Shown: positions 1-45,093 of the stretch, one piece after another
Numbering within the stretch: position 1 is the first letter of the stretch
How the letters are laid out: each line of letters opens with the position of its first letter
Assembly (NCBI GenBank): GCA_903844735.1
Contig: CAIMUX010000106.1
Location: 1-45,093, forward strand
DNA length: 45,093 nt
DNA from: Candidatus Eiseniibacteriota bacterium
Lineage (GTDB): Bacteria > Eisenbacteria > RBG-16-71-46 > CAIMUX01
Direction of reading: 5' to 3'
Translations under genes and position numbers: made by a program
The notes under the pieces: generated by a model
Seen by the model: the letters and a program-made list of their open reading frames with translations, nothing else
What the model was told of the DNA's origin: nothing
Database searches by the model: none

Positions 1-12
1 AGGGAGGTTGAC

Positions 13-261
13 GTGGAAAGTCGGTGGCGACATCTCGATGCCGGCTCGTTGGCCGTGATGGGGCTGACCCTGGTCCTCTTCATCGTGGCGCTGTTCGCCA
101 AGGGTTTCACCCATGACCTGCTGTTGGAGGCGGGCGTGTTCCTGGTCTCGGTGAAGCTGATTCTGGCGGCCTACAAGAGCAGCGTGTCCAATCAGCGCAT
201 CCTGACCCTCCTGCAGGAGATCCGCGATTCCATCGGCCCTACCGATCGATCCGGAAGCTGA
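13..261 (+). CDS. Small hydrophobic membrane protein, unknown function
   Basis: An 82-residue protein begins at a GTG preceded by AGGGAGG at 1-7, a good ribosome binding site. Two hydrophobic stretches, roughly residues 12-30 and 36-54, look like membrane segments. The C-terminal tail is polar and mildly amphipathic and probably cytoplasmic. I do not recognise a family. The window edge lies just upstream, so it could be the last gene of an operon. The strong ribosome binding site and clean hydrophobic pattern make it likely to be real. Confidence 0.6.
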   Translation: MESRWRHLDAGSLAVMGLTLVLFIVALFAKGFTHDLLLEAGVFLVSVKLILAAYKSSVSNQRILTLLQEIRDSIGPTDRSGS

Positions 262-317
262 CCCCTGCGGTCACGCGGCCGACCATTGAGAGGCTATCAC
301 TATGTGGAGAAACAAGA

Positions 318-342
318 TGCGGGGTCGACGGGACTTGAACCC
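318..342 (-). other. tRNA 3'-end-like remnant (T-arm and acceptor side)
   Basis: Read on the minus strand, this stretch contains GGGTTCAAGTCCC followed by CGACCCC, which looks like the T-arm and 3' acceptor side of a tRNA. No matching 5' acceptor half or anticodon arm is found in the next 80 bases, so it is not a functional tRNA. Truncated tRNA 3' ends often mark integration sites of mobile elements. That reading is an inference here, since no integrase lies nearby. Confidence 0.3.
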
Positions 343-346
343 TTCC

Positions 347-406
347 GGCAGCAAATCCATAACCTGTTGCCGGTGCATGACTTCGCTGCCTAACAGGTTT
401 GCTGCC
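347..406. repeat. Two-part imperfect inverted repeat beside the tRNA-like remnant
   Basis: GGCAGCAAA at 347-355 pairs with TTTGCTGCC at 398-406, and CCTGTT at 363-368 pairs with AACAGG at 392-397. The left arm carries a 7-base interruption (356-362). The arms could form a 15-bp bulged stem around a 23-base loop, or be a recombinase or regulator site. No gene occupies 262-506 otherwise. Confidence 0.45.
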
Positions 407-506
407 AGGGTGTTGGTGCCGTCGATCGTGTCCCCGAAAGTCCCCCTGAGTCCACAGCAGTCCACTTGTGTCGCGGAGACATCTTGGTGGCGTGCACCAC
501 CCGCCT

Positions 507-1688
507 CTACCGCACGGTCAGCTTCTTGGCTTCCGTCAACCAAGCAGATCCCGGGTCCTTCTCGGCCCAGGCTTGGAGAATTTCCTCCCGCAGTTTCGCC
601 GTCCCCTTGATGCCAACGTGAAAAGCCAGGATCTGTAGCGCCTTGTACAAGTACGGCCCACCATCTTCGCGCGGGGAGCGGGACAACAGTCCGTCACCGA
701 CTCGATACAGAAGTGTCGCATAGTTGGGCGCGAGCCGCGCAACCGAGTTCTCCCGATTCCAGTCAAGGAGGGGATCGGTCGCGCTGTCGAGGCGGTAGAG
801 GGTGTCAAAGAGATCTCGCGTGCGCGCCAGATCGAAACAAGGGGTGGCCCCCTTTTCTCCGCACCCTCCCGGCGGCAGTACCCGCCAGAGGAGACCATCG
901 AGGACCCGATCGCCCGGGATCGTCTCGTTTTCCAGCACGGTGGCGGCATAGCAGAGAGGACGGGGGGCCGACGTCTTGGCCACGGCCCGAGCGATCGCGA
1001 GTTGTGCCTGCATGGAAATGGTACGGTCTGGCGTCGCCCGCAAGTCGGCGATGGCAGCGTCATCCAGATCCACCGGGACACCGGCGTCCCGAGTACGGCG
1101 GATGTACCACGGCAGATTGAGGAGCGAGACATTGACGATGCTCACGTCTCGCCGAAAGCCGACACGCGCCTGGAGCGCAAGAGGCGGATAGGTATCGTTG
1201 TCGCCGTTCGTGAACACGATGGCCGAGGGGGGCGCCCCTGCTACCAGGTTGTATCCGAAGTCGAGGAGCGGCGCCGGCATGTCTCCCAGCTCAACCACCC
1301 GGTCCATACAGTGACGCGCCAGGTTGGTGTCCCCGACCTGGAGTGAAGTCAGCCAGAGAACGTAGTAGATGTCCGCGTAGGTGGAGTCCTGGAGGGCGGC
1401 GCGCAGCAGCCTCTGGTGGGCGAGAGTCCAGTTGTCCCCTCCGGACGCGCTCAACCAGACCCGGGGGGCGTAGGCGGCAAGGACAACGGCATCGGTCGAG
1501 TCGGCGCGGAAGGCCGTGGCGAACAAGCTATCCACTTCGCTGGAGTGCCCCCCGACGTAACGAAGGGCGTGGCCCCATTCCACCAAGGCACGCACATCGG
1601 CCGGATGGGCCCGGCTCCAGGCCTCCCAGGCCTCGGCACGGCGCACGTATGCATCCTCGGTGAGGCTGGAGTGTCGCCAGGAAAGCAC
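507..1688 (-). CDS. TPR protein with DUF2723-like C-terminal region
   Basis: A 393-residue protein. The N-terminal part (about 1-150) is helical with TPR-like spacing. Around residue 180 it carries VFTNGDNDTYPPL, followed by RRDVSIVNVSLLNLPWYI, which closely resembles the soluble C-terminal part of DUF2723 membrane proteins (GT-C-like, found in the FCB group). No membrane segments are present, so the N-terminal integral part of that family is missing. Either this is a soluble paralogue or the gene has lost its 5' part. The GTG start at 1688 is weakly supported, with GGAGGGG placed almost on top of it. It lies head to head with an anti-sigma-like fragment starting only about 45 bases away, which suggests a rearrangement junction. 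Function unknown. Confidence 0.6.
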   Translation of the reverse strand: MLSWRHSSLTEDAYVRRAEAWEAWSRAHPADVRALVEWGHALRYVGGHSSEVDSLFATAFRADSTDAVVLAAYAPRVWLSASGGDNWTLAHQRLLRAALQDSTYADIYYVLWLTSLQVGDTNLARHCMDRVVELGDMPAPLLDFGYNLVAGAPPSAIVFTNGDNDTYPPLALQARVGFRRDVSIVNVSLLNLPWYIRRTRDAGVPVDLDDAAIADLRATPDRTISMQAQLAIARAVAKTSAPRPLCYAATVLENETIPGDRVLDGLLWRVLPPGGCGEKGATPCFDLARTRDLFDTLYRLDSATDPLLDWNRENSVARLAPNYATLLYRVGDGLLSRSPREDGGPYLYKALQILAFHVGIKGTAKLREEILQAWAEKDPGSAWLTEAKKLTVR

Positions 1689-2056
1689 CCCCTCCGGAGG
1701 AACACCAACGGGCCTACCGGCCGGCTTCCAACATGGAGCGACAGGTTTGGGAGCGGTGGCGACTCGAGCTTGATTCCGGTGCCCGCTCCAGGCCGCGGCG
1801 GTCGATCCGGCTGCTGCTTCCGTTCACCCGCCAGGTTCCCGTCTATCTAGCGGCAAGCGTCGCGGTGTGCGCCGTCTTGGTCGGACTCTGGGTGGGACAA
1901 CGCGGCGCCCAACCCGGGCAAGGCGCGCGAAGCCTCCCCCTCTCCCATCCCGAGCGGTTCACCCCGCTCGAGGATTCCCACGCGCCCATCACGTTCGCCT
2001 CGACTCCCAGGGACGCCATGTCCCTGCTCTTTCCCACGCATCGAGACACGCTCTAG
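1664..2056 (+). pseudogene. 5'-truncated anti-sigma-factor-like membrane protein
   Basis: The open frame runs from a stop at 1661-1663, and the first ATG is at 1733 (107 residues). It starts inside what looks like the linker of a zinc-finger anti-sigma factor (MERQVWERWRLELDSG). A basic stretch and one membrane helix follow (about residues 35-55 from the ATG), then a short low-complexity periplasmic tail. The Cys/His zinc-binding (zf-HC2) domain expected upstream is absent, because the opposite-strand TPR gene occupies that DNA. No ribosome binding site precedes 1733. I read it as the remaining C-terminal half of an anti-sigma factor. It could instead be a small membrane protein in its own right. 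Confidence 0.4.
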
Positions 2057-2122
2057 TCTCTGTCAGGCAGCGAACCTCCGGCGGCGGCCGCAACGTGGCA
2101 GCCCGGACAACGAACTTTGGGG

Positions 2123-2150
2123 TTGACACTCACAACCCAGCGGTTATAGT
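2123..2150 (+). promoter_or_regulatory. Near-consensus sigma70-type promoter
   Basis: TTGACA at 2123-2128 is separated by 16 bases from TATAGT at 2145-2150. This is close to the housekeeping consensus and unusual in DNA this GC-rich. A start near 2157 would give a leader of about 50 bases before the ribosome binding site at 2189-2196. It is the best promoter I can see in the window. It reads into the 20-codon ORF at 2206 and then toward rsgA at 2447. Confidence 0.65.
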
Positions 2151-2205
2151 AATTCTTGCTGGCGGCAATCTCGTCGCCACGGACCTCGAAAGGAGGCACC
2201 GCCCA

Positions 2206-2268
2206 ATGACTGTTCATACTCTCGATCTCGTTGTGGTGCGCCTCGGGGAAGCCTCCGCCACCGTCTAA
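2206..2268 (+). CDS. 20-codon small ORF with strong promoter and ribosome binding site
   Basis: The ATG at 2206 follows AAAGGAGG (2189-2196) with 9 bases spacing. The peptide is MTVHTLDLVVVRLGEASATV and ends at TAA 2266-2268. It has no membrane segment, no cysteine and no run of one amino acid that would suggest a classic attenuator. It could be a regulatory leader peptide for rsgA, a small protein, or the intact 5' end of a gene whose remainder was lost. The combination of promoter, leader and ribosome binding site argues for translation; the function is unknown. Confidence 0.4.
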   Translation: MTVHTLDLVVVRLGEASATV

Positions 2269-2446
2269 TCCGCGGTTCGCTTACGTCCCTCTCCGAACGC
2301 ACCTCGTAACTCGCCGGGCTTGCTGCTCTCGCGGCCTGCGAGACTGACGGTTCTTGCCTGCCTGCTCGCCTTTCACGATTCGGCGGCAGCTCAAGGACGG
2401 ATTGGTCCGGCGCACCCCAACCACCATCTGAAGAGGTGCAAGAATC

Positions 2447-3532
2447 ATGTGTTTGGAAACGACACTCTCACGATTGGGATGGGAGTCTTTCTTCGAACAG
2501 ACCTTTGCCCCCCAACGCGCCGCCGGTTTCACTCCGGCCAGGGTCGCGGAAGAGCACCGCGATCGGTACCTGGTGCACTCGGCGGACGACGAACGCACGG
2601 CCGAGATCACGGGAAAGTTGCGCTACACGGCCGCGTCACGAGCCGATCTGCCGGTCGTGGGAGACTGGGTTGCCCTGCAGCCGAGCGACCACACGCACGG
2701 CTTCATCCACGCGGTCCTGCCGCGCCGGTCTCTGCTCCGGCGCAAGGCCGCCGGCGTACTCACCGAGCCTCAACTCCTGGCCGCCAACGTGGACGTGCTG
2801 CTGCTGGTGACCGACGCCGACAAGGACTTCAACGTGCGGCGGCTGGAGCGCTACCTCACGCTCGCGCGCGAAGGAGACGCCCGGCCGGTCATCGTGCTCA
2901 ACAAGGCGGACTTGAACCCCGCTGTCGGTGACCTCGTGCGCGAGACGACCGCCGCGTTCGCCGGCGTGCCTGTCCTTCCGGTCAGTGCCAAGGAGGGAGA
3001 GGGCGTCGACGATCTGTATACCTGGATCGGCGAGGGCACGACCGCGGCACTCATCGGCTCGTCCGGCGTAGGAAAGTCCACGATCATCAACCGGCTGCTC
3101 GGAGAGGAGCGGCTGAAGACGTCCGGCATCCGCACAGGCGACGGCCGCGGGCGCCACACGACCACCTCCCGCCAGCTGCTCATGCTTCCACGGGGAGGCG
3201 TCGTGATCGATACCCCCGGCATGCGCGAGGTGCAGCTCTGGGCGGACGAGGAGAGCCTGGACGCCGCGTTCGGTGACGTCGAAGGACTCTCGATGAACTG
3301 CCGCTTCGCGGATTGCCGGCACGAGCAAGAGCCGGGTTGCGCGATCCGCGCCGCGCTGGAGGACGGGTCGCTCGACCGGCACCGCTTCGATGGCTACCGG
3401 AAGTTGCGGCGGGAGGTGAGGTTTCTCGAAAGGCAGCAAAGTGTACGCGCTCGCCTCGAGGAGCAGGCTCGCTGGAAGCGACTCAGCCGGGTGGGACGCG
3501 AAAACGCCGAGAGAAAGATGGGGGGGCGATGA
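2447..3532 (+). CDS. rsgA: Ribosome small-subunit-dependent GTPase RsgA
   Basis: RsgA is a circularly permuted GTPase that binds the 30S subunit and helps its late maturation. The 361-residue protein has the family order: an N-terminal OB-like domain (about 1-105), then NKAD (152-155, G4) before GSSGVGKST (204-212, G1) and DTPGM (255-259, G3). A C-terminal zinc site follows, formed by Cys285, Cys290, His292 and Cys298. Length is normal. The ATG at 2447 follows AAGAGG about 10 bases upstream. It is probably transcribed from the strong promoter at 2123 together with the 20-codon ORF. A charged basic tail closes the protein. The identification is secure. Confidence 0.95.
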
Positions 3533-3693
3533 AGCCGGGTAGGCAGGACGTGAAGCACAATGTTCCGACGACCAGCCGGTGGGCTGGCAAGCCCGGTCCA
3601 CGGAACGGTCCGTGTGCCCGCGAGCGACAGGCCATCCGCACCGGGTTCGCCCACCCGCCGGAACGCCATGCCCGGTCGGCGATCCCCCACCGC

Positions 3694-3832
3694 CGGATTC
3701 GCGTCATTGCCATGACCGCCCACATCATGCCGGGTGACCGGAAGAAATGCCTGGAAGCGGGCATGGACGACTATGTGTCCATGCCGGTGGAGCCGAGCGC
3801 CTTGGCCGAGGTTCTGGAGAAGTGGCTGCTGC
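3694..3832 (+). pseudogene. Response-regulator receiver fragment (C-terminal part)
   Basis: About 46 codons read [19 protein letters not shown] and then [14 protein letters not shown], the alpha4-beta5-alpha5 end of a receiver domain as found at the end of hybrid histidine kinases. The usual Lys of the KP motif is Met here (SMP for SKP), and the phosphoacceptor half is missing. There is no start or kinase part upstream: 3533-3693 holds nothing recognisable. The fragment ends directly at a patatin fragment in another frame. Confidence 0.7.
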
Positions 3833-3835
3833 GCG

Positions 3836-4149
3836 GGCCTGGCGTTGAATGGTGGCGGGGTGCGTGGGCTGGCGCATATTTCAGTTCTCGAACTCCTGGA
3901 CGAGCTGAACCTTCGGCCATCCGCCATCGCGGGGACGAGCATCGGGGCGATCATCGGATCCCTCTACGCATCGGGCATGTCGGAAAAGGCCCTCCGCGAT
4001 CTCGTCTCCAGGTATTTCCGGACGGCCGATGAGCCGCTGCGGGAGGTAATCAAGAAGCGAACTGAACTGCTGCGATGGGTTGGTCCGCCTGCGGCCCGGT
4101 TCGGCCGCGGTGGAGGGTTCGCCCCCAATCGGTTCCTCCGGCACCTGTC
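3836..4149 (+). pseudogene. Patatin-like phospholipase N-terminal fragment
   Basis: From 3836 a second frame reads [16 protein letters not shown] (the glycine-rich oxyanion-hole motif) and then [16 protein letters not shown], with the catalytic serine in G-T-S-I-G. That is the start of a patatin (RssA/YlbK-type) lipid hydrolase. The family normally continues for about 200 more residues to a catalytic Asp-Gly; here similarity fades near PNRFLRHL and the DNA switches to an EmrB-like sequence. No start codon or ribosome binding site precedes it. It is a dead fragment unless translated as a fusion. Confidence 0.7.
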
Positions 4150-4248
4150 GCCGCACTCACCGTCCTCACCGGGACCATCATGGCGGCCCTTGATGCGAGC
4201 ATCGTGAACGTGGCGCTCCCGTCCATGTCCGGCACCCTCGGCGTGACG
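4150..4248 (+). pseudogene. EmrB/DHA2-type MFS transporter, N-terminal fragment
   Basis: About 33 codons read LTVLTGTIMAALDASIVNVA then LPSMSGTLGV. This matches the first membrane helix of drug:H+ antiporters of the DHA2 (EmrB) family, including the typical LD-x-SIVNVALP signature. The other 13 helices are absent. The frame passes without interruption into an EmrA-like sequence, giving an in-frame join of the N-terminus of one pump subunit to the C-terminus of its partner. Confidence 0.65.
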
Positions 4249-4478
4249 GTGGAGATCAAGATCGACGCGTACCCCGGCCTGACGTTTCACGGGAAGGTCG
4301 AGAGCATCAGCCTGTCTACCGGCGCCCAGTTCTCGCTCCTGCCCCCGAGAACGCGACCGGCAATTTTACCAAGGTGGTGCAGCGGGTCCCGGTGCGGGTC
4401 CGGCTTTCCGGGAACAACCCGCCCGCCGAGTTGCGGCCGGGGATGAGCAGCAAGGTAATGATTGAGAAGCGGCCTTGA
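4249..4478 (+). pseudogene. EmrA/HlyD-type membrane fusion protein, C-terminal fragment with frameshift
   Basis: The first part reads VEIKIDAYPGLTFHGKVESI and then GAQFSLLPP. After a one-base frameshift near 4350 the sequence continues ENATGNFTKVVQRVPVRVRL to a TGA at 4476-4478. Together they form the last 70 or so residues of an EmrA-type periplasmic adaptor (beta-barrel and membrane-proximal end). The coiled-coil hairpin and N-terminal anchor are missing. EmrA and EmrB are normally adjacent genes, so a deletion inside an emrAB-like locus in the order emrB-emrA could produce this join. Confidence 0.7.
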
Positions 4479-4607
4479 GGGCGGCGCGAGTTGCCAGTCA
4501 CAGAACCGCGGGCCGAAGCGGCTCGCGACGGGCTAGTGCTCCTTCGCACGCTCGTCATGGCCAAGGCCATAGTCGGCGAGGCGCAGGGTCTCGGGGAGCA
4601 TGCTTGG

Positions 4608-4871
4608 TCACTCCTCAATGGCCCGGCGCAGCGCCGTCTCCACACGCGCCTCGATGGCGTAGTCGAGAGCACCGCGATCCGATACGGCGACGATACCCGA
4701 CGTCACCTGATGGCGCCGAAGTACGTCCTCGATCCGGGCGCGGATCAGGTGCTCAAACTGCTTCTTCACCGTGGACTCGATGCGGATCTCCATCCGGTCG
4801 GCCGGCTCGACGGTGACGGAGAGGTCGCTAGATTGCATCGTGCCCGCGGTTGCCTTTCTGCGTATCTCCAT
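4608..4871 (-). CDS. citD: Citrate lyase acyl carrier protein (gamma subunit)
   Basis: CitD carries the phosphoribosyl-dephospho-CoA-type prosthetic group of citrate lyase, which splits citrate into acetate and oxaloacetate. The 87-residue protein starts MEIRRKATAGTMQSSD. Ser14 is the expected attachment site. The body (residues 20-80) has the family pattern, including KKQFEHLIRARIEDVL. The ATG at 4871 is preceded by GGAG (AAGGAGACGTGATC); a longer frame upstream lacks such support. It follows citC on the same strand by 63 bases. Downstream, where citE would be expected, there are only opposite-strand gene fragments, so the lyase subunits are not encoded here. Confidence 0.88.
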   Translation of the reverse strand: MEIRRKATAGTMQSSDLSVTVEPADRMEIRIESTVKKQFEHLIRARIEDVLRRHQVTSGIVAVSDRGALDYAIEARVETALRRAIEE

Positions 4872-4934
4872 GATCACGTCTCCTTGCCTTCGTGGTGCCA
4901 TCTACCTGCCCTTGTCCCCCGGCTCGTGGTGATT

Positions 4935-6038
4935 TCAGCGGCGTGACCCCTCGGCGGCCGCAAGCCGGTCGGCGATCTCCATCCCTTCGGGCGAACGAAG
5001 ATACGCGAGAGTCGTATCGGGAACCATCCGCTGCAGGGTATCATAATCGCGCCGAGCCAGCGCGGCGCGGACCTTGGTGGCGCTGATGAACCCCGCGGGG
5101 ACGGCATGACCCTCCGCGTCGCCCGCCGTCTCGCCCGCCTGCGCCGAGCTTCGGCGAAAGATCTCGATGCTCCCGCGTTCCCGCATCCGCTCCACCTCAA
5201 CCAGCTCGAGGTCATACGGCCCAAGCACCTCCCGCATCGTCTTGTTGTACGCCGCGGTCGTCGCATCGTACGGCTCGTGGCCGACGAACCGGACTTTCAC
5301 GAAGAACGCAGGCGCGAGACGCGAGGCAAACAGACGCAGGTCGACCCGCATCTGTGCCAGCGCTACGGCGTCGAGCTTCTTCAAGAAGTACGAAGGGAAG
5401 GTGCCGGAGCTCACGGCGTAGCGAGAGGTGTCGAGGACCACGACGTTCCCTAAGTGGGCGGTCGCCTCGCGAGCCAGGCGGATCCGCGCCGCGAAGGGGA
5501 AGACCGAGCGGTCCTCGCGAACCATGAAGAGGTAGAAGGTGTCCACGCGGCGCGAGGCCGTTTCCACGAGGTAGAGATGGCCATACGTGAACGGGTTCCC
5601 GTTCACCACCGCGGCGCCGTTACGCCCCGGACGGATCTGTGGGGCGTGTTCCGCCAGGTAAGACTCGAACCCGCCGCCGTATTCGAGAAGCGTCACCGTC
5701 CCCTCGGCGACGAGGATCTTGAAGTTGAGCTGCTCGAAGGCGGGGGCACTCTGCGGCCGGGTGAAGACGAAGAACGAGTCGTGTCCGCCGTCACGGCCGA
5801 GGCGGGTCAGCTCGGTGGCGAGTTCGCCGAGGATCGATCCCCCCTGGTACTCCGGATCGATGGCAAACATCTTGAGAACGAACCCGGCCCGCGCCCCCAC
5901 GCCCACGAGGCGGCCGTCGTCGTGAACTCCCACGACGTCGTCACACCCGTCCTCATAGAGGAGGTCTTGCGAGGCGAGAAGCCGTCGGGCTTCCGCGAAA
6001 TCCCGCGTCGAGAAGAGCCTGGTCACCAGCGTTGTCAT
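4935..6038 (-). CDS. citC: [Citrate (pro-3S)-lyase] ligase
   Basis: CitC acetylates the prosthetic group on CitD, using ATP and acetate, and so activates citrate lyase. Of about 367 residues, the N-terminal 125 form a GNAT-like domain (KMFAIDPEYQGGSILGEL). The C-terminal part is a nucleotidyltransferase domain with NGNPFTYGHLYLVE at about 146-159, VFPFAARIRLA, and SATKVRAALARRDY near the end. I place the start at the ATG at 6038 (MTTLVTRLF), because the longer frame to 6161 is Arg/Pro-rich and unlike the family. The ribosome binding site is weak. A promoter lies about 95 bases upstream. Together with citD it forms half of a citrate lyase operon. Confidence 0.9.
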   Translation of the reverse strand: MTTLVTRLFSTRDFAEARRLLASQDLLYEDGCDDVVGVHDDGRLVGVGARAGFVLKMFAIDPEYQGGSILGELATELTRLGRDGGHDSFFVFTRPQSAPAFEQLNFKILVAEGTVTLLEYGGGFESYLAEHAPQIRPGRNGAAVVNGNPFTYGHLYLVETASRRVDTFYLFMVREDRSVFPFAARIRLAREATAHLGNVVVLDTSRYAVSSGTFPSYFLKKLDAVALAQMRVDLRLFASRLAPAFFVKVRFVGHEPYDATTAAYNKTMREVLGPYDLELVEVERMRERGSIEIFRRSSAQAGETAGDAEGHAVPAGFISATKVRAALARRDYDTLQRMVPDTTLAYLRSPEGMEIADRLAAAEGSRR

Positions 6039-6132
6039 AGTCTGCAGGGAGCGCGCCCATGCGCGCCGGCGCGGGTCTCCGTTCGGTCGGCTGCCCGCAC
6101 ATCCCATCGTCCTCCTCGACCCAACCGTTGGA

Positions 6133-6161
6133 AGGGTACGCGGCGGGGGGCGGGGTGTCAA
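6133..6161 (-). promoter_or_regulatory. Putative promoter of citC-citD
   Basis: On the minus strand TTGACA (complement of 6156-6161) is followed after 17 bases by TACCCT (complement of 6133-6138). The -35 is perfect and the -10 is weak. It points at citC, whose ATG is at 6038. Confidence 0.45.
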
Positions 6162-6420
6162 ACCGCCCCTTTACTTTCGTGCACAAGTAACGTACTATGC
6201 CGCCGTGTCTTGAGCGCGGCGACTCGATCGACCGACCGCACGTACTCCAGGGGAGAGCCCACGACCAGGTCCGCGTCTAACGGGAAGCCGACCTGGTTCA
6301 TCTTCCGATGGGAGGATCAGCCGATCGGTGGGGGGAAGGTCGAATCGAAGAGCCGGGGGCAGATCAAGACGGCGCTCGGATATGTCGCCGGCCCGACCCC
6401 GTCTGCAAAGGGAGGATCTC
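6162..6420. other. Intergenic region between citC and the flavin reductase gene
   Basis: Together with the promoter segment this makes a 382-base gap between divergent genes (6039-6420). No gene can be supported on either strand. The only clear element apart from the citC promoter is the GGAGG ribosome binding site at 6411 for the next gene. Confidence 0.5.
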
Positions 6421-6954
6421 GTGAACCGGATCGCCGTGCCGTGGGAGAAGCTCACCGCCAGGGTTCACCACCTGTGGGAGGAGCAGTGGCTGCTCCTGTC
6501 CGCCGGTGACTTTTGCAAGGGCAGCTTCAACACCATGACCGTCGCCTGGGGAAGCCTGGGCGTCATGTGGAATCGCCCCTTCGCCCAGGTCGTCGTGCGC
6601 CCCACGCGCTACACCCGGGAGTTCATGGAGCGGTACGACACCTTCACGCTCACGGCCTTTCCGGAGCAGCATCGGCCTGCGCTGAGTCTCCTGGGCAGCC
6701 GGTCCGGGCGCGACGGCAACAAGATCGCCGCCTCGGGCCTCACTCCTATCGCTTCCACCAAGGTCGCCGCCCCCGGGTTTGCCGAAGCCGAGCTGATCAT
6801 CGAGTGCCGGAAGATCTACTCGCAGGACCTCGATCCGGCCCGATTCTTCGACCCTTCCATCGAAACGAACTACCCGAAGAAGGACTACCACCGGGTCTAC
6901 TTCGGCGAGATCGTGGCGATCCTGGGGACGGAGAGTTATCGCGCGGGGGGCTGA
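6421..6954 (+). CDS. Flavin reductase-like FMN-binding protein
   Basis: A 177-residue soluble protein of the flavin reductase-like (split-barrel, FMN-binding) family. It contains the early segment WLLLSAGDFCKGSFNTMTVA, where these proteins contact flavin, then GVMWNRPFAQVVVRPTRYT. The end is FGEIVAILGT, typical of the family. The GTG at 6421 follows GGGAGG at about 6410-6415 and fits the conserved beginning (MNRIAVPWEKL); the longer frame from 6328 adds an unlikely basic extension. The partner and substrate are unknown. No oxygenase is adjacent, so it may be a free flavin-binding oxidoreductase. Confidence 0.82.
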   Translation: MNRIAVPWEKLTARVHHLWEEQWLLLSAGDFCKGSFNTMTVAWGSLGVMWNRPFAQVVVRPTRYTREFMERYDTFTLTAFPEQHRPALSLLGSRSGRDGNKIAASGLTPIASTKVAAPGFAEAELIIECRKIYSQDLDPARFFDPSIETNYPKKDYHRVYFGEIVAILGTESYRAGG

Positions 6955-7096
6955 CGCGGACGCCGGGAGCGCCGGGAGCGCCGGGATCTACTCGGGCGGC
7001 GAGCGAGATTCCCGCGAGGATCGCCCCTTGCGCCGCGTCTGCGGGGATCTACAATCCAGGGAACAGGCCGGGGTTGCATCGCTCGGGAGGAGTCTC

Positions 7097-8584
7097 ATGT
7101 CTCAGAAAATGCGAGAGAGACGTGTCGCGACACGAGTCACCCTCTGCGTTCTCTCTTTCCTGGTCTGCAGCGCCTCATCCGTCTTCGTGGCCCGTGCGGA
7201 GGATCAGCTCGTCAAGGAGCTTCTCGACAAGATGTCCGACACGCGCGTGGAGTCCTCGCGCGCCAACTTCGCCCGCCAGATTCTGATGCTTGAGCCCTCC
7301 GCGCCCATCCGCTCCTTCTGCGATGGGTACCTCTTGCTTCTCGCCGGGGACGATGCGGCAGCCGAGTCGAAACTCGACGCTGCGTTGGCCAAGGAAAAGA
7401 GGTTCGGCCAGGCGTTATACATGTACGGAGACGTGTACGGCACCCGCGGACGTCAGATCGAGGCGATGGGCGCATACCGCCGTGCCTTGGCGATGGAGCC
7501 TAAGCTGCTTTCGGCTCGTTTGGCCCTCGGGCGTTTGCTGTTGGAGCGGGCAGGACAGTCATCGATCCCGGACTCGACAACGGCGCTTCGGAGTGAGGCC
7601 CTCGAGGTCGTCCGGCGCGGATTGGAGGACTATCCCCAGGACGTATCTCTGTATGCCGCCCTCGGCGACGCGTTTGTCGCCGTCGGACAGCCCGCCGAAG
7701 CGGTTTCGCCCTACCAGGTGGCCGACCAACTGGAACCGGGCAAAGCCGATATCGAGAGCAAGCTCGGATTCCTCTATGCGGACCAGGGCGAGACCGCACT
7801 TGCGCAGTCATACTTGGCCATGTCGCTCCAGAGCGCTCCGAACAACCCCGCCGCTGTACGGCGACTGGCCGATCTCTATGGGAAGGAAGGGCAGATCGTC
7901 ACGGCGCTCACCCTCCTCAGCCAGGGTTGGAAGCCGGTGCGGGACACGCAGGAGCAGGCACAGATACGGCGCGCCATCGGTTTCGGCCTGCTGCCTTTCG
8001 GCGAACGCGTGAAGTCGCGTGAGCACCTCGAGCGGGCTCGGGATCTGCTGAAAGACAAAGAGATCGAGCTCGCGCTGGCCTGGATCGATAGCACAACAGC
8101 CCCGACCGACGGCCGGGCGCTCGAGCTGGCTCGCATGGTCCTTCCGACCTGGAACTTCCGACGGTTGGACGAGGAGAGAATGAAGATTGACGCCTGTTGG
8201 CCACCGCCGGAGGTAGCGCCGCGGCTCGTGCGTGCCGCGGATCCTATCTATCCTCCGCAGGCCCGCCAACGGGGGAACGAGGGTGAGGCTCTGGTGAAGG
8301 GGCTGGTTTCTCCTGAGGGAGATCTGATCGAAGTCAAGATCGCGGAGTCGTCCGGCTATGCCGACCTCGATGCCGCCGCACTAGCCGCGATGCGCCAGTC
8401 GGCGGTCATGCCGGCTGTCTCGAGTGGGTCTCCCATAGCCTGCTGGATTCAGGTTCCGTTTCGGTTTTCCTTGCACGGCGCAGCCCGGCGCCTGCGCGAC
8501 GGCCGCTTGCCGAGCACACTGGGAACGGCGGGCGAGCGCGTGATCGAGCACGAAACGCCCGCCACCACCAGTGACGGGAAGTGA
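7097..8584 (+). CDS. Exported TPR protein with C-terminal TonB domain
   Basis: The 495-residue protein starts at ATG 7097 after GGGAGGAG. It has a signal sequence (basic start, hydrophobic core at residues 11-27, likely cleavage after ARA). Residues about 40-350 are TPR repeats (ALYMYGDVYGTRGRQIEAMG, LYAALGDAFVAVGQPAEAV). Residues about 395-475 match a TonB C-terminal domain: DPIYPPQARQRGNEGEALVK and then YADLDAAALAAMRQ. TonB domains pass energy to outer-membrane receptors, but no exbB, exbD or receptor lies nearby, and in this phylum such domains often occur in secreted proteins of unknown role. The function is therefore uncertain; the domain assignment is firm. Confidence 0.82.
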   Translation: MSQKMRERRVATRVTLCVLSFLVCSASSVFVARAEDQLVKELLDKMSDTRVESSRANFARQILMLEPSAPIRSFCDGYLLLLAGDDAAAESKLDAALAKEKRFGQALYMYGDVYGTRGRQIEAMGAYRRALAMEPKLLSARLALGRLLLERAGQSSIPDSTTALRSEALEVVRRGLEDYPQDVSLYAALGDAFVAVGQPAEAVSPYQVADQLEPGKADIESKLGFLYADQGETALAQSYLAMSLQSAPNNPAAVRRLADLYGKEGQIVTALTLLSQGWKPVRDTQEQAQIRRAIGFGLLPFGERVKSREHLERARDLLKDKEIELALAWIDSTTAPTDGRALELARMVLPTWNFRRLDEERMKIDACWPPPEVAPRLVRAADPIYPPQARQRGNEGEALVKGLVSPEGDLIEVKIAESSGYADLDAAALAAMRQSAVMPAVSSGSPIACWIQVPFRFSLHGAARRLRDGRLPSTLGTAGERVIEHETPATTSDGK

Positions 8585-8692
8585 ACGGGTTCCAGAACGC
8601 GACCGGAACCGCGGCTGCTCACGGAGACCGTCCTCCACAAGCACGGGCAGCGACGTCGCAAGGGTATCCGGCCTGCCCGTCCAGGGGACGCA

Positions 8693-8741
8693 GGGTGGCG
8701 CGGAAACGACCTTGAAGTCGTCACGACGCTGCGCGCCACCC
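8693..8741. repeat. 10-bp perfect inverted repeat enclosing an inner hairpin
   Basis: GGGTGGCGCG (8693-8702) pairs exactly with CGCGCCACCC (8732-8741). Inside, ACGAC (8706-8710) and GTCGT (8717-8721) form a second stem over CTTGAA. It lies in the 264-base gap between the TPR-TonB gene and the GH35 gene. It has no T-run, so it may be a structured RNA, a rho-independent-like terminator without U-tract, or a protein site. Confidence 0.5.
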
Positions 8742-8848
8742 ACGCGCAGTCACGGCAGGGCGGCTCGTGAGTCGCACGGGGGCGACAGAGTGTCTCCCCT
8801 GCTCATGTCTAGAGCATCGAACGCAACGGCGGCACGGGGACGTATTGC

Positions 8849-10978
8849 ATGAGCTTTTCCGCAACAGGCAAGTCGTTCACCAAAGACGGCACACCGTACA
8901 TTCTCGTCTCCGGGGAGATACATTACTTCCGGCTTGATCCGTCGGTGTGGGAACAGCACCTCCTGCTTCTGAAGCAGTCCGGGGCAAACACCACCTCAAC
9001 ATACATTCCCTGGGATTGGCATGAGTACGAAGAAGGGAAGTTCGACTTCACCGGCGAGACCGATCGTGCCCGGGATCTCAAGACGTACATTACTCTCTGC
9101 AAGCGGGTCGGCTTGGACCTGATCGTGAAGCCAGGCCCATACATCCTCGCCGAGTACGAGGCATCCGGTCTGCCTGGGTGGCTGCAGGCGCGTTGTTCAC
9201 CCGCGGCGTTCGCCACCGATGAGCACGGCAACATCATCTCGCCCGACATTATGTCGTACATGTCCGCCGAGTTTCTCCACTTCACGCGACTCTGGTACGA
9301 CCGCGTCATGCCGATTATTGCCGCGCATCAGCACGGCAATGGCGGACCGATTATCATGATGCAGGTATGCAATGAGGTCGGCGTATTCCAGTGGCTGTCC
9401 GGCCGCATCGATTACAATGCATGCGTCATCGACCTATATAAGACATTCTTGAAGGGCCATTACAGTTCGATCGAACTACTCAACACAACATATGGATCCT
9501 GTTACCCGTCATTCGACGCCGTCCATCCGCCGCGCGGCATGATCACCACCAGAAGCGAATACGCCGGTTACGTTGATTTCCATTTGTTCTACCGTCGCTA
9601 CTTCGCTCTATATCTTGACACGCTGGCGACAAGCATCAGGTCGTATGGCATCGATGTGCAGCTCACGCACAACATTCCAGGCTGGATTTTCGGGAACGCC
9701 GCTGAACTACCGATGCTCATCAGCACCTATGCCGAAGTGCTGAAGAACCACAAGGAGTTCCTCTTCGGAATGGACCACATTCCAGAGTTTGTCTCCTTCC
9801 GCAACGCGCATTCCGATCTAGCGGCAAACAGGATCCTGGATGCTCTGCAGCCGCACGGTCCGGTGTGGGCAGCCGAGTTCCAATCAGGCACGCGAGAGCA
9901 TCATGTGAAGAACGATCCGGTCGACATGGACATGTTCTATTTTGCTTCTCTAGCGCACGGCCTGAAGGGCTTCAACTACTACATGTTCTCTCAGGGAATC
10001 AATCCGCCCGGAAAGGGATTCTTCGGGAAGACGTTCTACTGCCAGACGCCGCTGGACGTGAACGCCAAGGAATCGGATCTGTACGGGGTGACACAAGCCT
10101 TTGCCCGCTTCATCAACCGCAATCAAAAGGCTCTGCTGGCAAGCGAGCCGAGGGCGAATATCTGTGCCGGCCTGTACAAGCCGTACTTCAACACGGAACT
10201 CACGACATCACAGCTCCTGAAGGAATGCCGTCTTCATGTCGACAAACTCGGATTGTATCTCGATCCGCGCTACATCCGCGAGGAAGTGTTCTTCAACGGA
10301 CTCCTTCGCGGACTTCAGACAATCAACATCAACTATGACATTCGCGATCTCGAGACAACGCCGCTCGACGAGTTGTTGCGCTACACGCAGCTGTGGGTCA
10401 CGACGACGGAGTTTATGGATGCGATAACGCAATCGTCGCTCGCGGACTTCGTGAAGGCGGGCGGACATCTCGTCGTCTATCCGGCTCTCCCGACGCTCGA
10501 CAACTACTTGAATCCATGCACAGTATTGCTCGACAAGCTCGGTCTGTGTATCACGAAGTCCGACAGCCGGAACAAGGTGCGCGCTTTCGGCATCGATGAT
10601 GTGTATTCGACGATGCGTGAGAAGCAATTGTTCGGCGTGACGGACGAGGAGGTCCTGGCGACAACGGCCGCCGGGGAAGCCTGCGGGATACGAAAACGGG
10701 TGGGTGAAGGCTGGGTGGTCGCACTCGGGTTCGCCTTCGGCTATTCCACGGACGACCATTTGCGTTTGTACGAGCAGGTCCTGGGTCTCGACGGAGTCGA
10801 GAGGGACGTTGACGTCTCCGATCCTGACATTCAGTTCGTGCTGCGTCGGGGGAAGAAGTGCTCGTTTCTCTTCCTCCTCAACTACCATAACCGGAAGACG
10901 ACCTTCACGGCGATGGGCCGGCGACATACGCTGAAGCCCTTCGGCTACAAGATTGTCCTTGTGGCTGCGGGCAAATAG
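8849..10978 (+). CDS. Glycoside hydrolase family 35 beta-galactosidase-like enzyme
   Basis: A 709-residue enzyme that begins with the GH35 pattern: a self-contained (beta/alpha)8 barrel starting GEIHYFRLDPSVWEQHL, then NTTSTYIPWDWHE and KPGPYILAEYEASGLPGWL. The acid/base Glu is E176 in GPIIMMQVCNEVG and the nucleophile is probably E343 in WAAEFQSG. C-terminal of the barrel are beta-galactosidase jelly-roll-like regions. No signal peptide is visible, so it is probably cytoplasmic. Base use differs from the neighbours: in the 60 bases from 9421 I count 25 G+C, against 41 of 60 from 13201. This suggests recent acquisition. The ribosome binding site is poor (CACGGGGA). The natural substrate is not known. 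Confidence 0.85.
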   Translation: MSFSATGKSFTKDGTPYILVSGEIHYFRLDPSVWEQHLLLLKQSGANTTSTYIPWDWHEYEEGKFDFTGETDRARDLKTYITLCKRVGLDLIVKPGPYILAEYEASGLPGWLQARCSPAAFATDEHGNIISPDIMSYMSAEFLHFTRLWYDRVMPIIAAHQHGNGGPIIMMQVCNEVGVFQWLSGRIDYNACVIDLYKTFLKGHYSSIELLNTTYGSCYPSFDAVHPPRGMITTRSEYAGYVDFHLFYRRYFALYLDTLATSIRSYGIDVQLTHNIPGWIFGNAAELPMLISTYAEVLKNHKEFLFGMDHIPEFVSFRNAHSDLAANRILDALQPHGPVWAAEFQSGTREHHVKNDPVDMDMFYFASLAHGLKGFNYYMFSQGINPPGKGFFGKTFYCQTPLDVNAKESDLYGVTQAFARFINRNQKALLASEPRANICAGLYKPYFNTELTTSQLLKECRLHVDKLGLYLDPRYIREEVFFNGLLRGLQTININYDIRDLETTPLDELLRYTQLWVTTTEFMDAITQSSLADFVKAGGHLVVYPALPTLDNYLNPCTVLLDKLGLCITKSDSRNKVRAFGIDDVYSTMREKQLFGVTDEEVLATTAAGEACGIRKRVGEGWVVALGFAFGYSTDDHLRLYEQVLGLDGVERDVDVSDPDIQFVLRRGKKCSFLFLLNYHNRKTTFTAMGRRHTLKPFGYKIVLVAAGK

Positions 10979-11008
10979 AGCAATCGAACTGTGGTTCCTT
11001 TCGAGATC

Positions 11009-11027
11009 GTGGGGCACGCGACCCCAC
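11009..11027. terminator. Hairpin between convergent GH35 and GH94 genes
   Basis: GTGGGG (11009-11014) and CCCCAC (11022-11027) form a 6-bp GC-rich stem around 7 bases. It sits in the 85-base gap between two convergent genes and could stop transcription from both sides. There is no T-run, so this is a weak call. Confidence 0.35.
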
Positions 11028-11063
11028 ACGACCCTGAACCGCCGGTCTCGGGGCGCCCGGGAG

Positions 11064-13589
11064 TCACGCTCCCAGTGTCACCTCGACCCGATGCTCCCCG
11101 TCATCCCGAGGAGCCGGGACCATCGCGGCGCCGTCGATGATATGAGCCGGCTCGCCATCCAGCGCACATTCGATCACTCGCGCGGCCTTCCCGGTGGGGT
11201 TGCGCACTTCGATCACCAGGCTCGTCCCGGTCCCGGGCACCTTGAACCGGATCGTGAACCGGGGCCAAGCATCGGGAATGCGCGGCTGCAACCGCACCAC
11301 CGTCCCGTCCTGCATGGTCAGGCCGAGTACCGTTTCGAGCGCGACCCGGTACATCCACGCGGCCGAGCCTGTATACCAGCTCCAGCCGCCGCGCCCGACG
11401 TGGGGCGGCACGCCATAGATGTCGGCCGCGACGACGTAGGGCTCGAGCTGGTAGACGGCAATCGCCTCCGCGGTTGTAGTCCGGTGGATCGGATTCATCC
11501 AGGCCAGCAGATCAGAGGCCGAGTCCCGGCGCCCGAGTTCGGCGAGCGCTCGGACGACCCAGAGCGCCGCGTGCGTGTATTGCCCGCCATTCTCGCGGAC
11601 CCCCGGCGGATACCCCTTGATGTAGCCGGGATCGTGCAGGGTGTTCTGGAAGGGCGGGGCGAGAAGTTTCACGATGCGCCCGGTGTGATCGACGAGCAGT
11701 TCTTCCACCGCATCCATCGCGCACCGCATCCGGTCCCCTGGCGCGGCTCCGGACAGGACCGACCAAGCCTGGACGAGCGCGTCGATCCTGCATTCGTCGC
11801 CAGTCGCGGACCCGAGCGGCGTCCCGTCGTCATAGTATCCGCGCCGGTACCAGAGGCCGTCCCACCCGGCGTCGTTCACCGCCACCCGCAACCGGTCGCG
11901 CGCTCCGCCGTAGCGTTCTGCTCGCTCCGCCTCGCCGCGATCCCGGCAGATCGGAATGAAACCATCGAGCACGGCCACCAGGAAGAACGCCATCCAGACG
12001 CTTTCGCCTCGGCCTTCGCGGCCCACCCGGTTCATCCCGTCGTTCCAATCGCCGGTCCCGAACAGCGGGAGCCCGTGCGCGCCGGTGACGAGTGAACGAT
12101 CGATCGCCCGGGCGCAGTGTTCGTACAGATCCGCCGACTCGTCAGCCTCCTCGGGAACCAGCAGCGCCTCGTCCTCCCCGGGATACAGCCCTCGCGCACG
12201 CAGGAACCGGATGGGCTCCGCCAGCACGGCGCGATCCCCGGTGGTCTGGACATAGAAGACGGTGACGTATGGCAGCCAGAGCAGATCGTCCGCAAAGCGA
12301 GTGCGGATCCCGACGTTGCGCGGTGGATGCCACCAGTGAAGGACATCCCCCTCGATGAACTGGTGGGCCGCGTGCAGAAGGATCTGCGCCCGCGCCCGCC
12401 CTGGTTCCAGGTACATCCAGGAGGCCGCATCCTGGAGTTGATCCCTGAACCCGAAGGCACCGCCCGACTGGTACAGGGCCGAACGCGCCCATAACCGGCA
12501 GACCAACACCTGGTAGGCCAGCCATCCGTTCATCATCAGGTCGAACGCGGGATCGGGCGTGGCGACCTGGAGACCGCAGAGCGCTGTGGTCCAGAAGGCC
12601 CGGACATCGTCGAGCGCCGCGTCCCCGGCCGCGCCGGTTGTGAACAGCTCCGCGAGCACTTCAGCCTCGGCGCGATCCGCGCCTTCGCCCAGCAGGAACC
12701 AGGCGACGGCCTCGCCCCGCGCAGGCAGGGTGAGCTTGAGGCGAAGCGCGACCGAAGGGAGCTCCCCGAAACCGACGAGCCGGTACAACTCGCGCGTCGT
12801 CTCGTCCTCATCGACGTGTGGAAGATCCGCACCGGCGGACGCAAGACCCTCACCAGGTCCGGGGAGAACATCCGCCCGGATTCGTTCCCGTGTTTCGCCC
12901 TGCCGGGTCGCGGCCGAGACCTCGGCAAATCCTGTCATGAACGCCACCGCGTTCTCGTACCCGGGCTGCTCCGTGTTGCGCGCAAAGACGATGCCGCGTG
13001 CCGGGCCTTCCTCGATCTCCACGAACGGTGCGGTCTCCTCCGGCTGACCGCCGAGGACCAGACGCCACGCGCCGAACACCGTGAGACACCGGGCGCGATC
13101 CGCCGTGTTGCGCAGTTGCACGCGCGCGATTTTCACTCTGTCCGAACGTGGGACGAAAAGGACCGTCGTTTGCTCCAACTCCTCGCCGACCATGGCAAAG
13201 CGCGAGTACCCGAAGCCATGGCGCACCTCGTAATCGACCGGCAGCGGATCCGGTCCCGGAAGCGGCGACCACGAGCGTCCGGTCTCCTCGTCGCGGACGA
13301 GAAGTATCTCGCCGTGGGGATCGGTGACCGCATCATTGGACCAAGGCGTAAGACGATGCTCTCGGCTGTTCCCGCCCCACGTGTAGCCGGCCCCACGCTC
13401 GCTGACGAGAAAACCGAAAGTCTCGTTGGCAACGACATTGATCCACGGCCGTGGCGGCAGGAGATGGCCTTCTTCCCCCCGCCAGGGAAGTCGGATGACG
13501 TACTCGTGACCGTCAGCGCTGAATCCACCGTGAAGATTCGGGAATTGCAGCGATACCTTCGACTCACGCTCGTTGGGGATTGTCGTCAT
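11064..13589 (-). CDS. GH94 phosphorylase, NdvB C-terminal type
   Basis: About 841 residues. It resembles the C-terminal third of cyclic beta-1,2-glucan synthase NdvB and of 1,2-beta-oligoglucan phosphorylases (GH94). The N-terminal beta-sandwich contains HGGFSADGHEYVIRL and GYTWGGNSREHRLTPWSND. The (alpha/alpha)6 barrel contains SGGAFGFRDQLQDA and, at residues 512-519, GDWNDGMN with the catalytic Asp (514 or 517). The end has the GH94 small sandwich domain. The ATG at 13589 overlaps the stop of the upstream gene as ATGA, so translation is probably coupled; the frame extended to 13865 is antisense-like. NdvB's glycosyltransferase part is absent. It probably degrades or remodels beta-glucans by phosphorolysis. 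Confidence 0.85.
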   Translation of the reverse strand: MTTIPNERESKVSLQFPNLHGGFSADGHEYVIRLPWRGEEGHLLPPRPWINVVANETFGFLVSERGAGYTWGGNSREHRLTPWSNDAVTDPHGEILLVRDEETGRSWSPLPGPDPLPVDYEVRHGFGYSRFAMVGEELEQTTVLFVPRSDRVKIARVQLRNTADRARCLTVFGAWRLVLGGQPEETAPFVEIEEGPARGIVFARNTEQPGYENAVAFMTGFAEVSAATRQGETRERIRADVLPGPGEGLASAGADLPHVDEDETTRELYRLVGFGELPSVALRLKLTLPARGEAVAWFLLGEGADRAEAEVLAELFTTGAAGDAALDDVRAFWTTALCGLQVATPDPAFDLMMNGWLAYQVLVCRLWARSALYQSGGAFGFRDQLQDAASWMYLEPGRARAQILLHAAHQFIEGDVLHWWHPPRNVGIRTRFADDLLWLPYVTVFYVQTTGDRAVLAEPIRFLRARGLYPGEDEALLVPEEADESADLYEHCARAIDRSLVTGAHGLPLFGTGDWNDGMNRVGREGRGESVWMAFFLVAVLDGFIPICRDRGEAERAERYGGARDRLRVAVNDAGWDGLWYRRGYYDDGTPLGSATGDECRIDALVQAWSVLSGAAPGDRMRCAMDAVEELLVDHTGRIVKLLAPPFQNTLHDPGYIKGYPPGVRENGGQYTHAALWVVRALAELGRRDSASDLLAWMNPIHRTTTAEAIAVYQLEPYVVAADIYGVPPHVGRGGWSWYTGSAAWMYRVALETVLGLTMQDGTVVRLQPRIPDAWPRFTIRFKVPGTGTSLVIEVRNPTGKAARVIECALDGEPAHIIDGAAMVPAPRDDGEHRVEVTLGA

Positions 13590-14782
13590 AGACGCCGAAT
13601 CCCACCATCCGAGTCGAGGGCTACCACGTCGATCGGAAGGTTGAGCTCCCTCCAGAAGCGGGCGGCGGGCTGCCCGGCCTGGACAGTCGGCACCGCATAC
13701 ACCTTCCTCGGCTTTAGGCCCATACTCTCCGGCACCTGTTCCCGATCGCGGATCCGGCGCAGGACCGCGGCATCCGGGCGCACCTTCGGATCTCCGCAGA
13801 GCACCGCCGCCGCCAGCCGCTCGAGTTCGTACGCGCGCGCCGCATCGAGGCCCAGCTCGCGCCATCTGTGCTCCTCCGCACAGGCAGCGGCTTTGAATCG
13901 ATCCTCCACCGCCGCAACCGCGTCGGCCGACCCCAGGTCGGTGAGCGCCAGCGCCGCTTCGCGGTCACCGGCGACGCCGGACAACAACGTGCGCTCGACC
14001 AGGCCGCCCGGGCCGACCGTCACCCGCGTCCGCAGAGAGAACACGGGATCGAGGACATCGCCGGTCGTCCCCGCCAAGGGCGTTTGGGCCAGAAGTGCCT
14101 CCGGCGCGGACGCATCTCGTCCACGGCCTAGGAAACGCATCCGGTCGGTCTCATGCTCAACCGGGCCCGCGGAAAGGAGTGCATGGATCATCCAGGGAAA
14201 GGCGTCGCCGGAATCACGCACTCGTCGACGGAAAAGCAGCGCCCGCCGTTCGGAAACAAACTCCGAGTACACGAAGAGACGCGAAAACGCATGATGGGGG
14301 GCGTGCGAGGGTGGCTCGTGCAGAACGACTTCTCCGTATGTCGTGATCTCTATGGCCCGATCGCACTCGGAGTGGTTGCGCAGCCGCAGGCGTCGCAGTT
14401 CCAGGCCCTGACTCGCGCAGGCCTCCGGCGGAACGCAGGTTTCGAGGACGATTTCGAGATCCCCGACCTTGCGGGTCATCACGACCCGCCCCGGCTCCCG
14501 TCGGTACCCGCCTCGGCTCGGCGGTCCCTCCCCGGGCCGGCTGCCGAGCGAGATGAACCCCTCCATCTCCGGATCCCGCAGGTAGAGGAGGACACCGGCT
14601 CCGCTGTCGAGAGGATCTCCGTTCCATGGCGTCAGTGTCCAACGCTCGAACCAGGAGAAACCGGTGCCGTCATCGGCCAAGAGCACGCCGTACCGTCCGT
14701 TCGAGAGAACGCAGCGATCCCGCAACACCCCGGGGTCGGCGGGCGGGCGGATTCTTTCGGTCCAGGCGGGCATCGGCGGCAT
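13586..14782 (-). CDS. NdvB-like carbohydrate-binding module as a separate protein
   Basis: A 398-residue protein matching the first GH94-associated beta-sandwich of NdvB. It contains VLSNGRYGVLLADDGTGFSW and then LTPWNGDP, RDPEMEGFISLGSRP, LRLRNHSECDRAIEITTYGE and HAFSRLFVYSEF. The end (AARFWRELNLPIDVVALDSD) resembles the AH-YWR-KGL-VDLVILN segment I recall from NdvB, but the linker before it is short and the protein then stops. The ATG at 14782 follows GGAG (CCGGAGACGA). Its TGA overlaps the ATG of the GH94 catalytic gene. Together the two ORFs look like one NdvB C-terminal region with an internal deletion and a split, or a genuine two-subunit phosphorylase. There is no catalytic site in this half. 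Confidence 0.75.
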   Translation of the reverse strand: MPPMPAWTERIRPPADPGVLRDRCVLSNGRYGVLLADDGTGFSWFERWTLTPWNGDPLDSGAGVLLYLRDPEMEGFISLGSRPGEGPPSRGGYRREPGRVVMTRKVGDLEIVLETCVPPEACASQGLELRRLRLRNHSECDRAIEITTYGEVVLHEPPSHAPHHAFSRLFVYSEFVSERRALLFRRRVRDSGDAFPWMIHALLSAGPVEHETDRMRFLGRGRDASAPEALLAQTPLAGTTGDVLDPVFSLRTRVTVGPGGLVERTLLSGVAGDREAALALTDLGSADAVAAVEDRFKAAACAEEHRWRELGLDAARAYELERLAAAVLCGDPKVRPDAAVLRRIRDREQVPESMGLKPRKVYAVPTVQAGQPAARFWRELNLPIDVVALDSDGGIRRL

Positions 14783-14951
14783 TCGTCTCCGGCAGTTCGT
14801 AGCAGTGCTCGGTCATGAGACAACGCAGGCGCGATCCGGGCGCAAGCTACTGCACCCGGGGCGCGACTGATCCGACTCGATACTAGCAAGAACCCCTGAC
14901 GTCCGCCAGACGGATCTCGACGGATGCAGCACAGTCCGCGCGCCAGAGGCC

Positions 14952-17021
14952 TCAGAGTGGAAGGCGAACAATGAACGTGCTGCCGACTCCGACCTCGGTC
15001 TCAAGGTCGATGCGACCGTGATGTTTCTTCACCACGATCGTGTGGCAGTAGGGAAGCCCCTGGCCGGTTCCCTCGCCCATCGGCTTGGTGGTGAAGAACG
15101 GCTCGAAGAGCCTAGAACGGTGCTCTTCCGGAATGCCGGGGCCGTTGTCGGCGATGCTAAGGACTGCCTGGTCCTCGTCGCGACGAACGGTGACCCGGAT
15201 CCATCCCGGCCGGCTGGGGTCGGCCCGGCGCGCCTCCGCAACAGCGTCGGCGGCGTTCACCAGCAGATGGAAGAGAACCTGGTGCAGATCGGCGGGATCG
15301 CAAGGCACATCAGGCAACGCCGGATCGAACTCGGTGGTCACCTCAGCCACCGGCTCCCAGCGGTGCCGCGTCACAACAAGAGCGTTGCGGACGGCGCGGC
15401 GGATGTCCATCGGCACCCGCTGATCCGGGCCGGCTTCCGAGAACTCCCTCATGGCCCGGACGATGGCCGTCACCCGCTCAATCCCGTCGATCGAGTGCGT
15501 CGCGGCCGCCGGCATCTCGCGAATGAGTGTGGCGAGATCGGACGTCCGCAGTTCCTCCGCCAGCGCATGGGCCGTGGCGACCTCGAGCTCTCCTTCACCA
15601 GCCAGCGTCAGAGCAACCTGGACCTTCCGCAGGGCCTCCGCCATCTCCACGACGCCTTCCCGCAAGAAACGGAGACTGTCGCCGATGAGTTGGGCCGGTG
15701 CGTTGATCTCGTGGGCCATGCCTCCCGCGAGTTGAGCGAGCGCCTCCAGCTTCTGCGCGGAACGGAGTTGCGCGTCCATCCGGTCGCGATCGAGCTGCGT
15801 CCGTCGCGCCAGCGAGAGATCCTCCACCACCACGAGCATGGTGGGGATCGCCTGACGCGCGCCGGAGCGCACCACCGGTCGAAAGGTCAACCGCACAAAG
15901 CGACGCAGGTGGGAATCCTCGGCTTCCACCGCCACCTCGCGCCCTTCGAGGGTCGCATCCCAGGCACGGCGTAGCCCCGCCGTGAGGTAGCAGGAGTCAC
16001 CGGAGCAGCCGGGATGGAGCAAGTCGTGGAAGTCCAGCCCCGAGATCTCCCCTGGCCCGCGCAGCCCCCAGGTCTCCAACATGCAGTTGCCGGAAACCAC
16101 GCAGCCGACGAAATCTACAAGGGCGACGAATTCGGGAAGGGAGTCGAGGATCACTTCCAACTCCTCTTTGACCCTGCGCGACCATTCGAGAAGGCGCGAG
16201 AGTTCCTCCTGCTCGCGGCGACGGTCGGTGACATCACGCCCGATGCCGACGACACCGGTCACGCTCCCGTCGTCCCCCCGGATCGGGGCGAGAGATGTCT
16301 GGTAGAAACGTCGCCCATGCTTCGCCTCCGCCTCCCATTCGTAGACGACCTGCTCACCGGCAATCGCGCGGCGCGTCGCCTCCTCGTGGACGGCAGCCTG
16401 CTCGGCCCCCAGGATCTCGCAGGCCGTGCGGCCCACAATTGTCGCGGGAGAGACCCCTTCCGCTTTCAGCCAAAGGCCATAGACGCCGGTGTGCCGCATG
16501 TCCCGGTCGAGGGTGAAGACAATGTCGTTCACGGAGTCGACAAGGGCCTGGACGTTCCCCTCACCCTCGGATCGGGCCGCGGCGATATCGAGGCGGCAGA
16601 CGGCGCCGAGGATCTCCCCACCGGGACCGCGCACCGGGGCGAGGTGGTAGCCCAGACCCGCAGCTCGGTCCCCCAGCTCCGAGGGGCAGATGCCATCGCG
16701 AGGCGCTCCTGTTTCAAGAACGGCGGTCAGCCCCGAAGCGAGGCAACTGCACTGCCCGTCAGGCAGGGCCAGATCGGCCACCCCGGCCCCCGGAAGCTCG
16801 CGGAGAGAGAGACCGATGGTCCGGGCGGCGGCAGGACTTCCAGTCAACACGCGCCCACGTCGGTCGAAGACGAGGATCGACTCGGTGCCGGCGGCGAGAA
16901 CCGCGTGGAGGACCGACTCCGCGGGAACGGAGGCGAGGACGAGCGAAGGCCCTGCCGGATTCAGCTCCGGGTTCGCCGCCGGTCGTTGCATGCGTGTCCG
17001 ACTGGCCAAAGTACGACCCAT
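14952..17021 (-). CDS. Multi-PAS sensor histidine kinase
   Basis: About 689 residues, no membrane segment, so probably a soluble sensor. There are three PAS-like domains (about 35-145, 155-265, 285-405). The second ends in the PAC pattern [21 protein letters not shown] coiled linker leads to the phosphoacceptor in [18 protein letters not shown] (His437) and an ATPase domain with a [18 protein letters not shown]-box, [20 protein letters not shown] and GTGQGLPYC. The start is uncertain: ATG 17021 is chosen because GGGGG lies about 9 bases upstream, with an alternative at 16991. It is divergent from the receiver-HD gene at 17150, its likely partner. The signal is unknown. Confidence 0.85.
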
Positions 17022-17149
17022 TCCCGCATCCCCCAACACGCTGGCTTCAGAAGAGCCGTATCCATGCCGACCGGGAGATCCCGGAGGCAGTCCGCTCAAG
17101 GTATCGGCCTGTCGGTCCGATGATCTTATTGGAAAGACGCGGGGTACCC

Positions 17150-18315
17150 ATGACCACGAAACGAGTCTTGCTCGTCGACGACGAGCCGCTTCTTCTCGAC
17201 ACCATGGCCCAGTTGCTTGAGCATCAGTACGAGGTGACGACCGCCGTCGGCCCGATCAAGGGACTCGTGGCAGTGGAGACTGACGGGCCGTTCGCGGTAG
17301 TCGTCTCCGACCAGCGCATGCCCGGAATGTCCGGCACGGTGTTCCTCAGCCGAGTGCGTGACATCTCCCCCGATACGGTTCGCGTCATGCTCACCGGGTG
17401 CAACGACCTGGAGTCCACCGCCCAGGCGATCAACGAGGGGCAGATCTTCCGCTTCCTGACCAAACCGTGTCCATACGAACAGATGATTGCGACCCTTGAC
17501 GCCTGCCTTAACCACTACCGGCTGGTGCGCGCCGAGCGGGAGTTGCTGGAAGACACACTCGCGGGGAGCATCCAGGTCATGAGCGAGATCCTCGCTCTTG
17601 TAAACCCGGAGGCGTTCGGACGAGCCTCGCGCGTGCGCCGATACATCCGACATATGGGGACGCAACTGCACCTGAAAGAGCTCTGGCAGTTTGAGCTGGA
17701 GGGCTCCTCTCGCAAATCGGGTGCGTCGCCATCTCGCCGGAGATCCTGCGGAAAACCTGGGCGGGTGACAGGCTATCCCCGGAGGAAGACACCATGCTCG
17801 CTTCGCATCCCGCCGTGGGCCGCGCCCTCCTGTCGCGTATCCCGCGGATGGAGGCGATCGCTCGCATCATCGGCCGTCAACACACCATACCGTCGGTGGA
17901 GACCACGATCCCGGAGGAAGGAGACACGCCGACCGTGGTCCTCGGCGGCGCCATGCTAACGACAGCCATGGAGTTAGACCAGCGCCTCGCCCAAGGAAAG
18001 ACCCTGGAACAGGCTCTCGCAGGCATGGCTCGGCAGCCCGATCTCTATCCGCCGCACATCCTCAAGACACTCGAGAGTCTCAAGCCGATCGGGCAGGATT
18101 GGGTGCCTCGGCTCGTCCATGTGAGACAGCTCGAGACCTTCATGGTTCTCGATGAGGACGTCCATGCCCGCAACGGGTTCCTTCTTGCCCCGAAAGGGCA
18201 CGAGTTGACCACACCGCTGATCCATCGGCTGCGCAGCTTCAGGCTCGGTATTGGCGTGGTCGAGCCGTTCCGCGTTCTCATGCCCGGCGATACAGAGATC
18301 CGTATCGCCGCCTGA
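17150..18315 (+). pseudogene. Receiver-HD domain response regulator, interrupted by one frameshift
   Basis: The first frame (17150 to about 17703) encodes a receiver: VLLVDDEPLLLDTMA, phosphoacceptor Asp54 in VVSDQRMPGMSG, and FLTKPC. It then runs LVNPEAFGRASRVRRYIRHM into an HD-type output domain. At about 17702 one base is missing: shifting frame continues LLSQIGCVAISPEILRKTWA and then SPEEDTMLASHPAVGRALLS through to the stop at 18315. Together this is a full-length receiver plus an HD-like (HDOD/HD-GYP-related) output of a type usually paired with PAS kinases. Either the gene is broken or the base is a sequencing error. The divergent neighbour at 17021 is the probable cognate kinase. Confidence 0.8.
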
Positions 18316-18449
18316 GTGCGGCAATCTCCCGGAACCAGAACGCCTCGTTCGTGGTGCCAACGGTTACCGTGCCGGCGAAGTACCCGGCACGAGGGTGTCA
18401 CCGATCTTCCGGGCGGCCCCACCGCCCGTACCGGCAGGAGGTGCTGGCC

Positions 18450-18791
18450 ATGCAGGTGCGCATCCACTCCCACGGAATTCACGCGGATACGGAACTTCGC
18501 CAGGCGATTGAACGGCGACTTGATCTCTCCCTCGGGCGGTTCGAATCTCGGATCCACGAGGTTCGGGTTTGGTTGCGTGACGCTAACGGCCCACGCGGAG
18601 GTCTGGACAAGACAGTCCGTCTCGAGCTGGACCTCTCCCGCGCTCGTGAGCTGCGAGTCGAGCAGACCGCCACAAGTTGGCAGGCAGCCGTTGATATCGC
18701 GACCGGCCGGATGGGCCGCACAGCGGCACGCGAAATCGAGCGACGGCGCAACCGTCGGCTGCACGCGGACCTAGCCGCCTTCGCGGAGTAG
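18450..18791 (+). CDS. hpf: HPF/RaiA-family ribosome hibernation factor
   Basis: A 113-residue protein that starts MQVRIHSHGIHADTELRQAI and has the beta-alpha-beta-beta-beta-alpha pattern of the short HPF/YfiA family: ERRLDLSLGRFESRIHEVRV, then KTVRLELDLSRARELRVEQT and a final helix. It would bind 30S subunits in stationary phase. The ATG at 18450 follows GGCAGGAGG about 8 bases upstream; the longer frame from 18351 has no family features. It has no long C-terminal dimerisation domain. It is 134 bases downstream of the receiver-HD gene and may share its transcript. Confidence 0.85.
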   Translation: MQVRIHSHGIHADTELRQAIERRLDLSLGRFESRIHEVRVWLRDANGPRGGLDKTVRLELDLSRARELRVEQTATSWQAAVDIATGRMGRTAAREIERRRNRRLHADLAAFAE

Positions 18792-18876
18792 GAGTCAAAC
18801 GCGAGGCGACTCCAGCTCGCTCACGAGAGGGTGCAGGACGCGCCAGGCTGAACACACTGGACAACGGAGGACCGGG

Positions 18877-20682
18877 ATGACCCGAGGATCCCTTTCAGCC
18901 CGGGCCGCGATCGTGGTGGGGACTCTGGTATTGGCCACCGCGGGTTGGCTGGCCCGGCCCAAGGGAGACCCTCGTCCCGCCCTTTCCCATCGCGGTGTCG
19001 GGCTCGCACCTCCTATCGAGGAGTCGGAGCCGACCCGGGCGGATGTAGCCTCGCAACCATCGCGAGAAGACGGTACGCCGCCGCATGGCACCGTGCCCGC
19101 CCTCCTCCCTTCGCCCTCCGGGTCTCCGATCCGCGATCGATTCTCGACTGCGCTGTCCACCGCCTCCGCCTGGCCGAACGTGCGCGTCGACCAAGCCTTG
19201 CCCGCCCCGGAGGAAACCGCCATCGCCATCGATCCCAATGACCCGAACCGAATCGTGGCCGTTGCCCAAGGATCCGGCTGCTACCACTTCCGCAGCGCCG
19301 ACGGTGGCGCGACGTGGACCGAGGGATCAATCTCCGACCCGTATGACCTGGGCGACCCCACCCTGGCCATGGACGCGAACGGCATCGCCTACTACGGCTA
19401 CATCGGAACGTGGCAGCACTCGGGAATCTTCGTCGCCCGCTCCACCGACGGCGGCGCCACATGGCGGCCGGGAGTGCCGATCATCGAGCACGATGGACGC
19501 ACGCCGTTCGAAGACAAGGAGTACCCCGCGTGCGACCGCACCAACGGCGTCTTCGCGGGCAGCCTCTATATCGCCTGGACCCAGTTCGACGGGTACGAAA
19601 GCACGAACCCGGCCGACAGCACGCGGATTCTCTTTTCTTACTCGCGCGACCAGGGAACCACCTTCGCCCCACCCATCAAGGTGAGCGACCGCGGCGGCAA
19701 CTGCGTCGACGGAGACAGCACAGTGGAGGGCGCGGTACCCGCCGTCGGGCCGGACGGCGCTGTGTACGTAGCGTGGGCAGGCCCGCGCGGCATCGAGTTC
19801 GACCGTTCCATCGATGGCGGCCTCACCTGGGGCGCCGATCGAGTCATCAGTGATATCCCCGGCGGCTGGGATTTCGCGGTCAGCGGAATCTACCGCGTCA
19901 ACGGCCTGCCGGTGACGAAGACCGACCTCAGCATCGGCCCGTACTCCGGTCGCGTGTTCGTCCTCTGGTCGGACCAACGCAACGACGACACCGATGTGTT
20001 CCTCATCCACTCCGATGACCGCGGCGAACACTGGTCGCCGCGCGTGCGGGTGAACGGCGATCCGGTCGGCAACGGGCGCGATCAGTTTTTCCCGTGGCTC
20101 GACGTTGATCCGATGACCGGACATGTCTACGTCGTCTTCTACGACCGCCGCGCCACCACCGGGACGTATACCGAGGTCTGGCTCGCCACATCCACCGACG
20201 GCGGTGACAGCTTCACCGAGGAGCGAATCAGCCAGTCACCATTCCAGCCAAGCGCAACAGTCTTCTTCGGCGACTACATCGGAATCTCGGCCCACGACGG
20301 ACGGGTGCGTCCGTTCTGGATGCGGCTCGACGGGAGTCAGATGAGCGTCTGGACCGCACTCGTCGAACACACACCCACGGATACCGTTCCCGCGGACACC
20401 GTCCTTGTCGACGGACGGAGGCGGCTCGTGGTGGTTCCGAATCCCACGCACTCCGTGGCGCACGTCTACGCCGGTGGCACCGGGCTGAGGGCCGGAGGGG
20501 AGGTTCAGGTTATCGGTCCGGACGGAAGGCTGGTACGCTCGCTCGCCACGATTCCGATGCCCCAGACCGGTCCCTTTGCCAGTTGGGATCTGCGGGATGA
20601 TGCGGGACGCCGGGTTTCGGCAGGGGTATACCTCATCCGCTCCCCGGCGGGGGCGGCGGCAAGACTCGTGGTGACCCGCTGA
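18877..20682 (+). CDS. Secreted BNR-repeat (sialidase-fold) protein with FlgD-like C-terminus
   Basis: A 601-residue protein. A hydrophobic N-terminal segment (residues 9-25) after a basic start serves as signal or anchor. Several Asp-box repeats mark a beta-propeller: SADGGATWTEG, STDGGATWRPG, SIDGGLTWGAD, SDDRGEHWSPR, STDGGDSFTEE. The last 75 residues resemble FlgD-Ig/T9SS-like C-terminal domains (WDLRDDAGRRVSAGVYLIRS, then RLVVTR). Such tails are typical of secreted proteins of Eisenbacteria and related FCB lineages. The Asp boxes alone do not show sialidase activity, and I do not see the Arg triad clearly, so hydrolysis is unproven. The ATG follows an ACGGAGG-type ribosome binding site. 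Confidence 0.8.
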   Translation: MTRGSLSARAAIVVGTLVLATAGWLARPKGDPRPALSHRGVGLAPPIEESEPTRADVASQPSREDGTPPHGTVPALLPSPSGSPIRDRFSTALSTASAWPNVRVDQALPAPEETAIAIDPNDPNRIVAVAQGSGCYHFRSADGGATWTEGSISDPYDLGDPTLAMDANGIAYYGYIGTWQHSGIFVARSTDGGATWRPGVPIIEHDGRTPFEDKEYPACDRTNGVFAGSLYIAWTQFDGYESTNPADSTRILFSYSRDQGTTFAPPIKVSDRGGNCVDGDSTVEGAVPAVGPDGAVYVAWAGPRGIEFDRSIDGGLTWGADRVISDIPGGWDFAVSGIYRVNGLPVTKTDLSIGPYSGRVFVLWSDQRNDDTDVFLIHSDDRGEHWSPRVRVNGDPVGNGRDQFFPWLDVDPMTGHVYVVFYDRRATTGTYTEVWLATSTDGGDSFTEERISQSPFQPSATVFFGDYIGISAHDGRVRPFWMRLDGSQMSVWTALVEHTPTDTVPADTVLVDGRRRLVVVPNPTHSVAHVYAGGTGLRAGGEVQVIGPDGRLVRSLATIPMPQTGPFASWDLRDDAGRRVSAGVYLIRSPAGAAARLVVTR

Positions 20683-20691
20683 TTTTCAGCG
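20677..20691. terminator. Short hairpin between convergent genes
   Basis: CGCTGA (20677-20682) and TCAGCG (20686-20691) form a 6-bp stem with TTT as the loop. It overlaps the stop codon of the BNR gene and sits 8 bases from the end of the acyltransferase gene. It may act on both strands; there is no T-run outside the stem. Confidence 0.3.
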
Positions 20692-20698
20692 TCCCACG

Positions 20699-21796
20699 CT
20701 AACAACCCGCCCGATCGTGCGAATCAAGCTGGGATCCGTCTGCATCGCCGTGCATAGAGCCGCCGGGATCAGGGCGTTGACTAGAACCTTTTCCAGGGCC
20801 GGTCGGTGTCGGTACTGCCGCGGCGAGCCCCGCCAGAATACCGATGATCGAGATCCGCACGCCGGCAAACGCCGGTTCCTCCGCGCGGAACTTCTTGAGG
20901 GCGTACCCGCTCGAAGCCGGCCCGAACTGAACCACCCGGCGGACGCCCAGCGCGGGCAAGCCGCGCAACGTCTCGTCCCACCGCACGCGCACGAATGTTG
21001 TGTCGACACGGTTCTTCCGCAGGGCCTCGGCTTCGGCCAGGAACTCGCCCGGAGCGAGCGTGGAGAGAAGTGGGATCCGGGGTGCGGTGAAGGCGAGGGT
21101 CGTGAGGAACGCCTCGTGCGCGTCCCAGATCGCCGTCGCCGAGGCCAGCCGTGGCTCATGCGCCGCACAGGGGTTATTCGACACCAGGGTGTGGCCGCCG
21201 CGGAGGATCACTTCGCGGTCCAGCTCCTCCATGTGGCAGGGAGGAAGCGCCACGACGAGGAGGCGCGGGGACTCCGCCACCACGACGCGGGCTTGCAGGT
21301 GGCGGGGAAGTCGCGCCACCTCGGCCTCCGCCAGATCTTCGATCACCGCCATGCGCAGCCCGAGGTGGTTCGAGGCTGCCTGCAGATCGACTGCCCAGCG
21401 GTAGGTGAGCAGCGCGGTTTGCTCTACTCGGAGAGCGCCGGCTACACAGTAGGCGGCGAGTTCGCCCATGCTCTCGCCGGCGAGCACGCACGGCGGTCCG
21501 TGGCGTTCGACAAACGCTTCGCCGAGCGCGACGCCTACCGCCATCTGCGCCACCATGCTCAGCGGGAAGTCGCCCGACCAGGACCACGCGCCGTCGGCAC
21601 GCACTCTCCGCGCCTGGTCGTGACCGGCCATCAAGCGCCGGAGCGAGCCGGAAACGACGCCGCACGGGGCCAGCGCGGCCTCGGCGCGGTCGAAGATCTC
21701 TCGCCGGGGGGTCACATCGACGTCGGCGCCCATGCCGGGCCAGTGGTAGCCGCCGGTGGGGAAGAGCAGCGCTGTGTGGTGAGGATTCCATGACAT
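20699..21796 (-). CDS. Stand-alone acyltransferase (FabD/PKS-AT-like)
   Basis: A 365-residue protein with the malonyl-CoA:ACP transacylase/PKS AT fold. It starts TALLFPTGGYHWPGMGADVD, has the nucleophile Ser109 in LAGESMGELAAYCVAG, and a likely catalytic His213 in NNPCAAHEPRL. Near the end are RIPLLSTLAPGEFL and VVQFGPASSGYALKKF, typical of the family. The last 30 residues are low complexity. Start at ATG 21796 (MSWNPHHTALLF), since the 105-codon extension upstream runs over a repeat array. No KS, ACP or other biosynthetic gene is within view. It may serve a distant synthase in trans or act in fatty-acid synthesis; substrate unknown. Confidence 0.78.
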   Translation of the reverse strand: MSWNPHHTALLFPTGGYHWPGMGADVDVTPRREIFDRAEAALAPCGVVSGSLRRLMAGHDQARRVRADGAWSWSGDFPLSMVAQMAVGVALGEAFVERHGPPCVLAGESMGELAAYCVAGALRVEQTALLTYRWAVDLQAASNHLGLRMAVIEDLAEAEVARLPRHLQARVVVAESPRLLVVALPPCHMEELDREVILRGGHTLVSNNPCAAHEPRLASATAIWDAHEAFLTTLAFTAPRIPLLSTLAPGEFLAEAEALRKNRVDTTFVRVRWDETLRGLPALGVRRVVQFGPASSGYALKKFRAEEPAFAGVRISIIGILAGLAAAVPTPTGPGKGSSQRPDPGGSMHGDADGSQLDSHDRAGC

Positions 21797-21839
21797 GGTG
21801 CGGGAGAGGCTACGGGGCGGAATGGGGATCGGCAAGGTG

Positions 21840-21933
21840 TGATCTGACCGGATTGACCTGACCAGGAAGGTAATCCGGCCGGTGATCAGGCCCGAGTGAT
21901 CGGACCGGTTGATTGAACCGGGGATCTGACCAG
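21840..21933. repeat. Seven imperfect 12-bp direct repeats, consensus TGATCTGACCGG
   Basis: Units begin at 21840 (TGATCTGACCGG), 21854 (TGACCTGACCAG), 21871 (TAATCCGGCCGG), 21883 (TGATCAGGCCCG), 21897 (TGATCGGACCGG), 21910 (TGATTGAACCGG) and 21922 (GGATCTGACCAG). A at position 3 and CC at positions 9-10 are invariant. Steps are 14, 17, 12, 14, 13 and 12 bases. The array lies 44-137 bases upstream of the acyltransferase start. It could be an operator array or a degenerating tandem repeat. Confidence 0.6.
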
Positions 21934-22233
21934 TGCATCCGATCGACCACGCGGGCGTCGAACTGGGGACCAGGCGGCGATGCGGGCGCGAGGCGAAGCG
22001 GCGTGTATGAGGAGTTCTACAGGTGCGGCCGGCCGTCAGGGGGACGCCCCGAACGCACGGGAGAGCGGACTGTGCACGGACAACCGCAGCCGAAGACGCC
22101 CGGCGTGACACACGACGCGCCCCGCCACCTGCGGCGGCGGCGCAGGGTCACGATCCGCTCGCGCGCGCTCAGATGGAGGCCGTGCTCGCGGTAGAGGACG
22201 AGGAGGTTGCGGGCCAGGATCCTGAGGGCGAGC
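21934..22233. other. Intergenic, no supported gene
   Basis: The rest of the gap between the PEP-CTERM gene and the acyltransferase gene. Open frames here are Arg-rich and match nothing I know. A weak eighth copy of the 12-mer may lie at 21940. No promoter or terminator is clear. Confidence 0.45.
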
Positions 22234-22929
22234 CTACGCCTTGTTCTTCTTCCCGCGTCTGCCGCGCAGCGCTCCCAATGCGCCGACCAGACCCAATCCG
22301 AACAAACTGAGCGTGCGGGGCTCGGGCACGACTCCCGACGGGCCAAATTCAAGTTGATCGAAGTTCAGATACTCGCTGCCCGCGAAGTCAAAACGCGCCT
22401 TGCTGAACGGCTGGCTGTTCAGGACACCCAGAAAGGTGGCGCCCGCCCACTGGCCATGAACGGCGAAGTCGTTCAAAAAGTTTCCGTTGTCGTCAAGGAA
22501 CGACACGGTCGTCGGCGGCGCATAGTCGATGGAAGTGATGTCGACGCCAAATGCGTTAATGGGAGCATCGAAGGAGAACTCCACCGCGGTAGAGCCAAGT
22601 GTGAAGAACGTAAGGACCGAGTTGCCCTCGGTCGTGATGAGAGGATTCCCAACAAACTGCTCAAAGCCGGTGCCGGCGGTCAGCGTGGCTGTAAAAGGCC
22701 CGAAGTCGAGCGGGTTTCCCGGTGAAAAGGACTCGAAGCCCTCCATGGTCAGGCTGACCCCGCCCGCCACGGCGGCCCCCCGGAACAGGTTTCGCTCGGC
22801 CGTGAGGAGTCCCCAGTCCCCCGGCAGGGCGCCATCCGCTTGAAAGTACGTCGGCAGCCCGAAAGCGACTGATGAACCACACGCCAGCAAGGCGGCCAAT
22901 AGGACCGCCGTTCGAGTTCTCAAGCTCAC
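22234..22929 (-). CDS. PEP-CTERM sorted extracellular protein
   Basis: A 231-residue secreted protein. The signal peptide (residues 1-23) is followed by a beta-rich domain like those of PEP-CTERM proteins (VEFSFDAPINAFGVDITSID, FSKARFDFAGSEYLNFDQLE). The C-terminus is the sorting signal: VPEPRTLSLFGLGLVGALGA, a hydrophobic helix, then a basic cluster. An exosortase (EpsH) would cleave it, but none is in the window. The GTG start at 22929 follows GGAGG with 6 bases spacing. It is probably displayed or released with exopolysaccharide. The function of the domain is unknown. Confidence 0.88.
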   Translation of the reverse strand: MSLRTRTAVLLAALLACGSSVAFGLPTYFQADGALPGDWGLLTAERNLFRGAAVAGGVSLTMEGFESFSPGNPLDFGPFTATLTAGTGFEQFVGNPLITTEGNSVLTFFTLGSTAVEFSFDAPINAFGVDITSIDYAPPTTVSFLDDNGNFLNDFAVHGQWAGATFLGVLNSQPFSKARFDFAGSEYLNFDQLEFGPSGVVPEPRTLSLFGLGLVGALGALRGRRGKKNKA

Positions 22930-23339
22930 TCTGAACCTCCCTCCACTGCTTTGCCTGGGCCCGGGACGCAGACAACTGCTTTGTCATCATCTGGACATCA
23001 ACCGGCTGCGCCGGCTCACCCGTGAAACGAATGAAGCCCCCGGCTGCCGGCTCGAAAGACGAGTACTTGCCTCCGGGCACCCTTTGACATGCTCGACGGA
23101 GCCGAAGAGAAGTGTAGCGGAACCGCGGGGGAATTGCGACAACTTCCGGGGGCGTTCCGTCGGCCGTCATGAGAGTCATCATCTCGCCGTTCGGCCTCAG
23201 ACCGGATTGTCACGCCGCCTCGGGCGTCAACACGACGAGCGACGGCGAACCCCAGGTCGGAGGACACGATGGTGCCCCGTGATTGCGCTGGTGGCGTGCC
23301 GGCAAAGGCATCTACGGCGACCGCGGGAGCGCGTTGATC
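22930..23339. other. No gene recognised
   Basis: Start of the second debris zone. Open frames exist on both strands but have no recognisable motif, ribosome binding site or start context. I see no promoter toward the PEP-CTERM gene that I would defend. Confidence 0.4.
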
Positions 23340-23460
23340 TCGGATCTCAAGCCGGTGATTCTCGAGGTTCGCACACCGGGTGAGTTCGCCGGTGGTCCTA
23401 TCGGGGGAGCGACCCTGATCCCGGTGCAGGATTCTCAGCGACGCGTGGGCGAACTGCTGC
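23340..23460 (+). pseudogene. Rhodanese-domain fragment
   Basis: About 40 codons read LKPVILEVRTPGEFAGGPIG and then GATLIPVQDSQRRVGEL. This is the first beta-alpha-beta part of a single-domain rhodanese (sulfurtransferase), normally D-V-R-x-x-x-E-F-x-x-G-H-I-x-G-A-x-x-I-P. The Asp is Glu and the His is Pro, both degenerate, and the active-site Cys loop is missing. No start or ribosome binding site is evident. The sequence after 23460 belongs to something else. Confidence 0.6.
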
Positions 23461-23499
23461 ACGGGGAATTGAACCTCGCTTCCCAAAAGGGGCCGGTGA

Positions 23500-23700
23500 A
23501 AACCGAGAGAGGCACCGGCCAGATCGACCGAGCCGGAGTGCAGTTCGCGCAATTTGTATGCCCGGGCGCGGTGGCCGGCGCGGATGGCGCCAACGACGAT
23601 GGCGACGCGGGCGTGGCTCTTCTCCGCGCCAGGCGGGCTGATGAGCAGGATCCCGAAGTGGCGGGCGAAGAGCCGGTCGTCACGGCCCGCCCAATTGCGT
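23500..23700 (-). pseudogene. Possible IstB-like (IS21) ATPase fragment
   Basis: The minus strand reads FARHFGILLISPPGAEKSHA and then IVVGAIRAGHRARAYKLREL. This resembles the Walker A region of IS21 helper ATPases (LLL-GPPGTGKSHLA, then AI-AGHRVRF), but the P-loop is broken (SPPGAEKS). No istA, terminal repeats or Walker B are found nearby. A distant or coincidental match cannot be excluded. Confidence 0.35.
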
Positions 23701-24426
23701 CGCCGAACTCCCGAACATCCAGGCGCAGCAGGAAGTCGGTCACCAGCCGGTTGCCGGCTCGTTCCAGCCGGGCGCTCTTCCGGTGGATGCAGAAGCCGAT
23801 AAGCCGATAAGCCGAAAGCACCTTGAATGCCCGGGGGCGCACTTCGCCCCGCTCCGAGCAACCGGACGGGACCGTAACCGGAGTCCGGGGGCAAGGGGAA
23901 GGCCTCTTTCCCTAGCGGGGACACGGCCGGCCACTCGCCAAACACCCCACGGGGAACGACCGCGCCGGGACCAAAGCCGGCGCCGCGGTCGGCAGGCCCG
24001 CGTGGTGGAGGATCTCTTACTCCGAATTCGGAATGATTACGTCCATCGGTGAGGGAATCCGCAGGATCGGTGCCGCGGCGCGCGGCCATCTGCGGCGGAT
24101 GGCGAACGCTGGCCACGGACGTCGGCGAGGCATCCTCTGCCTCGCGGGTCGAGACGATACACAGTGGGGATCGTCATGAGAATGTCGATCAGGATCTTGG
24201 CGCTGGTCTCCAGAACCCGCGACTGCAGGCGCCGGCCGCTGGGGCCGATCAACGCCAGCGTGCTGCTTGACGAGTGGGCCTCCAGCTCGATATACCTGTC
24301 CACGGGCGTGGACGGAGTCCATGAGTGTTGGAACGGTCCGGAGGGCGAGCAGATTGCCGTTTGCGTGACCTGCGGGAAGTCCCATCCCGCCCGTGGAATG
24401 ATTCCCGCAAAGGGGAGGGCAGGGTC
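23701..24426. other. No gene recognised
   Basis: The open frames have no motif or start context that I can support. A 12-bp palindrome TCCGAATTCGGA lies at about 24021-24032. I could not assign the sequence between the IstB-like fragment and the next signal-peptide ORF to any family. Confidence 0.4.
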
Positions 24427-24704
24427 ATGAGAACGGCGCTTCAGACGCTGAGGACGGTATTCACGGCTCTGCTTCTGGTCGGCTTTCCGGCGTGGGCCAG
24501 TGCGGAGGGAGTCACGGCGGAGGCGACATCGTCCCCGGCGGCGATGTCTACCAGGCTTTCTTGTCGGCATTGAAGTACCATCGTTGGCACAGCCCTGTCA
24601 CGGGCACGATCAAGACCTTCTATGCCCCGGGCGCCGGCACCCCGCCTCCGGAGGTGTACCCCACGTCAGCCCGATCGAACTGGCCGAATCGCAGCCTGCT
24701 ATGA
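24427..24704 (+). pseudogene. Signal peptide joined out of frame to a phosphatidylserine-decarboxylase-like fragment
   Basis: The ATG at 24427 follows GGGAGGGCAGGG and opens a clear signal peptide (MRTALQTLRTVFTALLLVG, then AWASA). Its frame ends at 24573 after 48 codons. A second frame holds GGDVYQAFLSALKYHRWHSP then VTGTI at 24543-24640. This resembles the core of phosphatidylserine decarboxylase-family proteins (FLSALSYHRWHSPVSGTI, from memory of the family), running on to a stop at 24704. The two parts may be one gene with a frameshift, or two pieces joined. The catalytic LGST site is absent. Not functional as seen. Confidence 0.5.
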
Positions 24705-25259
24705 GTGGCTCTCCCCGCGGCTTTCGGTCGGTTTCCTGCCCGGACAGCGAGCGAACCAGAGCCCGGCGTAGATCTTAAGGTCGATCAACACGCCCGTCTT
24801 CTCTCTCTCGCACAGCCACGCCTCCGCGTCATCGAGCGGCACCTCGTGCACGGTGAGCGACTCCGCACCGTGCCCCCCGCCGGGCCCGACGTGGGTGAGC
24901 TCGGTCGCCAGCAAAAGCGCGATGATCTCGCTGGTAGTGCCGGGGGAGGTCGGCCCGCTGGCGACAACCTCCCAATTCGCGGCTTCGAAACCGGTTTCCT
25001 CAAGGAGTTCCCGCCGCGCACCGTCCACGAGATCTTCGTGCTCCGTCCCGGCCTCGTCGCCGACCAGCCCTGCGGGGAGCTCGAGCACGGCGCCCCCCAC
25101 CGGCGGGCGATGCTGCTCCACCAGAAGGAGCTTGCGGTCATCCGTGACCGCCACGATCCCGACGATCCCGGTGATCCCGACGCGGTCGGCGAACTCCCAG
25201 CCGTCGCGCACGACAAAGCGTAGGAAGCGGCCGCGGGCGAGTTCGCGCTCGTCTACCAC
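24699..25259 (-). CDS. Nudix hydrolase, ADP-ribose pyrophosphatase-like
   Basis: A 186-residue protein with a complete Nudix box: GLVGDEAGTEHEDLVDGARR followed by ELLEETGFEA (G-x5-E-x7-R-E-x-x-E-E-x-G). Upstream are LLLVEQHRPPVGGAVLELPA, the usual approach strand. Length and layout suit NudF-type sugar-nucleotide pyrophosphatases; the true substrate is unknown. The GTG at 25259 lies inside the last codons of sppA, whose stop is 25253-25255, so the two are probably co-transcribed and coupled. The longer frame to 25307 lies inside sppA and is not needed. Confidence 0.85.
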   Translation of the reverse strand: MVDERELARGRFLRFVVRDGWEFADRVGITGIVGIVAVTDDRKLLLVEQHRPPVGGAVLELPAGLVGDEAGTEHEDLVDGARRELLEETGFEAANWEVVASGPTSPGTTSEIIALLLATELTHVGPGGGHGAESLTVHEVPLDDAEAWLCEREKTGVLIDLKIYAGLWFARCPGRKPTESRGESHS

Positions 25260-27052
25260 GGCCGATAGGTATTCGGATCCCAAGCCCAGGCCTGCTCCCG
25301 GCGCCAAGGGCCGTCGACCTGCTCCTTCACCTCTCGCACCGCCTGGCCGGTCAGTTCCTGCGCCAGCACTCGAGTGAAAGCAGCCATGCCGCCGCTCTTG
25401 AGCGCTTCGATCGGGCTCTTCTTCCGCGGATAGTGGACAAGCTTGACCTCCTGCCCCGCGGGAATGCCGCCCTTCTCTCGAGCCAGAGCGACGGCATCGT
25501 CAAAGCCCCCGATCCTGTCGATGAGGCCGCGCTCCAGCGCCTGCTCGCCCGTCCAGACCCGGCCGCGCCCGATGCTGTCGATCTCGGCCGGGGTCTTGCC
25601 GCGGACGCGCGCGATGTCGGCCACCCAGTCCTGGTAGCCTTTCCAGTGGTCGGCGGTGAAGGCGGCCCACTCGGGCGGCGTGTAGTCGAAGTAGTCGGAA
25701 TCGATAGTCGGGAACGGCCCGCGAGTGACGAAATCCTTCGTCAGGCCGATCTTGTCGTAGAGGCCGCGCATGTTCATCTTGCCGGAGATCGACCCGATCG
25801 ACCCGACCACGCTCATCTTCCCGGCCAGGATCGGCGCGCACGGATAGCAGATGAGGTAACCGCCGGAGCCGGCGACGTCGCCCATGGAGACAACGATCGG
25901 CTTGCGCTTCCCGGCTTCCAGCGCAGCCCGCTGGATCCGCCAGGAGGTCAGGGCATCGCCACCGCCACTGTCGACCCGGTAGACGATGGCGGCGACATCC
26001 TTGTTGGCGGCCGCGGCGCGGAACGCCTCTTCCATGGTCAGAGCCCCCATGGTCGCCCCGAACGGGAAGCTCATCCCGCTCTCTTCACCCTGAATCATGC
26101 CGTTGGCGTGGACGATGGCGATCGTCTTCTTCCCCTTGATGCCGGCCTCGGCCCGGGTGACGCGGGAGTAGTCTTGGCCGCTGATCTCACGCGGGCGTGG
26201 CGTGGCCTTCTTGTCCTTGTTCTTGTCCTTGTTCTTGGCCTCCTTCACACCCGGCACCTTCAGGAACCCTTGCTCAACGTCGTCCCAGTAGACCAGCCGA
26301 TCGACGATTTTCAGGTCCCGCAGGCGCTCCGGACTGTTCACCCCGGCGGCAAAGACCTGTCCCTCGATGGTTCCGGCGGGGAGACGGCGCCCCTCCTCCA
26401 CGGTTTGCAGGTAGGCCGGGTAGAAGACGTCCAGCATCCAATTGACGTTGGCGCGGGACGTGGGGCTCATGTCCTTTCGCTGAACCATCTCGGCGAACGA
26501 CTTGTAGCCCTCGATCCTGTGCATGTTCTGCTGAATGCCGAGCTTCTCCAGGGTGCCGGCGATGAATGGCCGCTCGGAGGCAAGGCCGTGCAGCGTGGCA
26601 TAGCCGTATTTCATCAGGAAGAGGCTGTCGCACGCGGCGCCGAGGTAGAGAGCGCCGCGGCCGAGGTACTCGGAATAACCCCAGACCGGCTTGCCCGCCG
26701 CGCGCAGGAGGCGCACCCGTTCCCGCAGCTCGTCCATCTTGGCGAGACCGATCGCCGGCGCGCCGATCTTGAGGGCCACCGCCTTGATCCGTTTATCGTG
26801 ACGGGCCTTTTCCAGGTTTTCCATCACCGCGGCGTGACTGAGCACCCCGCCACCGGGCAGGGAGAAGCCGCCCGAGGGTTCCGACTCGGGCATCTCCCCA
26901 TCGATCGTCTGGACCAGAACCGAGCCGTTCTTGACCTCGACCGGCTTCTTCATCTGGCCGGCGACCGCTCCGATGATCACCACGACGGCCAGTACCACCA
27001 CGAGAGCATTGGCCACGATGACCGCGAAAAGAGTCCTGAAGAACGATTTCAT
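25253..27052 (-). CDS. sppA: Signal peptide peptidase SppA (67K type)
   Basis: SppA is a membrane-anchored Ser-Lys peptidase that digests cleaved signal peptides. The 599-residue protein has an N-terminal membrane helix (about 8-31) and two tandem ClpP-like domains. Lys184 in HRIEGYKSFAEMV is the general base and Ser396 in VVSMGDVAGSGGYLICYP is the nucleophile. VGSIGSISGKMNMRGLYDKI follows. Length matches the full-length E. coli type. A Lys/Asp-rich segment (about 271-283, NKDKNKDKK) sits between the domains. It is divergent from terC, with 285 bases between, and overlaps the Nudix gene. Confidence 0.93.
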   Translation of the reverse strand: MKSFFRTLFAVIVANALVVVLAVVVIIGAVAGQMKKPVEVKNGSVLVQTIDGEMPESEPSGGFSLPGGGVLSHAAVMENLEKARHDKRIKAVALKIGAPAIGLAKMDELRERVRLLRAAGKPVWGYSEYLGRGALYLGAACDSLFLMKYGYATLHGLASERPFIAGTLEKLGIQQNMHRIEGYKSFAEMVQRKDMSPTSRANVNWMLDVFYPAYLQTVEEGRRLPAGTIEGQVFAAGVNSPERLRDLKIVDRLVYWDDVEQGFLKVPGVKEAKNKDKNKDKKATPRPREISGQDYSRVTRAEAGIKGKKTIAIVHANGMIQGEESGMSFPFGATMGALTMEEAFRAAAANKDVAAIVYRVDSGGGDALTSWRIQRAALEAGKRKPIVVSMGDVAGSGGYLICYPCAPILAGKMSVVGSIGSISGKMNMRGLYDKIGLTKDFVTRGPFPTIDSDYFDYTPPEWAAFTADHWKGYQDWVADIARVRGKTPAEIDSIGRGRVWTGEQALERGLIDRIGGFDDAVALAREKGGIPAGQEVKLVHYPRKKSPIEALKSGGMAAFTRVLAQELTGQAVREVKEQVDGPWRREQAWAWDPNTYRPW

Positions 27053-27337
27053 GGGGACCTCCGGGTGGACGAGCCGTCGGGAAAGAAACGGATGATCTTC
27101 CTACGTGTCGATGGTTGAGTCGGTTGCGGCGGGCCCGCGGGCCCCTAGTCGCTGCCGTCGCTCTTCCGAGCAGGAGCCTAGACCGTCCCGGGCCGCGTGT
27201 CAGCAAGAGACCCGCGACTTGGGCCGGGCCGACGACTCGGACCTCGATTTGTCCCGCAGTGACCACTCCGTGTATCGTCTCCGTCACGCGCGAGTTCCGC
27301 GTGGACACCATTCCGCCGATAGGCAGGAGATCACCGC

Positions 27338-28099
27338 ATGCACTGGCTGACCGACCCCCAGGCTTGGATCGCGCTCGTCACGCTCACGGCCATGGAGATC
27401 GTCCTCGGGATCGACAACATCATCTTCATAGCGATCTTGGTGGGGAAGCTGCCCCGGCCCCGCCAGGCCAGCGGGCGCGTGGTCGGCCTCGGCCTGGCCA
27501 TGGTGACGCGGATTCTCCTGCTGCTCTCCATCACCTGGATCATGAAACTGACCCAGCCGCTCTTCGCCGTTCTCGGGCGCGAGTTCTCCGGGCGCGACAT
27601 CATTCTCCTCACAGGCGGGCTCTTCCTACTGGCCAAGAGCGTGCACGAGATGCACGACAAACTGGAAGTCGACGAATCGGAAGGCCGCGAGTCAGAGGGC
27701 GGCGCATCGGAAGGCAGCGGGGCGCGGCGCGGCGCCTCCTTTGCCGCGGTGATCACGCAGATCGCGATCCTCGACATCGTCTTCTCGCTCGATTCGGTCA
27801 TCACGGCGGTGGGGATGGCCAAGCATGTTCAAGTCATGATCGCCGCGATCGTGATCGCGGTCGGCGTGATGATGTGGGCGGCGAAACCGATCGGTGACTT
27901 CGTGCACCGGCATCCCACGGTGAAGATGCTGGCGCTGAGCTTCCTCCTCCTGATCGGCGTCATGCTGGTGGCCGAAGGGCTGGGGCAGCACATCAGCCGT
28001 GGCTACATCTACTTCGCCATGGCGTTTGCGTTCTTCGTGGAGATCATGAACCTGCGCCTGCGGAAGAAGGAAGCGCGGCCGGGCGGGGAGATCGTCTAG
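27338..28099 (+). CDS. TerC-family integral membrane protein
   Basis: A 253-residue protein with seven likely membrane helices and the TerC motifs: TAMEIVLGIDNIIFIAIL near residue 18 and DIVFSLDSVITAVGMA near 148. TerC-type proteins export Mn2+ or other metals, loading exported proteins or protecting from metal stress. An acidic, Ser/Gly-rich cytoplasmic linker (about residues 108-130) separates the helix halves. No yybP-ykoY-type motif is visible in the 285 bases upstream. The ATG at 27338 follows GGCAGGAG. It ends just before the convergent DUF4097-type gene. Confidence 0.88.
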   Translation: MHWLTDPQAWIALVTLTAMEIVLGIDNIIFIAILVGKLPRPRQASGRVVGLGLAMVTRILLLLSITWIMKLTQPLFAVLGREFSGRDIILLTGGLFLLAKSVHEMHDKLEVDESEGRESEGGASEGSGARRGASFAAVITQIAILDIVFSLDSVITAVGMAKHVQVMIAAIVIAVGVMMWAAKPIGDFVHRHPTVKMLALSFLLLIGVMLVAEGLGQHISRGYIYFAMAFAFFVEIMNLRLRKKEARPGGEIV

Positions 28100-28144
28100 C
28101 CCGGCGGTCTTCTTGCGCTTCCTCAGCCTCCGGCTTCGTTCCTG

Positions 28145-29170
28145 TCACTGCGCAATGTGAATGGATCCGCTCCCGGCATCGAGGGTGACGCTGGCTTCGC
28201 CGTTGCCGAGGGTCACGGCGACCTCGTCCTCTTCATGGCGCCGGAGTTTGGCTTGGGCGAGATCGAGGGAAATGCCGCCGCTCCCCGTATCGGCCCGGAT
28301 GTCCGCGGAAGCGCCTGGAGGCAGCCGAAAATCGATGGAGCCGCTGCCGGTGTCGATGACGAAGGAGCCCTTGCCCATCCGCGTGAGGGCCACCGTCACC
28401 CCTCCGCTTCCGGTGTCGATCTGCAGGTCGTCGACCTCGATCCCCTCTGCGTCCACCGATCCGCTGCCGGTGTCGACGCTGACGTGCCCGCCCCGGCAAC
28501 GCTCCAGGGTGACAGATCCGCTCCCTGTGTCGATGGTGAGATCGCCGTCGGTGTCGCGGACGCTGACTTCTCCGCTGCCGGTGTCCACGGAGACCTCTCC
28601 GCGTATCCCTTCGACCTCGACCGCCCCAACACAACTGTCGAGCAGGAGATCAGACCGGACGTTCGTCGCCTTGATCCGGCCGGCGCCGTGGCGGATCTCC
28701 AGCTTCTTGCCGGCCGGAACCCGCACCGTGACGTCGGCCCACGCCTCGAGCCCGCGCCCGCGGTTGCGGATCCGCACCTGCCGGTTGGCCCGATGGAAGA
28801 ACGAATGATCGCCGGTGCCCGACTCTCCCCAGCTCGTGCCCCGCGGGGCGGCGAACGAGGAATTGGACCCGTGGCCCAGCCCGGGGTAGACGAACGTTCT
28901 CTCCTCCTCGATCCGGTACTGAACGAATAGGTGAGCGTTCGGTCCTTCCGCCTGGTCGAAGCGAACAAGCTCCGCTTTGGCATCCCGTCCTCGGACAGCC
29001 ACGTCGATCTCGAAGCCCGGTCCGGTCCCGGCCTCGACCCGAATCTCCCCCACGAGGTTGACCAGCAGAAGCTTCTCCCCGGAGATGGAAAAGCGCTTGT
29101 CCACACTCTCGGCCCGGACCGAGCCGGCTCCCAGCAGGGCGAGCAACGTTAACCCAATGACGGTTCTCAT
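28145..29170 (-). CDS. Secreted DUF4097-type beta-helix repeat protein
   Basis: A 341-residue protein with a signal peptide (MRTVIGLTLLALLGAGS, cleavage near VRA). From about residue 190 it consists of short repeats with the core DTGSG: SVDTGSGEVSV, TIDTGSGSVTL, SVDTGSGSVDA, QIDTGSGGVTV, VIDTGSGSIDF, RADTGSGGISL, then DAGSGSIHI. Each step is about 18-22 residues, like rungs of a right-handed beta-helix, as in DUF4097 adhesin-like proteins. The ATG at 29170 follows GAGGAGG; the frame extended to 29242 is not supported. Its role is unknown; in this family it is usually an extracytoplasmic factor near anti-sigma systems. Confidence 0.8.
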   Translation of the reverse strand: MRTVIGLTLLALLGAGSVRAESVDKRFSISGEKLLLVNLVGEIRVEAGTGPGFEIDVAVRGRDAKAELVRFDQAEGPNAHLFVQYRIEEERTFVYPGLGHGSNSSFAAPRGTSWGESGTGDHSFFHRANRQVRIRNRGRGLEAWADVTVRVPAGKKLEIRHGAGRIKATNVRSDLLLDSCVGAVEVEGIRGEVSVDTGSGEVSVRDTDGDLTIDTGSGSVTLERCRGGHVSVDTGSGSVDAEGIEVDDLQIDTGSGGVTVALTRMGKGSFVIDTGSGSIDFRLPPGASADIRADTGSGGISLDLAQAKLRRHEEDEVAVTLGNGEASVTLDAGSGSIHIAQ

Positions 29171-29511
29171 GTTCCGGATCCTCCTCGGCCTGGGATGGAT
29201 GGCGTGCCGCGCGGGAAGCGCACCGCGCGTGGAACAGGGCAAGGAGACATACGGTTGCAGGGTCGTGGGGTTGCGCGGAGAAGCACCGGGATTCCGGGCT
29301 AGCCCTGGCTCCGGGTTGAGGCGGGCTCCTGGCTAACCCTGGATCTCGGCCCGCGCGGACTCCCGACAGGTGCCGGCCATCGAGTGTTCCTGGTCCGGCT
29401 CGCAACACCTATCCCCTAGCGAGTTCGCGACCAACCGGACGAACGGATAAGCATCCGCCTTCCGGCTAATCGCCTCCCAGTGCCGGCGCAAGGCCCCCCT
29501 CGCGCACTGCT
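29171..29511. other. Intergenic, no supported gene
   Basis: This 341-base gap lies between two genes on the minus strand. It contains CCGGGATTCCGGG-type short palindromes and repeated CCTGGCT/AACCCTGG words, but no open frame with a plausible start. No clear promoter was found. Confidence 0.4.
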
Positions 29512-30996
29512 CTACAGCGGGAGACGAAGTCGATACACGGGGAAATTGCCATCCCGGACCAGTTGCGCCTCGCACTTCGGATCCACGTTCTCCAGCCACG
29601 TGCGCGCGCCGGACCCTACTCGTTCTCTTCCCTCCGTCCACCGGACCAGGCCGGTCTTCAGACGGGTATCCATCGGTATCTCATCGACAAGAAACACCGG
29701 CGTGCCTCCGGCAAGGCAAGCGGCCAGTGAATCACGATCCATCCTCTCGTAGTAGTCGCATGCCCCCGACCGCAGCGTGCCGGTCGTGTAGTAGTTGAAC
29801 CTCAGCGCGGTGCTCCAGGTGGCGATCGCCCGCGACCCTCCGGTCTCTCTCAGCGTCCAGGTCCGGGCAAAGCTCATCAGCTCATCGCTTCTTCGGCGCA
29901 GCGGTTCCACCCACCAGGAGAACGACAGCGAGGCATAGACGCCGACAAAGAGGACCAAAGCGGCCCACCGAAGCCTGTTCCGCCGGATTCGTCCGGTCAT
30001 CCACCACAGGGCACCGCTTCCCAGCAGTCCCAACCACGGGTACAGGGTGATGAGGTAGGAATCCGTGAAGATGGGTTGCAAGAAATGGTTCCAGAGTGGG
30101 AGCGGAAGGAGGAGGAGCAGGATGAGGGCCATCGTCTGCTTTCTGGCCACACTGAGGACGAAGCCCGCTACGATCAGCGGCAGAGCCAGGTGCAGGGAAT
30201 TGATCAGGTAGTACATGCCTCGACCCAGCACCCAGCTTCCCGCTAGTGCAGCCTTGGCCTCAACCTTGCCTGAGAGGTTGGTGGCCGCCCCCAGGATCCC
30301 CATGCGACCCCGGAAGTACTCCCTATAGAGCAAAGCAACGGGAGGGACATAGATGAGCGCCGCCGGCAGAACGAAGGCGACGAGTCGCCGGAGCCGATAC
30401 CGCTTCCACAAGACCACAATGACGTAGAAGGGTAGAGTCAGGCCGACGGACGATGGATAGATGAGCATGGCCGTCCCGAAGGAAGCGCCGGACAGAAGAA
30501 AGCTGCCTTCGAGGAACCACACCTGCGACATGACGGCCAGACAGGTATGCACGATGTAGGTGTCCGCGATCGACCCGAAAAACCAACAAACGCCCGAAAG
30601 GGAGGAGATCGCAACGGCAAGCAGCGACGGCGTCAGTGAGAAGCCAAAGTTGCGCGCCAGACGATACGTGAAGACCGCCAGTAACGCACCGAAAAGCGTC
30701 GACATCACCCCCAGGGCTGTGATAGTGTCCAGGCCCAGCGGTCGCAAGCATCTCGTGAACACGATCCCCAGGGCATGGTAACCGACGAACGGCGCGCGGT
30801 GCACAAGGTCGGCGTGCTCGACCTGATAGACGTTTTCTGCGGCATCTCCCGACGGAAGCGAATGGAACACGGAGAGCAGAAGAAAGAGCTCTACGACCAT
30901 GAACAGAGCGATCTGGACGACCGTGTCGGCGGTAGCCGGGCGCGGAAACCAGGACTTCGGCAAACGCCGGCTTCGAAATGTCAGGCCGCCGGGCAC
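29512..30996 (-). CDS. GT-C-fold membrane glycosyltransferase-like protein
   Basis: A 494-residue integral membrane protein with about ten hydrophobic segments between residues 25 and 375 and a soluble C-terminal tail of about 120 residues. The first periplasmic loop holds SLPSGDAAENVYQ; an Asp in that loop is typical of GT-C enzymes that use lipid-linked sugars (ArnT, PMT, DUF2723). Downstream of a GT2 transferase and an EmrE-like flippase, it fits the enzyme that transfers a lipid-linked sugar outside. The GTG at 30996 has a weak ribosome binding site, so the start could be further upstream. Substrate and acceptor are unknown. Confidence 0.7.
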   Translation of the reverse strand: MPGGLTFRSRRLPKSWFPRPATADTVVQIALFMVVELFLLLSVFHSLPSGDAAENVYQVEHADLVHRAPFVGYHALGIVFTRCLRPLGLDTITALGVMSTLFGALLAVFTYRLARNFGFSLTPSLLAVAISSLSGVCWFFGSIADTYIVHTCLAVMSQVWFLEGSFLLSGASFGTAMLIYPSSVGLTLPFYVIVVLWKRYRLRRLVAFVLPAALIYVPPVALLYREYFRGRMGILGAATNLSGKVEAKAALAGSWVLGRGMYYLINSLHLALPLIVAGFVLSVARKQTMALILLLLLPLPLWNHFLQPIFTDSYLITLYPWLGLLGSGALWWMTGRIRRNRLRWAALVLFVGVYASLSFSWWVEPLRRRSDELMSFARTWTLRETGGSRAIATWSTALRFNYYTTGTLRSGACDYYERMDRDSLAACLAGGTPVFLVDEIPMDTRLKTGLVRWTEGRERVGSGARTWLENVDPKCEAQLVRDGNFPVYRLRLPL

Positions 30997-31107
30997 GAAC
31001 CGTCCACGAGAGAGTCAGGGTTGGAAACAGCCGCCGCGCCGTCCACACGGCCATAACTCCAAGCCCCGGTGGATTCCGACCATGGCTTCTCCGCAAACAG
31101 CATCCCG

Positions 31108-31473
31108 TCACTCTCCGGCAACCGATGACAGAACAAACCCACCGATGATGAGGAAGATGCCCAGGGTTCGCCACAGAGGAATATGTTCTCCGAGAATCAA
31201 GCGCGAAGCGCCCATGACGAGCACGAAAGTCAGAGCCGTGAACGGGTACGCAGCACTCAAGGGAATCTTCGACAGCCCCAGAAGCCAGAGCACGGTGCTG
31301 AGGCCATAGAGCAGCAGTCCGAGAAACACGGTCGGATTCAGCACCAGGGCCACCACCGACCGAAAGATCGTCCCGTCGCCACGAACCGCCGGCGCCATGG
31401 CGCCCTTTCTGAACAGGACTTGGCCGATGCTCGCGGCCACGGCCGACAGCAACAAGTACAGATATCGATTCAT
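31108..31473 (-). CDS. EmrE/ArnE-like four-helix flippase subunit
   Basis: A 121-residue protein with four membrane helices: RYLYLLLSAVAASIGQVLF, TVFLGLLLYGLSTVLWLLG, SAAYPFTALTFVLVMGASRL and a last helix ending IIGGFVLSSVAG. It belongs to the small EamA/SMR group that includes ArnE/ArnF and other undecaprenyl-linked sugar flippases. The ATG at 31473 overlaps the stop of the GT2 gene as ATGA, implying tight coupling. Its position between a GT2 and a GT-C gene supports flipping of a polyprenyl-phosphate sugar. Such proteins usually pair as dimers; no second copy is here. Confidence 0.78.
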   Translation of the reverse strand: MNRYLYLLLSAVAASIGQVLFRKGAMAPAVRGDGTIFRSVVALVLNPTVFLGLLLYGLSTVLWLLGLSKIPLSAAYPFTALTFVLVMGASRLILGEHIPLWRTLGIFLIIGGFVLSSVAGE

Positions 31474-32174
31474 GGACCTTCCCTTCTGAGCTTCCGGCGG
31501 AAGGCATAGAGTTCCCTGAACGCGCGCAAGACCACTCGTGGATTTGCCCCCGTTTGTTTGCCGGCGACGCGAGGTCGGTGGCGAACACCCACTTCCCGGA
31601 TGGAGCACCCGGCCCGGACTAACTTGACCAGCAGTTCGGTGCTGACCATGGCACCCGAGGACTCCAAGCGACCGGCCGGCAGAGCGCTCCTGCGAATGAG
31701 CTTGAAAGCGCAGTCGATGTCCTTGACGCGCAAGCCGAACATCCAGCCGACCAAGCGGTTCCAGGCATGCCCGTTCAACACACGGATGAAGGGATCCCGT
31801 CGGTTGATGCGGTATCCGATCACCGCATCGAACTCCGCCGCGAACGGAACGAAAAGCGAGATCTGGGAGACGTCGAACTGGTTGTCACCATCCGTGAAGA
31901 AGAGGTACTCGTGCCGGCTCGCCTCGCACCCGGTGGCCACGGCTGCGCCATACCCACGGTTTGTCTCATGGCGGATGTGCCGAACCCTGGAGTCCTCCTT
32001 CGCGAGGCGATCCGCGATCGCCCCCGTACCATCCCGGCTGCCATCGTTGACGATGATGATTTCGTACTCGGCGGCGACCTGCGGCAGTGTTGCACTCAGA
32101 GACTCGTACATCGAGACGAGATTGGACTCTTCGTTGTAGGCGGGAAAGAACGCGCTCAGAGATGACAGTCTCAC
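31470..32174 (-). CDS. GT2 polyprenyl-phosphate glycosyltransferase-like protein
   Basis: A 234-residue soluble GT2 enzyme. It has the N-terminal FFPAYNEESNLVSMYESL nucleotide-sugar site, EIIIVNDGSRDGT, NRGYGAAVATGCEASRHEYL, and the metal-binding DxD-type TDGDNQFD, then FKLIRRSALPA. It most resembles DPM1/GtrB-type transferases that charge a polyprenyl phosphate with a sugar. There are no C-terminal membrane helices. The GTG at 32174 follows the lctP stop by 23 bases. Next to a flippase-like and a GT-C-like gene it likely feeds a lipid-linked sugar pathway. Confidence 0.83.
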   Translation of the reverse strand: MRLSSLSAFFPAYNEESNLVSMYESLSATLPQVAAEYEIIIVNDGSRDGTGAIADRLAKEDSRVRHIRHETNRGYGAAVATGCEASRHEYLFFTDGDNQFDVSQISLFVPFAAEFDAVIGYRINRRDPFIRVLNGHAWNRLVGWMFGLRVKDIDCAFKLIRRSALPAGRLESSGAMVSTELLVKLVRAGCSIREVGVRHRPRVAGKQTGANPRVVLRAFRELYAFRRKLRREGP

Positions 32175-32197
32175 GATTGAGCCTCCCGACAGTCCCG

Positions 32198-33805
32198 CTA
32201 CCGCACCCAGAACAGAGTGGCGATCGCCGTGACGAGCGTGATGGCGAGGCTGATCACGATGGTCGTGCGAAGCACCTTTCCCTCTTCACCGATGCGATCG
32301 ATGATCGCGGCTGCGTTCTGCAGTTTGGCCGGCGAAATGACCGAGGCGAGCCCTCCGCCCACGGCGCTCGCCGCGGCCAGAAGAAGTCCGACCTGCGTCG
32401 GCTTTCCCAGCGCCCGTGAGGTCTCCATGTGGAAACGGCTCAGCATGGCGATGGCGCTGGTCTCGGACCCGGAGATGAAGCCGGCGAGAAGTCCGAGGTA
32501 CGGAGCGGCTAGGCCGTACATCGAACCGAACCCTTGCGCCGCGGCGGTCGCCAGCACCTGTACCATGTTCTGTCTGTCCGGAGGTAGAACCCACGCCGGG
32601 CTGCTCGCACCCACGCTCCACACCTTCCCCGACTGATCGATGACGTAGGCTATCGCGAAGAACACAGCGGCGGCAAGGACCGGCCGCGGGGCGCGCGTGC
32701 GCGTTCGAGCGACGATGGCGCGCCACTGCTCCGCGGTGGGCCTAAACCAGGCCGCGGAGAGGAAGGTCGCCATCAGTACCCAGGTGTAGGCCTGCCACAG
32801 CGCGCGTGTTGCGGTCGGCCGCCCCGGGATGACAGGCACAGCCAGCGGCAACTTCACAAAAAGCCAGTGGTGGAACGGAAGCGACTTCAAATTCACCAGC
32901 ACAGCGAAGACCAACAACAACAGCCAAGGGCTGGCCGCCCGAAGCAACCCCATGCGCCGCTTCGTCTCCGTCTCCTCGGAAGTCAGGACCTGCTCGGACC
33001 AGACCGGCAGGCGGCGGATTTTCAAGAGGACCGCGAAGGCCAGAATGATCGCCGCGCCCGCGACCACGCCGGTCAACGGTACGAGATCCACCAGCGCCAT
33101 TCCCCAGCAGGCCAAACCCGCGATCGCCCCGGTAAGCACCGCGGGCAGCAATCCGCGCAGCACCATCCGCCAGCGTCCCACGATCCAGAACATCCCGAGG
33201 GCGATGCAGGTCGACACCAGCGGGATGAACCGAGCGAAAAGGAGCCCGGCCTGTTGCAACGTCAGGGTGATCCCCGCGCCCTTGACCAGCGGCCCCAAAG
33301 TGTCGGTGAAGACGACGGCCGGGATGGCGAGGAGCGCGTAGGTGCAAAGACTGTCATAGCCGATGGCAGGCAAGGCGATGGCGACATAACTCGAGTAGCC
33401 GAGCGCCAGCATGATCGGCGGCAGGATCGACACCGGCGTCGCTCCCAGCGCGGTCACGAGGGTCCCGAACCCGACATTGATCATCAGGATCTGCGCCACG
33501 CGATCTTTCGGCGAGACCGACTTCATGGCCAGCACGATGCGTCGCACCGCGCCCACTTCGAGCATGTAGGTCATCTGGAAGATGCTCGCACCCACCATCA
33601 GACTGATGGGAAACGACGAGATCATGCCCGCGAGCGCGGAGCGAACCACCACCGTCGGGGCCGTGTGAAAGTACAGCCACGCCACCGCCGCGGTCACAAT
33701 GAGCCCGATGACACCGGCGAGGTCCGCCGCCATCCGCCTCCAGACAAGGAGCAGAAAGATGACGAGGACCGGACTGACGGCCAGGAGCACGCTGAGTGCG
33801 TTCAT
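32198..33805 (-). CDS. lctP: L-lactate permease family transporter
   Basis: A 535-residue integral membrane protein of the LctP family (lactate/glycolate:H+ symport). Recognisable parts are LSVLLAVSPVLVIFLLLVW, MVGASIFQMTYMLEVGAVRR, GFGTLVTALGATPVSILPPI, GYDSLCTYALLAIPAVVFTD, and near the end SGSETSAIAMLSRFHMETSR and SAVGGGLASVISPAKLQNAA. About 13-14 hydrophobic segments are visible; length is normal. I choose ATG 33805, with the alternative ATG at 33817; neither has a strong ribosome binding site. No lactate dehydrogenase is adjacent, so the substrate could be another 2-hydroxy acid. Confidence 0.85.
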   Translation of the reverse strand: MNALSVLLAVSPVLVIFLLLVWRRMAADLAGVIGLIVTAAVAWLYFHTAPTVVVRSALAGMISSFPISLMVGASIFQMTYMLEVGAVRRIVLAMKSVSPKDRVAQILMINVGFGTLVTALGATPVSILPPIMLALGYSSYVAIALPAIGYDSLCTYALLAIPAVVFTDTLGPLVKGAGITLTLQQAGLLFARFIPLVSTCIALGMFWIVGRWRMVLRGLLPAVLTGAIAGLACWGMALVDLVPLTGVVAGAAIILAFAVLLKIRRLPVWSEQVLTSEETETKRRMGLLRAASPWLLLLVFAVLVNLKSLPFHHWLFVKLPLAVPVIPGRPTATRALWQAYTWVLMATFLSAAWFRPTAEQWRAIVARTRTRAPRPVLAAAVFFAIAYVIDQSGKVWSVGASSPAWVLPPDRQNMVQVLATAAAQGFGSMYGLAAPYLGLLAGFISGSETSAIAMLSRFHMETSRALGKPTQVGLLLAAASAVGGGLASVISPAKLQNAAAIIDRIGEEGKVLRTTIVISLAITLVTAIATLFWVR

Positions 33806-34164
33806 CGGTAGTCCCATCCTGTGCGAACGTCGGCGCCGATCGGGCCGTCTGTGCTTCGTTTACCCCGTCCGCTCCGAGCGCCGACGAGCCTCCTTGTCAG
33901 AACCAGGTTGTCACCCGGAACCGGGCATACCAAGGCCGATCGAGACCCGAGGCTGGACCCCGGATCAGCCAGAGCGGCGAATGCCAGGATCCACACGGCA
34001 ACCGCACGTCCCGCCGCCATGAGCAAGACCGGCACCCGCCGCACCGCCGGCTTCAACGCTTCCCCGCGGCTCTGCCCAAGCAACGGCGTCATCCCCACAC
34101 CCTCCCCCGCGCGCCTCGATCCGAAGGCGCGCGCCAGGACGCTAGCCCGCCCCCCCGAGGCACG
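33806..34164. other. Intergenic, no supported gene
   Basis: A 359-base stretch upstream of lctP and downstream of the Fpg/Nei remnant. Open frames on both strands are Arg/Pro-rich with no motif. One minus-strand frame (to about 34098) shows a hydrophobic stretch but no start context. Confidence 0.4.
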
Positions 34165-34390
34165 TCAAGGGCCCTTCCCTTCCAACTCTTCAATGGTTCG
34201 CGGCCAATCGCGCTTGAGCAGTCGCGAAAGGGCACGGTCGGCGAAAAGACGCCCTTTGGTCTGGCAAGGCGCGCAGTAGTTGGCTTCGTTCTGAGCATAG
34301 ACAATTCGTTGCACCGGCGCTCCGCAGTCGGGGCACGGCTGCCCGTAGCGACCGTGCACCGCCATCTCCGCGTGGAAGGCGGTCACCTTC
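34165..34390 (-). pseudogene. C-terminal zinc-finger remnant of an Fpg/Nei DNA glycosylase
   Basis: About 70 codons end in [20 protein letters not shown] and then [20 protein letters not shown] before [12 protein letters not shown]. This is the C-terminal helix and zinc finger (C-x2-C near GQPCPDCG, C-x2-C in YCAPC) of formamidopyrimidine-DNA glycosylase/endonuclease VIII. The N-terminal catalytic Pro-Glu and the helix-two-turn-helix are absent, because the same DNA upstream encodes the end of the EamA transporter in another frame. The frame upstream of 34390 is open but antisense-like. It is a truncated relic, or it marks an assembly or recombination junction. Confidence 0.72.
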
Positions 34391-35270
34391 GATGGGAAGG
34401 CGTCGCACGTTGCTGCAAGATGATCCCCGCCACGATCGCCACCAGACCGAGAAACGACGAGGGGTGCAGCGGCTCTCCCACCACCGCTCGGAGCAGGAAG
34501 AGCGAGACGAAAGGCGAGAGGAAGATCAGGTTCGACACCGCGGCGGTGGTCCGTGAGAGGCGCAGCGCGTTCAACCAGAGCAGGAAGGTCAACCCCATCT
34601 CGAAGATCCCGATGTAGGCTGCGCCGAGCGCCCCGGGGAGCGGCAGCGCAAGCGGCGCACGGGTGGCCAGGCAGAAAACCAGCGTAAGGGCCGTCCCGAA
34701 GCAGAACCCCAGGAGTAGCTTCGCCGGCGCCTCGCGCCGGTCGCGCAGGTTCAAGATCCAGTAAAGAGCCCAAATGAGCGAGCTGCCCACCGCCAGGCCC
34801 ACCCCCAGCGGCTCTTCCACCCTCAGCGTACGCAGATCACCCCGCGTCGAGATCACCACCACGCCGAACAGGCTCACCAGCAGGGCGAAGAAGCTCGCGG
34901 GCCGGATTTTCTGCTTGAGCATCGGTACCGAGAGGAGGGCGATGGCCAGCGCCCATGTGTAGTTCAGAGGCTGGGCCATCTGTCCGGGCAGGCGATCGTA
35001 GGCGCGGAAGAGAACGACGTAGTAGAGGAACGGGTTCAGAAACCCCTGCAACGCCGAGAGCAGAAGCTCGCGGCGGGTCACACGGAACGCCGTTCCCAGC
35101 TTGTGCTGCGCGCCCAAGGCAATCCCCAGCACGAGGGTGGACGCCAACGCCGACCAGAAGAGCAGAGGATCAGGACGTAGGAAACGCAGCGAGAGCTTGA
35201 ACGCCGAGGCGACGGTGGACCACAGGAGGACCGCACAAAGCGCCAGGAGGGTCGCCTTCTTCTGGTTCAT
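34383..35270 (-). CDS. DMT-superfamily EamA-type transporter
   Basis: A 295-residue membrane protein with ten hydrophobic segments in two EamA halves. The first half includes [19 protein letters not shown] and [20 protein letters not shown], the second [40 protein letters not shown] and [20 protein letters not shown]. Substrates in the family are amino acids, nucleosides or other metabolites; this one is unknown. The ATG at 35270 is 30 bases after the DUF2007 gene on the same strand. The 3' end reads directly into the Fpg/Nei remnant. Confidence 0.85.
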
Positions 35271-35299
35271 GAATTCCGTCGGAGTCGCCCCCGCCCCCC

Positions 35300-35590
35300 T
35301 CAGGCCACATCAGGGTCATCGCCACCGGGGCGCCGCGCGCGCAGACGCAGGATTCCCGCGTGCTGAGGGCCGTCTTTCAATTGTTCCTCCAGCAGTTCCA
35401 GCGCCAGGGGGGCGAACTCGGCAGGTACCTTGACCCGCACCTCTCCGAGACCATCCACGGTCAGCCCGTACACCGCCCCCGCACTCTCATAGTTGAGATG
35501 CACCGGAATCTCCGCCGACTCGAGAAACCCCTTGATGATTTCCGCTTCGGATAGGCCGGCGGCACGAAACACAACCACCAAGTCATCCAT
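35300..35590 (-). CDS. DUF2007-like small protein
   Basis: A 96-residue soluble protein. Its pattern (VVVFRAAGLSEAEIIKGFLE, SAEIPVHLNYESAGAVYGL, VRVKVPAEFAPLALELLEEQ) matches the DUF2007 domain, a small ferredoxin-like fold described as a putative signal-transducing protein. It is the first gene of a two-gene unit with the EamA transporter. The intervening sequence toward 35844 is about 254 bases of divergent intergenic DNA. Molecular role unknown. Confidence 0.75.
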   Translation of the reverse strand: MDDLVVVFRAAGLSEAEIIKGFLESAEIPVHLNYESAGAVYGLTVDGLGEVRVKVPAEFAPLALELLEEQLKDGPQHAGILRLRARRPGGDDPDVA

Positions 35591-35844
35591 CTCTCCACCC
35601 CTCGGCCCTGTAGCCGGACGCCGACTCGCGGCTCTGCGTCACGACTCCGACTCTTGGCCCCGACTCCGGCTCGCCACCTCGCGGCGCAACCGAAGCGGGT
35701 CTCCCCCTGGCGAAATCAAAGAAAGCATACACCGGAACGGGGACCGGGGCGTACTCTCGATCGAGGTTTCGCGGCGCAATATGCGGGTCCGCGCCACCGC
35801 GGACAGCCCGGGTTCCGGCACGGGCGAGTGTGGAGGAGGTTGTC

Positions 35845-37989
35845 GTGGCGGACTGTCGGATTCGCGAGCATCCCATTCTACCGGTTCCTGACCGGCGTTC
35901 CATTGAGTTCACCTGGAGCGGCCAACCCTTGGAAGCGTTCGAGGGCGAGACGATCTCCTCCGCGCTCTTCGCCCACGGCATCCGCACCTTCGGGTGGCAT
36001 GCCCGGGACGGCGCTCCGTTGGGAATCTATTGCGCCAACGGCCAGTGCGCGCAGTGCAGCGTCATGGCCGACGGACTTCCTGTGAAATCCTGCATGACCC
36101 CGGTCGCACCGGGGATGCGCATCGAGCCGATGACCGGCCACCCCACACTTCCTCCGATCTCGGGCGGCCCCGGCTCCGCGGTCCCGCGCATGGAGCCGAT
36201 CGAGACGGTCGAGGTGGAATGCCTCGTCATCGGCGGCGGCCCCGCGGGACTCTCCGCCGCCGTGGAGCTGGGTAAGGCCGGCGTGCGCACCCTCATCGTC
36301 GATGACAAACACCGCGTGGGCGGAAAGCTCGTCCTGCAAACGCACAAGTTCTTCGGCTCCATCGACGCCTGCCACGCCGGAACCCGCGGCATCGACATCG
36401 CCACCAAGCTTGAGCAGGAAGTAGCCCGTCACGAGAACGTGCGGACATGGATCAACTCCACCGTCCTGGCGGTCTTTTCCGACCGGCGCGTCGGCGTGTT
36501 GCGGGAGGGGCACTACTGCGTGATCAGCCCGCAGATCCTCCTCGTGGCCAGCGGCGCTCGGGAGAAATCGCTGGTCTTCCGCGGCAACACGCTGCCCGGC
36601 GTCTATGGCGCGGGTGCTTTCCAGACCCTGGTCAACCGCGACTTGGTTCGCCCCACCAGCAGGCTCTTCATCGTGGGAGGCGGCAACGTCGGTCTCATCG
36701 CCGGCTATCACGCACTCCAGGCCGGGATCGCGGTGGTCGGGCTCTGCGAGGCACTGCCCGACTGCGGCGGGTACAAGGTGCACAAGGACAAGCTCGCCCG
36801 CATGGGCGTGCCGATCCATACATCCCACACCGTGGTGAGCGCCAACGGCCTCGACGAGGTGGAGTCGGTCACCATGGCCCGGATAGGGCCGGACTGGCGC
36901 GTGATCGCCGGCACCGAGGCGACCTTCGCCTGCGACACGGTGTTGGTGGCGGTCGGGCTCGACCCGGTCGACGAGTTCTACCGGAAGGCGCGCGAGTTCG
37001 GACTGCCGGCGTACGCCGCCGGGGACGCTGAGGAGATCGCCGAGGCTTCCGCCGCCATGTTCACCGGCCGCATCCGCGGGTTGGAGATCGCCCGCGCCCT
37101 CGGCCGCGATGTCGGCGAGGTCCCGCCGGAGTGGCACCGCACCGCGGAAGTCCTGAAGGCGCGCCCCGGCGCCGCCGTCACCGAAGACATCCCCGAATCC
37201 ACGACGGGAGCCTTCCCTGTCTTTCACTGCGCGCAGGAGATCCCCTGCAACCCCTGCACCTCGATCTGCCCCCAGCACTCGATCGTCATCGAGGGAGACG
37301 AGATCATGGGACTGCCCGAGTTCCGCGGCGACGACTGCATCGCCTGCCAGCAATGCGTGGCCGTCTGCCCCGGGCTCGCCATCACCCTCGTGGACTGCCG
37401 GCCGGACGCACACAACCCGATCGTCACCATCCCCCACGAGTTCGCCTCGACATCCATCAAGGCGGGCGACACCGTCACCGTCCTCGACACCGAGGGAGAG
37501 ATCCTGGGCAACTGCCGGGTCGAGCGGGTGCGCGCGCCGCGATCGGCCGACCGGGCACTCCTCGTGAGCGTGCGGGCACCCATGGAGATAGCCAAACGGA
37601 TCGCCGGGATCCGCGTGCAGGAACCGTGGGTCGCCGAGCCCGCGCCAACGGAGGAGCGAACTGACGATGACGAGATCGTTTGCCGCTGTGAGCGCGTGAC
37701 CGCGGGAGACGTCCGCGCCCTCGTGCGCGCGGGGGTGCGCGACCTCAACCATCTCAAGGCAGCTACCCGCGCGGGCATGGGCGCCTGTGGCGGCAAGACC
37801 TGCCCGAGCCTCATCCTGCGCATCTTTCGCGAGGAGGGGATCGCACCCTCCGAGGTGACGGCGCAGGTTGTGCGGCCACTCTTCATGGAGGTGCCGCTCG
37901 GCGCCTTCGCGGGAGTACCGGTCGGCGCCGGACCCCGGCGTGATGAACAGGCGTCGCATGCCACGGATGCCCACCGGGGAGGTCTGTGA
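35845..37989 (+). CDS. Fused [2Fe-2S]/FAD/[4Fe-4S]/BFD oxidoreductase (proline/sarcosine dehydrogenase alpha-type)
   Basis: About 714 residues with four modules. Residues 25-90 are a 2Fe-2S ferredoxin-like domain (YCANGQCAQCSVMADG then KSC). Residues 120-450 are a two-dinucleotide flavoprotein (VIGGGPAGLSAAVELG, ADGVVL-like FIVGGGNVGLIAGYHA, VLVAVGLDP). At about 470-525 is a ferredoxin-type pair of clusters (CAQEIPCNPCTSICP; CIACQQCVAVCPG). At about 608-670 is a BFD-type 2Fe-2S (VCRCERVTAGDV, then CGGKTC). The layout merges subunits that are separate in HcnA/B, sarcosine oxidase and archaeal dye-linked proline dehydrogenase. GTG 35845 follows GGAGGAGG with 5 bases spacing. It overlaps the next gene (TGATG). 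Confidence 0.85.
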   Translation: MADCRIREHPILPVPDRRSIEFTWSGQPLEAFEGETISSALFAHGIRTFGWHARDGAPLGIYCANGQCAQCSVMADGLPVKSCMTPVAPGMRIEPMTGHPTLPPISGGPGSAVPRMEPIETVEVECLVIGGGPAGLSAAVELGKAGVRTLIVDDKHRVGGKLVLQTHKFFGSIDACHAGTRGIDIATKLEQEVARHENVRTWINSTVLAVFSDRRVGVLREGHYCVISPQILLVASGAREKSLVFRGNTLPGVYGAGAFQTLVNRDLVRPTSRLFIVGGGNVGLIAGYHALQAGIAVVGLCEALPDCGGYKVHKDKLARMGVPIHTSHTVVSANGLDEVESVTMARIGPDWRVIAGTEATFACDTVLVAVGLDPVDEFYRKAREFGLPAYAAGDAEEIAEASAAMFTGRIRGLEIARALGRDVGEVPPEWHRTAEVLKARPGAAVTEDIPESTTGAFPVFHCAQEIPCNPCTSICPQHSIVIEGDEIMGLPEFRGDDCIACQQCVAVCPGLAITLVDCRPDAHNPIVTIPHEFASTSIKAGDTVTVLDTEGEILGNCRVERVRAPRSADRALLVSVRAPMEIAKRIAGIRVQEPWVAEPAPTEERTDDDEIVCRCERVTAGDVRALVRAGVRDLNHLKAATRAGMGACGGKTCPSLILRIFREEGIAPSEVTAQVVRPLFMEVPLGAFAGVPVGAGPRRDEQASHATDAHRGGL

Positions 37990-39146
37990 TGAGCACGCAG
38001 GTTTACGATGCCATCGTCGTCGGAGCCGGCAGTGTGGGGCTACCCACGGCTGTCTCTCTGGCCCAGGCCGGGTTGAAGCCGCTCGTTATTGATCAGTTTC
38101 CCGGACCGGGGCAGGGCAGCAACAAGGCGGCCATCGGCGGAATTCGCGCCACCCACTCGCAACCCGCCAAGATCCGCCTCTGCCTCGACTCGCTGCGGAT
38201 CTTCTCCACCTGGAAAGAGATGTACGGTCACGATCTGGAGTGGCAGGCCAATGGCTATGCCTTCGTTGCCTACCGAGATCGTGAGGAGAAGGAACTCAAG
38301 GAGCTGCTCCTTGTGCAGCAGCGACACGGATTGAACATTCGCTGGGTCGATCGCGCCGAAATGTTGGCCGCGGTGCCGGATCTGAATCCCGGGGAGCTGC
38401 GCGGCGGCACCTTTTCACCCGATGACGGGAGCGCCTCACCGCTCCTCAGCAGCGTCGGCTTCTTTCAGCGGGCGCAAGCGCTGGGCGTCGAGTTTCGCTT
38501 CGGCGAGCGCGTTACAGGAATCATCCGGAGGCGCGGGCGGGTGGCGGGCGTTCGCACCGATCGCGGCGGCTATGCCACCTCCACCGTCATCAATGCCGGA
38601 GGCGCCTGGGCCCGTTCGTTGGCTCAGGCCGCGGGAATCGATGTTCCGGTCGTGCCGGACAGCCATGAGGCGGGAATCACCGAGCCGGTGGCTCCGTTCC
38701 TTGGTCCCATGCTCGTGGACATCCGGCCGTTCGAGGGATCGAAGAACTACTATTTCTATCAGCACAAACCCGGGCAGATCGTCTTCTGTATAACTCCAGA
38801 ACCGCCGGTGGTCGGTACCGACCGCCGTGAAACCTCGACATTCTTGCCGATGATCGCGCGGCGCATGGTCGACCTCGTGCCCAAATTGGCCAACATCAAG
38901 GTCCGCCGAACCTGGCGCGGACTCTACCCGATGACCCCCGATGGCTCGCCGATCATCGGTCCGGGGCCCGAGCTGGAGGGGTACATCCACGCCGTAGGGA
39001 TGTGCGGACAGGGGTACATGCTTGGTCCGGGCGTGGGGTTGCTCGTCACTCGGATGGTGACCGAACAGCTCACCGATGGCGACCGCGAGGTACTTGAAGA
39101 GCTGCGGCCCGACCGGGAGTTCGGGGGGGGAGAGGCGCTGAAGTAG
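37989..39146 (+). CDS. FAD-dependent amine dehydrogenase (DadA/SoxB type)
   Basis: A 385-residue flavoprotein of the DAO family: Rossmann FAD site YDAIVVGAGSVGLPTAVSLA, then AIGGIRATHSQPAKIRLCLD, and C-terminal RTWRGLYPMTPDGSPIIGPG, typical of sarcosine oxidase beta, HcnC and proline or hydroxyproline dehydrogenases. The ATG at 37989 shares its A with the preceding stop. As catalytic beta-type subunit it would oxidise a secondary amine or amino acid, passing electrons to the cofactor-rich fused partner. The pair replaces a four-subunit complex. The exact substrate (proline, hydroxyproline, sarcosine or glycine) cannot be read from the sequence. A hairpin follows 13 bases after the stop. Confidence 0.85.
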   Translation: MSTQVYDAIVVGAGSVGLPTAVSLAQAGLKPLVIDQFPGPGQGSNKAAIGGIRATHSQPAKIRLCLDSLRIFSTWKEMYGHDLEWQANGYAFVAYRDREEKELKELLLVQQRHGLNIRWVDRAEMLAAVPDLNPGELRGGTFSPDDGSASPLLSSVGFFQRAQALGVEFRFGERVTGIIRRRGRVAGVRTDRGGYATSTVINAGGAWARSLAQAAGIDVPVVPDSHEAGITEPVAPFLGPMLVDIRPFEGSKNYYFYQHKPGQIVFCITPEPPVVGTDRRETSTFLPMIARRMVDLVPKLANIKVRRTWRGLYPMTPDGSPIIGPGPELEGYIHAVGMCGQGYMLGPGVGLLVTRMVTEQLTDGDREVLEELRPDREFGGGEALK

Positions 39147-39158
39147 GGGATCGCTCCG

Positions 39159-39188
39159 GGCTTGCCGCGGCTTCGAACTCGGCAAGCC
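39159..39188 (+). terminator. Hairpin downstream of the dehydrogenase pair
   Basis: GGCTTGCCG (39159-39167) and CGGCAAGCC (39180-39188) are perfect 9-bp inverted arms around a 12-base loop. It lies 13 bases after the stop of the dehydrogenase gene. No T-run follows, so termination would be atypical. Confidence 0.45.
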
Positions 39189-39424
39189 AGTCCGGCGGGA
39201 TGGGCGCCGCCGCTTCGACACCGGCGCCGACGGAAGGCGAGGCGCGGGCATGGGGTTGCTACTCAGGTAGGGAACGAGGCCCGAACACCGAAGCCCGATT
39301 CCCGAGGCCAGTCAATCCACGGGACCTTGACGCCCACAGGCCCAAGAATGATCATCCCCGCCTGCTGGTGCTCGGGCGGTTCCGACCCGGCCATCGAGAT
39401 GAATGCATGGAGCAGGAGGTCAGT

Positions 39425-41038
39425 GTGAGACGGTTGAATCTGGCGCATCCTCTTTCCGCCGGGCGCCTACGGATCGCGGTTCCGGTTCTGGCAACGGTTG
39501 CCCTCCTCTGTGCTCCACCAGCCTGGCTGGCGGCCGGGGGCGTGGCTTCTGCCGGCTCGACTCCGCCGCCCGCCACTCCCACTCCGCCTTTCGCCCGGCC
39601 CGCGATCTTCGACCGCGTCGAGGAGTTCCGGCTGGAGAACGGGATGCTCTTCCTTCTCCTTCCGCGCCCCGGTCTGCCCATGGTCTCCGGGCGCATCCGG
39701 TTTCGCGTCGGCAACATGGACAGCCCCACCGGCCAATCCGGTCTGCCGCACATGTTCGAGCACATGGCGTTCAAGGGAACCGACCGGATCGGAACGCGCG
39801 ACATCACCGCGGAAATGCAGGTACAGGATAGCGTCTCGGCCGTCGGCTCCGCTCTGGCCCGGGAGGTCCGTCGACGGGCGGCCGGGGATTCGGTTCTCAT
39901 CAAGCAGTTGCGCGAAGAGCTGCAGAGGCTGACCGACCGGCAGATAGCGTTGACCGTGCCGATGGAGTTCCCCCGCGTCTATGACGAATACACGTTCAAC
40001 TACAACGCATGGACATCCCGCGACTTCACCGAGTACCTGGCCGATCTTCCGTCCGGCGAACTCGAAGTCTGGATGCTCATGGAGAGCGAGCGGATCCAGC
40101 GCTTGTCCTTCCGCGAGTTCTACCGTGAACGGGACGTCGTAATCGAGGAGCGGCGACAGAGTCAGGATCAGCCGGCCTATGTCGCCGGCGAGCTCGGACA
40201 GGCCTTGGCGTACACGGCCCATCCCTATCGCCTGCCGGTGATCGGGTACATGAGCGAGCTGGAAACGCTCACCCAGGAAGCGGCCGAGCAGTTTCACAAC
40301 ACCTACTACACACCCGGCAACGCCGTCGGAGTCCTGGTCGGGGATTTCGACCCCCAGGTGGCCCGGAAGATGATCCGGGATTACTTTGGCGATATTCCGG
40401 CCGGCCCCGCGCCTTCGGATGTCGGCACCGTGGAGCCGGAGCAGACCGGCCTGCGCCGGGGCGTGCTTCGTCGAGGCACAGAGCGCGAGCTGACACTCTG
40501 CTTTCACAGCTTCGAGCGGTCGGATCGTCGTTCCATGGTGGCGGAACTTCTGGCGGATGTCCTGAGCCGAGACATCACCAGCCGCCTCGATCGACGTCTC
40601 GACACGAAGGAAAAGGCCGCCCGCAGCGTCTGGGCCGACGCCGGGGTGGACGGCCGCGATGCCGGGCTCTTTGCCGTCCATGCGACGCCTCTCGAGGGGT
40701 TCACCAATGAGCGGGTCGAGGAGATGATCTGGGAGGAACTGGCCCGGGTTGTGAGCGAGCCGGTGACCAGGGAAAAACTCGACGAGATCAAGGCATCCCG
40801 TCGCAAGCGGTTCTACCGCGGGCTGGCCACCAACGCGGCCCTGGCTGAGGGGCTCAGCACCGGCCAGGCGCTCGACGGAGACTGGCGCCGCTGGCTGGAG
40901 CGAAGGCGGGAAATCGAGAGTGTGACCGTGGAGGAGGTGACTGACCTGGCACGGACGCTCTTCACCAAGGATCATGCAACGATCATCTACCTTGAACCGG
41001 GAGAGGCCGCCCAGGACCAGACAGGAGGCGGACGATGA
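39425..41038 (+). CDS. M16-family zinc metallopeptidase (catalytic half)
   Basis: A 537-residue exported protein with a signal-like N-terminus (hydrophobic residues 17-33), a Pro-rich linker, then an M16 peptidase. The inverted zinc motif H-x-x-E-H is at residues 109-113 (HMFEHMAFKG). An Arg/Glu-rich coiled segment of about 60 residues (120-190) follows, then the conserved NYNAWTSRDFTEYLADLPSG and VWMLMESERI. The second domain begins near 245. GTG 39425 follows AGGAGG with 5 bases spacing; the frame further upstream is Arg-rich. It is coupled by ATGA to a second M16 protein lacking the zinc motif. Confidence 0.88.
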   Translation: MRRLNLAHPLSAGRLRIAVPVLATVALLCAPPAWLAAGGVASAGSTPPPATPTPPFARPAIFDRVEEFRLENGMLFLLLPRPGLPMVSGRIRFRVGNMDSPTGQSGLPHMFEHMAFKGTDRIGTRDITAEMQVQDSVSAVGSALAREVRRRAAGDSVLIKQLREELQRLTDRQIALTVPMEFPRVYDEYTFNYNAWTSRDFTEYLADLPSGELEVWMLMESERIQRLSFREFYRERDVVIEERRQSQDQPAYVAGELGQALAYTAHPYRLPVIGYMSELETLTQEAAEQFHNTYYTPGNAVGVLVGDFDPQVARKMIRDYFGDIPAGPAPSDVGTVEPEQTGLRRGVLRRGTERELTLCFHSFERSDRRSMVAELLADVLSRDITSRLDRRLDTKEKAARSVWADAGVDGRDAGLFAVHATPLEGFTNERVEEMIWEELARVVSEPVTREKLDEIKASRRKRFYRGLATNAALAEGLSTGQALDGDWRRWLERRREIESVTVEEVTDLARTLFTKDHATIIYLEPGEAAQDQTGGGR

Positions 41039-42582
41039 ACGCGCATCAGGGAGCCTGCCGCACCGTCCCGGCGCCAGGCCCGGACAGGCGGCTGTCAGCG
41101 GCCGGATACCGTTCCCATGGAAGCCGCGGTTCCGGCAATCGCGCTGTTCCGCGACGGTCCGCGGTGGGCGGGCTCCTCCTCCTTCTCTTGGTTCTGACGG
41201 TGGTTTTCTCCGCGCGGGCCGACACAGCCAGGCACCCCCACGAGTTGAAACCCGCCCCGCTGGAGTTCACGCCGCTCGCGGTGGAACGAGACACGCTTGC
41301 CTGCGGCATTCCGGTTCTGCTTTACGAGAACCACGATCTGCCGATCTGCGACCTGACGATCCAGTTTCACATGGGGACGCGTTATCTGCCGCGGGAAGAC
41401 CACACTGCCAGCGGGCTCCTCGGCGCCCTTTGGCGGGACGGCGGCACGGCGACCATCCGCCCGGATTCCCTGGATGAGCTCCTGACCGCCCTCGACGCAT
41501 CCATGTACGCATCGACCGACGACCGCACCGGCCAGGTCTCACTCAGCCTGAGCAGCGAGGACCTCGAACGGGCCGTCCCCCTTTGGCGCGAGGTGGTGCT
41601 GCATCCTGCGTTCAACGACGATCGTCTGGTCCGCGCCAAGGCCAATCGTCTGAAAGAACTGCAGGAGATCAACAACGATCCGAGTGCCATCGCCTTCCAA
41701 CGGTTCAACTGGCTGATCATGGGCCGGGAACACCCATCCTCTCATCTGGAGACGCGTGCGGAGATCGAGGGCGTCACGGTGGAGGATCTCCGCCGTTTGC
41801 ACGCCCGCTTCGTCCGGCCCAAGAACGCCGTCCTCGGTGTCAGCGGGGATTTCAACCGGACGGAGATGCTGGCTCTGCTGAACCGCCTCTGCCGGGACTG
41901 GTCGGCCCCGGGACCGTCCACGCCCCCGGTCCTACAAGTCTGGACGCCGCATCCCGAGCCCGGAGTCTACCTGCTTCGCGGTGACTATGAACAAAGCCAG
42001 GTCCGGCTCGGCCGGGTGATCCGGGACTTAGACGACGACTCCCCCGACTATGCCGTGGCCCAGATCCTGAGCTACGCCCTGGGTTGGACGCGCGTCTTCT
42101 ACCGGGTGCGGGCCGAGGGACTCTCCTACGGGGCAGGTGTGATGCTGAACGTGGGCGAGAAGGTCTCTACCCTCCAGGGCCTGGGATCCGGCCGTGGCGA
42201 CGCCACGATCCCGCTCCTGCGCGCGATGCTCGAAGAAACTCAAGGGATAGAGACCCGGCCGTTTACCAAGGAGGAGCTCGAGTCCTCCCGGGTCTTCCAG
42301 GTCGGCGGCGAGATCAGTTCCAGTGAAACATCTGCCGCGCTCATTTCGCGCAAGGTCGGTGCGGTGATGCGGGGCCGGCCGGATGACTTTCACGAGCGCC
42401 ACCTGCAGCGCCTGCTGGAGGCGACCCAGGAGGACCTGCAGCGGGCGGCGGAGCGCTATGTCATTCCGGCCGATTCCATGGTGGTGTTTGTCCTCGGCGA
42501 CCCGGCGAAGTTCGGCGAACCGTTGGACAGCCTTGGCCTGGGACCGGTGAGGGAGTTGGCGCCGGTGAAGTTCGGAGAGTAG
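41035..42582 (+). CDS. M16-family protein without zinc motif (non-catalytic partner)
   Basis: A 515-residue M16-type protein. A membrane segment or signal (about residues 45-61, VGGLLLLLLVLTVVFSA) follows a basic 44-residue leader. Where the peptidase partner has H-x-x-E-H, this protein reads HTASGLLGALWRDGGTAT and therefore lacks the zinc site. Later blocks are typical of M16: WREVVLHPAFNDDRLVRAKA, GVSGDFNRTEMLALLNRL, VRLGRVI and a last YVIPADSMVVFVLGDPAKF. Such inactive partners pair with active M16 proteins, as in mitochondrial processing peptidase. Its ATG lies inside the preceding stop (ATGA). Confidence 0.85.
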   Translation: MNAHQGACRTVPAPGPDRRLSAAGYRSHGSRGSGNRAVPRRSAVGGLLLLLLVLTVVFSARADTARHPHELKPAPLEFTPLAVERDTLACGIPVLLYENHDLPICDLTIQFHMGTRYLPREDHTASGLLGALWRDGGTATIRPDSLDELLTALDASMYASTDDRTGQVSLSLSSEDLERAVPLWREVVLHPAFNDDRLVRAKANRLKELQEINNDPSAIAFQRFNWLIMGREHPSSHLETRAEIEGVTVEDLRRLHARFVRPKNAVLGVSGDFNRTEMLALLNRLCRDWSAPGPSTPPVLQVWTPHPEPGVYLLRGDYEQSQVRLGRVIRDLDDDSPDYAVAQILSYALGWTRVFYRVRAEGLSYGAGVMLNVGEKVSTLQGLGSGRGDATIPLLRAMLEETQGIETRPFTKEELESSRVFQVGGEISSSETSAALISRKVGAVMRGRPDDFHERHLQRLLEATQEDLQRAAERYVIPADSMVVFVLGDPAKFGEPLDSLGLGPVRELAPVKFGE

Positions 42583-42834
42583 GGATGCCGCGTAGTATCC
42601 TCTACCAAGCCCTCGACCACGCCGCTGCACTTTCCCTTTGACTCACGCCGGGGTCCCAGCGGCCGTAGCAACTCCATGAGAATCCACCGATTCACGTGCG
42701 AATGCCGGCGCCCATCGCTCTGGGGCTGGCGTGTGCCCTTCTTCACGGCTTTCCCGATCCGGCCCGCGCGCCGTGATGCTCGGTCGCGACCGGACCCGCC
42801 GTGGAAAACCAGCGAGGCTGAACCGGTCTGCCGG

Positions 42835-43476
42835 TCAGGCTTTCCTGCCGTTTCGATCGATGCGGACCGACTTCGTCTCGTTGAGCACCTTCTTGGACGG
42901 TGGCACCGAATCGGTAACCCAGGTGTTGCCGCCTATCACCGCGCCTTGGCCGATGACCGTGTTCCCGCCGAGGATTGTCGCCCCGGCGTAGATGACCACC
43001 CCTTCCTCGAGCGTCGGGTGCCGCTTCGCGCCGCGGATGATCTTGCCGCGCTCGTCCTTCGGGAATGAGAGGACCCCGAGGGTCACGCCCTGGTAGATCT
43101 TCGCGTTCTCGCCGATGTCGGTCGTCTCGCCGATGACCACGCCGGTCCCATGGTCGATGAAGAACGACTTGCCGATGTGGGCGCCCGGGTGAATGTCAAT
43201 GCCGGTCTCGGAAGGGGCCCACTCGGTCATGATCCGCGGCAGGCCCAGAATGTGATGCGAGCCACCTCGCAACCGCGAGCCGTAGACGCATGCATCCACC
43301 ACTTCGAAACAAAGAATCGAGAAGGAAAGAGTTTCGCCGTCTGAGAGGCCGAATCGGGCAAACAGCCCCGATCGCCGTTCTCCGCCGTCTCGAATAAGAG
43401 AGTCCGCCCGCTCCCGAGCCCAGCGCAATCCTCTGCGTCCGTTGCGGATATGGCGTGACACTGTCAGCTCTCCCAA
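42835..43476 (-). pseudogene. cysE: Serine O-acetyltransferase, 5'-damaged
   Basis: From about residue 80 the product is a clear SAT/EpsC-type left-handed beta-helix: [20 protein letters not shown], then [20 protein letters not shown] and [17 protein letters not shown], ending [20 protein letters not shown]. The catalytic His and the substrate loop are present. The first 80 residues do not look like the N-terminal helical domain. Another frame in the same DNA, just upstream of 43252, reads [13 protein letters not shown], which resembles the expected lead-in to PRIMTE. This suggests a frameshift near 43250 and possibly loss of the rest of the 5' part. The enzyme makes O-acetylserine for cysteine synthesis. 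Confidence 0.75.
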
Positions 43477-43638
43477 CCGGGACCTGCGTTAACCACTCGG
43501 GGCACGTGAGTTCGAAAACCAGAGATACGGGTCCCCGAGCCGAACGGTTTGCGGAACACTCTCCGTTTCCGGGCCTGACGTTGCTCGCCTGCTTCGCTCG
43601 CAGGACGAGGGGCACCCTTCATCGGTCCGTTGGGAGCA

Positions 43639-45093
43639 TCACTCTACGCGGTAGATGGTGATGTCATAACCCCCGTCATTGTCGCCAAACGAGCCCCAGC
43701 CATCGTTCAGAATCAGCTCAAACACCCCCGAGCAGGAGGGCTCGATGGATGTGTCACATGATACGTTCCGAACAACCTCGCAGAGTCGACCTACGACCCC
43801 GGCACCGTTGAGCCCTGGCCCGGGACAGCCGCAATTTGCTGGTAACGGCCCATAGCAGTCGCCGGGAGAGTAGCAGCCATCGCAATCGGTCCATGGATGG
43901 TCAAAGCCCATCCGTGATTGCCCCGTTGCCACAAGGTGGTACCGGGCTCCCACCTCCAGCACGGCCGTCGGTAGCCAAGCCCCCGAAGCTGCGTCAAGGT
44001 AGCCCGACCACACAGGAGTCAGCAGTGCGCAGGACTCACAGCCCACGTCGGCCCCAAGCCACGAGAACTGGCAGGCGGCTTGTGTCGTGATCGTGCAGGC
44101 GCCCGCGCCGATGCTGCAACAAGCGCCAGTCGGCAGCGGCTGCGGGCACTGGTTCGGCGAGCAATTCGTTCCGGCAGCCTGCCAAATGCTCGGCAACTCG
44201 CATGCCGCCTCGGTAGTCACGGTGCAGGTGCCGGCCGAGGTGCAGCACGCCGCCGTCGCTACGCACGGGTTCGGTGAGCAGATCGTCCCCGCGGTCTGCC
44301 AGGTGCTCCCAGGCGTACATCCCGCCTGAGTCGTCACCGTGCAACTGCCCGTGGGTGCGCAGCACGCTGCCGTCGCCACGCACCGGTTCGGCGAGCAGTT
44401 GGTCCCCGCGGCCTGCCAGGTGCTCCCAGGCGTACACCCCGCTTGGGTCGTCACCGTGCAACTTCCCGTAGGTGCGCAGCACGCCGCCGTCGCTACGCAG
44501 GGATTTGGTGAGCAGATCGTCCCCGCGGCCTGCCAGGTGCTCCCAGGCGTACACCCCGCTTGGGTCGTCACCGAGCAACTTCCCGTAGGTGCGCAGCACG
44601 CCGCCGTCGCTACGCAGAGATTCGGTGAGCAGTTCGTCCCCGCGGCTTGCCAGGTGCTCCCAGGCGTGCATCCGGCCTGAGCCGTCACCGTGCAACTGCC
44701 CGTGGGTGCGCAGCACGCCGCCGTCGCTACGCAGGGACTTGGTGAGCAGTTTGTCCCCGCGGCCTGCCAGGTGCTCCCAGGCGTACACCCCGCTTGGGTC
44801 GTCACCGTGCAGCTGCCCGTAGGCGCGCAGCACGCCGCCGTCGCTACGCACCGGTTCGGCGAGCAGTCCGATCCCGCAGCCTGCCAAGTGCTCGGCGACA
44901 GGCACCCGGCCTCGGTCGTCACGGTGCAGGCTCCCGCGGGGGCGCAGCAGGAGCCGGTCGGCTGCTGGCATAGATTCGGGTCGCAGACGCCGAACATGGT
45001 CCAGGTCCCCGTGCAGGAGGTCTGCAGCGTCACCGTACAGGTGCCATCCGCAGCGCAGCAGGAACCGGTCGGCTGGGCGCACGGGTTCGGGTC
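43639..45093 (-). CDS. Cys-rich tandem-repeat surface protein, incomplete at the window edge
   Basis: The frame is open to the last base of the window, so the N-terminus and any signal peptide lie outside. The visible part is nine Cys-rich units of about 39 residues, of the type CCAPTGSCTVTTQAGCTPGS then TWQAAGTNCSPNPCVATAA. A C-terminal domain of about 125 residues follows (YHLVATGQSRMGFDHPWTDC, ELILNDGWGSFGDNDGGYDI). Each unit has six or so cysteines, probably disulfide-bonded. Similar GACC/CCAPTG repeats occur in proteins of Planctomycetes and related groups (family knowledge, no search done). Likely a secreted or surface-attached protein. Confidence 0.8.
   Translation of the reverse strand, partial: DPNPCAQPTGSCCAADGTCTVTLQTSCTGTWTMFGVCDPNLCQQPTGSCCAPAGACTVTTEAGCLSPSTWQAAGSDCSPNRCVATAACCAPTGSCTVTTQAGCTPGSTWQAAGTNCSPSPCVATAACCAPTGSCTVTAQAGCTPGSTWQAAGTNCSPNLCVATAACCAPTGSCSVTTQAGCTPGSTWQAAGTICSPNPCVATAACCAPTGSCTVTTQAGCTPGSTWQAAGTNCSPNRCVATAACCAPTGSCTVTTQAGCTPGSTWQTAGTICSPNPCVATAACCTSAGTCTVTTEAACELPSIWQAAGTNCSPNQCPQPLPTGACCSIGAGACTITTQAACQFSWLGADVGCESCALLTPVWSGYLDAASGAWLPTAVLEVGARYHLVATGQSRMGFDHPWTDCDGCYSPGDCYGPLPANCGCPGPGLNGAGVVGRLCEVVRNVSCDTSIEPSCSGVFELILNDGWGSFGDNDGGYDITIYRVE
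44122..44949 (-). repeat. 117-bp tandem repeats within the Cys-rich gene
   Basis: Seven successive units occupy 44949-44833, 44832-44716, 44715-44599, 44598-44482, 44481-44365, 44364-44248 and 44247-44122. The first six are exactly 117 bases and the last is 126 bases and diverged. The five from 44832 to 44248 are nearly identical at the DNA level, differing at a few positions per unit. This indicates recent expansion or homogenisation. The repeat also holds the opposite strand open in places. Confidence 0.85.

Follow-up and report, generated by a model that had tools for sequence, protein, structure and literature searches.

The arrangement of two overlapping genes in a bacterial genome raises the question of whether a single GH94 phosphorylase can be made as two polypeptides. 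The genes, here termed ORF1 and ORF2, lie in a 45,093-nucleotide stretch of DNA from Candidatus Eiseniibacteriota bacterium (contig CAIMUX010000106.1, positions 1 to 45,093), hereafter the window. A preliminary description, made from the DNA alone, had read them as the C-terminal region of NdvB divided into two translationally coupled proteins with an internal deletion, possibly a functional two-subunit phosphorylase. Here the pair is compared with the Cgs/NdvB synthases, with related phosphorylases and with its genomic surroundings.

Organization of the gene pair

Both genes are on the minus strand, and a PAS histidine kinase gene lies upstream of the pair. Their features are as follows:

13586-14782, minus strand: ORF1, 398 aa, a GP1/Ndom1-type supersandwich and the first half of an RFL domain
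13982-14710, minus strand: complete PF06165 supersandwich domain of ORF1 (Pfam)
13589-13927 (start approximate), minus strand: C-terminal end of ORF1, with a linker helix and the truncated remnant of the RFL, including the conserved FWR segment (alignment and spacing, with RFL boundaries from PMC10901819)
13586-13589, minus strand: ATGA overlap of the ORF1 stop and the ORF2 start (sequence, with a coding-frame switch nearby)
11064-13589, counted from its ATG, minus strand: ORF2, 841 aa, a GP2 supersandwich, GH94 catalytic domain and C-terminal sheet (GP3)
12687-13454, minus strand: PF06165 supersandwich domain of ORF2 (Pfam)
11322-12596, minus strand: PF17167 GH94 catalytic domain of ORF2 (Pfam)

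Pfam searches found one complete PF06165 domain in ORF1 (2.2e-51), and PF06165 (3.8e-51) with PF17167 (2.6e-114) in ORF2. These PF06165 and PF17167 scores are well above cut-off and a DWND motif is found at ORF2 position 514, which identifies the GH94 domain. No Pfam domain other than those of GH94 was found in either protein, in agreement with the earlier remark that the glycosyltransferase (GT84) is absent, and an NCBIfam search returned no match. The ATGA coupling was likewise correctly recognized: stop and start share these four bases at 13586-13589. The ORF2 ATG is placed 20 residues ahead of a GGF motif, and the stretch between the last conserved codon of ORF1 and the first conserved codon of ORF2 is ~56 bases long. 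The ORF2 frame is open for ~92 codons upstream of this ATG, and a mechanical list of open reading frames gives a longer, 933-aa version that begins within ORF1. Codon-usage scores prefer the ORF1 frame until the junction and the ORF2 frame thereafter in most blocks; the score of the ORF2 frame is positive throughout it, with a near tie in one block ~15-30 codons beyond the ATG.

Correspondence with Cgs and the shortened linker

The matching region of Cgs has been divided into GP1, the Rossmann-like RFL (1847-2012), GP2 and GP3 (PMC10901819). ORF1 aligns to residues 1527-1857 and ORF2 to residues 2023-2787 of the solved Agrobacterium Cgs. By this alignment, ORF1 corresponds to GP1 plus part of the RFL, ORF2 corresponds to GP2-GP3, and the cut falls within the RFL. 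The NdvB-type assignment of the preliminary description is thereby borne out, but ORF2 resumes at the start of GP2, the second sandwich, and not inside the catalytic domain, where the restart had been placed. The pair shares with NdvB/Cgs the order GP1-RFL-GP2-GP3 and the conserved catalytic acid; in contrast to these synthases, it is without GT84, cyclase and membrane part, lacks half of the RFL and consists of two chains. Full NdvBs, the host's own among them, are only ~44-45% identical to ORF2. Low-confidence AlphaFold2 models of ORF1 (pLDDT 52, pTM 0.56) and of the fused relative L009 (pLDDT 61, pTM 0.41), built from 13-14 alignment rows, have Cgs as their best PDB match in Foldseek; these models are poor and were used only for this fold-level match.

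Measured by alignment, the internal deletion posited earlier removes the second half of the RFL, leaving the pair ~55 residues short of single-ORF relatives and ~80 short of NdvB. The distance from the conserved W in the YWR segment of the RFL to the GGF that opens GP2 is 43 residues in the pair, versus 82-114 in single-ORF GP-only relatives (counting members with a recognisable W anchor) and 118-125 in NdvB/Cgs-type proteins. Part of the linker between the sandwiches has indeed been lost, although this is not special to the window: the RFL is almost wholly absent in four other proteins (L009, L053, L103 and L106). They are scattered over the tree at several points, which suggests that the RFL was lost repeatedly. 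Because the spacing varies and several relatives are nearly without the domain, the RFL appears to be expendable in the family. Judged from the alignments, the split falls where the protein varies most. It separates exactly the two parts that build the active pocket.

Conservation of both halves

Neither ORF contains an internal stop. ORF1 keeps 40 of 46 near-invariant positions (0.87) and ORF2 keeps 263 of 280 (0.94). In leave-one-out comparisons, single-ORF members keep 0.88-0.98 of the ORF1 part and 0.86-0.99 of the ORF2 part, and the fused sister L104 retains 0.88 and 0.95, respectively. The motifs FRDQ (381), DWND (514), RENGGQYTH (665) and WYTG (738) of ORF2 were matched, motif by motif, to R630/D631, W758/D760, R916/E917/Y922/H924 and Y1004 of LpSOGP. 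D517 in DWND (codon 12039-12041) aligns with Cgs D2528, which has been named as the catalytic residue (PMC11842490). Both halves therefore look alive at the sequence level, and the earlier impression that neither had decayed holds. Five of the six near-invariant residues lost from ORF1 cluster at 159-173. This stretch is taken to be the pocket-helix segment, placed by alignment position rather than structure, and the clustering could reflect relaxed constraint on ORF1.

Phylogenetic placement and rarity of the split

GP2-GP3 trees place the pair in a GP-only clade that is parted from full synthases at 100/100 support, with the single-ORF L104 as its nearest row (support 86/93). Members of this clade are normally one ORF of ~1,110-1,360 aa, and ORF2 is 50-55% identical over its whole length to nearly all of them. 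The pair shares clade, domains and beta-1,2-glucan gene neighbours with these GP-only homologs of the NdvB C-terminus. Whereas the homologs examined carry GP1 and GP2-3 in one polypeptide, ORF1 and ORF2 are in different frames joined by the ATGA overlap. Two short proteins, L053 and L054, group instead with the synthases; L054 represents one part of a gene that has been broken into two frames.

The preliminary description had supposed that the glycosyltransferase was shed at this locus. However, the pair belongs to a GP-only clade that already existed, and the host genome encodes a separate full-length NdvB of 2946 aa elsewhere. Given this placement, the glycosyltransferase, if the clade ever had one, was lost long before the split. 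The nearest relative L104 and other intact relatives are single ORFs, which indicates that the split is derived and rare. Intact single ORFs in the closest relatives had been put forward as an argument against a two-subunit enzyme; they do exist, but they do not disprove joint function.

The same split was sought in relatives, and no second certain case was found among ~465 genomes (overlapping samples, including 47 genomes from the host phylum). The split is certain in only one metagenome-assembled genome (MAG), a draft. In G012, the GP2-3 contig starts ~25 codons before an ATGA located 23 residues ahead of GGF, as compared with 20 in the window. None of the frames upstream of that ATGA has a coding-like score, and the GP2-3 frame runs without a stop back to the contig start. 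A possible second split with the ATGA at a near-identical place thus sits at a contig edge (L151 positions 1-80).

Other candidates were set aside. Ndom1 pieces stop at contig edges in G215, G202 and G046, as in G012, which is not counted as a certain split. The GP1-RFL protein L091 (G147) breaks off after the first 60 GP2 residues; the remainder was not found in the fetched stretch, consistent with truncation of the copy or with a break in the assembly. L044 (G037) is a fused gene with a frameshift, and in L042 the N-terminal extension ahead of the GP1 start looks like noise. A search of mostly non-subscription literature found no earlier description of a split GH94, consistent with the remark that the arrangement was not known as described.

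Genomic context and likely pathway

The convergent neighbour of the pair is a further carbohydrate-active gene:

8849-10978, plus strand: GH35 protein, near-full-length homolog of IaSGT (E 7e-290)

IaSGT is a GH35 beta-1,2-glucosyltransferase (PMC8861115; PDB 7VKW). Its homolog in the window, a gene separate from the phosphorylase, retains acid/base, nucleophile and arginine motifs where these are expected (residues per PMC8861115). In Ignavibacterium, the IaSGT cluster contains a homolog of the C-terminal SOGP domain of Cgs, which is proposed to release sophorose as the donor for IaSGT (PMC8861115). IALB_1177 of Ignavibacterium has been described as such a homolog.

Among 27 GP-only loci, GH144 homologs are found nearby in 10 and ABC sugar permeases in 11 (tblastn, 1e-15); these counts include L154, leave out the window, L053 and L055, cover the fetched stretches only, and contain some matches that are fragments at a stretch edge. 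No PF10091 match was found in the contig of the window. The IaSGT-like neighbour, together with the GH144 and ABC neighbours of relatives, supports the substrate class well. The pathway is very probably one of beta-1,2-glucooligosaccharide use, and the enzyme probably breaks down beta-1,2-linked glucose chains. Elsewhere in the host genome, contig C22 carries two PF10091/GH144-type genes (L112 and L113) and a LacI regulator, likely a beta-1,2-glucan degradation locus.

The GH35 gene has a GC content of 55.9% against 65.2% for the window and a tetranucleotide r of 0.67, whereas the GH94 pair has a genome-like composition (r 0.96). From this contrast the two probably arrived separately, the GH35 gene being probably a recent import beside a native GH94 pair. 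Contamination of the MAG was considered and discounted, the rest of the window matching the other contigs of the genome at a tetranucleotide r of 0.992. GH35 homologs (31-32% identical) also adjoin single-sandwich GH94 genes of ~820-860 aa in two other lineages (L126, L127 and L129); the GH35-GH94 pairing thus recurs across lineages.

A proposed two-chain phosphorylase and its alternatives

Dimeric GH94 enzymes have their pocket completed by a sandwich from the partner subunit, while in LpSOGP a duplicated N-terminal sandwich (Ndom1) does so within one chain (PMC5309861). ORF1 matches the LpSOGP domain that completes the pocket, which makes a heterodimer with ORF1 acting in trans the most likely mechanism. 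We assign a probability of about 0.55 to the reading that the pair is one GH94 phosphorylase of the GP-only branch of NdvB/Cgs, its chain divided in the RFL linker and working as a heterodimer. ORF1 would supply the Ndom1/GP1 sandwich, and ORF2 the Ndom2/GP2 sandwich and the catalytic barrel. The ATGA overlap would couple translation so that both chains are made together, and ORF1 would then close the acceptor side of the ORF2 pocket, at the position of Ndom1 and through the same interface. The assembled enzyme may use phosphate to shorten imported or internal beta-1,2-glucan chains, yielding glucose 1-phosphate together with sophorose, the latter of which could be used by the GH35 neighbour. 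The loss of half the domain and the split would both be accounted for by one out-of-frame deletion of ~165 bases within the RFL coding sequence. Structurally, a sandwich as a protein of its own would be an easy step, since the pocket is already completed by another subunit or by a duplicated sandwich in known enzymes.

The proposed heterodimer resembles two known forms. LpSOGP/LiSOGP (GH94; PDB 5H3Z) likewise have two sandwiches ahead of the barrel and a pocket between Ndom1 and the barrel, but are monomeric single chains of distant sequence (ORF2 E 7e-4) and without an RFL. In the dimeric phosphorylases acting on cellobiose, chitobiose and cellobionic acid, the pocket is also completed by the sandwich of another polypeptide; however, these are homodimers of one gene product with beta-1,4 substrates. 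The restriction to one MAG, the fused nearest relative and the lost ORF1 residues at 159-173 count against the heterodimer.

An unlikely but substantial alternative is a single ORF with a shortened RFL linker that has been split by a one-base assembly error or a recent frameshift. Just ~56 bases lie between the conserved ends, so one indel would suffice, and the case comes from one draft genome in which the ORF2 frame stays open for those ~92 codons upstream. ATGA is in itself weak evidence because an A before TGA is not rare, with a chance of perhaps 1/5 by our estimate. Relatives with shortened linkers are fused, and G037 shows that frameshifted copies of the fused gene occur. Nevertheless, the two frames each have a coding signature on their respective sides of the junction, the start ATG is sensibly placed before GGF, and intact reading frames are seen both in the window's other long genes and in the genome's 2946-aa NdvB.

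It is improbable that ORF2 acts alone as a homodimer in the manner of cellobiose phosphorylase, its own sandwich serving the pocket of the partner and ORF1 being a leftover. Its domain set is that of the dimeric GH94 enzymes, and in G333, G462 and G034 GH35 homologs adjoin stand-alone GH94s of ~820-860 aa with a single sandwich. Yet ORF2 belongs to the GP-only clade and is just 34-36% identical to those proteins, ORF1 is retained nearly as well as the same part of L104 (0.87 vs 0.88), and Ndom2 of LpSOGP is without the substrate-recognition helices of Ndom1 (PMC5309861). Programmed -1 frameshifting that yields a fused protein is very improbable, for although ORF2 occupies the -1 frame, which is open upstream across the end of ORF1, the X XXY YYZ heptamer is absent from the last 140 codons of ORF1.

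Implications

Returning to the two-chain enzyme, we give about even odds to a natural heteromeric GH94 phosphorylase whose pocket-completing sandwich forms a subunit of its own, made by translational coupling, an arrangement that G012 might share. Such a form would reverse the domain duplication thought to have made SOGP monomeric. As a discovery the locus is modest, since earlier work has described the enzyme class, its neighbours and the logic of the pocket; it is a natural variant in which an enzyme that is one protein in nearly all relatives is encoded by two overlapping genes. If both chains are needed, the pair would offer a ready-made split enzyme for studying how the GH94 pocket is completed in trans, and would exemplify a domain duplication undone by gene fission. 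The locus also draws attention to the GP-only NdvB homologs of beta-1,2-glucan gene clusters, a large family that has been little studied.
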